This document shows positions 1-64,000 of a stretch of 64,000 nucleotides of DNA, in pieces; position 1 is the first letter of the stretch, and each line of letters begins with the position of its first letter. Source of the DNA: Flavobacterium marginilacus (GTDB lineage: Bacteria > Bacteroidota > Bacteroidia > Flavobacteriales > Flavobacteriaceae); NCBI RefSeq assembly GCF_026870155.1, contig NZ_CP113975.1:1736001-1800000 (forward strand). The letters are read 5' to 3'. The notes beneath the pieces are model-generated. The model saw only the letters and a program-made list of their open reading frames with translations. It had not been told where the DNA came from and did not search any database. A program made the position numbers and the translations under genes.

Positions 1-873
1 GCCAAATACTTTAATAGCGGAATTTGTGTAGTATCCAAAGATAAAAAATGGGTATTTATTAATAAAAAGGGAGAAGTTCAAACACCTCCAATTACAGAAA
101 AATTATACGATTTTGAAGATGGAGTTGCATTCATCAGACAAGGAGATAAAATTGGATTGATAAACAATAAGATGGCAATTGTTGTTGAACCAAAATATGA
201 TATGATTAAATCATTTGAAAACGGTTTTGCAAGAGTTAAAAATAATGACCGTTGGGGAATAATTGACAATACCGGTAAAATTGTTGTAGAAATAATTTAT
301 GACGAAATTGGAAATTATTTTAAAAATGTTACTTGGGCAAAAAATGGTACTGCTTTTGGTTTAGTAGTATCAGGGAAATTCAGAGCAATTGATGGAGTAG
401 ATAAAATCTGGGATTTTTTGGTTCAAGACATTACTTATGCTAGAAAAAATGACAAGATAGGATTTATTGACTTAAAAGGGAATTGGGTTATAGAACCTAA
501 ATTTGATAAAGCCAAAGCTTTTAATAAAAATCTAGCCCCAGTATTAGTTGGTAAAAAATGGGGATATATTGATATGAAGGGAACTTTAGTTATTGATCCT
601 GTTTATAATGATGCAGAAATGTTCAGTGCGGATGGTTTGGCACCGGTTAAAGATAAAAATTGGGGTTTTATAAATACAACCGGAAAATTGGTAATTCCAA
701 CGCAGTATGGTATTACAGCTGGAGGTATTTTTTCGATTTTTAAAGATGATCAAAAAGGATTCATTAAGGGAACAGCAAGAGTTAAGAACGAAAATAAGTG
801 GGGGTTTTTAAAACCAGATGGTTCTGTCTTAGGAAATCAATGGTTTGAAAACGCAGAACCTTTTCAAAAGTAA
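1..873 (+). CDS. WG-repeat protein, 5' end outside window
   Basis: The reading frame is open from base 1, so the gene begins upstream; the first internal ATG at 157 is not a credible start. The translation is a chain of WG (tryptophan-glycine) repeats, with recurring units such as KKWVFINKKGE, DRWGIIDNTGK, KKWGYIDMKGT, KNWGFINTTGK and NKWGFLKPDGS, each followed by a segment like 'VIEPKYD'. WG repeats form beta-rich scaffolds; no enzymatic role can be assigned. It ends 83 bp before the pigment cluster and has no obvious functional link to it. Confidence 0.85.
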   Translation, partial: AKYFNSGICVVSKDKKWVFINKKGEVQTPPITEKLYDFEDGVAFIRQGDKIGLINNKMAIVVEPKYDMIKSFENGFARVKNNDRWGIIDNTGKIVVEIIYDEIGNYFKNVTWAKNGTAFGLVVSGKFRAIDGVDKIWDFLVQDITYARKNDKIGFIDLKGNWVIEPKFDKAKAFNKNLAPVLVGKKWGYIDMKGTLVIDPVYNDAEMFSADGLAPVKDKNWGFINTTGKLVIPTQYGITAGGIFSIFKDDQKGFIKGTARVKNENKWGFLKPDGSVLGNQWFENAEPFQK

Positions 874-880
874 TTATATT

Positions 881-932
881 TTAGATTGAAAAATTACTTT
901 CTGAAAAAGTGTTAATTAACACAGCAATCTAA
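881..932. promoter_or_regulatory. Nested palindrome ahead of pigment operon
   Basis: An 8-bp inverted repeat TTAGATTG (881-888) / CAATCTAA (925-932) encloses a perfect 14-bp palindrome GTGTTAATTAACAC (909-922), all between the WG-repeat stop and the fabG start. It could be an operator for the pigment operon or the hairpin that ends the upstream transcript. There is no long T-run after it, so a simple intrinsic terminator is less likely. Confidence 0.45.
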
Positions 933-955
933 AATCTACAATTTAAATTTTATAT

Positions 956-1687
956 ATGAAGTGTGCATTGGTAACAGGAGGTTCAAGAGGAATTGGCAGT
1001 GCTATCTGCGAAAAATTGGCACTGGATAGTGATTATCATATTTTAATTAATTACCATTCCAATAAAAAAGCTGCTGAGGAAACTTTGGAATCTGTAGTGG
1101 CAAAAGGTGCTACTGGGGAAATTCTGCAATTTGATGTTGCTGATTTTACCGAAGTTCAGTCAGTATTGACACAATGGCAAGAGGCAAATCCAAAAGCGGT
1201 TGTCGAGGTCATTGTAAACAATGCAGGAATTACAAAAGACGGTTTGTTCATGTGGATGAGCCAAGATGATTGGTCAAGTGTTATAAATACCAGCTTGAAT
1301 GGTTTTTTTAATGTGACTAATTTTTTTATGCAAAAAATGCTTCGTAATAAATATGGACGCATTGTAAATATGGTGTCTTTATCGGGAGTGAAAGGTACGG
1401 CAGGGCAAACCAATTATTCGGCTGCTAAGGGTGCAATAATAGGTGCTACCAAAGCTTTGGCGCAGGAAATAGCCAAAAGAAACATTACTGTAAATGCCGT
1501 TGCTCCGGGTTTTATAAAAACAGATATGACCAGCGAACTTGATGAAGCCGAATTGACAAAAATGATACCTTTAAATCGTTTTGGTGAAGCTGATGAAGTT
1601 GCGGATCTGGTTAGTTTTCTTGTTTCGAAGAAAGCCAGCTATATTACTGGTGAAGTGATTAATATTAATGGTGGAATTTATTCATAA
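956..1687 (+). CDS. fabG: 3-oxoacyl-ACP reductase FabG-like (SDR)
   Basis: This is a 243-residue short-chain dehydrogenase, the normal FabG length. It has the NADPH-binding motif GGSRGIG at residues 8-14, NNAG at 88-91, a serine in VSLSG near 141-143 and the catalytic Tyr154-xxx-Lys158 pair in NYSAAKG, so it should be active. Known role of the family: reduction of the 3-ketoacyl-ACP made by a ketosynthase. As the first gene of a run of polyketide/fatty-acid-type genes it is inferred to supply the ketoreduction step of the aryl-polyene chain. The next gene starts 15 bp downstream. Confidence 0.9.
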   Translation: MKCALVTGGSRGIGSAICEKLALDSDYHILINYHSNKKAAEETLESVVAKGATGEILQFDVADFTEVQSVLTQWQEANPKAVVEVIVNNAGITKDGLFMWMSQDDWSSVINTSLNGFFNVTNFFMQKMLRNKYGRIVNMVSLSGVKGTAGQTNYSAAKGAIIGATKALAQEIAKRNITVNAVAPGFIKTDMTSELDEAELTKMIPLNRFGEADEVADLVSFLVSKKASYITGEVININGGIYS

Positions 1688-1702
1688 AAATAAAAGTTAT
1701 CA

Positions 1703-2932
1703 ATGAATAATAGAGTAGTCATAACGGGAATGGGAATTTATTCCTGTATTGGAACTTCGCTTGATGAAGTAAAAGATTCTTTATTTGAAGGAAAGTCTGG
1801 AATTGTATTTGATCCAGAACGCAAGGAATTTGGTTTTAGATCAGCTTTGACGGGTACAGTACCTAAACCGGATTTAAAAAATTTACTTTCCAGAAGACAA
1901 AGAATAAGTCTTGGAGAGGAAACGGAATATGCATATATGGCAACTATTGAAGCCTTAAAAAATGCCAATATTGATGATGCTTTTTTTGAAAAAAATGAAG
2001 TTGGCGTTATGTATGGTAATGATAGTGTATCTAAGGCTATTATTGAGGCAACAGATATTATTCGTGAGAAAAAAGATACTACTTTAATAGGTTCGGGGGC
2101 TATTTTTAAGTCCATGAATTCGACTGTTACCATGAATCTTTCGACAATTTTTAAGCTGAGGGGGATTAATTTGACAATTAGTGCTGCCTGTGCGAGCGGT
2201 TCTCATTCTATTGGGATGGCATATTTTTTAATTAAAAGCGGTTTTCAGGATATAGTTATCTGTGGAGGAGCTCAGGAAATTAATAAATATGCGATGAGTA
2301 GTTTTGATGGTTTGGGTGTTTTTTCTGCCAGAGAAGATGAACCGGCCAAAGCTTCAAGACCTTTTGATGCCAATCGCGATGGATTAATTCCAAGCGGTGG
2401 TGCTGCTACTTTGATTTTGGAGTCTTATGATTCGGCAATAAAAAGAGGAGCCACTATCTTGGCAGAAGTAATCGGATATGGATTTTCATCCAATGGAGGC
2501 CATATCTCTACTCCAAATGTCGAAGGCCCTTCTACGGCAATGCAAAGAGCCTTGGATGAAGCAGGCATAAAGTCAAGTGAGGTTGATTATATTAATGCCC
2601 ATGCAACGTCAACTCCCGTAGGAGACGATAATGAAGCAAAGGCTATTTTTGAAGTTTTTGGAGAGAATAATCCTTATGTCAGTTCAACAAAATCAATGAC
2701 AGGACACGAATGCTGGATGGCTGGAGCGAGTGAGGTAATTTATTCTATTCTGATGATGCAGAATGATTTCATAGCACCAAATATTAATTTGGAAACACCA
2801 GATGCTGATGCTGCAAAATTAAATTTGGTTAAAACAACGTTAAATAAAAAAATTGATATATTTTTGTCGAATTCCTTCGGTTTTGGAGGTACGAATTCAG
2901 CATTAGTAGTTAAAAAGTATAAAAAAAAGTAA
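1703..2932 (+). CDS. Beta-ketoacyl-ACP synthase (FabF-type KS)
   Basis: This 409-residue protein has the full thiolase-fold KS triad: the nucleophile Cys163 in SAACASGSHS, the first His in NAHATSTPVGD near 300, and the Lys/His region STKSMTGHE near 335. Length and motifs match KASI/II enzymes of type II systems. With fabG just upstream and an ACP downstream it probably elongates the polyene chain. It is one of several KS homologues in this cluster, and which one pairs with the chain-length-factor-like protein at 17 kb cannot be decided from sequence alone. Confidence 0.88.
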   Translation: MNNRVVITGMGIYSCIGTSLDEVKDSLFEGKSGIVFDPERKEFGFRSALTGTVPKPDLKNLLSRRQRISLGEETEYAYMATIEALKNANIDDAFFEKNEVGVMYGNDSVSKAIIEATDIIREKKDTTLIGSGAIFKSMNSTVTMNLSTIFKLRGINLTISAACASGSHSIGMAYFLIKSGFQDIVICGGAQEINKYAMSSFDGLGVFSAREDEPAKASRPFDANRDGLIPSGGAATLILESYDSAIKRGATILAEVIGYGFSSNGGHISTPNVEGPSTAMQRALDEAGIKSSEVDYINAHATSTPVGDDNEAKAIFEVFGENNPYVSSTKSMTGHECWMAGASEVIYSILMMQNDFIAPNINLETPDADAAKLNLVKTTLNKKIDIFLSNSFGFGGTNSALVVKKYKKK

Positions 2933-3018
2933 TGAAATAAGCATTCCTTAAAATTGGTCATAAAGACTAAAGTTAATATGCGATTACATGTTTCCCATAA
3001 AAAAATATTAAATATTAC

Positions 3019-3270
3019 ATGAATAAAGAAGAAATTATTGAGAGAGTAAACGGGTTTTTAATTGATGAATTTGAGGTGGATGGTGATGATATCCAGTTTG
3101 AAGCAAATTTAAAAGACACTTTGGGACTGGATAGTTTAGATTATGTAGATCTTGTTGTATCCATCGAATCAAACTTTGGAGTAAAATTAGTTGAAGGAGA
3201 TTTTGTAGGAATAGACACTTTTCAAAGTTTTTATGATCTTATAGAAAATAAAATTAAATCAAAGGCTTAA
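3019..3270 (+). CDS. Acyl carrier protein
   Basis: An 83-residue acidic protein with the phosphopantetheine attachment serine in GLDSLDYVDLV (about residue 37) and the usual four-helix ACP pattern. It lies between a KS gene and an acyltransferase and overlaps nothing; the acyltransferase starts 4 bp after its stop. It is inferred to carry the growing aryl-polyene or its starter. A second ACP lies at 14.5 kb. Confidence 0.9.
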   Translation: MNKEEIIERVNGFLIDEFEVDGDDIQFEANLKDTLGLDSLDYVDLVVSIESNFGVKLVEGDFVGIDTFQSFYDLIENKIKSKA

Positions 3271-3274
3271 TGTA

Positions 3275-4159
3275 ATGAGTCAATGGGATGGAAAATCTAA
3301 AGGTACTGTTCTTGGGTACAAAATTTTTGTTTTCTTCATTAATAAAATTGGAGTAAAAGCAGCCTATTTTGTACTTTATTTTGTAGCAGCGTATTATTTT
3401 ATTTTCCTCAAAAAAAGCAATGACTCGATCTTTTATTATTTTAGAAAAAGGCTGGGGTATCCGTATTTAAAATCTAAAACGATGGTTTTTAGAAGTTATT
3501 ATACATTTGGACAAACCATTATTGATAAAATTGCAATCGGTGCTGGTCTAAAGGATAAGTTTACTTATGAGCACGATGGTAAGGAGTTTATTATCAAATT
3601 GTTAAAAGAAAAGAAAGGTGGTGTATTAATTAGTGCCCATATTGGAAATTTTGAGATAGCCGAGCATTTTTTTAGTGAAGTTGATTTTAATCTGCAAATA
3701 AATCTGGTTACTACCGATTTAGAGCATTCTGCAATAAAGAAATATCTTGAAAGTATTACTAAAAAACCTAGGATCAATTTTATATTAATAGGAGAGGATT
3801 TGTCTCATATTTTCGAAATTAATTCTGCACTGGCCAGAAATGAGTTGGTTTGTTTTACTGGCGATAGGTATTTTGAAGGAGTAAAATCGTTAAGCGAAAA
3901 TTTATTGGGGCAAGAAGCTCTTTTTCCTGCAGGACCATTTCTTATTGCATCCAGATTGAAAGTTCCTGTTCTTTTTGTTTATGTAATGAAAGAATCTAAT
4001 TTGCATTATCATCTTTATACCAGAGAAGCCAAAGTAAAGCACCGTGACGAAAAGGGTTTACTGAAAGAATATACAGAAAGTGTAGAAGGTATGATAAAAA
4101 AATATCCTTTGCAGTGGTTCAATTATTTCGATTTTTGGAACCAATTAAGTAATAAGTAA
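3275..4159 (+). CDS. LpxL/LpxM-like lysophospholipid acyltransferase
   Basis: This 294-residue LPLAT-family protein has a hydrophobic N-terminal segment (about residues 13-45) and the HxxxxE acyltransferase motif in SAHIGNFEIAEHF near residue 122. Members move acyl groups from ACP or CoA to a lipid. In aryl-polyene and flexirubin clusters such enzymes are thought to attach the polyene acyl chain to its acceptor. Here the acceptor could be the dialkylresorcinol (ester bond of flexirubin) or a membrane lipid; I cannot choose. It is co-transcribed with the ACP, 4 bp upstream. Confidence 0.85.
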   Translation: MSQWDGKSKGTVLGYKIFVFFINKIGVKAAYFVLYFVAAYYFIFLKKSNDSIFYYFRKRLGYPYLKSKTMVFRSYYTFGQTIIDKIAIGAGLKDKFTYEHDGKEFIIKLLKEKKGGVLISAHIGNFEIAEHFFSEVDFNLQINLVTTDLEHSAIKKYLESITKKPRINFILIGEDLSHIFEINSALARNELVCFTGDRYFEGVKSLSENLLGQEALFPAGPFLIASRLKVPVLFVYVMKESNLHYHLYTREAKVKHRDEKGLLKEYTESVEGMIKKYPLQWFNYFDFWNQLSNK

Positions 4160-4220
4160 TTTAACGTTTAATTATGCTAAAATTCAGTTTTTTCATTGAT
4201 TTTGTATTTTATAAAACCGC

Positions 4221-5885
4221 ATGCAAACTATGAAAAAATATGATTCAATCATTATAGGATCAGGTGTAGGTGGATTGGCAACAGCAATTTGTTTAGCACG
4301 TGCTGGTCAAAAAGTTTTGGTACTAGAGCAGCATTACGTTCCTGGTGGATGGAGTCATAGTTTTACTTTAAATGGGCAACGATTTAGTCCAGGAGTTCAC
4401 TATGTGGGACTTATAGGCAACGGGCAGTCTACGAATGAATTGTATCGCGGGTTAGGGATTGCAAATGATATGGTTTTTTTCCGAATGAATGACAAAGGAT
4501 ATGAACATGCTATTATTGGTGAAGAAACCTTTAGTTTTCCATCAGGGGTTGAAAATTTATCAGAAACTCTTGTTAAGCGTTTTCCAAAAGAAAAAAAAAA
4601 TATTGTAGAATATTTAACTCTTGTGCAAAGAGTTAACAGAGAACTCCAATTAATACCTAAGTTAAAAGGGTTTTGGCAAAATATTACAGTGCCTTTTAGA
4701 ACCAAACACTTTGGTAAGTTTTCCTTATTTTCATTAAAAAGAGTAATCAGTTGGCATATCAAAGATCCTTTATTAAAGGCTGTTTTAAATGTGCAATGCG
4801 GCGATCATGGACTTTCGCCAAAGAGAGCTTGTTTTCCGGTACATTGTTCTGTAATGAGTCACTATCTTGAAGGAGGATTTTATCCCATGGGCGGGGGAGG
4901 AGGAATTGTAAAGGCAATGACCAACGGTGTCAAGAAACATGGAGGTGAAGTTCGAGTCAAACAAGATGTAAAAAAAATAATTATAGAAAACAAAAAAGCA
5001 ATTGGGGTTCAACTTAAAGATGGAACAGTAATTTATGCTAAAAATGTTGTTTCAAACGCAGATCCAGCTGTTACTTATTTAAATCTTATTGGAAAATCAA
5101 ATCTCAGTAAAGGATTAGTAAAAAAATTAGAAAAAACAAAATATTCAGTCAGCTCACTTATTTTATTCTTGACCTTGGATATGGATGTCACTCAGTTTGG
5201 GATTGATTCGGGTAATATTTGGATGATGAAGGATGAAAATGATGATGCTAATTTTGATGATTTAATGAATAATGATATCACAGAGGGTGATTTGTTTCCA
5301 GCGGTATTTATAAGTTGTACCACAATAAAAGATCCAGTGAGTTTTAATGGCAGGTATCATAATTTTGAAGTGGTAACTTACGTGAATTATGATAATTTAA
5401 ATGGTTTTAACGGGTTAGAGGATTATCATAATGAAGCATACATTATTTTTAAAGAAAAAGTAATAAATAAATTGATGAATAATATTGAGAAAATTATTCC
5501 TGGGGCAAAAAAAAATTGTGTACAAGCAGAGTTGGGTACTCCTAAAACAAATGAATTTTATGTTAATTCAACAAGAGGAAATGTGTATGGAACTGAAAAA
5601 ACATTAAATCAAGTTGGTCCGTTCTCGTATAAAAATAAATCCGAAATAAATAACCTATATCTTTGTGGTGCGAGCACACTTTCTCATGGAATCGGAGGAG
5701 CTACACATTCTGGTGTTGTTGCAGCTTCGCTAATTTTGGGATGCCAACCCGATGATTTGATTATTGAAGATGCGAATCAAAAGTTAAGAATTTATGATGC
5801 GGAAGATACTGCAACATGGCCAGATTGGGTTCATGTTAAGAGAGCGCATAAATCAAGAAATTTTAAAGAAATAAATGTCTATTAG
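4221..5885 (+). CDS. CrtI/CrtISO-like FAD-dependent oxidoreductase
   Basis: This 554-residue protein opens with a Rossmann FAD-binding motif, IIGSGVGGLATAIC, followed by a Glu-ending beta strand and VPGG. Its C terminus carries the family signature region near LCGASTLSHGIGGATHSG. The family includes phytoene desaturases and carotene isomerases. A paralogue sits at 27.1 kb. Within a pigment cluster it may desaturate or isomerise the polyene or act on the resorcinol; the substrate is unknown. The ATG at 4230 (MKKYDS) is an equally good start. Confidence 0.85.
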   Translation: MQTMKKYDSIIIGSGVGGLATAICLARAGQKVLVLEQHYVPGGWSHSFTLNGQRFSPGVHYVGLIGNGQSTNELYRGLGIANDMVFFRMNDKGYEHAIIGEETFSFPSGVENLSETLVKRFPKEKKNIVEYLTLVQRVNRELQLIPKLKGFWQNITVPFRTKHFGKFSLFSLKRVISWHIKDPLLKAVLNVQCGDHGLSPKRACFPVHCSVMSHYLEGGFYPMGGGGGIVKAMTNGVKKHGGEVRVKQDVKKIIIENKKAIGVQLKDGTVIYAKNVVSNADPAVTYLNLIGKSNLSKGLVKKLEKTKYSVSSLILFLTLDMDVTQFGIDSGNIWMMKDENDDANFDDLMNNDITEGDLFPAVFISCTTIKDPVSFNGRYHNFEVVTYVNYDNLNGFNGLEDYHNEAYIIFKEKVINKLMNNIEKIIPGAKKNCVQAELGTPKTNEFYVNSTRGNVYGTEKTLNQVGPFSYKNKSEINNLYLCGASTLSHGIGGATHSGVVAASLILGCQPDDLIIEDANQKLRIYDAEDTATWPDWVHVKRAHKSRNFKEINVY

Positions 5886-5934
5886 TCTTATGTATTAATT
5901 TAAGTTATATTCGCTTTTGTAAAAAAAAACATGT

Positions 5935-6840
5935 ATGAAAAATGTCCTTGTAATCTATTATTCTCAATCGGGACAATTAGAAACTATTGCCAGAAATATA
6001 GCAAAACCGTTTTTAGATTCAGAAAAAATAAATGTAGTGTTTCATGAAATTAAAATGGAGCAATCTTTCCCATTTCCTTGGAATAATGATGCTTTTTTTA
6101 ATGCTTTTCCAGAATCATTTTTGCAGATTCCTGCTCCTATTAAACCCATTCCAAATGAAATAATGGAAATGAAGTTTGATTTGATTCTTTTGAATTATCA
6201 GGTTTGGTATTTAACACCTTCAATCCCCGTAAATTCTTTATTGAAAAGTCCGGAAGCCAAAATTTTATTTAAGGATACACCAGTTGTAACAATAAATGGT
6301 TCCAGAAACATGTGGTTCATGGCGCAGGAAAAAGTCAAAGTTTTATTGAAGCAAAATAATGCTTTATTAAAAGGGAATGTGGCTTTAGTAGATAGAGTAG
6401 GGAATCTGATAAGTGTGATTACAATTGTAGAGTGGATGTTTTCAGGAGTTAAAAAAAGGTATCTTGGAATTTTTCCATTACCCGGAGTTTCAGATAAAGA
6501 TATTCGTGAATCAACAAAATTCGGAGAAGTAATTCTTGCAGGCTTTAATGAGAATGATTTAGATAATTTGCAAACGAAATTGGTTGCGATTAATGCAGTA
6601 AAAGTAAGTTCCTACTTAATTAGAGTTGATAAAACAGCTAATAAAATTTTTTCAAAATGGTCAAATTTCATCATAACTAAAAGGGAATCAAGAAAATTTT
6701 GGACAAAAATATTTAAAGTGTATTTAATACTAGCTATTTGGGTAGTTTCACCAATAGTTTATATATTACACGTTCTTACGTATCCGTTAAAAATTAAAAA
6801 AATAAAGCAGGAATTAGAATATTATAAAGGAGTAAATTAG
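5935..6840 (+). CDS. darA: Dialkylresorcinol condensing enzyme DarA
   Basis: This 301-residue protein has a flavodoxin-like N terminus (VLVIYYSQSGQLETIA, residues 4-19) and a hydrophobic pair of segments at about 262-290. This combination is what is annotated in Bacteroidota as DarA, the partner of DarB. DarA and DarB together condense two acyl units and cyclise them to a dialkylcyclohexanedione that is aromatised to the dialkylresorcinol. darB follows after 5 bp, which strongly supports the call. The exact chemistry of the flavodoxin-like domain is not evident from the sequence. Confidence 0.85.
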   Translation: MKNVLVIYYSQSGQLETIARNIAKPFLDSEKINVVFHEIKMEQSFPFPWNNDAFFNAFPESFLQIPAPIKPIPNEIMEMKFDLILLNYQVWYLTPSIPVNSLLKSPEAKILFKDTPVVTINGSRNMWFMAQEKVKVLLKQNNALLKGNVALVDRVGNLISVITIVEWMFSGVKKRYLGIFPLPGVSDKDIRESTKFGEVILAGFNENDLDNLQTKLVAINAVKVSSYLIRVDKTANKIFSKWSNFIITKRESRKFWTKIFKVYLILAIWVVSPIVYILHVLTYPLKIKKIKQELEYYKGVN

Positions 6841-6845
6841 ATTAT

Positions 6846-7979
6846 ATGTTTGATGTATATATTACAAAAGCGGCGAAGTGCTTGCCAAATGAAGCTGTTT
6901 TTAATGATGAAATGGAAGATTATTTGGGATTGATAAATGAAACAGCATCCAAAGGCAGAAGATTAATATTAAGAAATAATAAGATTGTAAGCCGTTATTA
7001 TGCACGAGATAAAAATGGAAACAGTACTCACAATAACGCTGAAATAACTCATATAGCCATTCAGGGATTATTTGATAATCGTTTTACTGATCAAGATGTG
7101 GAATTGTTATCTTGTGGAACTGCTACTCCAGATGTTCTTGTTCCGTCTCATGCGGCAATGGTACATGGCTTATTAAAAAATAAAAATCTGGAACTTAATT
7201 CATCTTCAGGGGTGTGCTGTTCAGGGATGAACGCCTTAAAATTTGGTTATCTTTCAGTAAAATCCGGAAATACAAATAATGCAGTTTGCTCTGGTTCTGA
7301 AAAAGTTTCTTCGTGGCTGTCTGCCAATAGATTTGAAAATGAAATTGTTAATCTAAAAAAATTGGAAGAGCAGCCCATAATTGCTTTTAGAAAAGATTTT
7401 TTAAGATGGATGCTGTCTGACGGAGCGGGTGCCTTTTTATTGGAAAACAAGCCAACTGGAGCTATTTCCTTAAAAATAGAATGGATGGAAGCTTATTCTT
7501 ATGCACATGAAATAGAGACATGCATGTATGCTGGAGGAGATAAATTAGAAAATGGCGATATAAAACCTTGGAATGATTTTGATCCAAATGAATGGCTCAG
7601 CGAATCTATATTTGCAGTTAAACAGGATATAAAAGTGCTTGATGAACATATTTTGGTTAAGGGTGCCGAAAGTATGAAAGAAGCATTGGATAAAAACAAT
7701 ATTACTGCTGATCAAATTGATTACTTTTTGCCACACGTTTCTTCTCATTATTTTGTAGATGGTTTAAGAGAATCATTGGCAGAAAAAGGAATGGTAATAC
7801 CAATGGAAAAATGGTTTATGAATTTGGCATATGTTGGGAATGTCGGTTCGGCTTCAATTTATCTGGCCTTAGAAGAATTAATGAATTCAGGTAAACTGGT
7901 AAAAGGGAACAAAGTTCTTTTGTCTGTGCCGGAAAGCGGTCGTTTTTCGTATGCGTATGCTTATTTAACAGTGTGTTAA
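6846..7979 (+). CDS. darB: DarB, KASIII-like ketoacyl synthase
   Basis: This 377-residue KASIII-family protein has the nucleophilic Cys (Cys125) in SGVCCSGMNA, a His in FLPHVSSHYF near 298, and an Asn-containing loop AYVGNVGSAS near 335, the expected Cys-His-Asn triad. It follows darA by 5 bp. DarB condenses acyl thioesters in dialkylresorcinol synthesis, which supplies the alcohol half of flexirubin. Its stop overlaps the next start as TAATG, implying translational coupling. Confidence 0.88.
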   Translation: MFDVYITKAAKCLPNEAVFNDEMEDYLGLINETASKGRRLILRNNKIVSRYYARDKNGNSTHNNAEITHIAIQGLFDNRFTDQDVELLSCGTATPDVLVPSHAAMVHGLLKNKNLELNSSSGVCCSGMNALKFGYLSVKSGNTNNAVCSGSEKVSSWLSANRFENEIVNLKKLEEQPIIAFRKDFLRWMLSDGAGAFLLENKPTGAISLKIEWMEAYSYAHEIETCMYAGGDKLENGDIKPWNDFDPNEWLSESIFAVKQDIKVLDEHILVKGAESMKEALDKNNITADQIDYFLPHVSSHYFVDGLRESLAEKGMVIPMEKWFMNLAYVGNVGSASIYLALEELMNSGKLVKGNKVLLSVPESGRFSYAYAYLTVC

Positions 7980-8419
7980 TGACGATGACAGCTAATAATC
8001 CAATAGGCATCAAAGATTTTGTGGAGACTTTAATTCCTCAAAAAAAACCGTTTGTAATGGTCGATACTTTGTATAGCTATTCTGAAACTGAGTTAGTGTC
8101 TGGGTTTACCATTCAGGATGATGCTGTTTTTTTTAAGGATGATTCCTTTGTAGAATCTGGAATTATAGAGCACATGGCTCAGTCTGTGGCATTGCATACA
8201 GGATATCAGTTTTATTTGAGAAATGAACAGGCTCCCACAGGTTATATTGGTTCCATAAATAAATTGGAAATAAAAGTGCTTCCCAAACTTTATGACGAAA
8301 TAAGGACAACAGTTACTGTTATACAGGAATTTGGAGGAGTAACTTTGGTAGATATTGTTAGTAAATTGAACAATGTAGAAATAGCCAAAGGACAGATGAA
8401 AACTGTTTTGGCTAAATAA
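7979..8419 (+). CDS. Hotdog-fold dehydratase-like protein (ApeP type) 1
   Basis: About 146 residues, starting at the ATG that overlaps the darB stop (TAATG); the upstream in-frame GTG at 7973 is less likely. It resembles the FabA/FabZ-like 3-hydroxyacyl-ACP dehydratases of aryl-polyene clusters. The helix motif VESGIIEHMAQS carries the conserved acidic residue, but the canonical HFPG loop with its catalytic His is not recognisable. It pairs with the next gene, and the two may form a heterodimer. Whether it dehydrates or is structural is open. Confidence 0.78.
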   Translation: MTMTANNPIGIKDFVETLIPQKKPFVMVDTLYSYSETELVSGFTIQDDAVFFKDDSFVESGIIEHMAQSVALHTGYQFYLRNEQAPTGYIGSINKLEIKVLPKLYDEIRTTVTVIQEFGGVTLVDIVSKLNNVEIAKGQMKTVLAK

Positions 8420-8428
8420 TTAAAAACA

Positions 8429-8899
8429 GTGAATAAGAAAGATACATCAAAACTTGTAAATAGTAACCATTACCTGCCTCATCGTGCTCCCATGCTGATG
8501 GTGGATTTTATTTTAGAGATTGATGATGAAAAAGTAGACACTATTTTTCAAATTAAAGCAGAAAATATATTTCTGAAGAATGATTTATTCACGGAATCTG
8601 GTCTGGTCGAAAATATGGCGCAAACCTGTTCGATGATTGTCGCCAAGGATTACTTTATTGATGAAAATAATAATGCCAAGACAGGAGCAGATGTTATTGG
8701 TTTTATCAGCGGAATTAAAACCTTAAAAATATATTCACTGCCAGAAGTTAATTCAACTCTTGTTACCAAAGCGGTATTAATTTCGAAATTTATTTCGGAC
8801 TCATACAGTTTGTGTACTATACAATGCAAAACGTATAAGGAAGACGAAATGCTGTCAGAAGGAGAAATTACGTTGTTTATTCAAAATAATAATTCCTAG
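8429..8899 (+). CDS. Hotdog-fold dehydratase-like protein (ApeP type) 2
   Basis: 156 residues beginning at a GTG codon 9 bp after the preceding gene; no better in-frame ATG exists before the conserved region HRAPMLMVDFIL. The same helix motif as its neighbour, TESGLVENMAQTC, is present, again without a clear HFPG His loop. The N-terminal 'PHRAPMLMVD' is typical of aryl-polyene dehydratases. It is the second of a tandem pair, suggesting diverged subunits of one enzyme. Confidence 0.78.
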   Translation: MNKKDTSKLVNSNHYLPHRAPMLMVDFILEIDDEKVDTIFQIKAENIFLKNDLFTESGLVENMAQTCSMIVAKDYFIDENNNAKTGADVIGFISGIKTLKIYSLPEVNSTLVTKAVLISKFISDSYSLCTIQCKTYKEDEMLSEGEITLFIQNNNS

Positions 8900-8908
8900 A
8901 GAAAGAAA

Positions 8909-9313
8909 ATGAAAAAAGAAGAAGTACCTCAAGATAAAGGAAATCTTTCTAAAACAAATATGAAAGAGCTGGTGTATGCTACGGATGAAAATGGCAATTA
9001 TACAACTGCCTTAAGTTCTGGCTGGGAACCAAAAAGTATTGCTCTTTCTAATTCGATTGAAGAAATTAGCGAACGAATTGCTGTTGCCAAGGCTCAGGTA
9101 GAAAATAACGAGGTAAGTCCTATTAGTTATTATATGGAGTTATGCAGAATGGATATCGGCGTACTTTCCAGTTATGTGGGAATGTGGCAATGGCGTGTTA
9201 AAAGACATTTTAAGCCTAAGGTTTTCGCAGGATTAAGTGACAGTATTTTAAAAAAATATGCCGACTCTTTTAATATAACTGTAGAGGAATTGAAAAATTT
9301 TAAGACTAATTAA
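8909..9313 (+). CDS. Conserved cluster protein of unknown function
   Basis: A 134-residue soluble protein with no signal peptide or membrane segment and no family I recognise with certainty. The C-terminal half (about residues 70-134) has well-spaced hydrophobic positions and ends in a basic-acidic helix. Its stop overlaps the start of the BtrH-like gene by 1 bp (TAATG), so the two are likely co-translated and may act together. Confidence 0.7.
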   Translation: MKKEEVPQDKGNLSKTNMKELVYATDENGNYTTALSSGWEPKSIALSNSIEEISERIAVAKAQVENNEVSPISYYMELCRMDIGVLSSYVGMWQWRVKRHFKPKVFAGLSDSILKKYADSFNITVEELKNFKTN

Positions 9314-10311
9314 TGAAAACCGATTTTACACATTATCAATCTGCTCATTGTGAGAATGGAGTGGCTTCCAATTTGTTAAAACATAATGGATTGAATATTA
9401 GCGAACCAATGGTTTTTGGAATTGGTTCGGGACTTTTCTTCGTTTATCTCCCATTTCTAAAAGTAAATTACGCTCCTGCGATAAGTTATAGACCTATGCC
9501 GGGTCAAATTTTCAATAGACTGGCGAAACGATTGGGCTTGAAAATTAAAAGACAAAAATTTTCCAGCCAAGCCAATGCCGTTAAGACATTGGACGAAAAT
9601 TTAAAAAATAATATTCCTTCAGGATTGCAGGTGGGTGTATACAACCTGACGTATTTTCCTGATGAGTACCGTTTTCATTTCAACGCACACAATCTGGTAG
9701 TTTATGGAAAAACAGAAACGGATTATTTAATTAGTGATCCAGTTATGGAAAACGTAACTACATTGACACACGACGAATTAAATAAAGTGCGTTTTGCCAA
9801 AGGGGCTTTTGCTCCAAGAGGTCAAATATATTATCCGATTCAGGTTCCTGCAAATGTAGACTTGAAAGGGGCAATTATAAAGGGTATCAAAAATACCTGT
9901 CGCGATATGCTGGCGCCAATGCCAATAATTGGTGTTCGCGGAATTCGTCTTGTTGCCAGGCTAATTAAAAAATGGCCAGTTAAGGAAGGAACTAAAAAAG
10001 CGAATCATTATTTGGCTCAAATTGTCAGAATGCAGGAAGAAATTGGAACCGGGGGTGGTGGTTTTAGATTTATATATGCAGCTTTTTTACAGGAAGCGGC
10101 AGTCATTTTGAATAATGACGAATTGCAAAAATTGTCGCTGGAAATGACCGCTATAGGTGATTTATGGAGAGATTTTGCTGTCGAAGCCTCACGGGTTTAT
10201 AAAAATAGAAGTACCAAAGCTGATGTTTACAATTTGCTTTCCGACCAGCTTTTAAGTATTGCCGATAAAGAAGAAGTGTTTTTTAAGAAACTCAAAAAAG
10301 CAATAAGCTAA
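9313..10311 (+). CDS. BtrH N-terminal-domain protein (with DUF4872-like C-terminus)
   Basis: This 332-residue protein has an N-terminal half that resembles the BtrH peptidase-C39-like acyltransferase domain: HCENGVASNLLKHNG with an early Cys-containing motif (about residues 11-17), and FHFNAHNLVVYG then YLISDPV with His and Asp near 120-140. BtrH moves an acyl group from an ACP to an amino-sugar antibiotic. By analogy this protein may transfer an ACP-bound acyl chain, but its acceptor is unknown. It is co-transcribed with the 134-residue protein upstream and the ABC exporter downstream. Confidence 0.75.
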   Translation: MKTDFTHYQSAHCENGVASNLLKHNGLNISEPMVFGIGSGLFFVYLPFLKVNYAPAISYRPMPGQIFNRLAKRLGLKIKRQKFSSQANAVKTLDENLKNNIPSGLQVGVYNLTYFPDEYRFHFNAHNLVVYGKTETDYLISDPVMENVTTLTHDELNKVRFAKGAFAPRGQIYYPIQVPANVDLKGAIIKGIKNTCRDMLAPMPIIGVRGIRLVARLIKKWPVKEGTKKANHYLAQIVRMQEEIGTGGGGFRFIYAAFLQEAAVILNNDELQKLSLEMTAIGDLWRDFAVEASRVYKNRSTKADVYNLLSDQLLSIADKEEVFFKKLKKAIS

Positions 10312-10322
10312 ATACAATCATA

Positions 10323-11075
10323 TTGAAGTCAATTATCCAAATATCACATCTGTCTAAATTATACAATGATGCCGAAATGTATTCATTGAATGATTTTTCT
10401 ATGGACATAAACGAAGGAAATATTTTTGGACTGCTTGGGCCAAACGGAGCTGGTAAAACAACATTGATTTCGATTCTTTGCGGTTTGGTAAAACCTACTT
10501 CGGGATCTTTCACGATTGACGGATTAAATTACTCGGTCAATGCCAATGAAATCAAGAATAGAATTGGCGTTGTTCCTCAGGAATACGCTTTGTATCCAAC
10601 CTTGACAGCAAGAGAGAATCTGCTATATTTTGGGAGTATGTATGGTTTAAAAGGTGACGTTCTAAAAGAAAAAGTAATTGACAGTCTGGATCTTTTGGGA
10701 TTGCTGAAATTTGCTGATAAGCGTATCGAGACTTTCTCCGGCGGGATGAAACGCCGTGTCAATTTGATTGCAGGGATTTTGCATAATCCAAAGGTACTTT
10801 TCCTTGATGAACCTACGGTAGGAGTCGATGTACATTCAAAAAATGTAATTATTGATTATCTCAAGGAACTTAATAAAAAGGGTACAACCATAATTTACAC
10901 GTCACACCATTTATCCGAAGCGCAGGATTTTTGTAACCATATTGCTATAGTCGACAGAGGAGTAATTTACACTCAGGGGACACCTAAGGATTTAATTGCG
11001 GCTACAGCCAATGCCAGAAATCTTGAAGATGTTTTTATTTCATTAACAGGAAAAGAACTGAGAGATGCTATATAA
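10323..11075 (+). CDS. ABC transporter ATP-binding protein
   Basis: This 250-residue ATPase begins at a TTG codon 11 bp after the previous stop. The next in-frame ATG would cut into the first strand. Walker A is GPNGAGKTT at about 39-47, the signature is TFSGGMKRR near 137, and Walker B is VLFLDEPTVGVD near 158, with a switch His in SHHLSE. It overlaps the permease gene by 11 bp. Together they form an ABC-2 type exporter probably moving the pigment or a precursor across the inner membrane. Confidence 0.92.
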   Translation: MKSIIQISHLSKLYNDAEMYSLNDFSMDINEGNIFGLLGPNGAGKTTLISILCGLVKPTSGSFTIDGLNYSVNANEIKNRIGVVPQEYALYPTLTARENLLYFGSMYGLKGDVLKEKVIDSLDLLGLLKFADKRIETFSGGMKRRVNLIAGILHNPKVLFLDEPTVGVDVHSKNVIIDYLKELNKKGTTIIYTSHHLSEAQDFCNHIAIVDRGVIYTQGTPKDLIAATANARNLEDVFISLTGKELRDAI

Positions 11076-12348
11076 ACTTTGGATGTCAGTTTACAAAGAA
11101 TTCTTGTTGTTGAAGCGGGATATGGGAGGTGTTGTGACTCTTTTTTTAATGCCATTGGTATTAATTATCACCGTTACACTTATTCAGGATAGCTCTTATA
11201 AAAAAGGACAAGAGACTAAAATTCCAATAATTTTAGTTAATTATGATAATGGAAAGGTTTCTAAAACGCTTTTTGATAATTTAAAAAAGAGTGATGTTTT
11301 TAGTGTCATTACCGCTTTTGACAATAAAAAAATTACTGAAGCTGAAGCCAAAGATGCTGTTTTTAGCGGAAAATATCAAATGGCAATTATCATTCCGCCG
11401 CATTTGAGCAGCGATCTGCAGGCCAAAATTGATCAGAATGTTCAAAAAATTGTAAGCAGTCTGGGTTTTTCAGATTCGTTGGCAACGAAACCAATTGCAA
11501 AAATTGTCGATCAAAAAGAGGTCAAGCTTTATTTTGATCCTGCGGTTCAATTGAGTTTTAGAAGCGGCGTGATGAATGCTATCGACAAAATGATTGCCCA
11601 AATAGAAACCAAATCGATTTATACTTCTTTTCAGGATGAACTTGGCGGCGAGGATGCTCAATTTGAACAAAAAAGTTTTATTACATTCAAAGAGATTATT
11701 CCGAAAATAAATGACAAAGAAATTCTTCCGAATTCGGTGCAGCATAATGTTCCTGCTTGGACACTTTTTGCAGTTTTTTTTATTGTAATTCCGTTGTCAA
11801 TCAATATGGTAAAGGAAAAAAGTCAAGGGACTTTTGTGCGATTGCGAACCAATCCTGTTTCCAATAGAGTTGTTTTGGCGGGTAAAACAGTGATGTATTT
11901 AATCATTTGCCTGATACAGTTTTACATGATGATTGCAGTGGCTGTATTTCTGTTTCCGCATTTAGGGTTACCCCCTTTAAATGTTGAAGGAAATTTAATT
12001 TTAATGAGTATCGTAGCACTGTTTTCAGGTTTAGCAGCGATTGGTTTCGGAATATTATTGGGAACTATTGCCAAGACACAGGAACAATCGGCTCCGTTTG
12101 GTGCTACGTCTGTGATAATTTTGGCGGCTATTGGCGGTGTTTGGGTTCCGGTGTTTGCCATGCCCAAGGTGATGCAGATTATCGCACAATCCTCACCAAT
12201 GAATTGGGGTCTGGAAGCTTTTTATGATGTACTTTTGCGCAACGGATCTCTATTGGATCTGCTGCCTGAATTATTTTTATTGTTTTTATTTTTTATAGTT
12301 ACCACAACTTTAGCATTGCTGTATGATAAGAAGAAAAGAGCTGTATAA
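11065..12348 (+). CDS. ABC-2 type transporter permease
   Basis: This 427-residue membrane protein has one N-terminal transmembrane helix (about 24-42), a long extracytoplasmic domain (about 45-225) and five or six C-terminal helices (about 228-420). This is the layout of ABC-2 permeases of the YhgE/DrrB kind. Both ends overlap neighbours (ATPase by 11 bp upstream, thioesterase by 26 bp downstream), so it belongs to the pigment operon. Confidence 0.88.
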   Translation: MLYKLWMSVYKEFLLLKRDMGGVVTLFLMPLVLIITVTLIQDSSYKKGQETKIPIILVNYDNGKVSKTLFDNLKKSDVFSVITAFDNKKITEAEAKDAVFSGKYQMAIIIPPHLSSDLQAKIDQNVQKIVSSLGFSDSLATKPIAKIVDQKEVKLYFDPAVQLSFRSGVMNAIDKMIAQIETKSIYTSFQDELGGEDAQFEQKSFITFKEIIPKINDKEILPNSVQHNVPAWTLFAVFFIVIPLSINMVKEKSQGTFVRLRTNPVSNRVVLAGKTVMYLIICLIQFYMMIAVAVFLFPHLGLPPLNVEGNLILMSIVALFSGLAAIGFGILLGTIAKTQEQSAPFGATSVIILAAIGGVWVPVFAMPKVMQIIAQSSPMNWGLEAFYDVLLRNGSLLDLLPELFLLFLFFIVTTTLALLYDKKKRAV

Positions 12349-12772
12349 AGAAGCAGCTGCCTTGACCGTTTCACAGGAAATTCGTGTTCGATTTAACGAA
12401 GCAGATTCACTTGGAATAGTATGGCATGGTCATTATATTACTTATTTTGAGGATGGAAGGGAAGCCTTTGGACGTAAACATGGTCTTGCCTATCTGGATG
12501 TTTTTGCCAATGAGTTTACGACTCCCATTGTAAAAACAACTCTAGAACATAAATTGTCGCTGCGTTACGGTGATGTAGCCCGGATAGAAACGACTATTGT
12601 AGATACGCCCGCAGCAAAAATGATATACAGGTTTACCATTTACAATATAAAAAATGAAGTGGTCTGTACAGGTGAAACCGTTCAGGTTTTTTTAGACAAA
12701 CACGGTGAATTAATGTTGACAAACCCTCCATTTTACACGGAATGGAAAAGAAAAGTAGGCTTAGTTAAATAG
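12323..12772 (+). CDS. Acyl-CoA/ACP thioesterase, YbgC/4HBT hotdog family
   Basis: This 149-residue hotdog protein contains the motif RFNEADSLGIVWHGHYITYFEDGR near residues 24-47, with the catalytic Asp and the His-x3-Tyr typical of 4HBT thioesterases. The start at 12323 overlaps the permease end. Aryl-polyene clusters usually contain such a thioesterase, which probably releases or edits ACP-bound chains. Confidence 0.85.
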   Translation: MIRRKELYKEAAALTVSQEIRVRFNEADSLGIVWHGHYITYFEDGREAFGRKHGLAYLDVFANEFTTPIVKTTLEHKLSLRYGDVARIETTIVDTPAAKMIYRFTIYNIKNEVVCTGETVQVFLDKHGELMLTNPPFYTEWKRKVGLVK

Positions 12773-12773
12773 C

Positions 12774-13907
12774 ATGGCAAAAGAAGTTTTTATAACCGAA
12801 ACGAACTGCATTACACCCATTGGGTTTGATGTTGCTGCCAATATAAAAAACATTGGTAATGGGGTTTCCGGTATTCAATTGCAGGATAATCCAAAGTTAC
12901 TGAATGCACCTTTTTATGCAGCTGTTATTAATGATGCTGAATTGGATTTGGCTTTCGCCAAAGTGACTTCTGCAGAGGGTTATTCGAGATTGGAGAAAAT
13001 GATGATTTTGGCATTGGAACCAATCATTAAAAATGTAAAAGCGGCATCAGACGAACGTACCGGTTTTATACTTTCGACAACCAAGGGAAATATAAAAGCT
13101 TTAGAAAATTCAAGTAATATTGAATCCGCTTATTTGGATGTACTGGCTAAAAAAATTGCTGCTTTTTTTGGATTCAAAAACGAACCTATTGTGGTTTCTA
13201 ATGCTTGTGTTTCAGGAATTTTGGCAGTTTCAGTTGCCAAAAGGTTAATTCAGGCGAATTTATATGACAATGTATTTGTTGTCGCAGGTGATGAAGTTTC
13301 AAAATTTGTTTTATCGGGATTCAACTCCTTTCAGGCAATGAGTAATTTGCCGTGCAAGCCTTATTCGGTTAACAGAACGGGAGTAAGTCTGGGAGAAGCT
13401 GCAGCCGCCGTTTTGGTTTCTTCAAATAAAGAAAACGCTAAAATAAAAATAATAGGCGATGGCTCCATCAATGATGCCAACCATATTTCGGGACCTTCCA
13501 GAACAGGAGAAGGGCTTTACCGAAGTATTCAAAGCGCTTTGGCGGAAGCCAAAATAGACAGTAATCGAATCGATTATATTTCAGCTCATGGTACGGCAAC
13601 ACCTTATAATGACGAGATGGAAGCTATTGCGTTAAACAGGTTAGAACTCGAAAATGTACCGGTAAATAGTTTTAAAGGGTATTACGGGCATACATTAGGA
13701 GCTTCGGGATTATTAGAAACCGTTATCGGAATAGAATCGGTTAAGGAGAATACATTGTTTGCGTCATTAGGATTTGATACCATTGGAGTAACCCAGCCGA
13801 TTAAGGTTATTGAAAAAAAGACGGATGCGGACATTCGTTATTTTCTAAAAACTGCTTCAGGTTTTGGAGGATGCAATACAGCTGTTTTATTTGAAAAAGT
13901 ATATTAA
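12774..13907 (+). CDS. Beta-ketoacyl synthase
   Basis: This 377-residue KS has an intact triad: Cys in [12 protein letters not shown] near 144, His in [11 protein letters not shown] near 275, and Lys/His in [14 protein letters not shown] near 303-308. It begins 1 bp after the thioesterase stop and its stop overlaps the next start (TAATGA). It is likely a second elongating or priming KS of the aryl-polyene system. Confidence 0.87.
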
Positions 13908-14521
13908 TGACAGTAAATAAAAATTATATTCACTCTTTTTGTACCATTCAGAAAAATACAGTTTTTTTGAATGGAGAAGCCGTTTTTACCGCCGAAGAGG
14001 ATTCGTTTGCCGGTTTTTCAAAGAAAGGATATCAGCATTTTGAAATAAATTATCCGAAGTTTTTTAAAATGGATAATCTGAGTAAATTGGCTTTTTTAGG
14101 TGCCGAATTACTTTTGGCAACAGCCGAAAATTCAGCAGAAAGCAATACTGCATTAGTATTTGCCAATAAATCCTCGAGTTTGGATACCGATGTTAAGCAT
14201 CAGAATTCGATTTCAGATTCTGAGAATTATTACCCAAGTCCGGCAGTTTTTGTTTATACATTACCTAATATCTGTTTAGGAGAAATAAGTATTAAACATC
14301 AATTGAAAAGCGAAAATTCTTTCTTTATATTTGCGGACTATGACCCGGTATTTATGGAAAACTACTGCAATATACTTTTGGAAACCCAAAAAGCGGACAA
14401 AGTTTTATGCGGATGGGTGGAATATTATAATGAAGAGTACAAAGCCTTTTTTTATCTGCTTGATAAAAAAGGCGAAAGAGAACACAATCACGAACAATTA
14501 AAAAAACTATACAATAAATAA
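13907..14521 (+). CDS. KS N-lobe-like protein without catalytic residues
   Basis: This 204-residue protein resembles part of a ketosynthase N-terminal lobe: [15 protein letters not shown] near 80 and [19 protein letters not shown] near 125 follow the KS pattern. However, the nucleophilic Cys is absent and there is no HGT or GHT region. Short KS-like partners of this kind are seen next to ACPs in aryl-polyene clusters. It may be a stabilising or chain-length partner, or a half that docks on the KS encoded directly upstream, with which it overlaps by 1 bp. Confidence 0.7.
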
Positions 14522-14523
14522 TT

Positions 14524-14781
14524 ATGGAAGCATTAAAGCAGGAATTAAAAAGTAAAATAATAGAAGTTTTAAACCTTGAAGATATCACTGTTGCTGATAT
14601 TAATGATGACGATGCTTTGTTTGGAGATGGTTTAGGACTTGATTCTATTGATGCGTTGGAACTTATTGTGATGCTTGATAAAGATTATGGAATTAAATTA
14701 GTAGATCCAAAAGAGGGAAAGACTATTTTTAAGTCTATCGAAGTTATGGCAGCTTATATTTCGGAGAATAGAGTGAAATAA
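14524..14781 (+). CDS. Acyl carrier protein 2
   Basis: 85 residues with the phosphopantetheine serine in GLGLDSIDALELIV (about residue 40) and helix III after it. It starts 2 bp after the KS-like gene. It differs clearly from the ACP at 3.0 kb, so the two probably serve different chains (aryl polyene versus resorcinol precursors), though which is which cannot be told. The operon is interrupted after this gene by a toxin-antitoxin pair. Confidence 0.9.
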   Translation: MEALKQELKSKIIEVLNLEDITVADINDDDALFGDGLGLDSIDALELIVMLDKDYGIKLVDPKEGKTIFKSIEVMAAYISENRVK

Positions 14782-14855
14782 TTTTAGAATTTAGAGGACA
14801 GATTTAAGTAATAATCTTTTACTCTGATTCAGCATCAGACATTGGGATAAATCAT

Positions 14856-14886
14856 TTGACAAAAAATGTAAAATAGCCTATCTTTG
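14856..14886 (+). promoter_or_regulatory. Bacteroidota-type promoter for toxin-antitoxin pair
   Basis: TTG at 14856-14858 is followed after 20 bp by TATCTTTG at 14879-14886, a full match to the Bacteroidota TTG-N19-20-TAnnTTTG pattern. It lies 17 bp upstream of the antitoxin start. An own promoter within an otherwise tightly packed operon fits an independent insertion. Confidence 0.7.
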
Positions 14887-14903
14887 AATTAAAACATCGC
14901 AAA

Positions 14904-15143
14904 ATGACTTTTACAGACAAAAATATAATAGAAAATTATTTTGGATTATTCGAGAGTTTAGATTCAATGAGCAAACTTGAACTTATAGAAAAGTTAACGA
15001 AATCATTAAAGGCGGAAACTAAAAACAAAGAAAATAATTTTTATAAATCTTTCGGTGCTTTTTCGACTGAAAAAACTTCCGATGAAATAAATGCAGATAT
15101 AAAATCAAGTAGAAAATTTAGAACGAAAGAAATTAAATTCTAA
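14904..15143 (+). CDS. Antitoxin partner of VapC-like toxin
   Basis: A 79-residue protein whose stop overlaps the start of the PIN-domain gene (TAATG), the usual antitoxin-toxin layout. The C-terminal half (FSTEKTSDEINADIKSSRKF) is charged and probably the toxin-wrapping tail, with a helical N-terminal part. The DNA-binding fold class is not recognised. The call rests mainly on position and size. Confidence 0.75.
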   Translation: MTFTDKNIIENYFGLFESLDSMSKLELIEKLTKSLKAETKNKENNFYKSFGAFSTEKTSDEINADIKSSRKFRTKEIKF

Positions 15144-15544
15144 TGAAATATTTACTTGATACTAATATTTGTGTACATTTTTTGCGCGGAAAATTTGAAG
15201 TTGACAAAATACTTAAATCAAAAGGTCTCGAAAATTGCTATATCTCAGAAATTACGGTTTTAGAATTAAGATTTGGTGCTGAAAATAGTGCCGACAAAAT
15301 AAAATCGCACAAAGCAGTAGATATTTTTTTAAAAGGAATTGTCATAATTCCAATCTACGGTTCAATAAAAAAATACGCTGAAGAAAAAGTCCGTTTAAAT
15401 AAATTAGGTAAACCTCAAAATGATGATTTCGATTTATTAATTGGTGCAGCTGCAATAGAAAATAAATTAATTTTAGTAACCGAAAATATTAAAGATTTCG
15501 AAAGATTGAAAGGTATTGAACTTGAAAATTGGATTGTTAGATAA
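15143..15544 (+). CDS. vapC: PIN-domain ribonuclease toxin, VapC family
   Basis: 133 residues with the acidic PIN pattern: Asp6 in YLLDTNIC, Glu41 in ITVLELRFG, Asp near 94-97 in NDDFDLLIGAAA, and the terminal TENIKDF region. VapC toxins are Mg-dependent endoribonucleases that cut tRNA or rRNA. Length and the overlapping antitoxin are standard. The pair sits between the second ACP and the next KS of the pigment cluster and has no metabolic link to it, so it is inferred to be acquired. Confidence 0.88.
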   Translation: MKYLLDTNICVHFLRGKFEVDKILKSKGLENCYISEITVLELRFGAENSADKIKSHKAVDIFLKGIVIIPIYGSIKKYAEEKVRLNKLGKPQNDDFDLLIGAAAIENKLILVTENIKDFERLKGIELENWIVR

Positions 15545-15640
15545 TAAGTTTTCAACTCACTTTTTTAAGATTTAAAGTTTAGAAATGCTATTTTTATTTA
15601 ATGTTCTGTTTATTCGAAATCTAAAATCAAAAAATCTATA

Positions 15641-16843
15641 ATGAATAAAGGTGTCGCCATTACCGGAATGGGTATTATTTCTTCAATTGGAAATTCAGTT
15701 GAGGAAAATTATAATGCATTGCTGAATAGCCAGGCAGGAATTACAACGATCGAGAATATTGCAACCGTTCATGCCGATGTTATCAAGGTGGGCGAAATTA
15801 AAAAGACCAATCAGGAATTAATAGATGAGCTGGGCTTAGGGAAGGACAATAATTTTTCCCGAACCGCCATGCTTGGAACCATCGCTGCTAAACAAGCGGT
15901 AAAAGATGCCGGAATTACTTCTATTAACGAGTATAAAACGGGATTAATCTCAGCTACGAGTGTGGGCGGAATGGATATGACAGAACGCTATTACCAAGAA
16001 TATTTTGAAAATCCTGATGTTGTAAAATACATCAGCTGTCATAATGCAGGTGATAATACCGATAAAATGGCAAACGAACTGGGGTTGGAAGGTTTTGTAA
16101 CTACCATCAGTACTGCGTGCTCGTCAGCTGCAAATGCCATAATGCTGGGAGCCAGAATGATAAAATCCGGTAAATTGGATCGTGTTATTGTGGGCGGAAC
16201 AGATGCAATGTCCAAATTTACCATCAATGGATTTAAAACACTGATGATTTTATCGGATGGTTATAATAAGCCATTCGATAATAATAGAAAAGGATTAAAT
16301 CTCGGAGAAGCCGCTGCCTTTCTGGTTTTGGAATCAGAAGAATTGGTTAAAAAAGAAAACAAAAAAGTTTTGGCAAGAGTTTCGGGTTATGCCAATGCAA
16401 ATGATGCTTTTCATCAAACTGCTTCTTCAGAAAATGGAGATGGTGCTTTTCTGGCAATGGAAAAAGCATTTAAGGCAGCCCAATTGAAACCGGAGCAGAT
16501 TGATTATGTCAATGTCCACGGAACTGCAACTCCAAATAATGATTTATCCGAAGGGCGGGCAATGGTTCGGCTGTTTGGCGAAAATAAGGTTCCCGATTTC
16601 AGTTCTACCAAGCCTTTTACAGGACATACATTGGCCGCTGCCGCTGCTATTGAAGCCGTGTATAGTGTATTGGCAATTCAAAATAACGTCGTTTTTCCAA
16701 ATTTGAATTTTGAGACGCCAATGGCTGAGTTTGATTTGGTACCCCAAACAGCTTTAAAGCATAAAAATATAGAACATGTGCTTTCTAATTCTTTTGGATT
16801 TGGAGGAAATTGTTCGACTTTGATATTTTCTAAAAGCGAATAA
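15641..16843 (+). CDS. Beta-ketoacyl synthase (FabF-type)
   Basis: 400 residues with an intact KS triad: Cys in TISTACSSAANA near 163, His in VNVHGTATPNND near 300, and Lys/His in SSTKPFTGHTLAAAA near 330-336. It is the first pigment gene after the toxin-antitoxin insertion, 96 bp downstream of it. With the inactive KS homologue that follows it may form the KS-chain-length-factor heterodimer typical of aryl-polyene synthesis. Confidence 0.88.
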   Translation: MNKGVAITGMGIISSIGNSVEENYNALLNSQAGITTIENIATVHADVIKVGEIKKTNQELIDELGLGKDNNFSRTAMLGTIAAKQAVKDAGITSINEYKTGLISATSVGGMDMTERYYQEYFENPDVVKYISCHNAGDNTDKMANELGLEGFVTTISTACSSAANAIMLGARMIKSGKLDRVIVGGTDAMSKFTINGFKTLMILSDGYNKPFDNNRKGLNLGEAAAFLVLESEELVKKENKKVLARVSGYANANDAFHQTASSENGDGAFLAMEKAFKAAQLKPEQIDYVNVHGTATPNNDLSEGRAMVRLFGENKVPDFSSTKPFTGHTLAAAAAIEAVYSVLAIQNNVVFPNLNFETPMAEFDLVPQTALKHKNIEHVLSNSFGFGGNCSTLIFSKSE

Positions 16844-16860
16844 AAATAGAATACTAATTT

Positions 16861-16950
16861 TACGAATTAGCACGAATTGGTTTGTGAAATTAAAAGGCTA
16901 ATGTTTTATATTCGTGTAAATTAGTGCAAATTAGTGCAATTCGTGTTAAC
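16861..16950. repeat. Short interspersed imperfect repeats
   Basis: The gap between two KS genes holds repeated words: CGAATTAGCACGAATTGG near the left, then TTCGTGTAAATTAGTGCAA, ATTAGTGCAATTCGTGTTAA on the right. The left and right parts are partly inverse (AATTAGCACGAATT against AATTCGTG...TAATT), so a hairpin can form. Such ATTCGTGnAA words are a common intergenic type in Flavobacterium. It may separate two transcripts. Confidence 0.5.
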
Positions 16951-16964
16951 TTTTTTGATTAAAA

Positions 16965-18029
16965 ATGAGTAAGATTTTTATAAATGGATTAGGCTGTATT
17001 TCGGCCCAAAAAACCTTTGATAGTCTTTTTCTTGAAGAATCGGCAGTAAATGAGGTGGATACTGTTTTACCCATTAATCAGCCTGTTTATAAGGATTTTA
17101 TTTCTCCAGCAGCGAGCAGGAGAATGGCAAAAGGAGTTAAAAATGGCATAGTTGCTTCGACTCTGGCTTTGCGGGAAGCTCAGCTGGAGACCGTTGATGC
17201 CATTATTACTGGAACCGGAATGGGCTGTATCGAAGATTCGGAGAAATTTTTGAAGGCAATTTTGGATAACAATGAAGAGTTTTTAACGCCTACCTCTTTT
17301 ATTCAATCGACACACAATACTGTTGGCGGTCAAATTGCGTTGGGACTGCAATGCAAAGCCTATAATTTGACGTATGTAAATGGTTCTATTTCTTTTGAAT
17401 CGGCACTATTTGATGCCAAAATGATGATGGATGAAAATGATGCTTCTTCCGTATTGGTTGGCGGAATAGATGAAACGGCCGATTATACAATGTCACTTTT
17501 CAGACTTGCAGGTTTTGTAAAAAATGAAAACCAAGGACTTGATTCATTTTTAAAAAGTATAACCAAAGGTGCTGTTCAGGGTGAAGGTGCTGCGTTTTTT
17601 GTAGTTGAAAAAGAAAAGAAAGCAGCAACAATAGCTGCTGTTTTGGATGTTGAAATTCTGAATATATTGGAAATTGATAAAATTGAAAATAAAATCAGTT
17701 CTTTTTTAGCTTTCAATAATTTGAAGCTTACGGATATTGATGCAGTAGTTTTGGGTTATAATGGCGATGTGGATTCTGATTTGTATTATAAAGATTTATC
17801 AGAAGTTACTTTTGCAGATATACCACAGATTTATTACAAACATTTGAGTGGCGAGTATAATACTGCCTCGGCATTTGGGCTGTGGGTTGGAGCCAAAATT
17901 ATTCAGACTCAAAGTATTCCCGATATTGTAAAAGTAAATACAATAGATAAAGAAACGTATAATACAATTTTGTTGTACAATCAGCGCAACGGAATAGATC
18001 ATAGTTTCACTTTAATTTCAAGCTGTTGA
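16965..18029 (+). CDS. Chain-length-factor-like inactive ketosynthase
   Basis: This 354-residue protein has the KS fold pattern but lacks catalytic residues. The nucleophile position reads NLTYVNGSISFESA (no Cys), the HGTGT region reads LGYNGDVDSDLYY, and the KxxxGHT region reads KHLSGEYNTASA. This is the hallmark of a chain length factor or similar partner subunit. It most likely pairs with the intact KS at 15.6 kb and sets polyene length. Its stop overlaps the next gene's TTG start. Confidence 0.82.
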   Translation: MSKIFINGLGCISAQKTFDSLFLEESAVNEVDTVLPINQPVYKDFISPAASRRMAKGVKNGIVASTLALREAQLETVDAIITGTGMGCIEDSEKFLKAILDNNEEFLTPTSFIQSTHNTVGGQIALGLQCKAYNLTYVNGSISFESALFDAKMMMDENDASSVLVGGIDETADYTMSLFRLAGFVKNENQGLDSFLKSITKGAVQGEGAAFFVVEKEKKAATIAAVLDVEILNILEIDKIENKISSFLAFNNLKLTDIDAVVLGYNGDVDSDLYYKDLSEVTFADIPQIYYKHLSGEYNTASAFGLWVGAKIIQTQSIPDIVKVNTIDKETYNTILLYNQRNGIDHSFTLISSC

Positions 18030-18799
18030 AGTATATCCTGACAAATGTATTTTTTATTTTACTGCTTTTGCTGCTCGCTTTGGCAAGCTTTTACGTAGTA
18101 ATCGATGTCAGATATTTTGTATTTGTGGGTATTTTATGGTTTATAATTGTATTTATCGGGTCTTCTTTTATTGGATCAAATTACCATGTAAAAACCTTTT
18201 GCAGTAATCCATTAATAACTGAAAAGAAAATAGCAATAACCTTTGATGACGGTCCAAATGAAATGACAGCTGCTGTTTTGGAAGTTTTAAAAAAGTATGA
18301 TGTCAAGGCTGCGTTTTTTTGCATTGGTAAAAATATCGAATCACATCCCGAAATTTTAACGGAAACCATAAAGCAGGGCCACGCGATAGGAAACCATTCG
18401 TACAGTCATTCTCCTTTTTTTGATTTTTACAGCAAAGCTAAAATCATCGCCGAAATTGAGAAAACAGATGCTTTAATTGAAACGATTTTAGGAAGGAAAA
18501 CTACCTTGTTCAGACCGCCTTATGGTGTTACCAATCCTTCCATTCGTAAGGCATTGGCTGTGACAAGACACAAAACTATTGGATGGAATATTCGATCATT
18601 GGATGGAGTTTTTAAAAATAGAAAATTTTTATTGGACAGAATAATTAAAAGAATTAAACCGGGAGGAATTGTACTTTTGCACGATACCTCTATCGAAACG
18701 GTTAATGTGTTAGAGCAGTTACTGTCTTTTTTAGAAAAAAACAATTACAGTGTTGTTCCGTTGGAAGAACTCCTGAATATAAAAGCGTATGAAAACTAA
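18026..18799 (+). CDS. Polysaccharide deacetylase (NodB/CE4 family)
   Basis: 257 residues starting at a TTG that overlaps the previous stop by 4 bp. The N terminus is hydrophobic (about residues 5-45, membrane anchor). The NodB domain has AITFDDGPNE near 71, the metal-binding HSYSH near 120, RPPYG near 163 and LLHDTS near 213, the complete CE4 motif set. Why a deacetylase sits in the pigment cluster is not evident; it may act on a cell-wall or intermediate acyl group. Confidence 0.88.
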   Translation: MKYILTNVFFILLLLLLALASFYVVIDVRYFVFVGILWFIIVFIGSSFIGSNYHVKTFCSNPLITEKKIAITFDDGPNEMTAAVLEVLKKYDVKAAFFCIGKNIESHPEILTETIKQGHAIGNHSYSHSPFFDFYSKAKIIAEIEKTDALIETILGRKTTLFRPPYGVTNPSIRKALAVTRHKTIGWNIRSLDGVFKNRKFLLDRIIKRIKPGGIVLLHDTSIETVNVLEQLLSFLEKNNYSVVPLEELLNIKAYEN

Positions 18800-19424
18800 A
18801 ATTTTTATAGTAGTACTTTTTTTGAATGTTTGTCAATTTCAGTCTTGGGCACAAGAGCAAAAGATGAGTGACGGAGAAGTTACTGCATTTAAACAGTCAG
18901 TGGCTGTGGTGTCTAAAAAAATAAAGACTTTGAGTACTGATTTTGTGCAGTACAAGCATTTGGATTTTCTGTCAAAAGATATTGAAACTTCGGGGAAAAT
19001 GATTTTCAAAGAGCCTTATTCCTTGCTCTGGCAATATAAAAAGCCATACAATTATTCAATCGTTTTTAAAAATGGAAAGATACTTATCAATGACGAGGGA
19101 AAGAAAAGTGCCGTAGATATTGGAAGCAGTAAATTGTTTGGAAAAATCAACAAACTGATTGTTGGAAGCGTGAGCGGAGATTTATTTGATGACAAGGAAT
19201 TCTCTATTTCGTATTTTAAAAATAAAGATCAAAACATCGCTAAGTTTATTCCCAAAGATGCGACTCTTAAAAAATATATCAAACAAATCGATTTAACTTT
19301 TGATAAAGAAGATGCGACTGTGATTCAGGTTAAATTATTGGAATCCTCTGCAGATTATACCCGAATTGTCTTAAAAAATAAAGTAATCAATACCAAAGTC
19401 GATGAAGCTTCTTTTTCGAATTAG
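18789..19424 (+). CDS. LolA-like outer-membrane lipoprotein carrier protein
   Basis: 211 residues with a Sec signal peptide (cleavage likely after SWA-Q at about 21) and the LolA pattern of a mostly beta domain, e.g. KEPYSLLWQYKKPYNYSIVF near 75-95. LolA-like proteins carry lipidated or hydrophobic cargo across the periplasm. Aryl-polyene clusters often include one, so it may ferry the pigment to the outer membrane. It overlaps both neighbours (by 11 and 23 bp). Confidence 0.82.
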   Translation: MKTKIFIVVLFLNVCQFQSWAQEQKMSDGEVTAFKQSVAVVSKKIKTLSTDFVQYKHLDFLSKDIETSGKMIFKEPYSLLWQYKKPYNYSIVFKNGKILINDEGKKSAVDIGSSKLFGKINKLIVGSVSGDLFDDKEFSISYFKNKDQNIAKFIPKDATLKKYIKQIDLTFDKEDATVIQVKLLESSADYTRIVLKNKVINTKVDEASFSN

Positions 19425-20025
19425 TATCATAGCCTTTTTATTGGCATCATGTGCCGGTAATAAGCTAGTTAAGGATTACAAAGCTGTGCCTTTGGAAACA
19501 GCCGTTTTTGATGTTCCCTATTTTTCAAATCAGGAAATTGATTATGTGTATAAAGCCAATATTTCAGTTTACGGAAATGAGCTGACAGGCATTTTTATTG
19601 CCAAAAAAATAAACGATACCACGCATAGAATTGCTTTTACTACCGAATTTGGCAATAAGCTGCTCGATTTTGAAATTTCCGAATCAGATTATAAAGTCAA
19701 TTTTATTCTGGAAGAATTGGATAGAAAGTTATTGGTAAATACTTTGGTAACGGATTTTAGATTGCTTTTGCGAAGTCATTATATCACAAGCAATCAATTT
19801 GATAACGGTGAGGAAAGCGTTTATGAGACTTTGGATAAAAATAAAATGAATTATTTATACGTTTCGAAAGGGACAAATAAATTAAGTAAAATTGTACACG
19901 CTACTAAAAGAAAAGCAAAAATTAACCTCTATTATACTTCTAAAAATGATATTTTTGCCGATAAGATTACCATCGAGCATAAAAATATAAAATTGAAAAT
20001 CGAACTAAATTATTTTAATCAATAA
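19402..20025 (+). CDS. Pigment-cluster lipoprotein
   Basis: 207 residues with a lipoprotein signal ending in FLLASC-A, the lipobox Cys at about residue 17. The rest looks like a beta-rich periplasmic domain of no family I can name with confidence. It overlaps the LolA-like gene by 23 bp. LolA-like carrier plus lipoprotein resembles the outer-membrane delivery genes of other aryl-polyene loci. Confidence 0.72.
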   Translation: MKLLFRISIIAFLLASCAGNKLVKDYKAVPLETAVFDVPYFSNQEIDYVYKANISVYGNELTGIFIAKKINDTTHRIAFTTEFGNKLLDFEISESDYKVNFILEELDRKLLVNTLVTDFRLLLRSHYITSNQFDNGEESVYETLDKNKMNYLYVSKGTNKLSKIVHATKRKAKINLYYTSKNDIFADKITIEHKNIKLKIELNYFNQ

Positions 20026-20033
20026 CTGAAGTG

Positions 20034-20642
20034 ATGAATAATAAAAATCAATTAAATAAAGGTATACTGGTTTTATTTCTTGTCTTTTTTGGGACACTGC
20101 AAACGCAAGCTCAGGTTACTTTTAGGCCAGGATTAAGGGGAGGGGGCAATTTTACTCATTTTACAAAAGGAAATGACTACTATTATTATGATACTGACAA
20201 TATAGATAGTCAAAGGGGGGATTACTCCACAAAAACTGATTTTTATCTTGGTTTTTATGGTGCTTTGAAACTATCAAAATTTTATACTTTGCAACCCGAA
20301 ATTAATTATTCGGCTCAAGGTTCAAAATATAAATCACCAACTAATGATAATGGTATGTTTAATGTTGATTATTTGTCTTTTGGGGTCGTGAATAAATTTA
20401 CTTTTGGTGATAAATTTAACATTCATTTTGGTCCAACATTAGATTTTGTAGTAGATAAAAATTTCAATACGGATGCAAGTGTCGATATGGCTTTTGTTTT
20501 GGGAGCAGGAATTAGCATAACTCCTAATTTTGGAATAGAAGCAAGAGTTAAAAAAGGAATCATTCCAGTAATTGATTATAATGAGAGTCATACTAATGTG
20601 GTTTTTTCGGTGGGAGGAACCTATACATTTGATATAAAATAA
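20034..20642 (+). CDS. Outer-membrane beta-barrel (PorT/OmpW-like) 1
   Basis: About 202 residues from the ATG at 20034 (a GTG lies in frame just before). It has a signal peptide ending in TQAQ-V and alternating strands such as FRPGLRGGGNFTHF, FYLGFYGALKLSKFYTLQPE and a C-terminal TYTFDIK. This is the pattern of small Bacteroidota beta-barrels with an outer-membrane-beta-barrel domain. The next gene is a clear paralogue (FQPGVKGGVVFSRL, FYLGGQLAIKFNKLYTLQPE). Its role in the cluster is unknown. Confidence 0.78.
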   Translation: MNNKNQLNKGILVLFLVFFGTLQTQAQVTFRPGLRGGGNFTHFTKGNDYYYYDTDNIDSQRGDYSTKTDFYLGFYGALKLSKFYTLQPEINYSAQGSKYKSPTNDNGMFNVDYLSFGVVNKFTFGDKFNIHFGPTLDFVVDKNFNTDASVDMAFVLGAGISITPNFGIEARVKKGIIPVIDYNESHTNVVFSVGGTYTFDIK

Positions 20643-20645
20643 GAT

Positions 20646-21296
20646 ATGAAAAAAAGAGTAATTACTATTATTTGTTTTGTATTAATTGGAATTGTACAAT
20701 CAAATGCTCAGGTGACTTTTCAGCCTGGTGTTAAAGGCGGTGTTGTTTTTTCGAGATTGACAAATTTTGATTCGGATTTTAAGACCGGTTTTTATCTGGG
20801 AGGTCAATTAGCCATAAAATTTAATAAACTATATACTTTGCAGCCAGAGTTAGTTTATTCACAGCAAGGGGCAAATTCAAATTATAGTGACCTTCTTATA
20901 GATAATTATTACAACCAAAGTATCATAACTGTTAATAATTCTGTAAAGCATTCACTTGACTATCTTTCTTTAGGTGCTATCAGTAAGTTTTCTTTTGGAA
21001 CTGGATTTCATGTTATTGTTGGACCTTCATTAGATTTTAAGGTTAATGATAATTTTGATAAAAGTTATTTTTATAGTGATTCTCCAATAGGATTTGATTT
21101 TGCTATTGTTGGAGGATTTGGATTTTCATTTCCAAATGGTTTGTCTCTTGATGCTCGTTTTAAACAGGGAGTAGTTGATATTTATGGTAATAACTACAAT
21201 ACAAATATTGATAACAACAATAATGGGAATTATGACGAAGTAGTTTTGAATCAATCATTTCAGCTTGGTTTATCGTATTCATTTGATATAAAATAA
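20646..21296 (+). CDS. Outer-membrane beta-barrel (PorT/OmpW-like) 2
   Basis: 216 residues with a signal peptide (VQSNAQ-V) and the same strand series as its upstream neighbour, ending SYSFDIK. The two genes are 3 bp apart and share the ends 'TFxPGxxGG' and 'FDIK', so they arose by tandem duplication. Relative to the first copy it carries extra Asn/Tyr-rich loops, including NNYNTNIDNNNNGNYDE near 180, an unusually Asn-rich exposed loop. Confidence 0.78.
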   Translation: MKKRVITIICFVLIGIVQSNAQVTFQPGVKGGVVFSRLTNFDSDFKTGFYLGGQLAIKFNKLYTLQPELVYSQQGANSNYSDLLIDNYYNQSIITVNNSVKHSLDYLSLGAISKFSFGTGFHVIVGPSLDFKVNDNFDKSYFYSDSPIGFDFAIVGGFGFSFPNGLSLDARFKQGVVDIYGNNYNTNIDNNNNGNYDEVVLNQSFQLGLSYSFDIK

Positions 21297-21299
21297 AAT

Positions 21300-21671
21300 A
21301 TGCTATTAAAAGATTTCTATACAGTAAAAGTGTTGGAAAACATTGTTGATTCCAAGTATAAAGCACAAATCACAATCAATGAAAAGCATGAAGTTTTTGA
21401 AGGACATTTTCCTGGAAATCCTATTATGCCGGGTGTATGCATGATGCAGATTATAAAAGAATTAACAGAGCAGATTACAGCCAGCTCCTTATTTATGGAA
21501 TCTTTAAGTAATGTTAAATTTATGGCATTGATTAATCCATTTGTAAATCCGGATCTGCTTTTGGAATTAGATATAAATACAACGGATGATAATTTGATTA
21601 AGGTTAAAAATGTTAGTTATTTTGACCAAACAGTTGCCTTGAAATTAAGCTGTGTTTATAAGAAAATATAA
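21300..21671 (+). CDS. 3-hydroxyacyl-ACP dehydratase FabZ-like
   Basis: 123 residues with an intact active-site loop EGHFPGNPIMPGVCMMQ near residues 39-55, including the catalytic His and the PxxPG turn, and the following helix with Glu. Unlike the two dehydratase-like proteins at 8.0-8.9 kb it keeps the classic motif, so it may be the true catalytic dehydratase of the pathway. It starts 3 bp after the beta-barrel gene. Confidence 0.85.
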   Translation: MLLKDFYTVKVLENIVDSKYKAQITINEKHEVFEGHFPGNPIMPGVCMMQIIKELTEQITASSLFMESLSNVKFMALINPFVNPDLLLELDINTTDDNLIKVKNVSYFDQTVALKLSCVYKKI

Positions 21672-21703
21672 TAAATACTGTACCTGTTTTTAATTTTGAT
21701 GTC

Positions 21704-22186
21704 ATGAAAATTACCTTTCTTTTTATTTTCTTTTTTTTCGCAAATCCTTCGGTTACCGAAATCAGAAAGTTATATAAGACCGCTGCTGCAACGGAAAGCG
21801 TTGCAAAAGATATGGCAGTAAAATTAGCGGATGTTACCAAAGAGGACAATAATAAAGTCTTGGTTGCCTATAAGGGAGCATCAATAATTATTCTTTCCAA
21901 ACTGGAAAAAAAAGCAACCGACAAATCTAAAAAATTCAAGGAAGGAGCAGCATTGCTGGAATATGCCGTAACAGCCGAACCCAATGCCATTGAGATACGA
22001 ATGATTCGTTTGAGCATTCAGGAAAATGTTCCTAAAATAGTCAATTACAGAGGGAATAAAAAAGAAGATAAGAAGTTTTTATTGGATCATTATAAAGAGC
22101 AGACGGGAGCCTTAAAAGCGTATGTTGGTGAATTTATTTCCCAGTCCAATAGTTTTAACGCTATTGAAAAACAATTGGTTGAATAG
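21704..22186 (+). CDS. Cluster protein with signal peptide, unknown function
   Basis: 160 residues with a hydrophobic N terminus (FLFIFFFFANPSV, likely exported) followed by a helical domain rich in Lys and Ala. I recognise no family. It lies 32 bp after the dehydratase gene and 15 bp before the glycosyltransferase gene, and is probably part of the pigment operon. Confidence 0.65.
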   Translation: MKITFLFIFFFFANPSVTEIRKLYKTAAATESVAKDMAVKLADVTKEDNNKVLVAYKGASIIILSKLEKKATDKSKKFKEGAALLEYAVTAEPNAIEIRMIRLSIQENVPKIVNYRGNKKEDKKFLLDHYKEQTGALKAYVGEFISQSNSFNAIEKQLVE

Positions 22187-22201
22187 CTTAAGAATTAAAA
22201 A

Positions 22202-23398
22202 ATGAATACTAGTTTTTCAGAAGCAAAACGTATGGATCAGCATAAGGTTTGTGTTATTATCCCAACGTATAATAATCATAAAACTTTAAAGCGGGTTATC
22301 GATTCGGTTTTACAGTATACTTCTGCTATTATTATTGTAAATGATGGTTCTACAGATAGTACTGTTGAAATTCTGAAGGAGTATTCAAGTTTGGTTCAAG
22401 TCCACCACCCTAAAAATTCAGGAAAAGGGTTAGCACTTCGAAATGGTTTTAAAAAAGCTTTGGCATTAGAGTACAATTACGCTATTACAATTGATTCCGA
22501 CGGTCAGCATTTTGCATCTGATATTCCGAGTTTTTTAAATAATTTGGAAACAAATCCAGATGCACTTTTAATTGGAAGCCGAAATATGGTTCAGGAGAAT
22601 GTGCCTAAAAAGAGCAGTTTCGGAAATAAATTTTCAAATTTTTGGTTTTGGTTCGAAACCGGAAATAAATTGGAAGACACTCAATCAGGTTTTAGATTAT
22701 ATCCTTTACGAAAAATTCCTGTTCATTATTTTACAAACAAATTTGAGTTTGAAATCGAGGTTATTGTTCGTTCCGCTTGGAAAGATATTCCTGTAAAGAA
22801 TATTCCTGTTCAGGTTTTGTACGATCCAAAAGAACGGGTTTCCCATTTTAGACCCTTTAAAGATTTCACCCGAATTAGTATTCTTAATACAGTTTTGGTT
22901 ATTATTGCTTTGGTGTATATTAAGCCTAGAGATTTTTTTAGAAAACTAAAAAAAAAAGGACTTAAACAATTTTTTCTAGAGAATGTACTCGAAAGCAATG
23001 ATTCGAATACTCGAAAATCGGCTTCAATTGCATTAGGTGTTTTTATTGGAATCTGTCCTTTTTGGGGATTTCAAACTATTTTGGTATTGTTTTTGGCTGT
23101 TTTGTTAAAGCTTAATAAAGCTATTGCTTTTGCATTTTCCAATATAAGTTTTCCTCCTTTCATTCCTTTTATTATTTATGCTTCGCTTAAGATTGGAAGT
23201 TATTTTATTAGCAGCAGCAAACCATTGATATTGAACACGGATATGACATTTGATGATATTCAAAAAAATATTGCCCAATATCTTGTTGGAAGTTTTATTT
23301 TAGCGACTTTTATGGCCGTCCTTTTTGGTCTTACAAGTTACTTGTTATTAACTTTGGCTGGTAATCTAAAACACAAAAAACAGTTACATGCAAAATAA
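22202..23398 (+). CDS. Family 2 glycosyltransferase with DUF2062 domain
   Basis: 398 residues in two parts. The GT-A part (about 15-230) has IIPTYNNHKTL, VNDGSTDST and the metal-binding TIDSDGQH near 98. The second part (about 270-395) is a DUF2062 domain with three or four membrane helices (GVFIGICPFWGFQ, SNISFPPFIPFIIY). The ATG at 22232 (MDQHKV) is an alternative start. GT2-DUF2062 proteins recur in aryl-polyene clusters and probably act on a lipid-linked sugar at the membrane. It overlaps the MMPL gene by 11 bp. Confidence 0.85.
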   Translation: MNTSFSEAKRMDQHKVCVIIPTYNNHKTLKRVIDSVLQYTSAIIIVNDGSTDSTVEILKEYSSLVQVHHPKNSGKGLALRNGFKKALALEYNYAITIDSDGQHFASDIPSFLNNLETNPDALLIGSRNMVQENVPKKSSFGNKFSNFWFWFETGNKLEDTQSGFRLYPLRKIPVHYFTNKFEFEIEVIVRSAWKDIPVKNIPVQVLYDPKERVSHFRPFKDFTRISILNTVLVIIALVYIKPRDFFRKLKKKGLKQFFLENVLESNDSNTRKSASIALGVFIGICPFWGFQTILVLFLAVLLKLNKAIAFAFSNISFPPFIPFIIYASLKIGSYFISSSKPLILNTDMTFDDIQKNIAQYLVGSFILATFMAVLFGLTSYLLLTLAGNLKHKKQLHAK

Positions 23399-26300
23399 GT
23401 TATTCGATTTATATACATTTATTACTTCCAAGAAATTACTTTCGTTTGGTATAGCAATTTCGATTGTATTTGTTTTGGGATTTTTGGCATTTAGAATCTC
23501 TTTTCAGGAAAATATAAATCAATTGATTCCTTCAAATGATCAGTCTGGAATAACCTCAAAAGTATTGGATCAGGTAAATTTTGCCGATAAGATTACAATT
23601 ATAATTTCTACCAAAGAAAATGGTTCATCGGAGAATCTTACTGAGTATGCCAATGTCTTTTTAGACAGTCTGGAACCTTGTAAGCCTTATATATCCAAAG
23701 TTCAAGGCAAGATTGAAGAAGAAAATATTCAGGAAACTTTTGATTTTGTATACGATAATCTGCCTCTTTTTTTGAACAAAAAGGATTATGAGCATATCCA
23801 AAATAAACTGCACAAAGACAGCATTGCTAATACTGTCGCTGCCGACTATAAATCGATAATTTCTCCTGCTGGATTGGTGTCCAAGGATTTTATTCTTAAA
23901 GACCCGCTGGGCATTTCTTTTATTGCCTTAAAAAAAATGGAACAGTTAAGTGTAGGTGATGACTTTGCTATCCAAAACGGATTTGTTTTAACAAAGGACA
24001 GGAAAAATTTACTGCTTTTTATTACACCCAAATTGGCGACAAATGAAACGGATCAAAACACGTTTTTTATCAGTAATCTGGATAAAATCAAGGCAAATTT
24101 AAATAGACATTTTAAAGGCAAGGCAGAGATGAGTTACTTTGGTGCAACGCCTGTGGCTGTTGCCAATGCTACACAAATTAAGTCGGATGTTCAAAATACA
24201 TCTATATTTGCAGGTGTTACCTTGATTTTGATACTGGCTTTTTTTTACAGAAGCGTTACCACTCCAATAATCATTTTTATTCCTTCGTTGCTCGGAGCTT
24301 TATTTGCCTTGGCAGTTTTGTATGTCTGTAAAGGAAGCATATCGGCCATTTCTTTAGGTATCAGTTCTATTTTACTAGGAGAAACCACGGATTATTCGAT
24401 ATATGTTTTAACCCATTTGAGAAACAACAGGAATGTGAAGTTGGTTTTTAAAGATATTACAAGACCATTACTACTTTGCGGAATTACAACATCCATTACG
24501 TTTTTGTGTTTGTTTTTTATCAAGTCGGAAGCCTTACAGGATTTAGGTATTTTTGCTGGATTGAGCGTTGTTGCCACTACTGTTTTTTCAATAATTCTAA
24601 TTCCGGTTTTATACAAATTTGACTCCAAAAAGTTTATCCAAAAACCAAATTTGATTGACAGTTTAGGTGCATTTTCGTATCACAAAAGTAAGTTTCTGAT
24701 AGGTTCAATGCTGGTATTGCTAATTGTTTCGCTTTTTACATATTCAAAAGTTACGTTTAATAATGATCTTTCGGATTTGAATTTCATGACTCCCGAGCTG
24801 AAACAGAATGAAAGGAAATTAGACAAAATTGCCAATAACAATGATTCCAAATCTATTTATTTGGCTATTTACGGTAAAAGTTATGATGAAGTTATAGCCA
24901 AGAATAATGCTCTTTTTAAAGTACTGGAAAAAGATAAAGCTGGAAAAGGTATCTTGAATTTTAGTTCTATTGGCGGAATTGTTTTTTCTGCCGATGTTCA
25001 AAATCAAAAAATAAAGGAATGGAATTCTTTTTGGGATTCGCAGAAAAAAGCAAATTTGAATCAGACATTAATTAACGAAGGAAGTCATTATGGCTTTAAG
25101 GCTGATGCTTTTTCAGGTTTTTTTGATTTGCTTGACAAGAGCTTTAAGCCAGTCACTATTGATGAATATCTTAGAGTGAAATCTTTTTTTCTGGATGAAT
25201 TTGTGGCACAAAAAAATGGCTTTTTTACTATTTCCAGCTTAGTGAAAGTGACCAGCGAAAAAAGAGATGTTTTTGTAAATCAAATTAAAAAACAGCAAAA
25301 TTTGGTTGTAATTGACAGGCAGGAAACAAACGAAACATTTTTAGGAACTCTAAAAATGAATTTCGAAAACCTCGTTGATTATTCCTTCATTGCTGTATTT
25401 TTAGTTCTCATAATAGCCTTTAGAAGAATTGAATTGGCTATAATCAGCATCATTCCAATTCTTATAAGCTGGATTTTTACCACAGGTCTTATGGGACTTT
25501 TTGGGCTGCAGTTTAATGTTGTTAACATCATCGTTTGTACGTTGATTTTTGGAATAGGAGTAGATTACAGTATTTTTATGACTACGGCGTTACAAAAGGA
25601 ATTTACATTCGGGAAAATTGAATTGCCAAGTTATAGAACCTCAATTTTACTTTCAGTAGCAACCACGATTTTGGGAATGGGAGTACTTGTTTTTGCCAAA
25701 CATCCAGCACTAAAATCGATATCATTGATTGCCATTATCGGAATATTTTCGGCGCTGATGATTACATTTATAATTCAGCCGTTGATTTTTCATTTTTTTA
25801 TAACCAATAGAGTAAAAAAAGGAAAATCTCCGTATGAAATTAAGCGATTGGTGCATTCCGCTCTGTCATTTACCTATTTTGGATTAGGATGCGTAGTATT
25901 ATCATTGGGAAGTGTCGTTTTGATGGCGATTTTGCCTTTCTCAAGGAAATCAAAATTAAAAGGATTTCATTTTTTGATGTCGAAGTTCATGCATTCGGTT
26001 TTGGCAAGTTATCCATCTTTAAAAAGAAAAATAGATAATACTTCAAATGAGACCTTTGATAAACCTGCCGTAATTATTGCCAATCATAGCTCGTTCCTTG
26101 ATATTTTGGCTATTGGAATGTTGAGTCCAAAAATTATTTTCTTGGTAAGTGATTGGGTTTATAATTCTCCGGTTTTCGGAAAAGGAGTTCGTCTGGCTGG
26201 ATTTTATCCAGTTTCAAACGGTGTGGATAATGGCGTAGAACATTTGCGTTCCAAAGTGCAGGAAGGTTTTTCCATAATGGTTTTTCCAGAGGGAACACGG

Positions 26301-27074
26301 TCTGAGGATAATGCAATTAAGCGATTCCATAAAGGCGCTTTTTATTTGGCCGAACAATTAGAATTGGATATAGTTCCAGTACTCATTCACGGATATTCCG
26401 AAGTTTTGCCTAAAGGCGATTTTATTATTAATGGTGGAAATACTACGGTAACTATTTTGGATAGAATCAAGTTTGAGGATACCACCTTTGGCACAAATCC
26501 TGCAGAGAGAACTAAAAAAATAAGCAGTTTCTTTAAACAGCACTATAAAAAACTGCGTTTGGAATTGGAAGGTTTGGATTATTTTAAGGCGAAGCTGATG
26601 AATAGCTATGCTTTCAAGGAAATTCAGATAGTAAAAGCGATAAAAGATGATGTTAATCAAAATTTACAGTTATATTTTGATTTAAATAAATGGATGGATT
26701 CTAAAGCTAAAATACTTCATTTTGGAAATGATTATGGGCAATTGGATATACTTTTGGCATTGCAGGAGCCTCAAAGAAAGATTGATTCGGTTATACTTTC
26801 AGAAGAGAATAGAGCCATTGCCAAAACTAATTATATTCTAAAGAAAAGGACGATTCATTATTTCGATCAAGATAAATTGAATACTCTCAAAAAGTATGAT
26901 GTAGTATTGATTTCGAATGAAGAGTCAGTGTTCAATTTGGCTGAAGTATGTAATTTGGCAAGCAGAATAATCGTTTTGGGAAATAAAAAATTAAAAGAAA
27001 AAATAGCATCATTTGGTTTTCAAACTGAGCATGAGACAGAAGAAATGATTGTATTAAAGAAAGTGATAGGATGA
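23388..27074 (+). CDS. MMPL/RND exporter fused to PlsC-type acyltransferase
   Basis: A 1228-residue fusion. Residues about 1-800 are an MMPL/RND-type exporter: an N-terminal helix, a soluble loop, then two blocks of helices around 280-440 and 665-800, each with a GxxxDYxI/F-type segment (GETTDYSIYV, GIGVDYSIFM). Residues about 880-1060 are an LPLAT domain with NHSSFLDILAIG and FPEGTRSED. A third piece (about 1120-1228) looks like a Rossmann fold without clear motifs. It probably couples export and acylation of the pigment. The MMPL and PlsC activities are usually separate proteins. Confidence 0.85.
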   Translation: MQNKLFDLYTFITSKKLLSFGIAISIVFVLGFLAFRISFQENINQLIPSNDQSGITSKVLDQVNFADKITIIISTKENGSSENLTEYANVFLDSLEPCKPYISKVQGKIEEENIQETFDFVYDNLPLFLNKKDYEHIQNKLHKDSIANTVAADYKSIISPAGLVSKDFILKDPLGISFIALKKMEQLSVGDDFAIQNGFVLTKDRKNLLLFITPKLATNETDQNTFFISNLDKIKANLNRHFKGKAEMSYFGATPVAVANATQIKSDVQNTSIFAGVTLILILAFFYRSVTTPIIIFIPSLLGALFALAVLYVCKGSISAISLGISSILLGETTDYSIYVLTHLRNNRNVKLVFKDITRPLLLCGITTSITFLCLFFIKSEALQDLGIFAGLSVVATTVFSIILIPVLYKFDSKKFIQKPNLIDSLGAFSYHKSKFLIGSMLVLLIVSLFTYSKVTFNNDLSDLNFMTPELKQNERKLDKIANNNDSKSIYLAIYGKSYDEVIAKNNALFKVLEKDKAGKGILNFSSIGGIVFSADVQNQKIKEWNSFWDSQKKANLNQTLINEGSHYGFKADAFSGFFDLLDKSFKPVTIDEYLRVKSFFLDEFVAQKNGFFTISSLVKVTSEKRDVFVNQIKKQQNLVVIDRQETNETFLGTLKMNFENLVDYSFIAVFLVLIIAFRRIELAIISIIPILISWIFTTGLMGLFGLQFNVVNIIVCTLIFGIGVDYSIFMTTALQKEFTFGKIELPSYRTSILLSVATTILGMGVLVFAKHPALKSISLIAIIGIFSALMITFIIQPLIFHFFITNRVKKGKSPYEIKRLVHSALSFTYFGLGCVVLSLGSVVLMAILPFSRKSKLKGFHFLMSKFMHSVLASYPSLKRKIDNTSNETFDKPAVIIANHSSFLDILAIGMLSPKIIFLVSDWVYNSPVFGKGVRLAGFYPVSNGVDNGVEHLRSKVQEGFSIMVFPEGTRSEDNAIKRFHKGAFYLAEQLELDIVPVLIHGYSEVLPKGDFIINGGNTTVTILDRIKFEDTTFGTNPAERTKKISSFFKQHYKKLRLELEGLDYFKAKLMNSYAFKEIQIVKAIKDDVNQNLQLYFDLNKWMDSKAKILHFGNDYGQLDILLALQEPQRKIDSVILSEENRAIAKTNYILKKRTIHYFDQDKLNTLKKYDVVLISNEESVFNLAEVCNLASRIIVLGNKKLKEKIASFGFQTEHETEEMIVLKKVIG

Positions 27075-28585
27075 AAAAGCATTATGATGTTGTTATAATC
27101 GGAAGTGGATTGGGCGGACTTGTTTCGTCTATAATTTTAGCCAAGGAAGGCTATAGCGTTTGTGTGCTGGAAAAGAACAATCAGTTTGGAGGTAATTTGC
27201 AGACGTTTGTTCGCGATAAAACGATTTTTGATACCGGAATTCATTACATTGGAGGATTAAGCGAAGGGCAGAATTTATATCGATATTTCAAGTACATTGG
27301 GATTATGGATAGCCTGAATCTCAAAAAAATGGACGAAGACGGATACGATATAATCTCTTTTGAAGATGTAAATATGGAGTTTCCTCATGCCCAAGGGTAT
27401 GAAAATTTTGTGAATCAGCTGGTTAAGTTTTTTCCTGAGGAAAGGGAGGCAATAAATAAATATTGTGAAGCAATTATTAACACCTGCGATACATTTCCCC
27501 TTTATAATTTAAGTGCTGAAGGACGCTATGACAATGATATTCTTTCTGTAAATGCAAAGGATTTTATTGCAAGCCTCACTGAAAATAAAATGTTGCAGGC
27601 TGTTTTTGCAGGAAGTAATTTTTTATATGCAGGATGCGGTGAAAAATCCCCTTTTTATGTACACGCACTTACGGTTAATACCTACATGCAGAGTTCATGG
27701 CGCTGCATAAACGGTGGCAGCCAGATTACAAAACAGTTGATAAAACAGCTTAAAAAATATGGAGGTGATGTCTTTAAATATAAAGATGTCAATCAGTTGG
27801 TTGTCGAAGACAATGCTATTACCACAGCCAAAATGAAAGATGGCACGAGTGTGGAGGGAAAATATTTTATATCGAATATAGATCCCAAGATTACCTTGAA
27901 ATTAGCAGGAGAGAACCATTTTAGGAAAGCCTTTGTCAATAGAATTTCGAGTTTAGAAGGCAGTATTTCGGCCTTTAGCTTATATGTCGTTTTTAAACCA
28001 AAAACGTTTAAGTACATGAACAAGAATTATTACCATTGTAAAAATAGCAGTGAAGTCTGGGATGCTCAAAATTATAACGAGCAGAATTGGCCAAAAGCTT
28101 TTATGGCTTCGATGAATGCTTCTAAAACAGATGATGGCTGGGCAGAGGGAATGACTTTTATTACTTATATGAAGTATTCCGATTTGGATTCATGGAAAGA
28201 AACCTTCAATACCGTAGCCGATGTTAACGATAGAGGCGAAAGCTATGACGATTTTAAAACTCGTAAAACGAATCGTTTCCTAGATGAAATAGAGAAAAAA
28301 TTCCCTGGAATAAGAGACTGTATAAAATCAGTTCATACTTCTACGCCATTGTCATACAGAGATTATATTGGAGGATATAACGGAAATATGTATGGCTATG
28401 AGAAAGATTGTGAAAATCCGATGAAGACATTTATTCCGTCAAAAACTAAGTTAGATAATTTATATTTAACAGGACAGAGTATCAACATGCATGGCGTTTT
28501 GGGCGTTACCATTGGCGCGGTTGTTACGTGTTCCGAGATTTTAGGAAAAGATTATCTGGTAAACAAAATTAATCAGGAAGTATAG
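27071..28585 (+). CDS. CrtI-like FAD-dependent oxidoreductase 2
   Basis: 504 residues with the FAD-binding motif VVIIGSGLGGLVSSIILAKEG, then Glu and FGGN. It also has the C-terminal region LYLTGQSINMHGVLGVTIGAVVT. It is a paralogue of the 4.2-kb enzyme but shorter. It overlaps the MMPL fusion by 4 bp. A pair of such desaturase/isomerase-like enzymes is characteristic of flexirubin loci. The reaction is not known. Confidence 0.85.
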   Translation: MKKHYDVVIIGSGLGGLVSSIILAKEGYSVCVLEKNNQFGGNLQTFVRDKTIFDTGIHYIGGLSEGQNLYRYFKYIGIMDSLNLKKMDEDGYDIISFEDVNMEFPHAQGYENFVNQLVKFFPEEREAINKYCEAIINTCDTFPLYNLSAEGRYDNDILSVNAKDFIASLTENKMLQAVFAGSNFLYAGCGEKSPFYVHALTVNTYMQSSWRCINGGSQITKQLIKQLKKYGGDVFKYKDVNQLVVEDNAITTAKMKDGTSVEGKYFISNIDPKITLKLAGENHFRKAFVNRISSLEGSISAFSLYVVFKPKTFKYMNKNYYHCKNSSEVWDAQNYNEQNWPKAFMASMNASKTDDGWAEGMTFITYMKYSDLDSWKETFNTVADVNDRGESYDDFKTRKTNRFLDEIEKKFPGIRDCIKSVHTSTPLSYRDYIGGYNGNMYGYEKDCENPMKTFIPSKTKLDNLYLTGQSINMHGVLGVTIGAVVTCSEILGKDYLVNKINQEV

Positions 28586-28647
28586 TGAAATAAACAGAAC
28601 ATTGTCATAATGTTTAAAAACTAATCGAGAACCAAGAATAGTTGAAT

Positions 28648-30315
28648 ATGAAAAAACTTACAGTATATATTTTTTTCCTTGCCTTATTCCTTATTTCTTG
28701 CGGTACTTCAAAGTCGATGCGTCATCAGCCGGAGATAGCGGCTTATAATAATACAATCCCTATTGTTAAAAAACAATCTGATACTATTTTTTATACCGGC
28801 AATAATTTTCTGCTCAAAAATAAACAGCATTTATGGGAGCTTTATGTCGAAGGTGATCCATTGGAAAGGGGATTGGCTATTGGGAGCCTGACCGACTCCT
28901 TGTTAAAAAAGCAAGAGCATGTCTTTTTTGATAAGATAAATGAATTGATCCCTTCTGATTTTAAAAAATCATTACTTCGAAATTTCCTAAAATGGTATAA
29001 TCGAAAATTATATCTTAATGTTGATAATGAATTTCAAACTGAAATTTATGGAGTTTCCCAATATGCGCCTAAAGATTTAAACCATATTGCACCCTCTTTT
29101 TTAAGAGATTTGTATCTGCATGGTGCTCATGATATAGGACATGCAGTTCAGGATCTGGCAATGGTAGGCTGTACATCATTTGCTGCTTGGGGGAATAAAT
29201 CAGATGACGGAAGTTTGATTTTGGGCAGAAATTTTGATTTTTATGCAGGAGATGATTTTGCAAAAGAAAAAATTGTTGCTTTTATTAATCCAAAAGAGGG
29301 TTATCCATTTATGATGATAACTTGGCCCGGAATGATAGGTGCCTGTTCCGGAATGAATGCCGAAGGATTAACCGTAACCATAAATGCCGGTAAATCCAAG
29401 ATTCCATTAATAGCCAAAACGCCTATTTCTATTGTGACCCGTGAAATTTTGCAATACGCCAAAACTATTGATGAAGCTGTTGCTATTGCTAAAAAAAGGA
29501 AAGTATTTGTTTCCGAGTCTATTATGGTTGGCAGTGCCAATGATGATAAGGCTGTTTTAATAGAAATTGCTCCCGATAATTTAGGTGTTTTTGAAGCTCC
29601 TGATGGCAATGAAATAATTTGTTCCAATCATTTTCAAAGTGATGCTTTAAAAGATAATAAAAGAAATTTGGCTCAAATAAAAGATAGTCATTCCCAATAC
29701 CGTTTTGACCGAATGACTCAATTACTGAATGAGAATCAAAAAATAACACCACAAATTGCTGCCAATATCCTTAGAAATAAAGAAGGAATAGATAATGTGC
29801 CATTAGGGTATGGTAATGAAAAAGCGATTAATCAGCTATTGGCTCACCACGGAATTGTTTTCAAGCCAGCCCAGCGATTGGTTTGGGTCTCTGCAAATCC
29901 CTATCAATTAGGGGAGTTTGTCTGTTATGATTTGAATACAATTTTCAAAAACAAAAAAGAGAATACAGCTGCTATTGTTTCATTGGAAAATTCAGCAATG
30001 AATATTCCTCCTGATCCATTCTTGAAAACAGAAGCTTATCAAAACTACATTCAATTTCGTATCGAAGACAAAAAAATGGATTCTTTTCTGGCTAAAAAAT
30101 CCGATTTGCCATCGAATCAATATCTGGATTATTACCAATCTTTAAATCCTGATTATTGGGTTGTTTATTATAAAGCTGGATTGTACTTTTATCAAAATAA
30201 AAAATATAACTTGGCTGAGGAACAATTCGGGAAAGCATTGACAAAAGAAGTTACTTCACGTGTTGAAAGAGAAAAGATTAGCAGTTATTTAAAAAAAGCA
30301 AAAAGAAAACTATAA
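28648..30315 (+). CDS. C45-type NTN hydrolase/acyltransferase lipoprotein
   Basis: About 555 residues from the ATG at 28648 (the upstream TTG at 28642 is weaker). It has a lipoprotein signal with lipobox FLISC-G. The central domain (about 130-400) resembles the peptidase C45/acyl-CoA:6-aminopenicillanic acid acyltransferase fold. VGCTSFAAWG supplies the N-terminal-nucleophile Cys, and GRNFDFY and TVTINAG follow. A TPR-like helical tail ends the protein. Such enzymes make or break amide or ester bonds. It overlaps the ligase gene at the stop (TAATG). It is a candidate for joining or trimming acyl chains outside the inner membrane. Confidence 0.78.
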   Translation: MKKLTVYIFFLALFLISCGTSKSMRHQPEIAAYNNTIPIVKKQSDTIFYTGNNFLLKNKQHLWELYVEGDPLERGLAIGSLTDSLLKKQEHVFFDKINELIPSDFKKSLLRNFLKWYNRKLYLNVDNEFQTEIYGVSQYAPKDLNHIAPSFLRDLYLHGAHDIGHAVQDLAMVGCTSFAAWGNKSDDGSLILGRNFDFYAGDDFAKEKIVAFINPKEGYPFMMITWPGMIGACSGMNAEGLTVTINAGKSKIPLIAKTPISIVTREILQYAKTIDEAVAIAKKRKVFVSESIMVGSANDDKAVLIEIAPDNLGVFEAPDGNEIICSNHFQSDALKDNKRNLAQIKDSHSQYRFDRMTQLLNENQKITPQIAANILRNKEGIDNVPLGYGNEKAINQLLAHHGIVFKPAQRLVWVSANPYQLGEFVCYDLNTIFKNKKENTAAIVSLENSAMNIPPDPFLKTEAYQNYIQFRIEDKKMDSFLAKKSDLPSNQYLDYYQSLNPDYWVVYYKAGLYFYQNKKYNLAEEQFGKALTKEVTSRVEREKISSYLKKAKRKL

Positions 30316-31613
30316 TGATTCCAAAAATAGAATTAGCTGCCAAAGCCGATATAAAAGCATTTCAGGAGCAAAAACTGCAGGAAGTGCTGCAGTATGCAAA
30401 TACAAATTCGCCCTTTTACAGCTCTATCTTTGCCAAAAGCAATATTGATGTTTCCAGTATAAAAACAATTGAGGATTTAGCATTATTGCCTGTTACATCA
30501 AAGGAAGATTTACAAAAGTATAATGATGAATTTTTATGTGTTCCAAAGAACAGGATTATCGATTATGCTACTACATCCGGTACTTTGGGCGATCCTGTAA
30601 CTTTTGGATTGACTGATGAAGATTTGGATCGTTTAGCTTATAACGAAGCTATTTCATTTGACTGCGCCGGAATAAAAGAAGGTGATCTTGTACAGCTGAT
30701 GACGACAATTGATCGTCGTTTTATGGCGGGATTGGCTTATTTTTTAGGTCTTCGAAAAATGAAAGTCGGTGTAATCCGAGTTGGTGCAGGACTTCCGGAG
30801 CTGCAATGGGATTCAATTTTAAAATACAAACCTACTTATCTAATTACTGTTCCTTCTTTTTTACTAAAAATGATTGAATATGCGGAACAGCACAATATTG
30901 ATATTAACAATTCAAGTGTAAAAGGAGCTATTTGTATTGGCGAACCTATCCGTAATCAAGATTTTACCAGCAATACCTTGTGCCAGAAAATAACAGATAA
31001 ATGGAATATTAAGCTGTTTTCTACCTATGCTTCGACTGAGATGAGCACTGCTTTTACCGAATGCAGTCATGGAGTAGGAGGGCATCATCATCCAGAGTTA
31101 ATTATTATAGAAGTATTGGATGAAAACAATAAGCCGGTTTCAAATGGCGGATCAGGTGAATTAACATTTACCACTTTGGGGATAGAAGCCATGCCGCTCA
31201 TTCGTTTTAAAACGGGTGACATTGTACAGCTGCATTCAGATTCGTGTTCATGTGGGCGCAATACATTGCGTGTAGGTCCTGTAATTGGCAGAAAACAGCA
31301 CATGATTAAATACAAAGGAACCACTTTGTATCCTCCGGCAATGAATGATGTTCTGAATAATTTTGGGAATATTGATAACTATATTATCGAAATTTCATCT
31401 AATGATTTGGGAACCGACGAGATTTTGATAAAAATTGCGGTTCAGAATCCCTCTTCTGTTTTTTTGCAAGAATTGAAAGATCATTTTAGATCCAAATTAC
31501 GGGTAACTCCCAAAATTGAATTTACTGCAAATGAAATATTAATGCCATTAATTTTTAATCCAAACAGCAGAAAGCCTATTCGTTTTTTTGATAATAGAAA
31601 AAATGCGCTTTGA
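30315..31613 (+). CDS. PaaK-like AMP-forming ligase, probable aryl-acid activating enzyme
   Basis: 432 residues of the phenylacetate-CoA ligase (PaaK) type of ANL family. It has ATTSGTLGDPVTF (P-loop-like AMP-binding) near 90 and STYASTEMSTAF near 240. GIEAMPLIRFKTGDI lies near 295 and the Cys-rich SDSCSCGRN near 312. It is the last gene of the pigment cluster. It likely activates a 4-hydroxycinnamate-type starter for loading on an ACP. Substrate is inferred from context. Confidence 0.82.
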   Translation: MIPKIELAAKADIKAFQEQKLQEVLQYANTNSPFYSSIFAKSNIDVSSIKTIEDLALLPVTSKEDLQKYNDEFLCVPKNRIIDYATTSGTLGDPVTFGLTDEDLDRLAYNEAISFDCAGIKEGDLVQLMTTIDRRFMAGLAYFLGLRKMKVGVIRVGAGLPELQWDSILKYKPTYLITVPSFLLKMIEYAEQHNIDINNSSVKGAICIGEPIRNQDFTSNTLCQKITDKWNIKLFSTYASTEMSTAFTECSHGVGGHHHPELIIIEVLDENNKPVSNGGSGELTFTTLGIEAMPLIRFKTGDIVQLHSDSCSCGRNTLRVGPVIGRKQHMIKYKGTTLYPPAMNDVLNNFGNIDNYIIEISSNDLGTDEILIKIAVQNPSSVFLQELKDHFRSKLRVTPKIEFTANEILMPLIFNPNSRKPIRFFDNRKNAL

Positions 31614-31786
31614 AAAGAGACTACATTTTTTAGCCCTTAGCATACATTTTTTTCTTACCAATCAAATACTTATTACTAGGCGCTTTTACTATTTTACAAT
31701 CTTGTCTTTTTGCTTTGATTTAAGTGTGATTCTGATTAATAGCAAATGAAAATATAAAATAGTTTGATTATTTTTCCTCACCCCAA

Positions 31787-31811
31787 GAGGCTGTCCTTTT
31801 CGGACAGCCTC
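31787..31811. terminator. Perfect 10-bp stem hairpin after pigment cluster
   Basis: GAGGCTGTCC (31787-31796), a 5-base loop TTTTC, then GGACAGCCTC (31802-31811). It lies 173 bp after the ligase stop. The T-run after it is weak (TCTGGTTTAG), so termination efficiency is uncertain, but the stem type is common after Flavobacterium genes. The rest of the 31614-32009 gap is AT-rich with nothing else seen. Confidence 0.7.
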
Positions 31812-32009
31812 CTCTGGTTTAGTTTTGAAATTGAATCATTTGGTTTTATCTAAAAAAGTTAAATGTTTGTCAGAGCAGGAGTATAAAATGTTAGGAGAAA
31901 GGTTTTGGTAATCTCAAAATTTTAGAGGCTTTTTTTTAGCAAATAAAAAAGTACATATAACACTTCAGCTTTGCAGCAAATAAAAATAATTACTTTAGAA
32001 ATTTTCATG

Positions 32010-32043
32010 TTCAGACTTTATTCAGATTTGAGATAGTATTTTT
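32010..32043 (+). promoter_or_regulatory. OmpR-type direct repeat and -7 box, copy 1
   Basis: TTCAGACTTTA (32010-32020) and TTCAGATTTGA (32021-32031), then exactly 5 bp, then TATTTTT (32037-32043). It lies 18 bp before the receptor gene start at 32062. The same arrangement recurs at 34750 and 38355. Confidence 0.75.
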
Positions 32044-32061
32044 ACGGCATGAATTTTTATT

Positions 32062-34512
32062 ATGCGCTATACAGTTTTTATTACTGCTCTCTTATTCTCT
32101 TTTGTGTCATTTGCACAACCTGCTGTAAATAAAGGTAAAATCACAGGTAAAGTAATTGATGCCGAAACGAAACTGCCTATAGAAATGGCAATTGTCAGTA
32201 TTTATAAAGGAAAGGAAATCAAAGTTTTTAACGGATTGAGTACTGATAAAAACGGCTCTTTTTCAATCAATAACCTTCCAGACGGCGATTATCACATTAC
32301 TATTGATTTTATCAGTTATAAAACAGCGACCATAAATTCCAGTATAAATCAGAAAGCAGGCATGCTGAATCTTGGGACTATTCTGCTTTCGCCAATGTCA
32401 AATCAGCTTAATGAAGTAAAAATAGTTTCGAAAACTTCGACAATTCAAAGTAAAATTGACAAAATGGTATACAGCCCCGCAAACGACCTTTCAAGTCAAG
32501 GAGGCACTGCCGCAGATGTTTTGAAAAATGTTCCAATGGTCAGCATTGACATTGACGGAAAAATTGAACTGCAGGGTAATCCCAGTATTCGTTTTTTGAT
32601 TAATGGAAAACCTTCCAGCATGTTTGGTGCGAGTATTTCAGACGCACTGCAGACCATCCCCGCTGATCAGATAAAGAGCATCGAGGTTATCACCAGTCCA
32701 GGGGCAAAATACGACGCTGCGGGTACGGGCGGCATCATAAATATCGTTCTGAAAGAAAATAAACTCGAAGGAATCAACAGCAGTATCAATCTATCGGCCG
32801 GAACACGTTTAGAAAACGGATCATTCAATTTTAATGCCCGTCATGGAAATTTTGGGGCAGGTATTTTTTTTAGCGGAAACAAACAATTAGCTACAGAAAC
32901 AAAAAGTTCCAGCGATCGTATTTCCTATAGCGAAGCCAGAGACAGTATTAACAGACTCTATCAAAACGGAGTGAATCCTTTTGATAGAAGCGGTTACCGG
33001 ACTGGAATTAATTTGAGCTGGAGCATCACTCCAAAGGATGAATTAGCGGCATCCTTCAGTTATAATTCTTTTTCCAATAACTCAACGGGACAAACGCTGC
33101 AGAACCAAACTTCCTATCTGGCAGATGGAACTCTTGTGTCCGAAATAAAAAGTGAACGAAATTCAATCAGTAATTTTAAAGAAAAAGCTATTGACTGGGG
33201 GCTTGATTATAAAAAAACTTTTGAGAAAGAAAATCGGGAACTGGATTTTCAGCTTACATCAAGCAACGGAAAAAGTGACATTAATTCGGGGCACCGAACT
33301 TCTTATGAGGAAAATATTCAGCCGTTATCGGGACTTAGAAACATAAATCCGGGCAAAGACCACCAAGTGGGACTTACGTTGGATTTTGCAGAACCTATCT
33401 CCGAAGGTTATACCCTTGAAACAGGAGTTAAAGCAAATTTTCAAAACATAGAAAACAATATCGTTACCGATACTTTGGACTCAGATGGTTCCTACATAAA
33501 CAACAAAGGGCAGACCTATGCGTTTAAATACAAGCAGAATATTTATGCGGTTTATGCTTCAAGCTCTTTTGCCTTTTTCAATGATTTTTTGGTAGGTAAA
33601 GCCGGTCTTCGTTATGAACGTACTAATACTGTGGCAGATTTTGTGGGAGTAGTTATACCGGATTACAATACTTTTGCACCTTCGTTTACTGTTCAGCATA
33701 AGTTTAATAAAGATCAATCCATAAAGTTTGCTTACACTTACCGTATCGAAAGACCCGATTATGAAGATTTAAATCCGTTTTTTAATATCAGTGATCCGCA
33801 CAATATCAGCACTGGAAATCCTTTTTTAAAACCTGAAATTGGTAATCGATATGAATTGGGCTACAGCCAAAATTTCAGTAAGGGGACAAATATTTATTTT
33901 TCGGGATACTACCGCCGAAACACTGACGATATCCAAAGTCTGACCACTTTTCATCCCACACTCACTATCAGCGGAACCGATTATACTGATGTTACCTTGA
34001 CAACTCGTTACAACATTGGCTCTGAGATCACCTATGGCGCCAGTCTTTTCGGATTAGTTTCAATGGGGGATAAAATAACAATTCGTTCCAATATTGAATG
34101 CGGGCAGAGAACCAACAGTACTCCGGGCTTTGAGAGTGTAAGCAGTTTTATTTACAGGGGAAATCTGAATCTGAATTACCAATTCAATTCAACTATGTTT
34201 GGCGAAATATCCGGAAATTACCGCTCCTCCCAGAAAATTGTTCAGGGAGACCGTCCAGCTTCTTATTTTTATAATTTGGCTTTTAGAAAATTATTTTTCA
34301 ATAAAAATGCAAGTTTAGGAATTACCATGACAAATCCTTTTAATAAATATCTGAGCCAAAAATCGAATAGTTATGACGCAAATTACTCGCAGGTAAACAT
34401 AAAGGAAATTCCCGTTCAATCCTTTGGTATTTCCTTCAGTTATAAATTTGGAAAACTTGAGTTCAAGAAAGGTGAAAATGAAAATAACGGCGTTCAGGAG
34501 CCGGCTTATTAA
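32062..34512 (+). CDS. TonB-dependent-receptor-like outer-membrane beta-barrel protein
   Basis: 816 residues with a signal peptide (VSFAQ-P at about 20), a carboxypeptidase-regulatory-like domain (about 26-110, GKVIDAETKLPIEMAIVSIY), a plug-like region (about 120-230, VLKNVPMVSIDIDGKIELQG ... GTGGIINIVLKEN) and a beta-barrel of the OMP_b-brl_3 type to the C terminus. The ligand is unknown. Its promoter bears the shared repeat, so it is likely regulated by the nearby two-component system and co-expressed with the PAP2 and sulfatase genes. Confidence 0.85.
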   Translation: MRYTVFITALLFSFVSFAQPAVNKGKITGKVIDAETKLPIEMAIVSIYKGKEIKVFNGLSTDKNGSFSINNLPDGDYHITIDFISYKTATINSSINQKAGMLNLGTILLSPMSNQLNEVKIVSKTSTIQSKIDKMVYSPANDLSSQGGTAADVLKNVPMVSIDIDGKIELQGNPSIRFLINGKPSSMFGASISDALQTIPADQIKSIEVITSPGAKYDAAGTGGIINIVLKENKLEGINSSINLSAGTRLENGSFNFNARHGNFGAGIFFSGNKQLATETKSSSDRISYSEARDSINRLYQNGVNPFDRSGYRTGINLSWSITPKDELAASFSYNSFSNNSTGQTLQNQTSYLADGTLVSEIKSERNSISNFKEKAIDWGLDYKKTFEKENRELDFQLTSSNGKSDINSGHRTSYEENIQPLSGLRNINPGKDHQVGLTLDFAEPISEGYTLETGVKANFQNIENNIVTDTLDSDGSYINNKGQTYAFKYKQNIYAVYASSSFAFFNDFLVGKAGLRYERTNTVADFVGVVIPDYNTFAPSFTVQHKFNKDQSIKFAYTYRIERPDYEDLNPFFNISDPHNISTGNPFLKPEIGNRYELGYSQNFSKGTNIYFSGYYRRNTDDIQSLTTFHPTLTISGTDYTDVTLTTRYNIGSEITYGASLFGLVSMGDKITIRSNIECGQRTNSTPGFESVSSFIYRGNLNLNYQFNSTMFGEISGNYRSSQKIVQGDRPASYFYNLAFRKLFFNKNASLGITMTNPFNKYLSQKSNSYDANYSQVNIKEIPVQSFGISFSYKFGKLEFKKGENENNGVQEPAY

Positions 34513-34616
34513 AGATTTCCTGCGAGCTATTATCTAATTATAATTCTCTCAAAGACGCAAATAAACATTCAATGATTTCAGTGATACTAATGTTTACACA
34601 AAATCTACGCCCAATA

Positions 34617-34720
34617 TTGTCATTCCGAGGTACGAGGAATCTCCGCAGCTAATTCCATAATCAAAATCCCCAATCTTTGTTGAGTTTCTAACGGGGATTC
34701 CTCGTATCTCGGAATGACAA
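34617..34720. repeat. 28-bp inverted repeat (MITE-like or palindromic intergenic unit)
   Basis: The left arm (34617-34644) and right arm (34693-34720) are inverse with 2 mismatches in 28: TTGTCATTCCGAG, then one difference, TACGAGGAATCTCC against its complement. The centre is 48 bp. The CATTCCGAGG...GAGGAATC word is of a repeat type found between genes in many Bacteroidota. It lies in the 290-bp gap before the PAP2 gene, just upstream of the regulatory repeat. Confidence 0.75.
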
Positions 34721-34749
34721 ACTTGAAGAAGTAATCCCTCACAAACAAA

Positions 34750-34783
34750 TTCAGAATTAATTCAGAATTAATTTTGTACTTTG
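34750..34783 (+). promoter_or_regulatory. OmpR-type direct repeat and -7 box, copy 2
   Basis: Two identical 11-mers TTCAGAATTAA (34750-34760 and 34761-34771), then 5 bp, then TACTTTG (34777-34783). It lies 19 bp before the PAP2 gene start at 34803. This is the most regular of the three copies. Confidence 0.8.
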
Positions 34784-34802
34784 TATTGGTTTTAAAATAG
34801 TT

Positions 34803-35570
34803 ATGATGAAATGGTTCAGTTTTTTAATTGTATTTCTGTCAGCACATTTACTGTCAGCACAAAACAGTGTAACCGATACTATTGTAGTAAAAGACACTGT
34901 ACAGCATTTAAAATTTAATTATAAACAGTTAATAATTCCTTCATTATTAATTGGTTATGGTGTTATTGGTCTAAACAGTGATCAGCTCAAGGGCTATAAT
35001 CTTGAAATTCAGGACGAAGTAACTGAAAATATCGATCAGAAATTTTCGATCGATGACATTATGCAGTACGCACCTGCAGCTTCTGTTTATGCTTTAAATG
35101 CATGCGGAATGACCGGTAAAAATAATCTCAAAGACCGATCGATTATTTTGGCCAGTTCCTATCTGATGATGAGCGCTGCTGTTCTTTCTTTAAAAAATAT
35201 CACACATGTAGAAAGACCTGACGGTTCTTCGAATAATTCCTTTCCTTCGGGGCATACTGCCACTGCTTTTGCCGGAGCGGAGTTTCTTTGGCAGGAATAC
35301 AAAGACAAATCCATTTGGTATGGAATAAGCGGTTATGCTGTGGCTACGGCTACAGGTGCTTTTAGAATTGTCAACAACCGTCACTGGCTTACTGATGTAG
35401 CTGCGGGCGCAGGAATTGGAATATTAAGTACCAAAGCGGCCTATTGGATTTATCCTTACATCAATAGAAAAATTTTCAGCACTAAAGCAAAAGAAAAGAA
35501 AGTTTCCTCTATGGTTCTGCCTTATTATAATGGGAAACAAATGGGCTGTGGTTTGGTGATGCAATTTTAA
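34803..35570 (+). CDS. PAP2 family lipid phosphatase
   Basis: 255 residues with a signal peptide (LLSAQ-N) and the PAP2 triad: KNITHVERPDG near 138 (KxxxxxxRP type), PSGHTATAF near 150 and HWLTDVAAGAGIG near 198. PAP2 enzymes dephosphorylate lipids such as lipid A or undecaprenyl diphosphate. Its neighbours (LtaS/EptA-like transferase, membrane protein, regulator) suggest envelope lipid remodelling. A membrane protein gene follows after 10 bp. Confidence 0.88.
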   Translation: MMKWFSFLIVFLSAHLLSAQNSVTDTIVVKDTVQHLKFNYKQLIIPSLLIGYGVIGLNSDQLKGYNLEIQDEVTENIDQKFSIDDIMQYAPAASVYALNACGMTGKNNLKDRSIILASSYLMMSAAVLSLKNITHVERPDGSSNNSFPSGHTATAFAGAEFLWQEYKDKSIWYGISGYAVATATGAFRIVNNRHWLTDVAAGAGIGILSTKAAYWIYPYINRKIFSTKAKEKKVSSMVLPYYNGKQMGCGLVMQF

Positions 35571-35580
35571 ATTTTAATAA

Positions 35581-36342
35581 ATGAAACAGAAACATTTACC
35601 CCAAATAAACCTTTTTTATTGGGCATTAATTATTAGTGCCAATACTATGGGAGAAACAGCAGGAGATTTAATTTCTCAAACATTTAACTTAGGCTATGGG
35701 GGAGGAACAATTGCTCTAATCACACTGTTCTTAATTGCGCTGATCATTTCAATTTGTTCAAAAAGCCAAAAACCGCTTTTGTATTGGATAATAATAACTC
35801 CGGCAAGTACAGCCGGAACTACAATTTCCGATTTTATCAGCAGATCTTTCTTTCATTTGGAATTAGGATTTACAGAAAATGAGGGATATACATTTGGAAC
35901 CTTACTACTGACTGTCGCTTTGCTGTTTACATTTGGTATTTGGAAATATCATTCAAAAACCAATACGATAGAAAACGGGCTGAACAAACGAACCGAATTT
36001 TTATACTGGACTGCAATTCTAACTTCAAGTACATTGGGAACTGCATTTGGTGATCTGCTGGCTCATAACACACCGTTGGGTTTTGAAGGAAGCACTTTAC
36101 TTTTGGTGCTATTGCTTTCTGTTGTTGTCGGATTGGTTTATCTGACAAAAATTTCAAGAGAACTTTTGTATTGGTCGGCCATTATTTTGACACATCCAAT
36201 TGGTGCGACAATGGGGGATTATTTGACAAAACCAGAAGGCATGAATTTTGGTAACATTAATGCAAGTCTGCTGTTGGTCGTTGTGTTTATTATAGTTATT
36301 GTGACAGGACAGCTGACAAAAAATAGAATTTTTAGAATGTAA
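35581..36342 (+). CDS. COG4705-like polytopic membrane protein
   Basis: 253 residues of four internally repeated membrane units. Each has a conserved start, LFYWALIISANTMGETAGDLIS, then LLYWIIITPASTAGTTISDFIS, LYWTAILTSSTLGTAFGDLLA and LYWSAIILTHPIGATMGDYLT, with the pattern YW...T.G...GD. This is the shape of the COG4705 family, whose function I do not know. It follows the PAP2 gene by 10 bp and is convergent with, and overlaps by 11 bp, the kinase gene on the - strand. Confidence 0.78.
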   Translation: MKQKHLPQINLFYWALIISANTMGETAGDLISQTFNLGYGGGTIALITLFLIALIISICSKSQKPLLYWIIITPASTAGTTISDFISRSFFHLELGFTENEGYTFGTLLLTVALLFTFGIWKYHSKTNTIENGLNKRTEFLYWTAILTSSTLGTAFGDLLAHNTPLGFEGSTLLLVLLLSVVVGLVYLTKISRELLYWSAIILTHPIGATMGDYLTKPEGMNFGNINASLLLVVVFIIVIVTGQLTKNRIFRM

Positions 36343-37594
36343 TGCTAAAACTGTGCAATTGGTTATTAAAATCGTATTTGATCTCCCACTGATTGATTTC
36401 GGTTATCTTTTTTATAATTGCCAGTCCAAGACCATTTCCCTGCGATGAAGGATTTATTTTGGAAAAACGATTGAACAGCTTTTCAATTGCTAATGGTGCC
36501 GATTGTCCAGTATTAAGGAAAGTTAATTGATTGTTTTGAATGCTGATGATTATGTTTCCGTTTTTTTCATTATGACGGATGGCATTCAAAAACAGATTAT
36601 TAATTAAAACTTCGGTCAAAGCCGGATTTCCTGAAATAGAAAGGATAGAGCTGAATTCAGTTGTAATGCTGATATTTTTAGCTTCGGCTTGTTCCGTAAA
36701 AAAATCAAGATGTTTTTCAATATAATCATTTAAAACAATAGTACTTTTTTCAAGATAGCTTTCGTTATCAATTTTGGAAAGCAGCAAAAGATTTTTGTTA
36801 AGACGGTTAAGTCTTGAAACATCATTATTTAAAGAACTTAAGACAGAAAATTGTTCTTTATTGAGTTCCAGCTGTAATAGAGTGTCAATTTTAGTCTGAA
36901 ACAAAGCCAGCGGTGTCTGCAGTTCGTGCGCCGCATTTTCTACAAATTCCCTTTGGTTTTTATAAATGGCAGTATTTTTTTCAATGAGTCCTTCAAGGCT
37001 TTTGTTGAGCTGGTTAAATTCATTTATATCAGTTGGGAAAAAATGCGGCGGTTTATTTTTATCGATTTCAAAATCATGCATTTGATGAAGCGTATTATAA
37101 AACGGGTTCCATATTTTTGCGGCAGATCTTTTTGATATCCAGATAATTCCGATAAGCAGGATAATTATAATGCAAAGGAACATGATGGCAATATTTATTA
37201 CCATTCCTTCCATTTCTACCAGACTTATTTTTTCTTTGTATGTATACCTTTTACCATTTATAGTGACAGGAGCATAAATGATACGGAATGGTTCTTTTTC
37301 TTTGGCAACAGAGTCAAATGCCATTTCGCCAAAAATGGAATCTTTAGTTATTCCCATATCGGCACTAATCACGACATTCTGATTGTATTTATTCCAGGCT
37401 TCAATGTCATTTTCAGTGAAATTTTTATAACTTTCTTTTGCAAATGCGCCTTTATGAAAATGAAGTACCTCATCCGTTTCATAAATATAAAGCTGCTGGC
37501 AGATGAAATAAAATACAGGAGCGGATACCAGCAGTATAATGATGGCAAATGCAAGAAAGCTGCTGGTGGTTTTATGTAACAGTTTTTTACTCAT
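36332..37594 (-). CDS. Sensor histidine kinase
   Basis: 420 residues: a transmembrane helix near 14-34, an extracytoplasmic domain, a second helix near 130-152, and a cytoplasmic kinase. The H-box is NAAHELQTPLALFQ near 220, the N-box is NNLFLNAIRHNEKNG near 345 and the G-box is GNGLGLAIIKK near 392. It overlaps the regulator gene by 8 bp, so they form one operon. It probably senses envelope stress or cationic compounds; the signal is not shown by sequence. Confidence 0.9.
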   Translation of the reverse strand: MSKKLLHKTTSSFLAFAIIILLVSAPVFYFICQQLYIYETDEVLHFHKGAFAKESYKNFTENDIEAWNKYNQNVVISADMGITKDSIFGEMAFDSVAKEKEPFRIIYAPVTINGKRYTYKEKISLVEMEGMVINIAIMFLCIIIILLIGIIWISKRSAAKIWNPFYNTLHQMHDFEIDKNKPPHFFPTDINEFNQLNKSLEGLIEKNTAIYKNQREFVENAAHELQTPLALFQTKIDTLLQLELNKEQFSVLSSLNNDVSRLNRLNKNLLLLSKIDNESYLEKSTIVLNDYIEKHLDFFTEQAEAKNISITTEFSSILSISGNPALTEVLINNLFLNAIRHNEKNGNIIISIQNNQLTFLNTGQSAPLAIEKLFNRFSKINPSSQGNGLGLAIIKKITEINQWEIKYDFNNQLHSFSITF

Positions 37595-38264
37595 TTTCCC
37601 ATTTGTAGCCTAAGCCATAAATTGTTCTGATGTAATCGCCGCTTCCTGCTTTGTGCAGTTTCTTTTTTAAATTCTTTATGTGGGCGTAAATAAAATCGTG
37701 GTTGTCAAGCATATCCGCCATATCTCCCGAAAGATGTTCGGCAATAGCTCCCTTGGACAGAACTTTATTATTGTTGCCAATTAAAAACAGCAGTAAGTCG
37801 ATTTCTTTTTTGGTGAGATCGAGTTTTTGACCGCTGACAGTTACTGTTTTAGAGAAAATATCAATAGTGATTTCGTTGAAAACAACACTATTGCTTCCCT
37901 GGAAATTCTTCCGGCGGATGAGTGCCTGCATGCGTACTAAAAGTTCCGAAAGATGAAAAGGCTTGGTCAGATAGTCATCGGCACCAAGATTAAAACCTTC
38001 AATGCGGGTATCTAAATTTTCTTTTGCAGAGATAATAATAATGCCCTCGGTTTTGTTTTTGCTTTTTAATTCTTTTAAAATAGTAAACCCGTCTCCATCA
38101 GGCAGCATTAAATCCAATAATATGCAGTCGTAGTCGTAGTTATCAATCTTGGTAAGTGCCAATGCACAATTGGAAGCCGTTTCGCATTGAATGCCGTTGG
38201 TCTTAAAATAATCTGAAATGCTTTGAGCAATTTCCTGCTCATCTTCGATAATTAAAATTTTCAT
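37587..38264 (-). CDS. OmpR/PhoB-family response regulator
   Basis: 225 residues. The receiver has Asp51 in CILLDLMLPDGDG, acidic pair Glu7-Asp8 and Lys in DDYLTKPF near 101. The C-terminal winged helix (about 128-222) has the trans_reg_C pattern LDLTKKEIDLLLFL and YIRTIYGLGYKW. OmpR-type regulators bind tandem direct repeats about 10-11 bp apart near -35. Two such repeats occur upstream of each of three neighbouring genes, so these are the inferred targets. Confidence 0.92.
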   Translation of the reverse strand: MKILIIEDEQEIAQSISDYFKTNGIQCETASNCALALTKIDNYDYDCILLDLMLPDGDGFTILKELKSKNKTEGIIIISAKENLDTRIEGFNLGADDYLTKPFHLSELLVRMQALIRRKNFQGSNSVVFNEITIDIFSKTVTVSGQKLDLTKKEIDLLLFLIGNNNKVLSKGAIAEHLSGDMADMLDNHDFIYAHIKNLKKKLHKAGSGDYIRTIYGLGYKWENE

Positions 38265-38354
38265 GCTGCAATTTACAAATCAATTTTGAAGAAAAACTGA
38301 ATATTGTTAAGCCTGCCATATTGTTGTAATAAAATTTTTTATTTTTTATGTTAA

Positions 38355-38388
38355 TTCAGGATTAATTCAAAATTAAACTATTATTTTG
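38355..38388 (+). promoter_or_regulatory. OmpR-type direct repeat and -7 box, copy 3
   Basis: TTCAGGATTAA (38355-38365) and TTCAAAATTAA (38366-38376), then 5 bp, then TATTTTG (38382-38388). It lies between the divergent regulator gene (starts 38264) and the sulfatase gene. It also shows that the TTG at 38386 cannot be the sulfatase start, because that codon is part of the -7 box. Confidence 0.75.
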
Positions 38389-38403
38389 CGCAATTATAAA
38401 ATA

Positions 38404-40356
38404 ATGTTCCGTATACCTCCAAACATGAAAAAATTCCAATTCTCCAAACCGCTCCTAAATTTTCTTTTAATTGGCTTGTCAATTCTAAGTTTTAGCCGCT
38501 TTGTATTGTTTTTTATTTTTAAAAACCGTGTTGCCGAAACTCCGGATTACGGTTATATTTTTCCAATAGGACTTCGGATGGATCTTATTGTGCTGTGCTA
38601 TCTTCTTTTTTTGCCTTTGGCATTAACAGCTTTAGTGCCCGATTCTTTTCTGAAGAAAATCCAAGGTTTTCTGACCGTATATTTCATTTTGTTTTTGACA
38701 CTGATTCTGTTTATGGAATTGTCAACGCTTGATTTTATTAATGAATATGACACTAGGCCTAATAAATTATTTGTTGATTATCTGATTTATCCGAAAGAGG
38801 TTGTCGGAACTTTGCTCAAAAGTTATCTGTCGTCGATTTTTGTTACTGTAATTGTCTTGGCAGGGTTTGTTTATGCATTAATCCGTTACCGAAAACCGCT
38901 TTTTGAAATTAGAGAAACCAATTATAAAACAAAATTATTAGTATTTCCTCTAATTGCTTTTTTTGTGTTTTTTGGGGCAAGATCCAGTCTGACTTCGAAA
39001 AGACCTATTAATGCCAGTAATGCTATTTTTTCTACCGATCACCTTACCAATTCGCTTGGGCTAAATTCATTTTATACGGTTACGTTTGCTTTGTATTCAA
39101 TGAAAAACGAAATTAATCCTGAGAAAATGTATGGGAAAATGGATTATGCCGAAGCTATCTCGAGGGTGAAAAAATATATGGATGTAAAACCTGCCGATTT
39201 TACAGACGATTCTATTCCGTTACTGCACATTCAAAAAGCGGACAGCATTAAAAAGAGACTTTACAATATTGTGATTATTTTGGAAGAAAGTCTTGGGGCA
39301 GAATATGTAGGTTCGCTTGGAGGTTTGCCGCTGACTCCTGAATTTGATAAACTGACGAAAGAAGGAACATTATTTACCAATTTATTTTCGACAGGAACCC
39401 GAAGCGTGCGCGGTATTGAGGCGGTTGTAACTGGTTTTCTGCCTTCTCCGTCTGAAAGTGTAGTGAAGCTGAATAATTCGCAGCGAGATTTTTATACTAT
39501 TGCCTCATTGCTGAAGCAAAAAGGATATGATACCAGTTTTATTTATGGCGGAATGGCCAATTTTGATAATATGGGATCTTTTTTCAGCGGTAACGGATTT
39601 GATAAAATCATCGATGAGGATGATTTTGATGCACAAAAAAGCGCTTTCCACGGAACTTGGGGCTGGTCTGACGAAGATGTAATGGCAAAAGCCAATAATT
39701 ATTTTAAGAGTCTTGGAAACAAACCTTTTGTATCATTAGTATTCTCTTCTTCAAATCATGAGCCATTTGAATTTCCCGATGGAAGAATTGCTCTTTATGA
39801 TAAGCAAAAGAATACGGTAAACAATGCCATGAAATATGCAGATTATTCCATTGGCCAGTTTTTTAAACAAGCCCAAAAGGAGGAATATTATAAAAACACT
39901 ATTTTTCTTGTAATTGCTGATCATAATACCAGAACCTACGGTAAACATTTGGTACCAATACATAAGTTTCACATTCCGGCATTAATTATTGGTCCGGGAA
40001 TACCAAAAGGAGGGAAGTACAATAAACTGTGCAGTCAGATTGATATCCAGCCTACTGTACTGGGAAAAATCGGATTTGACACCGAAGTTCCTATGGCAGG
40101 ACGTAATTTATTTAATTTACCTGACTCGTTTCAAGGGCGTGCGATGATGCAGTTTAATGATATCAATGCTTTTCGGGTAGGAAACGAAGTTGTCATCATG
40201 CAGCCGAATAAAGAGCCTTTGCAGTTTCATGTTGAAAAAGATACCATTTTTACCCCCGAAAAACTGAACAAAGATTTAGCTAAAGATGCACTGGCACATG
40301 TGATTTCTCCTTTTTATTTGTACAATCAGCAAAAATATAAGCTTAGAAATAATTAA
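38404..40356 (+). CDS. LtaS/EptA-like sulfatase-fold membrane transferase
   Basis: About 650 residues from the ATG at 38404 (the ATG at 38425 is possible). Five membrane helices occupy about residues 10-200, then an alkaline-phosphatase/sulfatase domain. It begins YNIVIILEESLGAEYVG with the metal Glu, has TRSVRGIEAVVTGFL (catalytic Thr/Ser) near 335, HGTWGWSDEDV near 420 and VIADHNTRTYG near 500. The family includes LtaS and the phosphoethanolamine transferases EptA/PmrC. In a Gram-negative with a PAP2 phosphatase alongside, lipid A or other envelope modification is likely. Confidence 0.85.
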   Translation: MFRIPPNMKKFQFSKPLLNFLLIGLSILSFSRFVLFFIFKNRVAETPDYGYIFPIGLRMDLIVLCYLLFLPLALTALVPDSFLKKIQGFLTVYFILFLTLILFMELSTLDFINEYDTRPNKLFVDYLIYPKEVVGTLLKSYLSSIFVTVIVLAGFVYALIRYRKPLFEIRETNYKTKLLVFPLIAFFVFFGARSSLTSKRPINASNAIFSTDHLTNSLGLNSFYTVTFALYSMKNEINPEKMYGKMDYAEAISRVKKYMDVKPADFTDDSIPLLHIQKADSIKKRLYNIVIILEESLGAEYVGSLGGLPLTPEFDKLTKEGTLFTNLFSTGTRSVRGIEAVVTGFLPSPSESVVKLNNSQRDFYTIASLLKQKGYDTSFIYGGMANFDNMGSFFSGNGFDKIIDEDDFDAQKSAFHGTWGWSDEDVMAKANNYFKSLGNKPFVSLVFSSSNHEPFEFPDGRIALYDKQKNTVNNAMKYADYSIGQFFKQAQKEEYYKNTIFLVIADHNTRTYGKHLVPIHKFHIPALIIGPGIPKGGKYNKLCSQIDIQPTVLGKIGFDTEVPMAGRNLFNLPDSFQGRAMMQFNDINAFRVGNEVVIMQPNKEPLQFHVEKDTIFTPEKLNKDLAKDALAHVISPFYLYNQQKYKLRNN

Positions 40357-40377
40357 GTAAAATTATAATCGAAATTG

Positions 40378-40411
40378 AACCTAAACATAATTATATGTTT
40401 GGGTTTTTTTT
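40378..40411 (+). terminator. Intrinsic terminator after sulfatase gene
   Basis: A 12-bp stem AACCTAAACATA (40378-40389) with loop ATTA and TATGTTTGGGTT (40394-40405), one G-T pair, followed by a run of eight T. It is a strong rho-independent terminator and excludes the 40375 frame start for the ArsR gene. Confidence 0.85.
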
Positions 40412-40439
40412 GTCTCATCTCAAAAAAATGCAAAAATAG

Positions 40440-40489
40440 TTGCGAAACCGAAAAGAGGTATATATATTTGCAACTGATTGGTTTCGTAA
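40440..40489 (+). promoter_or_regulatory. Promoter and ArsR operator dyad
   Basis: TTG at 40440-40442 is followed by 20 bp and TATATTTG at 40463-40470. A 10-bp inverted repeat TTGCGAAACC (40440-40449) / GGTTTCGTAA (40480-40489), one mismatch, flanks it. A second small dyad, AGTTGC/GCAACT, lies inside. The position covers -33 and the start site, fitting autorepression by the ArsR gene just downstream. Confidence 0.65.
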
Positions 40490-40500
40490 TAAAAAATAAA

Positions 40501-40821
40501 ATGAGAAGAGATATATTTCAGGCAATAGCAGATCCAACACGAAGAGCCATTATTGCGCTCATTGCGCTGCAGGCTATGACGCCTAATGCAATCGCAGAGC
40601 ATTTTGATACTACACGGCAGGCAGTTTCAAAACATTTGAAAATTTTGGCAGAATGTCAGTTAGTGAAACAGGAACAGCAGGGAAGAGAAATTTATTACAG
40701 TCTTGAGATAGACAAAATGAAAGAAATAGATAAATGGCTGGAACAATTCAAAAAGATTTGGGAGCCCCGTTTTAATCAATTGGATGATTTATTAGTAACA
40801 ATTAAAAATACTCAAAAATGA
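40501..40821 (+). CDS. ArsR-family transcriptional regulator
   Basis: 106 residues starting MRRDIFQAIADPTRRAI, the classic ArsR/SmtB start. The helix-turn-helix AIAEHFDTTRQAVSKHLKIL follows near 36-55. No Cys metal-binding motif is seen. ArsR proteins followed by AHSA1/SRPBCC genes form a well-known operon type. The stop overlaps the next gene by 4 bp. Confidence 0.9.
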   Translation: MRRDIFQAIADPTRRAIIALIALQAMTPNAIAEHFDTTRQAVSKHLKILAECQLVKQEQQGREIYYSLEIDKMKEIDKWLEQFKKIWEPRFNQLDDLLVTIKNTQK

Positions 40822-41321
40822 TAAACAGCAGCCTGCAGTTCGATTTCCTGACAGATAAGGAAAAGAATACAATTACAGTAAGAAGAGAATTCCGAGGCAG
40901 TAAGCAGCTGGTCTGGGATTGTTATACTAAAAGCGAATTATTGGACCAGTGGTTTGCGCCAAAACCGCTATCAACCAAGACGAAATCTATGGATTTCAGC
41001 AAAGGCGGTCATTGGCATTATGCGATGGTAGAACCAAATGGAACCGAATATTGGGGTTTAACAACCTATGTTGAAATAAAACCTATTGAGTATTATAAAG
41101 CGCTGGATGCCTTTAGCAATGAGGAAGGTGAAATCAATTCTGAGTTTCCGCAGGCACTGTGGCTGGTTAATTTTACATCCAAAGGCGAAAACGCAGTTGT
41201 AGAAACGGTGGTTACTTATAACTCACTGGAGGATTTGGAAACAGTGATTCAAATGGGAATGAAAGAAGGTTTGACTTCAACACTGGAAAGATTGGACGAT
41301 TTATTAGTAACTTTAAAATAA
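40818..41321 (+). CDS. SRPBCC/AHSA1-domain protein 1
   Basis: 167 residues with the activator-of-Hsp90-ATPase-like START fold: RREFRGSKQLVWDCYTKSEL, then WFAPKP and a C-terminal helix LEDLETVIQMGMKEGLTSTL. It overlaps the ArsR gene by 4 bp and is paralogous to the next gene. These proteins bind hydrophobic ligands; the ligand here is unknown. Confidence 0.88.
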   Translation: MINSSLQFDFLTDKEKNTITVRREFRGSKQLVWDCYTKSELLDQWFAPKPLSTKTKSMDFSKGGHWHYAMVEPNGTEYWGLTTYVEIKPIEYYKALDAFSNEEGEINSEFPQALWLVNFTSKGENAVVETVVTYNSLEDLETVIQMGMKEGLTSTLERLDDLLVTLK

Positions 41322-41328
41322 TTTAGTA

Positions 41329-41835
41329 ATGAATACTAAACTGATTTTCGATTTTACTGTGGACAAAGCAGCGCACACAGTATATGTAAAAAAAGAATTT
41401 GCAGCTGGATTGGCATCGGTTTGGGATACTTTTACTAAGGCTGAATTACTGGATCAGTGGTGGGGGCCGAAACCTTGGTTTACTGAAACAAAATCAATGG
41501 ATTTTAAAGAAGGCGGACAACGATTGTATGCGATGTGCGGACCAGAAGGGGAGAAACACTGGGCATTAGCGGATTTTACTTCTATTTCGCCTAAAACTAA
41601 TTTCAAGTTTTTAAGCGGTTTTTGTGATGAAAACGGAAATATAAATAAGGAAATGCCTCTTTCTAAGTGGAATATTGATTTTATTGACAAAGAAAATACT
41701 ACATTTGTTACTGTTGCTATTAAACATGAAACTTTGGTCGATCTGGAGAAAATAATAGCAATGGGTTTCAAAGAAGGATTTACTATTGCTTTGAACGGAC
41801 TGGATGAATTTATTACTAACTCTAAAAATAATTAA
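41329..41835 (+). CDS. SRPBCC/AHSA1-domain protein 2
   Basis: 168 residues, paralogue of the preceding gene with KKEFAAGLASVWDTFTKAEL, WWGPKPW and the same C-terminal helix. The AHSA1-type WWGP motif is better kept here than in copy 1. It is 7 bp after copy 1 and 2 bp before the DoxX gene. Confidence 0.88.
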   Translation: MNTKLIFDFTVDKAAHTVYVKKEFAAGLASVWDTFTKAELLDQWWGPKPWFTETKSMDFKEGGQRLYAMCGPEGEKHWALADFTSISPKTNFKFLSGFCDENGNINKEMPLSKWNIDFIDKENTTFVTVAIKHETLVDLEKIIAMGFKEGFTIALNGLDEFITNSKNN

Positions 41836-41837
41836 TA

Positions 41838-42212
41838 ATGAAAAACAAAATTTTCTTCGTTTTGAGTCTTTTATTTGGTCTGATGTTTATCAACGCAGGC
41901 CTGAATAAGTTTTTTTATTATATGCCAATGCCCGAAAATCTGCCTGAAAAAATGCAGAAGGCTATGAACGCTTTTACAGAAATCGGCTGGATTATGCCGC
42001 TTGTCGGCGCGGCTGAGGTTTTGGGCGGGGTGTTGATCATCATACCAAGATTTAGAGCTTTGGGAGCTTTAATCATTTTGCCGGTTTTGGCTGGAATTCT
42101 CCTTACAAATATTGTCCAGGATACCAGCGGACTGCCTTTAGTATTAGTTTTAAGCGCCATTTTGATTTCGATTATGTATCAAAACAAGGAAAAATATTCA
42201 GCATTGTTTTAA
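41838..42212 (+). CDS. DoxX-like membrane protein
   Basis: 124 residues with four membrane segments (about 5-22, 52-68, 73-92, 97-115) and the DoxX-family pattern GLMFINAGLNKFF and VGAAEVLGGVLIIIPRFRALGAL. It is the last gene of the ArsR operon. Function of small DoxX proteins is not established. Confidence 0.85.
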   Translation: MKNKIFFVLSLLFGLMFINAGLNKFFYYMPMPENLPEKMQKAMNAFTEIGWIMPLVGAAEVLGGVLIIIPRFRALGALIILPVLAGILLTNIVQDTSGLPLVLVLSAILISIMYQNKEKYSALF

Positions 42213-42240
42213 ACTAAAAAACAATTTGAAATATCATAAA

Positions 42241-42273
42241 AATGCCCCAAAGATTTCTAGTTTTTGGGGCATT
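42241..42273. terminator. Hairpin between convergent transcripts
   Basis: AATGCCCCAA (42241-42250), short loop, TTGGGGCATT (42264-42273). T-rich DNA follows on the + strand (GTAATTTTTATT). It separates the DoxX gene from the convergent lipoprotein gene and probably works in both directions. Confidence 0.75.
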
Positions 42274-42319
42274 GTAATTTTTATTCGTCTCTTCTATAAA
42301 TTGAAGTTCTGCTGTTTAA

Positions 42320-43873
42320 TTAAATCTTCGTTTTGATAGTTCCATTTAAGTTGACTGCAGCTTTAAAACTGATTTTTCGATTTTCGTTTACAATATCTGA
42401 TCCGTTTAAAGTAAGCTGAAATACTTGATATTGATAACTTCTTATTGCATCATACTTTTGTTTGGAGATGGTAAATTCGAATTCACTGCTCCCTTTTTTT
42501 AGCAGAATCGGTGTGTCAAAAAATGGGACGAAATAGGTATTGTCATTTATATCGCTCCGATGATAAATCTGAAGACTGGTGTCAAAATTGATCTGAGAAT
42601 CTACAGTTCCTTTGACCACTAAATTTCCATTAACAAACTGGGTATTATCATCAATTTTTGAATTTAATTTATTCAGTATTACTTTTTCCATTATAAGCTT
42701 TTTGGCGGTTATGGCTAACGGTGCTTCTACACTAACATCATATGAAATTTTAGCGTCATCATTAATGGTATTTTCCCCCGAGCTAACTCCTTTGTTAAGA
42801 GTAATTGTTGGATTTAAAATTAATTTATCAATATTCAAAACATTAAAATTAGTAATCTTAAAAGTATAACTGTCAGGGTCGCTGTTTGGAATTGCGATTA
42901 AACTAATTGTTTTTGGCGTACTGTTTCCTTGGTAATAGCATAAGCCTCCATTTGAAAAATTTAAATCAATAGGTACGTTTAAACCGGTTTTATTCAGGTG
43001 AACTTTGACTATAACTTCATTGATTGCCATTTCACTGTCGGAACTGCCTTTGAAATTGCTGGGTACAGAAACAGGCAATGAAATTTGATTTGACGGAAGT
43101 TCCATTTCTCCAAAAAATCCATTAATAGCTTCATAATTCTGGCCAATATCAAAACCTATTGAAGTTTTTACAGTACCATTTGCAGGAGATGCTGTTTTGT
43201 AAATACTTAATTGAATGCCAACAGTTATATTTGGACTGAGGTTCAATGTGTATCCGCCGATATCATCTGAATAATTAAAAATCTGGGTTCCTGTAATTGG
43301 TCCTAGAGTTTTAGAATAAGCAATCCCATCTTTAACTAATGATGGTATTTTTATTGTTATGATAGATTGTGAGTTACTGTCTGCGTCTAAATTAAAATTA
43401 ATTTGGGCACCCGGTTTTAGCGTAATATTTTTAATTACTGCATTGTCAGGTAATATAGTTTCTTTAAGAATTAGTGATGCGATGTCAAGATTTATGGTTT
43501 GTTCAGGAGCATCGAAATATATATTTTTTGGTGCTTTTTTGTAGTCGGTAAAATAGTTCAATTTATTCAGATTTATTTCCGCCGGTTTAGAATTAAACAC
43601 AGGTAAAGTTATATTCTCTATATTGTAATTGCTCGAAGTAGTATAGCTAAGACTGTAAAGTCCGTCTGCATCTTTTTTGGTTATAGTGTTTGGAGGCATA
43701 AACTTGCTTAATGGCATATCTGCCTCAGCCAAAGCTCCAATCATTGAACCGGAAGCTTCAACAGAATCGATAGAATTTATTTTATCCAGTTCGTCAGATA
43801 TACCGCAGGAGGTTAATAAAAATATAGTAAAAATGCTGATTAGTAAAGAGTATTGTTTCGTAGAAAGGCTCAT
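42320..43873 (-). CDS. Large lipoprotein of unknown function
   Basis: 517 residues with signal peptide and lipobox LLTSC-G (Cys near 23). The body is beta-rich with no motif I recognise. It is 48 bp downstream of the DUF5723 gene on the same strand, so the pair may be co-expressed envelope proteins. Confidence 0.8.
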   Translation of the reverse strand: MSLSTKQYSLLISIFTIFLLTSCGISDELDKINSIDSVEASGSMIGALAEADMPLSKFMPPNTITKKDADGLYSLSYTTSSNYNIENITLPVFNSKPAEINLNKLNYFTDYKKAPKNIYFDAPEQTINLDIASLILKETILPDNAVIKNITLKPGAQINFNLDADSNSQSIITIKIPSLVKDGIAYSKTLGPITGTQIFNYSDDIGGYTLNLSPNITVGIQLSIYKTASPANGTVKTSIGFDIGQNYEAINGFFGEMELPSNQISLPVSVPSNFKGSSDSEMAINEVIVKVHLNKTGLNVPIDLNFSNGGLCYYQGNSTPKTISLIAIPNSDPDSYTFKITNFNVLNIDKLILNPTITLNKGVSSGENTINDDAKISYDVSVEAPLAITAKKLIMEKVILNKLNSKIDDNTQFVNGNLVVKGTVDSQINFDTSLQIYHRSDINDNTYFVPFFDTPILLKKGSSEFEFTISKQKYDAIRSYQYQVFQLTLNGSDIVNENRKISFKAAVNLNGTIKTKI

Positions 43874-43921
43874 GCTTATTTTGTAGGTTTTTAAATTTAT
43901 TTGGGGAAATTATTATTTGTT

Positions 43922-45310
43922 TTAACCTTGGTTTAAATCATCCTGGACGGGTTTTGGAACCTTGTTTTTCCACACCCAGCTTAAACCGAACTGTAAGTCG
44001 GCAGACCGCATTTTTGAAGCATCAAATGCTCCTATGATGTTGTTTGAAAAAAGATGCATCTGCAGTACTTTTAGTTTCATAGACATTCCCATTCCTATTC
44101 TAAAAGGTCTGTCTTTGTTGTAGCCTGCATTCATTGTAAATTCAGAGAAATCACCGCCGTTTAGCGTTCCGGCAACCGTTGCTCCCGGATAGGAGAAGGT
44201 ATTGTCTGCTATATATGCATCTGCTAAAATAGTTGTGTGAAACCATTTTACAGGCTGATAAGTAATTCCTGCATTAAGCTGTGTATTTAAACTTGTTTTG
44301 AAAGAATTTGTCTGTGCAGTTCCATTATTAATTATTGGATCCAGATATAAATCATACTTCTTGGTATTATAGTCATACTTAATAGGATAAAAATCCGTGA
44401 GTGTAACTACGGTATTATAGGTTAATGGATTGTTTCCCCAGTTTATATATCCTAAATCGTTGAATCCAGCAAAAGCTTTAGTCTGTTTGTTGATTGTATA
44501 TCCAATGCCAAAATCAGCTGCAAAACCAATATTTTTGGTTAAATTATCTACCATCATTGTTTTGACATCGTTTTTGTATGGAGTCAAATCCTGATTGTAA
44601 GCTTTATCGACAATTGGATTTAAAGATGAGGTTCTGATTTTTGAATTTATATCAAATGAGTTTCCGTTTTGAGCTGCAGTAACAATCAGTTTTGAGGAAT
44701 AGAAAGATGCATAAGCAACACCTGTCAGGTATTTTAGCTTACCGCCCAGATTCCATTTTTTTCCAATTTTAGAGGTATAACCCATAGCTATTTCACTCCA
44801 TCCCAAAGCTCTTATTTTAGAATTGGTCAGATTGGAAACGGTAGGATTTGTATTGTCACTCTCTTCAAAAAAAACAGCAAGAACATTTTTACTGACCATA
44901 TTCGTAGCAGCAGACGTTTTGAATCTTTGTGAAATTTCGATTCTGGAACCTTTTTTCCCGACTTTAAGGTATACATGCATTAAACTCATATTTGCTCCAG
45001 CGAACAAGTTTGAGTTTTTTGAATTTTTCATTCCGTCAATTACTGAGTTTAGATTTAAGACACCTCCGTGAATTGATGAAGTAATGGTCCCCAGATTTAA
45101 TGCCCCGATTTCTATGTTTCCTCCAAAATCCAAAGGGAGTATGGATACAGAGTTTTCCACTGTAGTTGAATCAGGTATCAAAACAGGATTAATTAATGTT
45201 GACTGGTAAATTCTTCTAAGTCCTAAAGAGCCGTTAAGGGTTTCTTGGGCATAAAAATCATTGTAGAAAAAAATGAGAACATACAGAATTAATAAATTTA
45301 AAAACTTCAT
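43922..45310 (-). CDS. DUF5723-family outer-membrane protein
   Basis: 462 residues with a signal peptide (NDFYAQ-E), followed by a beta-barrel pattern (NGSLGLRRIYQSTLINPVL, KWNLGGKLKYLTGVAYASFY, FTMNAGYNKDRPFRIGMGMS). This start and overall layout match DUF5723. Role unknown. It is probably first gene of a two-gene operon with the lipoprotein at 42.3 kb. Confidence 0.78.
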   Translation of the reverse strand: MKFLNLLILYVLIFFYNDFYAQETLNGSLGLRRIYQSTLINPVLIPDSTTVENSVSILPLDFGGNIEIGALNLGTITSSIHGGVLNLNSVIDGMKNSKNSNLFAGANMSLMHVYLKVGKKGSRIEISQRFKTSAATNMVSKNVLAVFFEESDNTNPTVSNLTNSKIRALGWSEIAMGYTSKIGKKWNLGGKLKYLTGVAYASFYSSKLIVTAAQNGNSFDINSKIRTSSLNPIVDKAYNQDLTPYKNDVKTMMVDNLTKNIGFAADFGIGYTINKQTKAFAGFNDLGYINWGNNPLTYNTVVTLTDFYPIKYDYNTKKYDLYLDPIINNGTAQTNSFKTSLNTQLNAGITYQPVKWFHTTILADAYIADNTFSYPGATVAGTLNGGDFSEFTMNAGYNKDRPFRIGMGMSMKLKVLQMHLFSNNIIGAFDASKMRSADLQFGLSWVWKNKVPKPVQDDLNQG

Positions 45311-45722
45311 TGGGGGCTGTGATATAATGACTAGTACAAACTTTAACTAGAATATTACTTTAGGGCGTAATTTCCTGATAATTTGATGGGTATAAAACTA
45401 GAAAAGATTATCTATTAAATGCAAATTAAATCGTTATAATTAATTTTTTTATAACAAACATAAGTTAAAGACTACAAAAAAAGTGTTTGAAGTGTTTTTT
45501 TTACTGATAATGAACTGATAATTTATTGAATTTTCATACAAATAACAAAGTACCAGAGTAAAAACTTACTATTTGTAATTCTTTTGAAATCAGGAAGATA
45601 TACTCTAAATGAGAATTAATGAGCTGTTTAGTTTAAAAAATAACTGATGGCTGTCATTTTTAAGTGTTTAGATTTTTTTAAATAGATGCCCTTTGATAAT
45701 TCTTTCATTAAGCATAGAAATG
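45311..45722. other. AT-rich intergenic region
   Basis: About 410 bp, AT-rich, between the DUF5723 start and the terminator of the oxidoreductase remnant. It presumably holds the DUF5723 promoter on the - strand (a near match to TAnnTTTG reads TAAAGTTTG at about 45337-45345). No gene or clear repeat was found. Confidence 0.5.
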
Positions 45723-45753
45723 AAAAACGCTGCAAAACTAAAGTCTTGCAGCG
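45723..45753 (-). terminator. Terminator for the oxidoreductase remnant
   Basis: On the - strand CGCTGCAA (45753-45746), loop, TTGCAGCG (45735-45728), then TTTTTC. An 8-bp stem followed by five T, 48 bp after the stop of the OYE remnant. Confidence 0.75.
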
Positions 45754-45800
45754 CAATCAAATTAAATAATAAAAAAAGGGTATTTTTAGCTGCTGAAAAT

Positions 45801-46888
45801 TTATTCCAATATCAGTTTGGCTAAAGCTTCTTTACTGAATCCTACAAGTTCATCAGTTTTCCCGGCTTTTATTTTAGCAGTCCAGTTGGGGTCAGAAAGC
45901 AAAGGTCTTCCAACGGCGGCCAAATCAAAATCGCCTCTGTCGAAACGTCTGTTTAGTTCGTCTAAGGAAGCTGGTTCAGAACTTTCGCCCGCAAAGGCAC
46001 CAAAGAAATCACCCGAAAGCCCGATAGAACCAACCGTAATAGTTGCAGCTCCGGTTACTTTTTTGGCCCAGCCTGCAAAATTCAGATCTGATCTTTCAAA
46101 TTCAGGTTCCCAGAAACGGCGCTGTGAACAATGCAGAATATCCACTCCCGCATCAACTAGAGGCGTGAGCCAGGAGTCTAATTCCTGAGGTGTTTTCGCT
46201 AGTTTGTAATTGTAATCCGAAGGTTTGAATTGAGAGAAACGCATAATTACAGCAAAATCATTTCCAACTTGTTTTCTAACTTCTTTCACCACTTCAATAG
46301 CAAAACGATTGCGTTCTTTTATGGTTTTTCCGCCGTAAATATCGGTGCGTAAATTAGTTTCCGGATTGAAAAACTGATCAATTAAGTATCCGTGGGCACC
46401 GTGAATTTCGATGGTATCAAAACCTGATTTTTTAGCATCAGCAGCTGCTTTTCCAAAAGCAATAATGGTGTCTTCAATGTCTTTTTCAGTCATCGTACTG
46501 CCAATTTATAGTACCAGATTTGCTTAATCCAGAAGGACCTTCAAAAGGAACCGGAGGCACCCAGCCCGAATGATGATTGTCCATAATTCCCATGTGCCAG
46601 ATCTGCGGTCCCATCTGACCGCCTGCTGCGTGAACTCCATCAATCACTTTTTTCCATCCATTCAATGCTTCACTGCCATAAAAATGAGGAACATTAGCAT
46701 CATTTGAGGATGAAGGCCTGTCGATAACTGTCCCTTCAGACAATATCAATCCCACTTCGCCCTCGGCTCTTTTTTGGTAATAAGCAGCAACCGCATCAGT
46801 CGGAATTCCGTTTGGAGAAAAAGAGCGCGTCATCGGTGCCATCACGATTCTGTTTTTAAGATGCAGCGACTTAATTATTGGTACTCAT
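45801..46888 (-). pseudogene. NADH:flavin oxidoreductase (Old Yellow Enzyme family), frameshifted
   Basis: Two - strand frames together spell one OYE. The N-terminal part (46845-46486) reads MAPMTRSFSPNG ... GPSGLSKSGTIN and stops. The C-terminal part (46493-45801) reads TEKDIEDTII ... IHGAHGYLIDQFFNP ... RFDRGDFDLAAVGRPLLSDPNW. A single extra base near 46500 would explain the break. A second lesion lies at the start: the ATG at 46888 reads MSTNN then stop, one base out of frame with KSLHLKNRIV. The active-site and FMN-binding motifs are otherwise kept. It is a recent pseudogene or holds sequencing errors. Confidence 0.8.
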
Positions 46889-46981
46889 GATTATTTAAAA
46901 TTTAGATTATTAATTTGTTTTGGTTTTATCATTAAGAAATAAGACTCAATCTGTTTTACGGTTTACAAACCGTTTTTTTTA

Positions 46982-47033
46982 CCATTAAGATATTAAGGGA
47001 ATAAAGACTTAATCTATCTTAATGTCTTAATGG
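46982..47033. repeat. Inverted repeat downstream of the efflux operon
   Basis: CCATTAAGATATTAAG on the left (46982-46997) pairs with CTTAATGTCTTAATGG on the right (about 47018-47033). A smaller hairpin ACGGTTT/AAACCGT followed by a T-run lies at about 46959-46981. Together they probably terminate transcription after the outer-membrane factor gene. TTAAG-rich words recur through 46930-47095. Confidence 0.6.
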
Positions 47034-47105
47034 TTTATAAATCATTTACTATTACAATTAAGAAATAAAACTTAATTTCCCTTAATATTAATGGTTAAAT
47101 AAAAA

Positions 47106-48530
47106 TTACCTCCAGCCGCCGCCCAATGCGCGGTACAATTCGGTATTGGCTGTAAGCTGCTGTCTTTTAATATTCGCCAGTTCCAGTTCGCTCTGCAGTA
47201 AACTGGCCTGTGCTGACAGTACTTCCAGATATTCTGCCATTCCGTTTTTGAACAGCATTTTAGCATTTTTAATGGCCAATTTCAAGGTTTTTACACGTTC
47301 CTGCAGAATAGATTCCTGCTGGTTCAATTTTTCCACTTTTACTAAAGCATCCGATACTTCACTGACTGCGGTTAATACCGACTGCCTGAAATTTAAAACT
47401 GCTTTTTCTCTTTCGGCAGTCGCAATACGGTATTGGGTTTTCAGTCTTTTATTATTCAGCAATGGCTGTGTCAAACCACCGGCCACAGTTCCGAATAACG
47501 AAGCTGGTATATTGAACCAGCTGCTGGATTCAAACGAATTTAAACCGCCCTGAGCTGTGATTCTTAAAGCAGGATACAAATCGGCTTTGGTGATTCCAAC
47601 ATTGGCATTGGCGGTTTTCAGGGCCAATTCAGCACTTTTCACATCTGGTCTTCTGCTTACGATTGAAGACGGAATTCCGACTGATGCATTGTTTTTTACT
47701 TCAACTGCGCTAAGAGCAATGCTTCTTTTTTTAGAATTAGGAAAAGAGCCTGTCAATACGCTCAAAGCATTTTCCTGAATGGCAATGTTTTGTTCCAATA
47801 GCGGCACCAATTGCCCCGCATTTAGTTTTTGAGCTTCCGATTGCTGAATAGCCAATGAAGTTACCTGTCCGGCATCAAATTTTAATTTGATGATAGTAGT
47901 GGTACTGTCAATCAGCTGTACATTTTTCTTGGCGATATCCAATTGAGCATCCAGCATCAAAAGATTGTAATATCCTTTAGAAACATTAGCTACAACAGTA
48001 GTCTGCAGTGCTTTTTTCACTTCTTCCGACTGCAGATAACTGGCAAAAGCGCCTTTCTTCTGGTTTTTGATTTTTCCCCAGATATCTGCTTCCCATGAAA
48101 GTAAAGCCCCCGCAGAATAATCTTCAAGATGTTTCATACCCAATGCCTGATTCAGGTTCATTCCCGTAAAACTATTGTCTGACGGATTATTGGTATTGGC
48201 AGTTACCAATAAATTCACCTGCGGGACATTTCCCCATTTCGACTGCGTAAATCGGTATTGCGCAATTTCGATGTTTTTTGCAGCGATCTGCAAATCGTTA
48301 TTTCTGGTAACGGCACTGTCAATCAGCTGCACAATATCTTTATCGGTAAAGAAATTTTTCCATTCTAAATCACCAATACTGGCTGTATCTTTTGAAACCG
48401 ATGCATTCCTGAAATTCTCAGGAAATGCATCTTTTGGCGTTTCAATATCCTTTGAAACCGAACAGGATATTATTGTGACAATCAGAAAGGTAATCATCAC
48501 GGTTTTGGTTATATATTTTTTCATTTTCAT
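47106..48530 (-). CDS. RND efflux outer-membrane factor (TolC/OprM-like)
   Basis: 474 residues with a lipoprotein signal (TIISC-S, Cys near 23) and the tandem OEP (outer-membrane efflux protein) pattern, including ALKTANANVGITKADLYPAL near 310 and long coiled-coil helices. NodT/OprM-type lipoproteins form the exit channel. It is the last gene of the MFP-RND-OMF operon, 58 bp after the pump gene. The start could be M3 (48524). Confidence 0.92.
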   Translation of the reverse strand: MKMKKYITKTVMITFLIVTIISCSVSKDIETPKDAFPENFRNASVSKDTASIGDLEWKNFFTDKDIVQLIDSAVTRNNDLQIAAKNIEIAQYRFTQSKWGNVPQVNLLVTANTNNPSDNSFTGMNLNQALGMKHLEDYSAGALLSWEADIWGKIKNQKKGAFASYLQSEEVKKALQTTVVANVSKGYYNLLMLDAQLDIAKKNVQLIDSTTTIIKLKFDAGQVTSLAIQQSEAQKLNAGQLVPLLEQNIAIQENALSVLTGSFPNSKKRSIALSAVEVKNNASVGIPSSIVSRRPDVKSAELALKTANANVGITKADLYPALRITAQGGLNSFESSSWFNIPASLFGTVAGGLTQPLLNNKRLKTQYRIATAEREKAVLNFRQSVLTAVSEVSDALVKVEKLNQQESILQERVKTLKLAIKNAKMLFKNGMAEYLEVLSAQASLLQSELELANIKRQQLTANTELYRALGGGWR

Positions 48531-48588
48531 TTTTCGTAATTAAATTTCAGGACAAGTATCTTTTTTAGTTTCAAGATCTTTTGACACT

Positions 48589-51500
48589 TTATACGCTATG
48601 TACGTGAGGCTGATGATGATTGTCACCAGAATTGCTGTGATATAATTTTCCATTTTTATTTTCGTGATTATGAATTACAGCTACTGGTTTTCCAGTAACT
48701 TTTTCTTGTAAATATTGGAATACGATGAATAAAACCGGGATGATCAACAGCCCTAGAATTACTCCCGAAACCATTCCGCCCGCAGCTCCAATACTGATGG
48801 AGTGGTTACCCTGAGCTGACGGACCTTTGGCACTCATCATCGGAATCAATCCAACTACGAAAGCCAGTGATGTCATGATAATTGGTCGCAGACGCAGTTT
48901 CGCAGCATCTATCGAAGCTTTGACTAATGCCTGTCCTGATTTTCTTTTCTGTACGGCGAATTCCACGATCAGAATTGCATTCTTGGCGAGCAGTCCGATG
49001 AGCATTACCAAAGCAACCTGTACATAAATGTTGTTTTCAATTCCGGTTAATCCGATTGCCGCAAATACTCCAAAGATTCCGGCTGGGATCGATAAGATTA
49101 CCGCTAAAGGCAGAATGTAACTTTCGTACTGAGCGGCAAGCAGGAAGTAAACGAATATCAGACACAATAGGAAAATAGTTGTTGATTGTCCTCCTGAAGA
49201 AATCTCTTCTCGGGTTTGTCCTGAAAATTCATAACTGTAACCTGCTGGTAATTGCTGAGCTGCGACTTCTTCAATTGCTTTAATAGCATCTCCAGAACTG
49301 AATCCAGGTTTCGGAATTGCATTCACCGAAATAGAATTAAACAGATTGTATCTCGAAGCGGTTTCCGAACCATAAATACGGCTTAGTTTTACCAACGTGT
49401 TTATCGGAACCATTTCGCCGTTTTTATTTTTTACAAATACACGGTCAATCGCCGATGGATCGGCTCTGTCGGCAATATCAGCCTGAACAACAACTCTGTA
49501 ATATTTTCCAAATCGGTTAAAGTCGGATGCCTGCGCGCTTCCAAAATACGCCTGCATTGTCTGCAGTATGTCTTTTACTTTTACGCCTAATTGGTCAGCT
49601 TTTTCATCATTAATATCCAATTGCAATTGAGGATAATCGGCTTTGAAACTCGTAAAGGCTACAGCAATTTCCGGGCGTTTCATTAATTCGCCAATGAACG
49701 TTTGAGAAATACCACTGAACTTATCCAATTTACCACCGGTTTTGTCCTGCAATACTAAATCCAAAGCTTCCACATTACTAAATCCAGGTACGGTTGGGAA
49801 ACTAAATACAAAGAAACTTCCATCTGAAATGGCGCCTAATTTTCCTTGTACATCGGCCATTATTTCGTTGATATCTTTGATTTTTCCGCGTTCTTCATTT
49901 GGTTTCAGCAGTACAAAAACCACTGCCGATGATGGGCTGGTAGAATTCGTTAATAAGTTGAAACCTGAAATGGCAGTTACAAATCGTGATGATTCCAAAC
50001 CTCTCAGTGTATTCTCGGCTTTGGTCATTACTTTTTGCGTTCCGTCTAATGAAGTTCCGGATGGTGTATTCACTGCAATAGCAATAAATCCCTGATCTTC
50101 TGTCGGAATAAATCCTGACGGAGTTGTTTTTACCATTACAATCGTTGCAATTGTAATTAAAGCCAGACCTCCTAAACTTACCCATTTGTTACGGATTAAG
50201 AATTTCAGTCCGCCAACGTAACGATTAGTTAAAGCTTCAAAACTATTATTGAATCCAGTAAAGAATTTCTCTTTGAAACCTTGTTTAGCGTAAGGAATAT
50301 TTTCGCCGTGAGCACCGTGATTATCTTTTAAAAATAAAGCGGCTAGGGCAGGACTTAATGTCAAAGCATTAACAGCCGAAATAACAATCGCAATCGCCAT
50401 CGTGAAAGCAAACTGACGATAGAAAAGACCTGTTGAGCCTTCCATAAAACCAACTGGCAGGAATACCGCGGCCATGACCAGCGTAATCGAAATAATCGCT
50501 CCAGTAATTTCGTGCATTGCTTCGTGTGTGGCAATTTTTGGAGACAGTCGTTTATGTTCCATTTTGGCATGAACCGCTTCAACAACCACAATCGCATCAT
50601 CGACGACAATACCAATCGCAAGAATTAATGCAAATAATGTCAATAAGTTAATCGAAAATCCGAACAGCTGCATAAAGAAGAATGTTCCTAAAATCGCAAC
50701 TGGAACGGCAATTGCCGGAATCAATGTAGATCTAAAGTCCTGAAGGAAGATAAAAACCACGATAAATACCAGTATAAAAGCTTCTAATAAGGTATGTTCT
50801 ACCTGCTCAATAGACTGATCCAATGATACTTTTGTGCTGTAGAATATATTGTGTTTTATTCCTGATGGGAAATCTTTCGAAGCTTTAACCATCAGTTTGT
50901 TAATTGCAATCTGAATATCATTGGAGTTGGAACCTGCCAGCTGAATCACACCAATAACGATTCCTTTTTTACCATTTAAACGTGTTAAACTGTTATAAGA
51001 ATAAGCACCAAGTTCCACTCTCGCCACATCTTTCAGGCGGAGTACAGAACCATCGGCATTGGAACGAATGGCAATGTTTTGATAATCTTCTGGTTTGGTT
51101 AGTTTTCCTTTGTATTTAATAACGTATTCGAAAACTTCGTTGCTTCTTTCTCCAAATTTACCTGGCGCAGCTTCAAGACTTTTGTCCTGAATGGCAGCCA
51201 TTACTTCATTTGGCGTAACATTATGCGTTGACATTTGCGTTGGGTTCAGCCATACTCTCATCGAGTAATCTTTTACACCTCCAAAAATACTGGCAGCACC
51301 AACTCCCGGAATACGTTTAATTTCAGGTATAATATTAATTTGAGCATAATTGGCAACAAAAGTCTGATCGTATTTGGCTTCATCATCAGTATACATTCCG
51401 ATGGCCATGATAAAACTGTTCTGCTGTTTTGCTGTAATTACACCTTGCTGAACAACCTCTGCAGGCAACTGGCTTGTAGCCTGAGCAACTCTGTTCTGAA

Positions 51501-51819
51501 CGTTCACCGCAGCCTGATCGGCATCGGTTCCTAATTTGAAGAAAACGGTGATGGCTAATGTACCGTCATTACTGGCAGTGGAGCTCATGTAAGTCATATT
51601 CTCGACACCATTTATAGATTCTTCCAATGATGGTGCCACCGAACGTAAAACCGTTTCGGCATTCGCTCCTGGATATACTGCAGTCACTAAAACCGAGGGA
51701 GGCGCAATGTCAGGAAACTGTTGTAATGGCAATTTTGTGAGTCCCAATACACCTAATATCACCAGTAAAATGGAGATAACGGTTGCCAGTACGGGTCTTT
51801 GTATAAATATTTTGAACAT
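48589..51819 (-). CDS. RND multidrug efflux pump (HAE1/AcrB-like)
   Basis: 1076 residues, the usual AcrB size. It starts MFKIFIQRPVLATVISILLV and has GVENMTYMSSTASNDG and the transmembrane proton-relay region LALILAIGIVVDDAIVVVEA with the Asp-Asp pair near 405. MLIGLLAKNAILIVEFA follows near 940. The tail is His-rich (DNHHQPHVHS), which is unusual. It pairs with the fusion protein and outer-membrane factor encoded alongside, likely exporting hydrophobic drugs. Confidence 0.95.
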   Translation of the reverse strand: MFKIFIQRPVLATVISILLVILGVLGLTKLPLQQFPDIAPPSVLVTAVYPGANAETVLRSVAPSLEESINGVENMTYMSSTASNDGTLAITVFFKLGTDADQAAVNVQNRVAQATSQLPAEVVQQGVITAKQQNSFIMAIGMYTDDEAKYDQTFVANYAQINIIPEIKRIPGVGAASIFGGVKDYSMRVWLNPTQMSTHNVTPNEVMAAIQDKSLEAAPGKFGERSNEVFEYVIKYKGKLTKPEDYQNIAIRSNADGSVLRLKDVARVELGAYSYNSLTRLNGKKGIVIGVIQLAGSNSNDIQIAINKLMVKASKDFPSGIKHNIFYSTKVSLDQSIEQVEHTLLEAFILVFIVVFIFLQDFRSTLIPAIAVPVAILGTFFFMQLFGFSINLLTLFALILAIGIVVDDAIVVVEAVHAKMEHKRLSPKIATHEAMHEITGAIISITLVMAAVFLPVGFMEGSTGLFYRQFAFTMAIAIVISAVNALTLSPALAALFLKDNHGAHGENIPYAKQGFKEKFFTGFNNSFEALTNRYVGGLKFLIRNKWVSLGGLALITIATIVMVKTTPSGFIPTEDQGFIAIAVNTPSGTSLDGTQKVMTKAENTLRGLESSRFVTAISGFNLLTNSTSPSSAVVFVLLKPNEERGKIKDINEIMADVQGKLGAISDGSFFVFSFPTVPGFSNVEALDLVLQDKTGGKLDKFSGISQTFIGELMKRPEIAVAFTSFKADYPQLQLDINDEKADQLGVKVKDILQTMQAYFGSAQASDFNRFGKYYRVVVQADIADRADPSAIDRVFVKNKNGEMVPINTLVKLSRIYGSETASRYNLFNSISVNAIPKPGFSSGDAIKAIEEVAAQQLPAGYSYEFSGQTREEISSGGQSTTIFLLCLIFVYFLLAAQYESYILPLAVILSIPAGIFGVFAAIGLTGIENNIYVQVALVMLIGLLAKNAILIVEFAVQKRKSGQALVKASIDAAKLRLRPIIMTSLAFVVGLIPMMSAKGPSAQGNHSISIGAAGGMVSGVILGLLIIPVLFIVFQYLQEKVTGKPVAVIHNHENKNGKLYHSNSGDNHHQPHVHSV

Positions 51820-51830
51820 CTTTGTAGAAA

Positions 51831-52973
51831 TTATTTTTTGTTAATGATTTGAGCAACTTTAGTATCTTTTTTTTCTGGCTGGATTAATTGTCCTTCCTGA
51901 AGTTTGTCGATACCGCTTAATACAATCTGGTCGCCCGCTTTTATACCGTCTTTGATAAGATAATTGGTGCCGCTTTTTCCGATAACATTGATAGGCATTT
52001 TGGTAACTTTATTTTCTTTGCTTACCGCAAAAACAAATGTTTTATCCTGCATTTCGATAGTAGCCGACTGCGGAATCAAAATTGCATCGTCGTGTTCTAT
52101 TCCTAAACGGATTTTTCCTGTATTCCCGGAACGTAACGTTTTGTGCGGATTGGAGAATTTGGCTCTAACCGTAATAGCTCCAGTAGTTTTATCAAACTGC
52201 CCGTCGACCATATCGATTTTTCCCGTTTGCGGATAAGCGCTGTTATCGGCTAATAGTAATGTAACCGGAGGCAGGTTTTTGATTTTGTCACCAATGCTGT
52301 TTCCTGCATATTGTGATTTGAATTTGATGAAATCCGTTTCACCCAAAGAGAAATAAGCATACACTTCGTTAACATCTGAAAGTGTTGTTAAGGCTTCAAT
52401 ATCATTGGCAGAAACTAAACTTCCCTGTTTTTTAGGCAGTCTTCCGATGTAACCGTTTACTGGAGCTGTAATATTGGTGTACCCTAAATTGATTTTTGCC
52501 GATGCGGCTATTGCTTTGGCCTGTTCAATATTGGCGGCTGCAATTTTCTGAGAAGCTTTGGCGGTTTTCAATTGATAATCTGAGACTACTTTGTTTTGAA
52601 CTAGCGGAGTCAGTTTATCCACTTCAAGCTGAGCGTTGATATAAGCCGCTTCGGCAGCATGAAGACTGGCTAGAGCAGTATTTAACTGCTCACGGAAAGG
52701 ACGTTCGTTTATTTTGAATAAAGATTGTCCTTTGGTAACATAAGCGCCTTCATCTACCAAAACACGGTCTAAGTTCCCGCTTACCTGCGGACGGATTTCT
52801 ACATCTACAGTTCCTTGTATCGCTGCAGGATATTCAGCATCGGTAGTGGTGTTCTCAGTAGTTACTGCCATAACAGGCAGAAGGGGAGCGGGTGCAGCAG
52901 CAGGTGCCTGCGATTTATCGGCACAGCTGATTATAAATACAGCCATTAAGCTTAAAAAAGAGATTTTTTTCAT
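51831..52973 (-). CDS. RND efflux periplasmic adaptor (AcrA/MexA-like lipoprotein)
   Basis: About 380 residues from the ATG at 52973 (MKKISFLSLMAVFIISCADK), which gives a proper lipoprotein signal. The upstream in-frame ATG at 53039 would add 22 residues that cover the TetR operator and no signal. The barrel-sandwich and coiled-coil region holds EIRPQVSGNLDRVLVDEGAYV and ITAPVNGYIGRLPKKQGSLV. First gene of the efflux operon. Confidence 0.92.
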   Translation of the reverse strand: MKKISFLSLMAVFIISCADKSQAPAAAPAPLLPVMAVTTENTTTDAEYPAAIQGTVDVEIRPQVSGNLDRVLVDEGAYVTKGQSLFKINERPFREQLNTALASLHAAEAAYINAQLEVDKLTPLVQNKVVSDYQLKTAKASQKIAAANIEQAKAIAASAKINLGYTNITAPVNGYIGRLPKKQGSLVSANDIEALTTLSDVNEVYAYFSLGETDFIKFKSQYAGNSIGDKIKNLPPVTLLLADNSAYPQTGKIDMVDGQFDKTTGAITVRAKFSNPHKTLRSGNTGKIRLGIEHDDAILIPQSATIEMQDKTFVFAVSKENKVTKMPINVIGKSGTNYLIKDGIKAGDQIVLSGIDKLQEGQLIQPEKKDTKVAQIINKK

Positions 52974-53012
52974 GGTTGTTATTGGTTTAAAATTAGTGTT
53001 GGATAGTATGCT

Positions 53013-53034
53013 TTTTGGAATAATCGTTTCAGAA
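53013..53034. promoter_or_regulatory. TetR operator O1 (upstream of adaptor gene)
   Basis: TTTTGGAATAATCGTTTCAGAA. An imperfect palindrome of two 8-mers around a 6-bp centre, 40 bp before the adaptor start. Confidence 0.75.
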
Positions 53035-53081
53035 TTCATGGCGTTTTTTATTTAAAGGTTATAGTTTTTGTATAGCAATAA

Positions 53082-53103
53082 TTCTGGAATAATCGTTTCA
53101 GAA
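53082..53103. promoter_or_regulatory. TetR operator O2
   Basis: TTCTGGAATAATCGTTTCAGAA, one mismatch from a perfect palindrome of 8-bp arms around TAATCG. It lies 69 bp from O1. Confidence 0.8.
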
Positions 53104-53147
53104 TCAGTGCTGTTGTCTAAAAAATGGTATGCGTATTGTATATTATT

Positions 53148-53169
53148 TTCTGAAATAAACGTTTCAGAA
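53148..53169. promoter_or_regulatory. TetR operator O3
   Basis: TTCTGAAATAAACGTTTCAGAA, a perfect 8-bp inverted repeat around TAAACG. It lies 66 bp from O2 and 20 bp beyond the tetR stop. Confidence 0.82.
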
Positions 53170-53188
53170 TGTAGGCAAAAAAAAGGAG

Positions 53189-53767
53189 CTATTTAAATAT
53201 ATTTTTAATCAGGAATTCTGACATTTTTTTGATTTTGATTGGATTTTGATTGACGATGTATGATTGCTTCCAGCCTGTAAAGGAGGTTGCAATATACTCA
53301 GCCATTAATGATGCATCTTCTGAATTGTCCATTTCACCATCATCCATAGCTTTTTGAACTATTGTAGCCATAAATTCAATGAAAATATCATTTTGTTTAC
53401 TCATTTGATTTCGGACTGCGTTATCATCTGGAGCTATTTCGAATGTCGTTTTCATACCCAGACATCCTTTATCACAAGATATAATCCAATCTGCTTTATC
53501 AGAAATGACCTTTATCAGCGCTGATTTGGCCGAGGTTTCCTTGGCGACTTTTTGTTTTAATTCACACATGGCATTATCAAAATAATTGCCAATGCATTTC
53601 ATAAATAACTGATGCTTGTCGCCAATAGTGTTGTATAAACTGCTTCGGTTGATCTGCATAGCATCCACTAAGTCCTGCATAGAAGTAGCATTATATCCTT
53701 TTTCCCAAAAGACATTCATTGCTTTTTCAATTTTTTCGACCTCGTTAAATTCTACACAGCGTGCCAT
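53189..53767 (-). CDS. TetR/AcrR-family repressor of the efflux operon
   Basis: 192 residues with the TetR helix-turn-helix at about 26-48 (GYNATSMQDLVDAMQINRSSLYN) and a ligand-binding C domain of the TetR_C_16-like class. The gene is on the same strand and directly upstream of the efflux operon. The operators flank it on both sides, so it should repress itself and the pump. Confidence 0.9.
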   Translation of the reverse strand: MARCVEFNEVEKIEKAMNVFWEKGYNATSMQDLVDAMQINRSSLYNTIGDKHQLFMKCIGNYFDNAMCELKQKVAKETSAKSALIKVISDKADWIISCDKGCLGMKTTFEIAPDDNAVRNQMSKQNDIFIEFMATIVQKAMDDGEMDNSEDASLMAEYIATSFTGWKQSYIVNQNPIKIKKMSEFLIKNIFK

Positions 53768-53787
53768 AGCATTTTAATTTCACTCTG

Positions 53788-53824
53788 CAAATGTAAAACT
53801 ATTTTTGAAACAAGCGTTCCAGAA
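53788..53824 (-). promoter_or_regulatory. tetR promoter with operator O4
   Basis: On the - strand a -7 element TACATTTG (53795-53788) lies upstream of tetR. The operator TTTTGAAACAAGCGTTCCAGAA (53803-53824, + strand), with the same 8-6-8 design as O1-O3, overlaps its -33 region. Autorepression is inferred. Confidence 0.75.
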
Positions 53825-53885
53825 TGGATATTTTTTTAGAATTTTTTTCAAAAGGCCTATTTTGCTAAGTATATTGTACTTGATA

Positions 53886-54674
53886 TTATTGGAAGATTAT
53901 TGGGTTTGTAGTTTTTGGTATTTTTACAATATGAAAAGGCTGCGTCATTACAGTGGCAGCATCACCAGTCAATAAATTGGCAACAGTTACAATTATATTG
54001 TTTTGATGTTCAGCAATATTTGTAATATCAATACTGTGACCTCCATTTCCATAGATTTTATCAAAAATGGCTATTACAGTGTATTTACTAAAATCAATAT
54101 TTGTCTCACTAAAGCTGTTTGTAACATTATTTCTTGTATTCATTTGCTGCATGAGCTGTGTCCAATCTGAATTTGAATTTATTATTAAATTTTGTTGATG
54201 TATTTTTTCATCTCCATTACCATACAGTATGTATTTCCGAATGGTTATTGGATTGATTGAGCTTCCAGCAGTTTCATTATCGATGTTGTAAATTAATGCT
54301 GGTTTTCCATTTACGCAGTCCACTTTGGAAGGCTGAATAGCAACATCACAAGTTGAGAAAATCCCCCATTTTTTATTGTACGCTGCTTGTGCTTTGGTGT
54401 AACTTTCTACTTTTTTAAGGAATGCGGGAACATCAATTTTCAAGGAATATGGAATAAAACCAACAGAACCGCCGCATGCTTTTGATCCAATCGCTGTAAA
54501 AGTCCATTCTGCAGGATTAGTGCATGGAGTAGTATTGGCCATCGAAGCGGTAATAATTTCGCTGTACGCTTTGGATAGGTTTTCCTGGTCTGATTCTTGT
54601 GTCGAAGAGTTATCATTATCGCAGTTGAAAAAGAAGATACTAACTGCAATAAATAAGAATTTTATATTTTTCAT
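53886..54674 (-). CDS. Lipoprotein with PrcB-C-terminal-like domain
   Basis: 262 residues with a lipoprotein signal (FFFNC-D). The C-terminal part (about 195-260) resembles PrcB-C domains: YTVIAIFDKIYGNGGHSIDI, then TVANLLTGDA ... MTQPFHIVKIPKT. The N-terminal half has four Cys near residues 52, 67, 110 and 119, which may form disulfides. Function is unknown. Confidence 0.75.
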   Translation of the reverse strand: MKNIKFLFIAVSIFFFNCDNDNSSTQESDQENLSKAYSEIITASMANTTPCTNPAEWTFTAIGSKACGGSVGFIPYSLKIDVPAFLKKVESYTKAQAAYNKKWGIFSTCDVAIQPSKVDCVNGKPALIYNIDNETAGSSINPITIRKYILYGNGDEKIHQQNLIINSNSDWTQLMQQMNTRNNVTNSFSETNIDFSKYTVIAIFDKIYGNGGHSIDITNIAEHQNNIIVTVANLLTGDAATVMTQPFHIVKIPKTTNPIIFQ

Positions 54675-55106
54675 AGCTGGCTGTTTTGTAAATAGATGTT
54701 CTTTTTAATAATTGGTTGCGTTAGTTTAAAAAAGAAATTTTAATCAGTTTTATCTATGTGATATGTTTATAGCTGTTCTGGAGCTTTCGTTTGCAACAAG
54801 TATTTACTTGCATTTGAAAAAAAAATAAGCGGTTTTTAAAGTGCGGTTCCTATTAATTGGCTGCCAAAGCGGGTTTCAGTTTCATTTAATCTGCTCTGTA
54901 AATACTGCGATTCATCTTTTAATTTTAGTAGGCAATCGCCGCAAGGCAGGCACTTCAATAGGTGATCAAATGAGCGCCAGCGACGATAAATTCAAAGATA
55001 TTGAAAATATTATACTGTCACTATGATTTTTAATATTTACTTTATCAATTTCGGGACAAATTGTAATGTTATAAAAACTATAAAGCTTCATATAAAAGGA
55101 TTTCAA
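54675..55106. other. Intergenic region, possibly with a gene remnant
   Basis: About 430 bp. A GC-richer stretch (about 54920-55026) reads in one + frame as VGNRRKAGTSIGDQMSASDDKFKDIENIILSL with no start, so it may be the tail of a lost gene. Its downstream end is followed by the permease promoter. Nothing else recognised. Confidence 0.35.
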
Positions 55107-55122
55107 GTCGTAAATTTGCGAC
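55107..55122 (+). promoter_or_regulatory. -7 element within a 16-bp dyad
   Basis: GTCGTAAATTTGCGAC contains TAAATTTG (55111-55118), a full TAnnTTTG match, and is itself palindromic except for the T/G pair at positions 5 and 12. It lies 18 bp before the permease start, so a repressor may bind directly over the -7 box. Confidence 0.6.
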
Positions 55123-55139
55123 AAATTAAATGGAATTTT

Positions 55140-55976
55140 ATGACGGTACTTACTTTTACGTTAATAATGCTTTTTGGTGCTTTTCTAGCTGGTTTTATAG
55201 GTTCATTATCCGGGCTTGGCGGAGGAATTATCATTATACCATTATTAACAATAGTACTTGGCGTTGACATTCATTATGCAATCGGTGCCGCTTTAGTTTC
55301 TGTAATTGCCACTTCTTCCGGATCTGCAGCTGCTTATGTAAAGGAAGGAATTACCAACATGCGCCTTGGCATTTTCCTCGAAATTGCCACTACACTTGGT
55401 GCTATAGGCGGTGCATTGCTTTCTGCTGTTGCACCAACCTCATTCATTGCCGTTTTATTCGGATTAACATTAATTTTCTCTGCGATAAACTCTTTACGAA
55501 AAAAAGAAGAGCATATCGTTTTGGAATCTAGTCAGCTGGCAGGTAAGCTTCGGCTAAATGGTACTTATCCTACGCATGACGGTGAAGTTGTTTCGTATGG
55601 AACCAAAAATGTAATTGGCGGTTTCAGTATGATGGGGCTTGCCGGAATGATGTCTGGATTATTAGGAATTGGTTCAGGTGCTTTTAAGGTAATTGCAATG
55701 GATAATATTATGCAGATTCCTTTTAAAGTTTCTACTACAACCAGTAATTTTATGATGGGGGTTACCGCAATGGCAAGTTCAGTAATTTATATTCAAAAAG
55801 GGTATATAGAACCGGGAGTTTGTATGCCCGTTGTTATTGGAGTATTGTTTGGCGCTATGGCCGGAGCAAAAATATTAGTAAAAACTAACCCTAAAAAACT
55901 TAGAATATTTTTTGCCTGTTTAATTTTTGTATTGGCAGTAAATATGATTTATAACGGACTTAATGGAAAAATCTAG
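55140..55976 (+). CDS. TSUP (TauE/SafE) family sulfite/anion exporter
   Basis: About 278 residues from the ATG at 55140; the longer frame from 55023 would cover the promoter dyad. Eight membrane helices are apparent, with the TSUP loop GFIGSLSGLGGGIIIIPLL near residues 15-33 and the internal repeat GMMSGLLGIGSGAFKV near 180. It is followed after 4 bp by a DUF1634 gene, a very common pairing. Confidence 0.88.
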   Translation: MTVLTFTLIMLFGAFLAGFIGSLSGLGGGIIIIPLLTIVLGVDIHYAIGAALVSVIATSSGSAAAYVKEGITNMRLGIFLEIATTLGAIGGALLSAVAPTSFIAVLFGLTLIFSAINSLRKKEEHIVLESSQLAGKLRLNGTYPTHDGEVVSYGTKNVIGGFSMMGLAGMMSGLLGIGSGAFKVIAMDNIMQIPFKVSTTTSNFMMGVTAMASSVIYIQKGYIEPGVCMPVVIGVLFGAMAGAKILVKTNPKKLRIFFACLIFVLAVNMIYNGLNGKI

Positions 55977-55980
55977 AACC

Positions 55981-56370
55981 ATGAAAAACGAAAAATTTGG
56001 AGAGAAGGAGTTTCAGACGATTGTTGGAAATTTACTGCGTTATGGGGTTTGGATCTCATTGTCAGTTGCCTTTATTGGTGGAATTATTTACTTAATAAAT
56101 CATGGGAATACAATTGAAAATTATTCTGTTTTTCATGAAAATGACACTAATATATTCAAATTAATTGCCAATGTATTTAAAGGAGTTGTTCAAGGCGAGG
56201 GCGAATCTATTATATTTTTCGGCATCGTATTGCTGTTTCTTACCCCCGTATTTCGTGTAATACTTTCACTTTTTTCATTTTTATTGGAGAAGGATTATTT
56301 GTACGTTGTTATAACACTAATCGTAATTGCCATAATTATAGGAAGTATTACACTGGGATTTTCGCATTAA
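55981..56370 (+). CDS. DUF1634 membrane protein
   Basis: 129 residues from the ATG at 55981; the ATG at 55963 would overlap the permease. Three membrane helices (about 25-47, 75-97, 103-127) and RYGVWISLSVAFIGGIIY fit DUF1634. Genes of this family travel with TSUP permeases; role unknown, perhaps an accessory subunit. Confidence 0.88.
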   Translation: MKNEKFGEKEFQTIVGNLLRYGVWISLSVAFIGGIIYLINHGNTIENYSVFHENDTNIFKLIANVFKGVVQGEGESIIFFGIVLLFLTPVFRVILSLFSFLLEKDYLYVVITLIVIAIIIGSITLGFSH

Positions 56371-56560
56371 AGCCAATACTTTTACCAAGGTATCATCTGT
56401 GTCCTATTTTTTTTAGATGTGTCCAGACGGCAAGACATAAATCCTCTTTGCGGCGATTCAGATTCCATATCTGTAAGGGTGGATGGATGCGGAGTGATTC
56501 CGTTCAACACGAGTTTTATTGTTTGTGCTGCGCACGCAACGAAACTCTAGCAGTTGGCAG
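56371..56560 (-). repeat. attC-like palindrome remnant R1 at array edge
   Basis: Gap between the DUF1634 gene and the cassette array. Its right end GTTGGCAGTAG (56553-56563) is the same end found in the other palindromes, 4 bp from a cassette-gene stop. Next to it is a hairpin GAGTTTTATTGTTTGTGC / GCACGCAACGAAACTC (about 56514-56547). A matching GCTAAC left end is not clear, so this is the most degenerate of the set. Confidence 0.5.
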
Positions 56561-56566
56561 TAGTTT

Positions 56567-57067
56567 TTATTTTTCGATATCTAAACTATAAAACTCTCCG
56601 AAATCTTTGCATTTTATAAATATTTCGTTTGGCAAGCCATTTTTTAAATTTACGACTGTTACTGCGTTGCAATCGCAATTATCTTTTTTATTGTATGCAA
56701 AATATAGTTTCCCATTTTCTAATTTGTCTGGAATTTCATAACTCATACTTAATCCATAATTTCCATAATACGTGTTATTTTGATTGAAAATCAGTATTCT
56801 AGTTGTTGCTCTATGTGATAAACCCCAGAACCAAATGGAGTTCATCACTTTGAATGTTTTTCCATTTTTTGTTTTTACTTTTCCTAAATATGTTAAGTGA
56901 GTTTCGGTTCCTCCTTTTTTTGACCATTTACCAAAGGTATAAGTCTTATTGGGAAGATTACTTCTAAGAACTGTTTGTTGTATCGAATTGTCATTTGTTT
57001 GTCCTTTAGAAATCATGGAAACAAATAACACTAAGAATTGTGTAATATATTTTTTGTGCTGTCTCAT
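56567..57067 (-). CDS. Cassette gene A: exported protein of unknown function
   Basis: 166 residues with a signal peptide (MISKGQ-T). The rest is a beta-rich domain with Trp/Tyr residues (SIWFWGLSHRATTRILIFNQ, GLSMSYEIPDKL) and a CDCNAVTVVNLKNG loop with a Cys-Asp-Cys. No family recognised. It sits alone between palindromes, in the same orientation as the other cassette genes. Confidence 0.8.
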   Translation of the reverse strand: MRQHKKYITQFLVLFVSMISKGQTNDNSIQQTVLRSNLPNKTYTFGKWSKKGGTETHLTYLGKVKTKNGKTFKVMNSIWFWGLSHRATTRILIFNQNNTYYGNYGLSMSYEIPDKLENGKLYFAYNKKDNCDCNAVTVVNLKNGLPNEIFIKCKDFGEFYSLDIEK

Positions 57068-57073
57068 AAAATT

Positions 57074-57140
57074 ACTGCCTACCTCCTGGGGCTACAAGAG
57101 GTTTGGGGTTAAATTAAGCCTTATTTTCGGATTTACCTAA
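57074..57140 (-). repeat. attC-like palindrome R2, left half only
   Basis: ACTGCCTACCTCC then GGGGCTACAAGAGGTTTGGGG and TTAAATTAAGCC match the left halves of the palindromes at 58122 and 59820 (CTACAAGAGGTTTGGG, TTAAATTAAG). The right half (CCCAAATC...GTTAGC) is missing, and about 80 bp on lies a group II intron end. Confidence 0.6.
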
Positions 57141-57221
57141 AATTTCCCAGATACCTCCAAGAAATTGGATTAGGAAAGTTTACTTTAGCCTAATCTTAAA
57201 GTAAATTATGGATAGCCCAAA

Positions 57222-57324
57222 AGGTGTAAAGAGCTTTTGGATGATGATTTGCGAACCGCCGAGTAAGCTCGGTGGTGTGAGAGGCGCACTCCGTCCCTTT
57301 AGAGGCGGAGCCGTCTACTCGATT
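57222..57324 (+). mobile_element. Group II intron 3' end remnant (domains V-VI)
   Basis: The segment GAACCGCCGAGTAAGCTCGG, then TGGTGTGAGAGGCGC, CTCCGTCCCTTTAGAGGCGGAG and CTACTCGATT (57315-57324), follows the typical 3' end of Bacteroidota group II introns: a short hairpin, the conserved GGTGTGAGAGG, a second hairpin and CTACTCGAT. No reverse transcriptase gene is present, so only the tail of the intron remains. It ends at the stop codon of the next cassette gene (57323). Confidence 0.7.
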
Positions 57325-58099
57325 AGAGGTCGTTGTTTCCGCGCATTTTCATTTCATTTTTATATTCTTCTCTATAATTTCCATTTTCATCAAACTTGCT
57401 TTCGAATTGTCTGTAACTTATATTTCCCAAAAAGGCATTTGATTTATTGTTTCCCATAGAAAGCCGTAATTGGGTTTTATAATTCCCTTTAAAAATGGGC
57501 ACTAATGTTATGGCTATTTCTTTTGGGGGCAAAATGATAGTCCCAACTCCATTTCCACACATATAGACAAATCTTTCTTGTATAGGTTTCCATTTACCCA
57601 ATTTATTTTTCGCTTCCAAAATCAAAGGAATTCTATCTCCAAAACCAATTGCAATTGTATCTTTAGTTCTGTTTCTTAATAGAGCAGTATAAAAATTATT
57701 AATTTTTTTAGAGCTTATTTGAATTTCAACTTTTTGCTCTTTCATAAATGAATAACGATTTTTTTTGTCCCATTCAATATAATATTCTGCGTTTGGACGT
57801 TGTCGCTTTTCAATTTTTGTACCTTTCTTTCTATTCTGGGGAAATTCAGCAATTGAAAAAGCTTCTATCCCTAATGATATAGAATCTTTCAATTTTCCTA
57901 TATAGTTAAAATTGTAGTTTGCTGTAGAAATCCAAGTTGGATTTTCTTCATCAAAAAGTGACCCATACTTAATATTTCTTGGATTTGTTACTGTAGGAAA
58001 AATTGTTACTGGTTCGCTTTTCGGCACGACCTTTTTTACTTCATCTTTGCATCCAAAAAACAACAATAAAACAGATAATATTAGATATGATTTTTTCAT
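57323..58099 (-). CDS. Cassette gene B: lipoprotein of unknown function
   Basis: 258 residues with a lipobox LLLFFGC-K at residue 17. It contains basic RKKGTKIEKRQRPNAEYY near 92-109 and later PLILEAKNKLGKWKPIQERF; no family recognised. Flanked by palindrome R2/intron relic downstream and palindrome R3 upstream. Confidence 0.8.
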   Translation of the reverse strand: MKKSYLILSVLLLFFGCKDEVKKVVPKSEPVTIFPTVTNPRNIKYGSLFDEENPTWISTANYNFNYIGKLKDSISLGIEAFSIAEFPQNRKKGTKIEKRQRPNAEYYIEWDKKNRYSFMKEQKVEIQISSKKINNFYTALLRNRTKDTIAIGFGDRIPLILEAKNKLGKWKPIQERFVYMCGNGVGTIILPPKEIAITLVPIFKGNYKTQLRLSMGNNKSNAFLGNISYRQFESKFDENGNYREEYKNEMKMRGNNDL

Positions 58100-58121
58100 A
58101 GGTGTGGTTTTTTACAATGAC

Positions 58122-58254
58122 CGCTAACGTGTTGCTACTACAGCGGGTTTGGGGTTAAATTAAGTCTTATTTTCAGATTTGCCTAAACTTTAAAATACAA
58201 GACCATTTTTTAAATTAAGCCAATTGCCCAAATCTCTTGTAGCAAGTGTTAGCA
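58122..58254 (-). repeat. attC-like palindrome R3
   Basis: About 133 bp, imperfect inverted repeat. The left end CGCTAACGTGTTGCTAC...GGGTTTGGG pairs with CCCAAATCTCTTGTAGCAAGTGTTAGC on the right (ends 58253). The right end lies 9 bp after the stop of the next gene on the - strand. The middle is AT-rich and unpaired. Layout: stop, 9 bp, palindrome, next gene. Confidence 0.75.
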
Positions 58255-58572
58255 GTCGTACCTTATTTTATTTCGTTGTATTTTTTCAAAAAATCATTTA
58301 GTTTAGTTTCGTCAATTGTAAAGTCTTTATTGATAACGTTATTTTCTGCTAATGCAAAAATCAATTGATTTCTACCGATTATTTTTCCGTTTGAGAAAGT
58401 CTTATTCTGAGGAATGAATGTAATGATGTTTGAAAATTTTCCATCTCCAAGTGAAGAAATATCTCCTGATATAATTTCCACATTTTTTAACGTAGAAATT
58501 GAGAAATGATTTCCTTCTTTTTTATAATTAAATGCATTTTGATTATTCAGTATAATATTTTCTTTGGTGGAT

Positions 58573-59553
58573 TCAACATATAAATGCAACAGTATTCAAT
58601 TTATTGATTTTTTCGGCGAAAATTTCATTAGGTGTTTTATAGCCAAATCTTTTTCTGGGTCTGTTGTTTAATGTATTAACTACTGTTTTTATTTGTTGTT
58701 CTTCGATGTTTTCAAAGTTAGATTTTTTAGGAAAATATTGTCTTATTAATCCGTTTAAATTTTCATTGGCTCCTCGTTCCCAGCTATGGTAGGGTTTGGC
58801 AAAATAATAATCGATATCTAAATCTTCTGCAATGGCCCGATGATTGGCAAATTCCTTTCCATTATCCGAAGTAATGGTCTTGATTATTGGTTTCCAATCT
58901 TTCAATAATTCAATTGTTTTCTGCTGTATTGCACTAGCTTCTTTGCTTTCTACTTTTCCCATAAAAAGTATTCCAGAGGCTCTGTCATTGATAGTTAGTA
59001 ACGCTCCTTTGTGATTCTTACCAATGACCAAATCAATCTCTAAATCGCCCAATCTACTTTTCTTTTCTACAATCTTTGGACGCTCGCTAATATCGACCCT
59101 ACCAATAATAAGTCCTCTTTTATCCTTTAAATGTCCTCTTTTTTTATACTTTTTACCCTTGGTCCTAAGATGTTTATATAAGAGTCCTCCTTTGCGTTTA
59201 TTTTCCCAAATATATTGATAGATTCTTTCTTTAGAAACCATTGCTCTTTTGTCAATTTTTGCTCTGCCAACAATTTGTTCAGGACTGTAATCTTGCTTTA
59301 AATAAAACAAAATATTTGCTTCAACTTCTGAGGTTAAAGTGCATTTTTTGATCTTAACCTTATGCCTGTTTAAAGCTTTTTTATCCGCCAAAACAGCTTT
59401 ATAAACACCACTTCTTTGATCAGAATTACGTTTTATTTCTCGAGAAATAACTGATTTGTTTTTATCTACCAATTCAGCAATTTCGGAAATACTGATACCG
59501 GCATTTCTATATACTTCTATTTTGTATCTTTGTTCTAACGTTAAATGTGCCAT
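58573..59553 (-). CDS. IS30-family transposase
   Basis: 326 residues with the IS30 helix-turn-helix start (HLTLEQRYKIEVYRNAGIS) and the DDE integrase core: Asp in GDLEIDLVIG, Asp in TITSDNGKEF and Glu in WERGANENLNG. Its last two codons and stop (ATATGTTGA in - sense) lie beyond the element, inside the target gene. Confidence 0.92.
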   Translation of the reverse strand: MAHLTLEQRYKIEVYRNAGISISEIAELVDKNKSVISREIKRNSDQRSGVYKAVLADKKALNRHKVKIKKCTLTSEVEANILFYLKQDYSPEQIVGRAKIDKRAMVSKERIYQYIWENKRKGGLLYKHLRTKGKKYKKRGHLKDKRGLIIGRVDISERPKIVEKKSRLGDLEIDLVIGKNHKGALLTINDRASGILFMGKVESKEASAIQQKTIELLKDWKPIIKTITSDNGKEFANHRAIAEDLDIDYYFAKPYHSWERGANENLNGLIRQYFPKKSNFENIEEQQIKTVVNTLNNRPRKRFGYKTPNEIFAEKINKLNTVAFIC

Positions 59554-59667
59554 CTATTTTGAGTGTTGCAACCCAAAGATATGATGATTTTTTCGCCAAC
59601 TCTAGTGTTATTCTTTTGACCTAGGTCAAAAGAATAACACTAGAGTTTTTTTTCACGTTGCATTTAT
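58580..59667 (-). mobile_element. IS30-family insertion sequence
   Basis: About 1.09 kb, bounded by inverted 11-bp ends ATAAATGCAAC (58580-58590 on +) and GTTGCATTTAT (59657-59667 on +). The target is gene C. A TA duplication is possible from the reconstruction. The end adjacent to the transposase start contains the 50-bp palindrome at 59598. Confidence 0.8.
59598..59647. repeat. Perfect 50-bp palindrome
   Basis: AACTCTAGTGTTATTCTTTT then GACCT, and its exact inverse without spacer (centre between 59622 and 59623). Just after it (+) are eight T. It lies inside the IS30, 45 bp before the transposase start. It may be a transcription barrier that protects the transposase from outside transcription, or the footprint of a terminal end joined to itself. 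Confidence 0.85.
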
Positions 59668-59819
59668 TACTTGAATCTAAGTTTATCAAACTTCACATCT
59701 GTTATATTTTGTTCTTGTTGTGCAGATACTGCTTGAAAAGTAAGCATCAGAAAAATAAAAAGGATTTTAAAAGATTTCATATTTATTTGGTTTTTATAAA
59801 TTATATTGGTCTGGTATGA

Positions 59820-59954
59820 CTGCTAACGTCTTGGCGCTACAAGAGGTTTGGGATTAAAGATGCGAGTTTTTTCCATTATGCACAAATTTCCTAAGTACAA
59901 AACCATTTTTAAATTCAGCCCGATGCCCAAATCTCTTGTAACGGCTGTTAGCAG
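59820..59954 (-). repeat. attC-like palindrome R4
   Basis: About 135 bp, the best preserved. Left CTGCTAACGTCTTGGCGCTACAAGAGGTTTGGG (59820 on) against right CCCAAATCTCTTGTAACGGCTGTTAGCAG (ends 59954). The two arms differ by an unpaired stretch (GTCTTGGCGC against AGCC), the asymmetry expected of single-strand recombination sites. Its right end lies 9 bp after the stop of the next - strand gene. Confidence 0.8.
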
Positions 59955-59962
59955 TAGTAGTT

Positions 59963-60655
59963 TTATCTGTCTTCTCGTAAAGGGTCTATATTTGTTAATG
60001 GTTCAAAAGTCAAAAGTTTTATAGGTTGTTTTTTACCAATATTTTCCTTTGTGTAATTTTTACGCCCACTTCCTTCATAGGTTTCTTTTATTCCTGTCAA
60101 TAAATTAATATCTGTAATATATTGTTCAGGATTAGGAACTTGATATTCGTTGCTTGTAGCTCCAATTAATTCAAAATCATTTTTTTTAAGACCAAAATAA
60201 TAAGAATATTGTGTTCTTAATGTGCCTCCTGAAGAGAAAATAATTCCTAATGTGTTTTTTCGTTTTGTCAAATTCGAGTAAGCATCTGTCCCTTGTATTC
60301 CCCAATTACAAGTTCCAAAAATAGTAGATGTTTCAATTATTTTCTCATATCCTTTAGATTGTTTATTTAGTAAAACAATAAGTTTTTTGGGAAAGTAAAT
60401 TGAATCTCCAAAACAAATAGTGTCGTTTTTTAAAATGACTGCTTTTTTTGATTTCAATACAAATGCAATATCATCAATCTTATCTTTATTAAAATCGCAA
60501 GAAATACTATCTGTTACTTCCATATTCTGAGGAATAAAAACTTTCCAATTAGTAGTTTTTGTCGATTCAACTTTGTTTTCTGATTTATTAAAATTGCAAG
60601 AAGTTAGTAATAAGCAACTCGCGATAATTTTTAATTTAAAGACTATTTTTTTCAT
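59963..60655 (-). CDS. Cassette gene D: lipoprotein of unknown function
   Basis: 230 residues with a lipobox LLTSC-N (Cys at 20). The domain has the VCBS/FG-GAP-like phrase CDFNKDKIDDIAFVLKSKKA near 53-72, and the C terminus reads LLTFEPLTNIDPLREDR. No precise family. Between palindrome R4 and the split palindrome at 62245. Confidence 0.78.
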   Translation of the reverse strand: MKKIVFKLKIIASCLLLTSCNFNKSENKVESTKTTNWKVFIPQNMEVTDSISCDFNKDKIDDIAFVLKSKKAVILKNDTICFGDSIYFPKKLIVLLNKQSKGYEKIIETSTIFGTCNWGIQGTDAYSNLTKRKNTLGIIFSSGGTLRTQYSYYFGLKKNDFELIGATSNEYQVPNPEQYITDINLLTGIKETYEGSGRKNYTKENIGKKQPIKLLTFEPLTNIDPLREDR

Positions 60656-60719
60656 AGGTTATTGAATTCTCCTCATTTTTGGGACTATTCTAACTAACGT
60701 TTTTGTAAATATCTAAAAA

Positions 60720-62096
60720 CTAAATTGTTACAAAGTTAAAATCATCGACTTTGAATTGATGTTTTTCCATTTGTTTTTGTATTCTTCTTTGTACCGCTAG
60801 TTTTCTTTTTTCGTCTAAATATAAGTAATTTTCCGGATTATAGTAGGAGGTGTTTTTTACAATCATATTCCAAATGATTATACCTAATTTTCTTGCTGTT
60901 GCGCTTATGGCAGATACTCTTCCTTTTCGAAAATTAATTCGATGAAAAAAGTCTCTCAGAGGTGTTGATTCTTTTAAATTTCCGATGGCATTGGCAGCAT
61001 TCCTCAGGGCTATTTTCAAGCGGTTACTCCCTTTTGGCACGCGAGAACTGAGTACTTTTCCGCCACTTATTTTATTGTTCGGAGTAAGTCTGAGCCAGCT
61101 TGCAAATTGTTTGGCTGTACCGAATTTTTTAATCCCTTCTAACCCCACTTCGCTCATTAATGTAAGTAAGGTTTGATGGCTGAATCCTTCTATCTTTAAT
61201 AAATCTACTCCTTCGAAGTATTGATAGCCAATGAGGTTTAAATCAATATTTTTAGGTGTATTTTTATTAACTCTTTTATGAACTTTCGGATCCGTGTAAT
61301 GTTGCTTTTTATTGTTGCTGCTGTCAATCTGGTCTTGAAGTAATTTTTTTATTTCTATATCGCAGTCTTTGATCTGATTTTGCAGATTTTGATACATCTG
61401 GTATTCCTGCTTTAGGGCAAATAGATAATCTTTACGGCCGTTGCTTTGGAGTGCTTTTTGCATTTCTGCTTCACTTTTTTTACAGTTTCCGTTTCTCAGG
61501 GAGGCTAATTTCTGAGAATCAGTTTCGCCATTACAAATGGCTTCTATCATCTTAAGTCCTGTCAAACCACAAATATCTTTAACAATTATATCCAGACGAA
61601 GGTTGAGTAAACGAAGGTATTTTTGCATTTTCTTGCTTGTGTCAGCAGCAACATCAATTAAACCGGCTCTGTGTCGGCAATAAGTTCGGAGTTGTTCAGT
61701 TTGTAAATCTGGCAAAAAACTTCCAGATAATAGGCCTATGGAATGTAATTTTTGTATCCATTGGCAGTCTTGTACATCGGTTTTCTTTCCTTTGATGTTT
61801 TTGGTAAATTTTCCATTGCACAATATCACTTGAAAACCATCGTTTATCAAAACAGCATATAATGCTTGCCAATAAGTGCCTGTACTTTCCATTGCTACAG
61901 TTTGGATGCCATTTCCTTTGAGCCAATCTGATATTGCTTTGAGGTCTTCATTATAAACACCAAACTCTCTTACGTGTTCTTCTTTTTGACCAATAGCTAC
62001 AAAATGACTCCTGCTTCCGATGTCTATTCCTGCTGCTTGAGGATTGACAATCTCCATCAAAATTTGATTTTGTTCTTTCATTCTGATTCTGAACAT
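60720..62096 (-). CDS. IS110-family transposase (DEDD), copy 1
   Basis: 458 residues. The N-terminal DEDD_Tnp part has AGIDIGSRSHFVA, MESTGTYWQAL and KKTDVQDCQW. The C-terminal Tnp20 part has IEGFSHQTLLTLMSEVG, then FASWLRLTPNNKISGGK with a serine. It is identical to the copy at 62582. Confidence 0.93.
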   Translation of the reverse strand: MFRIRMKEQNQILMEIVNPQAAGIDIGSRSHFVAIGQKEEHVREFGVYNEDLKAISDWLKGNGIQTVAMESTGTYWQALYAVLINDGFQVILCNGKFTKNIKGKKTDVQDCQWIQKLHSIGLLSGSFLPDLQTEQLRTYCRHRAGLIDVAADTSKKMQKYLRLLNLRLDIIVKDICGLTGLKMIEAICNGETDSQKLASLRNGNCKKSEAEMQKALQSNGRKDYLFALKQEYQMYQNLQNQIKDCDIEIKKLLQDQIDSSNNKKQHYTDPKVHKRVNKNTPKNIDLNLIGYQYFEGVDLLKIEGFSHQTLLTLMSEVGLEGIKKFGTAKQFASWLRLTPNNKISGGKVLSSRVPKGSNRLKIALRNAANAIGNLKESTPLRDFFHRINFRKGRVSAISATARKLGIIIWNMIVKNTSYYNPENYLYLDEKRKLAVQRRIQKQMEKHQFKVDDFNFVTI

Positions 62097-62245
62097 TTAA
62101 ATTAAAAAAATACTCAAAGAGGAAGTTCTTTCGGATAAATAAAATATTCTAATCGGGGTTACAAAAAAAATGTACCACCACTGGAGGTATCACACACTTC
62201 CCAACCAGGATTACACTCGTGCTATTACGCAACAGTTTACAAATC
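62097..62245 (-). ncRNA. Candidate bridge RNA region of IS110 copy 1
   Basis: IS110-family elements carry a bridge RNA in the noncoding end next to the transposase start. Here about 150 bp upstream of the transposase is noncoding, while only about 20 bp lies downstream, so the RNA would be encoded here. It includes a possible hairpin around ACCTCCAGTGGTGG. The exact RNA is not resolved. Confidence 0.4.
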
Positions 62246-62306
62246 GGCCTTGCAATGAGCGTAGCTAATTTATGTTTTTTTGATTTTTTATGCAATGGCC
62301 GTTAGC
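62245..62306 (-). repeat. attC-like palindrome R5a, right part, split by IS110
   Basis: CGGCCTTGCAATGAGCG ... TGCAATGGCCGTTAGC. Its missing left end CTAACG is at 60694-60699, on the other side of the IS110 copy. Arms GCTAACGGCC-TTGCA and its inverse pair well. Confidence 0.6.
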
Positions 62307-62341
62307 TTCGGGAGGTAAGGCAGGCGGACTATGAGGGATTA

Positions 62342-62478
62342 CAGCTAACGTTTCGCGGCTATGCGAAGTGCCTTCTCTTTGCCGCTTCACTAATAATAGC
62401 TAAAATAGCCAAATTTTTCAATTTGTACTATTTTATCCAAAAAAAGCGGAAGGCATTTCTCATAGCCGCTGTTGGGAG
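62342..62478 (-). repeat. attC-like palindrome R5
   Basis: CAGCTAACGTTTCGCGGCTATGCGAAGTGCCTTC (62342 on) pairs with GAAGGCATTTCTCATAGCCGCTGTTGGGAG (ending 62478). Only 35 bp separate it from R5a and it encloses or borders no gene. R4 and R5 share only the end words, not the arm sequences. Confidence 0.7.
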
Positions 62479-62561
62479 TAGTTACTGACTTATACACAAT
62501 CCATATTTTAATCAGTAACGGAGTTGGATAGACTACTCCTGTCTTTTTCTTCTAACTAACG

Positions 62562-64000
62562 TTTTTGTAAATATCTAAAAACTAAATTGTTACAAAGTTA
62601 AAATCATCGACTTTGAATTGATGTTTTTCCATTTGTTTTTGTATTCTTCTTTGTACCGCTAGTTTTCTTTTTTCGTCTAAATATAAGTAATTTTCCGGAT
62701 TATAGTAGGAGGTGTTTTTTACAATCATATTCCAAATGATTATACCTAATTTTCTTGCTGTTGCGCTTATGGCAGATACTCTTCCTTTTCGAAAATTAAT
62801 TCGATGAAAAAAGTCTCTCAGAGGTGTTGATTCTTTTAAATTTCCGATGGCATTGGCAGCATTCCTCAGGGCTATTTTCAAGCGGTTACTCCCTTTTGGC
62901 ACGCGAGAACTGAGTACTTTTCCGCCACTTATTTTATTGTTCGGAGTAAGTCTGAGCCAGCTTGCAAATTGTTTGGCTGTACCGAATTTTTTAATCCCTT
63001 CTAACCCCACTTCGCTCATTAATGTAAGTAAGGTTTGATGGCTGAATCCTTCTATCTTTAATAAATCTACTCCTTCGAAGTATTGATAGCCAATGAGGTT
63101 TAAATCAATATTTTTAGGTGTATTTTTATTAACTCTTTTATGAACTTTCGGATCCGTGTAATGTTGCTTTTTATTGTTGCTGCTGTCAATCTGGTCTTGA
63201 AGTAATTTTTTTATTTCTATATCGCAGTCTTTGATCTGATTTTGCAGATTTTGATACATCTGGTATTCCTGCTTTAGGGCAAATAGATAATCTTTACGGC
63301 CGTTGCTTTGGAGTGCTTTTTGCATTTCTGCTTCACTTTTTTTACAGTTTCCGTTTCTCAGGGAGGCTAATTTCTGAGAATCAGTTTCGCCATTACAAAT
63401 GGCTTCTATCATCTTAAGTCCTGTCAAACCACAAATATCTTTAACAATTATATCCAGACGAAGGTTGAGTAAACGAAGGTATTTTTGCATTTTCTTGCTT
63501 GTGTCAGCAGCAACATCAATTAAACCGGCTCTGTGTCGGCAATAAGTTCGGAGTTGTTCAGTTTGTAAATCTGGCAAAAAACTTCCAGATAATAGGCCTA
63601 TGGAATGTAATTTTTGTATCCATTGGCAGTCTTGTACATCGGTTTTCTTTCCTTTGATGTTTTTGGTAAATTTTCCATTGCACAATATCACTTGAAAACC
63701 ATCGTTTATCAAAACAGCATATAATGCTTGCCAATAAGTGCCTGTACTTTCCATTGCTACAGTTTGGATGCCATTTCCTTTGAGCCAATCTGATATTGCT
63801 TTGAGGTCTTCATTATAAACACCAAACTCTCTTACGTGTTCTTCTTTTTGACCAATAGCTACAAAATGACTCCTGCTTCCGATGTCTATTCCTGCTGCTT
63901 GAGGATTGACAATCTCCATCAAAATTTGATTTTGTTCTTTCATTCTGATTCTGAACATTTAAATTAAAAAAATACTCAAAGAGGAAGTTCTTTCGGATAA
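62562..64000 (-). mobile_element. IS110-family element, copy 2, runs off the window
   Basis: Bases from 62550 on repeat those from 60688 on at a constant offset of 1862, through 64000 (matching 62138). The left flank again reads TTCTAACTAACG, so this copy too seems to have entered a CTAACG palindrome edge. The right end is beyond the window. Confidence 0.8.
62582..63958 (-). CDS. IS110-family transposase (DEDD), copy 2
   Basis: 458 residues, identical to copy 1 in protein and, where compared, in DNA. Same DEDD and Tnp20 motifs. Identity implies recent duplication or a shared assembly source. Confidence 0.93.
   Translation of the reverse strand: MFRIRMKEQNQILMEIVNPQAAGIDIGSRSHFVAIGQKEEHVREFGVYNEDLKAISDWLKGNGIQTVAMESTGTYWQALYAVLINDGFQVILCNGKFTKNIKGKKTDVQDCQWIQKLHSIGLLSGSFLPDLQTEQLRTYCRHRAGLIDVAADTSKKMQKYLRLLNLRLDIIVKDICGLTGLKMIEAICNGETDSQKLASLRNGNCKKSEAEMQKALQSNGRKDYLFALKQEYQMYQNLQNQIKDCDIEIKKLLQDQIDSSNNKKQHYTDPKVHKRVNKNTPKNIDLNLIGYQYFEGVDLLKIEGFSHQTLLTLMSEVGLEGIKKFGTAKQFASWLRLTPNNKISGGKVLSSRVPKGSNRLKIALRNAANAIGNLKESTPLRDFFHRINFRKGRVSAISATARKLGIIIWNMIVKNTSYYNPENYLYLDEKRKLAVQRRIQKQMEKHQFKVDDFNFVTI

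Follow-up and report, generated by a model that had tools for sequence, protein, structure and literature searches.

Among the closest described systems is the sedentary chromosomal integron of Vibrio cholerae. Like the arrays considered here, it has a recombinase gene and an attI site heading a same-strand array of one-gene cassettes, with the crossover at G|TT and the end words of a cassette pairing together; its sites are hairpins with asymmetric features, and many of its cassettes are repeated and mostly of unknown function. The attC end consensus is RYYYAAC / GTTRRRY. The Flavobacterium system described below differs from this integron: its recombinase falls outside the IntI clade and lacks the additional domain, its sites have ends of the form GTTRBNNG rather than GTTRRRY, and its hairpins show conserved mismatches and a 4-nt bulge rather than extrahelical bases. 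In a passage of PMC2727003, attC is described as an imperfect hairpin with extrahelical bases, an unpaired central spacer and a bottom-strand preference, and a passage of PMC9668308 defines the IntI-family integrase with an additional domain around patch III (I2). According to parts of PMC4792948 and PMC7790495, gain of the I2 helix let IntI handle folded single-stranded cassette sites; the order of events at the origin of integrons is called there a chicken-egg paradox, and a lack of intermediates is noted.

Recombinases of the XerA/XerC/XerD type have the catalytic fold in common with the array recombinase of Flavobacterium, which differs from them in an N-terminal extra domain of ~60 residues and in its link with cassette arrays. 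The Xer sites of Acinetobacter are short. Resistance genes flanked by such sites are described in part of PMC7399989. In both cases, a gene with recombination sites on either side travels as a module, but the enzymes there are the host XerC/XerD, whereas the present system has a putatively dedicated recombinase, an attI-like site and ~130-nt hairpins. Finally, the piece of array in the window, that is, in the whole 64,000-nucleotide stretch of Flavobacterium marginilacus DNA analysed here, resembles a CALIN in being a run of cassettes without an adjacent integrase, but CALINs are defined on canonical attC, which the sites of the window are not. A search of the open-access literature found no report of such a cassette system. 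From sequence comparison, we read the window array, with a probability of about 0.86, as a decayed outlier of an integron-like system in which a dedicated recombinase would join an attI-like site with cassette hairpins.

The array in the window

The sequence-only reading described a cassette-like array of four minus-strand genes, each followed at a short distance by a palindrome. The array itself was confirmed by two intact attC-like hairpins on the minus strand, at 58117..58259 (C1:1794117-1794259, E 1.2e-23) and 59816..59958 (C1:1795816-1795958, E 2.3e-28). Both have GCTAAC/GTTAGC at their ends and a long stem inside, and their DNA folding is modestly unusual by itself (z -2.6 and -2.7). The short distances also stand: the left end word lies 6 and 7 nt from the stop codon at the intact elements, and 5 nt at the gene at 56567. 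However, an intact palindrome follows only two of the four genes.

The last cassette gene (56567..57067, minus strand), a reading frame for a putative exported protein of 166 aa for which a Pfam search gave nothing over the cut-off, retains only the left end word of its hairpin (56553..56564, ACTACTGCCAAC on the minus strand), the remainder being beyond recognition. The next hairpin (57081..57194, minus strand, E 1.1e-12) is degraded: its right part is kept, and its fold is not significant (z -0.8). It adjoins a plus-strand remnant at 57248..57325, which was named by no tool and which resembles a group II intron at its 3' end. The remnant has an 81% match on E. coli plasmids, unannotated there, and is present in strain G259 too. 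The 3' end of the second gene (57323..58099, minus strand), encoding a putative lipoprotein of 258 aa with no match in a Pfam search, enters this remnant.

The third gene (58263..59780, minus strand), a putative exported protein judging by its reading frames, proved to be split by an IS30-type transposase sitting inside it (58573..59553, minus strand; HTH_38 5.3e-13, rve 2.2e-7); the end words of this cassette agree 6/6. The fourth (59963..60655, minus strand) encodes a putative lipoprotein of 230 aa, with the lipobox judged by eye and nothing over the cut-off in a Pfam search. The upper part of the array is broken up by an IS110 transposase (60720..62096, minus strand; Pfam DEDD_Tnp_IS110 1e-21), whose protein is identical with that of a second copy (62582..63958, minus strand), 1862 bp apart. 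Between the two copies lies a fifth hairpin element, which corrects the element count, of a second sequence type (62338..62482, minus strand; C1:1798338-1798482, E 3.6e-10). Its right end is ACGTTAGCTG and its left end CTCCCAAC, the DNA folding of 62336-62480 yields z -6.1, and its type is shared with a cassette found eight times. An Rfam search of the end of the window gave nothing above the thresholds. No recombinase adjoins the array in the window, and the description of the piece as a CALIN-like series of cassettes is correct. It falls outside the strict definition of a CALIN, because the recombinase of the genome is no IntI and the sites differ from canonical attC.

Recombinase, attI-like site and distribution

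The earlier statement that there is no integrase is true of the window piece and false genome-wide. The matching tyrosine recombinase that had been sought, a protein of 345 aa, is encoded 1.94 Mb from the window, immediately upstream of the main array, towards which its gene is oriented, and this largest array (~30 kb) begins behind the gene and an attI-like site.

It is improbable that the system is a canonical integron, whose IntI and attC have merely diverged and were overlooked by software. Every formal part is present, the integron integrase profile TIGR02249 does match the recombinase under its cut-off (202.5 bits vs 265), and Foldseek places IntI4 chains among its best matches. However, the true IntIs of the phylum mostly reach 400-497 bits with this profile, and the recombinase lacks the additional patch III domain (I2): 30/30 fetched IntI loci align with it as two segments, separated by a far longer stretch. 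In the tree, 12 IntI rows group in a single clade at 100/100, with the array recombinase family outside it; IntI and this family are joined in one superclade, also at 100/100, the position of IntI inside the superclade being left open, and two other trees were built without background recombinases. The sites depart from attC as well, as had been noted for the ends in the window: GTTRRRY fits at positions 4-7 in 9/141 end words.

The best sequence score of the recombinase is with XerA_Arch (219.9 vs a cut-off of 220), and XerA 5hxy is its top structure match by sequence and by fold. Identity with XerC or XerD was rejected, since the scores are far below the cut-offs (185.9 vs 335.15 and 193.2 vs 329.6, respectively) and a 100/100 branch parts the array recombinase from XerC/D-like proteins. 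For the N-terminal domain, the top Foldseek row is a HARP domain, though at E 0.69 and prob 0.38; there is no Pfam HARP match, and HARP is absent among the VIA-align rows listed. The superclade relatives L224, L225, L226 and L227 have 0 end-matched arrays in the stretches fetched, two of which are only 3-5 kb.

The candidate attI site is situated next to the recombinase at the array head, as attI is in integrons. Its pattern, ending in AGTT, was found in 32/46 loci, a number that includes one chance match, and its right end agrees with the left end of the first element in G000 and other genomes. TAnnTTTG is a promoter motif. A box of this form is found near the recombinase stop codon in 38/47 loci, compared with 5.8% of control windows, and may serve as the array promoter.

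Two strains of the same species differ in cassettes, as the sequence-only reading had proposed to look for. In G259, with a recombinase 98% alike, the attI-like site is common up to AGTT, and from there another cassette follows, whose own ends match. The system is also present in other families of the phylum and on a plasmid; on a second Chryseobacterium plasmid, a scan for elements behind the recombinase found none.

The cassettes could in principle be moved by another enzyme, either the host XerC/XerD or an unlinked recombinase, the one at the array head being a passenger. The genome has seven PF00589 matches, six besides the array recombinase, and palindromes are found in 83/120 genus genomes without that recombinase (E<=1e-55), compared with 169/179 genomes with it (Fisher p 7e-9, kinship uncorrected), while 10/179 have zero palindromes at the threshold used. 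However, the G259 locus matching the window retains the attI-like site, and so shows a way in which loss can leave an array without a recombinase. Moreover, the recombinase and attI head arrays in this genome and many others, the right end of attI coincides with the cassette crossover, and recombinase, attI-like site and array stay together in diverged families. Hence another mover is very unlikely.

Cassette boundaries and hairpin structure

The genome contains 116 palindromes related to those of the window (E<=1e-4). Some stand singly, outside the large arrays, but they are not placed at unrelated scattered spots: in the large arrays, all elements are on one strand, facing one way. A generic hairpin scan yielded 38 matches in the 60 kb around the main array vs 1 in the 50 kb of the window outside the array.

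At the start of a cassette, the word following GTT is the complement of the word preceding AAC at the cassette's own end in 141/159 neighbouring pairs, counted for elements over a score limit and 80-3500 bases apart; the words do not match in 18/159. In the shuffled control the mean is 8.0 and the maximum 19 (of 159), and the two ends of one element match in 8/159. In 20 further regions, 97/138 pairs match, several regions being at zero. Another comparison of 59 pairs, with 6 elements without readable ends left out, had 9/59 unmatched at five bases: seven start with GTTATGCG and are accounted for, one with GTTGGGAG, and one matches four bases.

Whole units have been copied recently. Six of the repeated cassettes have copies with 100% identity. 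Identity mostly breaks at ACG|TTR: in 55 pairwise comparisons, covering all but one of 14 families, it stops at most 6 nt from the boundary in 49 (left) and 54 (right) cases. In the family left out (A3_0/A3_1), one pair of 458 bp has 99.8% identity, another of 496/498 bp is unequal in length, and a single G000-G259 comparison gives an ungapped identity of 75%. The end-word pairs together with these breakpoints demonstrate that the cassettes are bounded at G|TT by mutually pairing ends, as in integrons. That the palindromes are small MITE- or REP-like transposable repeats settling behind genes, with incidental array order, is hardly credible: their palindromic form, their number and the single copies fit such repeats, but in each large array they face one direction, end words agree within the cassette and not the element (141 vs 8 of 159), and the copied unit is a gene plus one palindrome, breaking at one fixed point.

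The site structure is conserved. Among 31 diverse copies, pair-keeping double changes are seen in 13/14 consensus pairs. In a separate count, 16/17 pairs of the inner stem have both-sided changes. The A.C mismatch is kept in 120/120 distinct elements. The outer mismatched A is kept in 112/113, counted in cassettes chosen for matching words at positions 4-7. These mismatches and the 4-nt bulge are of another kind than the extrahelical bases of attC, and the mismatch signature recurs in other families. By predicted energy, the bottom strand is more stable in 116/120 hairpins. The folding sample consisted of cassettes chosen for matching words at positions 4-7, a selection that favours the comparison of the circle with the array form.

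Proposed mechanism and the cassette pool

A cassette extends from the TT in one ACG|TTR as far as the G of the following one. In the integron-like reading, the full hairpin would arise in the circular cassette, because its two end words are complementary. The tyrosine recombinase would recombine the ~130-nt hairpin sites closing each cassette with the attI-like site, ~100-175 nt past the stop codon of the recombinase gene; the crossover point would be ACG|TT, and inserted cassettes would align one way behind the promoter-like box next to the recombinase stop codon. The array-head recombinase is the probable catalyst, and the folded bottom strand its probable substrate. The conserved mismatches may mark the strand, replacing the extrahelical bases read by the I2 helix of IntI.

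We lean towards the view that this is a second integron-type cassette-capturing system, either separately invented from a related recombinase or a survivor from before the I2 helix. It would have another hairpin code, formed by two conserved mismatched As and the bulge, and an N-terminal domain that perhaps does the job of I2; it would extend across Flavobacterium and several other families, including a plasmid. Tools that rely on IntI and the attC consensus should miss it. Since the recombinase of this widespread cassette system has no I2-type insertion, it becomes testable whether I2 is necessary, in what other ways the strand is chosen and the harmful second exchange dealt with, and whether integrons had a single or a double origin.

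Many Flavobacterium genomes carry long trains of swappable cassettes, built as in integrons with a different recombinase and hairpin code. This indicates that a common bacterial group has an extensive stock of mobile genes, most of them with unknown function. As in integrons, the cassettes mostly contain a single gene in one orientation: of 141 cassettes, 99 have an ORF of at least 60 aa in sense, 20 in antisense and 22 none. A lipobox is seen in 11/141 cassettes, and putative lipoproteins, such as those in the window, are untypical of the cassettes at large.

The array in the window and its counterparts

Single putative exported-protein genes accompany palindromes on the minus strand at 56553–60655, as the sequence-only reading had noticed. 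The genes lie at 56567–57067, 57323–58099, 58263–59780 (split by IS30) and 59963–60655. Judged by eye for the signal, all four products would be small and exported or lipid-anchored; three of the four were scanned against Pfam, with no family over the cut-off. That each gene has its palindrome holds only in part: two minus-strand hairpins are intact (58117–58259 and 59816–59958; covariance-model search and folding), one is degraded (57081–57194; profile search), and one is represented by a bare left end word (56553–56564; read from the sequence). A second-type element, a hairpin of other arm sequence, is situated at 62338–62482 (minus strand; covariance model).

The upper part of the array is interrupted by two copies of a 458-aa IS110 (gene calls at 60720–62096 and 62582–63958, minus strand) in a 1862-bp tandem unit, formed by the IS110 and the second-type hairpin; a further second-type element lies just past the window end. 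In the main array, a cassette of 2267 bp also contains a copy (L045:8786–10162), so this IS110 rides in cassettes. The segment 57248–57325, antisense to the cassette genes, resembles a group II intron 3' end. It adjoins the degraded hairpin and has an 81% match to many E. coli plasmids, where it is unannotated.

BLAST and an iterated profile revealed further arrays in the same 5.3-Mb genome. A covariance model built from 31 diverse copies yields 116 elements here at E ≤ 1e-4; in G259, a genome of the same species, it yields 74 (E ≤ 0.001). The elements have one common orientation in both large arrays, at about 3738–3768 kb and 2306–2324 kb. No integrase adjoins the array in the window; elsewhere the genome encodes a matching 345-aa tyrosine recombinase, pointing into the first array (C1:3735795–3736832; gene call and profile search). 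At C1:5216130–5228272 (L007–L013) the same end-word match returns at intervals of about 1719 bases, which suggests a long gene or large-repeat region unrelated to the arrays.

The G259 recombinase is 98% identical and is the single match in that genome at E ≤ 1e-80. The two strains also share the attI-like site, and from AGTT onward they differ in cassettes; the own end word of the first G259 cassette matches its own start (GTTGGCAGT). At the window locus, the two genomes have 3.3 kb of flank in common up to and including the intron-like remnant, and divergence starts directly after it. From there on G259 carries other cassette DNA, headed by an attI-like site, the word after which matches the first element, and no recombinase is seen at this locus among the G259 stretches examined. 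Hence the window array looks like a second platform whose recombinase was lost.

Cassette boundaries and hairpin structure

In the proposed mechanism, each unit would travel as a circle opened at G|TT. Pairing between the word behind GTT at a unit start and the word in front of AAC at its own end would then be required; the two ends of a single palindrome, as it stands in the array, would be free not to pair. In a first count, 50 of 59 neighbouring pairs matched. Seven of the nine exceptions start with GTTATGCG; the second palindrome type, overlooked by the profile, accounts for them. It belongs to a cassette with eight copies, six of them in the first array and two in the second, and the end words after it match the next element. 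When 24 array pieces of seven genomes were scanned independently of type, 141 of 159 pairs matched; both ends of a single element matched in 8/159, and shuffling gave 8.0 on average and 19 at most (500 rounds). In 20 further regions behind recombinases 97/138 pairs match, unevenly, several regions having zero.

The median cassette length is 722 bp (n = 141). An ORF of at least 60 aa is found in sense in 99 cassettes, where the median distance from stop codon to AAC is 18 nt, and in antisense in 20, while 22 have none. Repeats identical at 100% within this genome are of 527 bp (seven copies), 453 (six), 644 and 432 (three each), 782 and 460 bp (two each); one pair of 458 bp reaches 99.8% identity, and the members of a 496/498-bp pair are unequal in length. 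In 55 pairwise comparisons of repeated cassettes, some with G259 and some within genome G030, identity stops at most 6 nt from the cassette boundary on the left in 49 and on the right in 54. The breakpoints fall within or beside ACGTTR, and identity passes the boundary only where the neighbouring palindrome or word is alike too. Many repeated cassettes of 432–527 bp in arrays A1, A2 and A3 of this genome have no 60-aa ORF or a very short one; they may be RNA-coding or signal-carrying.

Pfam gave no match at E ≤ 0.01 for 15 of 20 cassette proteins; the remainder match SUKH (SMI1/KNR4), GmrSD_N, Gp49, pentapeptide repeats and one family below cut-off. Among ten proteins given to PADLOC, GmrSD was strongly flagged, Gp49 more weakly and one other marginally.

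The 17-pair inner stem is paired in 88.0% of cells (61.0% in shuffles), with both-side changes in 16 of 17 pairs. In this stem a left A opposes a right C in all 120 distinct elements, and both columns are invariant across the 31 diverse copies aligned. Among 113 distinct cassette ends, selected for a match at positions 4–7, the outer stem is paired at position 8 in 113, 9 in 107, 10 in 78, 12 in 105 and 13–15 in 87–94; position 11 has a right-hand A in 113/113, unpaired in 112. On the bottom strand A.C becomes T.G, and the predicted hairpin is more stable there in 116/120 (mean 4.0 kcal/mol); in seven example folds of this strand, a long stem carries a bulge of 4 nt next to AAC. Canonical attC sites, too, are described as relying on asymmetric features and on folding of the bottom strand (PMC2727003), but the structural code predicted here differs.

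Two array hairpins (L044–L046 joined at 37849; L047:9640–9748) are cut at an identical stem position by one sequence, also present beside a gene for a 335-aa IS110-like protein past the window (continuation 64605–65612). IS1111-attC elements target attC, and by analogy this sequence looks like an IS targeting these hairpins.

The recombinase and the integron integrase

The recombinase scores 219.9 with NCBIfam XerA_Arch (cut-off 220), 202.5 with the integron integrase model TIGR02249 (below its cut-off of 265), 193.2 with XerD (329.6) and 185.9 with XerC (335.15). Some relatives are publicly named "site-specific tyrosine recombinase/integron integrase"; we rejected this name as integron evidence, as the wording stems from the XerA_Arch model. 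Other members of the phylum often have canonical IntI (84/296 genomes over the TIGR02249 cut-off), with no match at E ≤ 1e-50 in this genome, G259 and 16 other genomes of the genus among those listed; a further 190 genomes also gave no match. The 30 IntI loci compared all align with the recombinase as two blocks, the stretch between them being much longer in IntI, by about 40 residues in worked examples. In a 60-protein tree, the 12 IntI rows form one clade (100/100), a 100/100 branch divides XerC/D-like proteins from the recombinase family, and the latter falls within the IntI superclade yet outside the IntI clade.

Read from sequence, the cassette system is one that works like an integron and, by two tested features, lies outside IntI integrons. 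The CALIN-like interpretation stands as to integron-like cassettes and the window piece having no adjacent recombinase, but not as to canonical attC sites. The cassette habit common to the recombinase family and IntI reflects either descent or convergence. Two publications name Bacteroidota among integron-bearing phyla, and one of them states that IntIs possess the additional domain. The accessible open-access literature yielded no report of Flavobacterium integrons or of IntI-less cassette arrays with their own recombinase; subscription papers and preprints, outside the search, may hold an earlier description.

In the AlphaFold model, the recombinase fold is accompanied by a separate alpha-beta domain at the N-terminus, about 60 residues in size. 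The best structural match of this domain, without significance, is the HARP domain of SMARCAL1; the modelled likeness is a lead only. Shorter relatives of the recombinase (48–52% over residues ~99–345) occur on plasmids, many of them from Acinetobacter and some from Klebsiella and Aeromonas; one is named TnpF.

Distribution, attI and plasmids

Within the genus, the recombinase is present in 179/299 genomes (E ≤ 1e-55) and palindromes in 252/299 (E ≤ 1e-8, with scoring of ten candidates in each genome). Palindromes occur in 169 of the 179 genomes with the recombinase and in 83 of the 120 others. At E ≤ 1e-80 the recombinase is found in 43/395 genomes of the phylum. Arrays whose arm sequences are unrelated lie behind it in G055, G065, G117 and G074, which belong to other families, and also on a plasmid of Chryseobacterium. 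There, 17/30 pairs match in their ends, A.C is seen in 22/23 elements of matched pairs, and the A at position 11 is mismatched in 17/17.

The attI pattern (...TATAWA...|GTTR), sought behind the recombinase stop, is present in 32/46 loci, 103–174 nt behind the stop except for one chance match at 23 nt. In some other loci, inspection by eye shows close variants; two loci stop short of the site, and in the most diverged ones no attI-like site was seen. A TAnnTTTG box, a Bacteroidota promoter motif, is situated near the stop codon in 38/47 loci (5.8% of control windows). In four genomes (L065, L125, L141, L147) attI is followed by ATG and a hairpin instead of GTT; the stem sequence varies between the genomes but retains self-complementarity. 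Is this an element targeting attI? A similar hairpin follows attI on a Chryseobacterium plasmid (L241:17150–17330).

The Chryseobacterium plasmids NZ_CP041688.1 and NZ_CP094530.1 (L241, L242) encode recombinase orthologues (59%). One of them carries, behind the recombinase gene, codirectional cassette-like genes together with an IS110 and, in antisense, a group II intron maturase; hence the system occurs on plasmids too.
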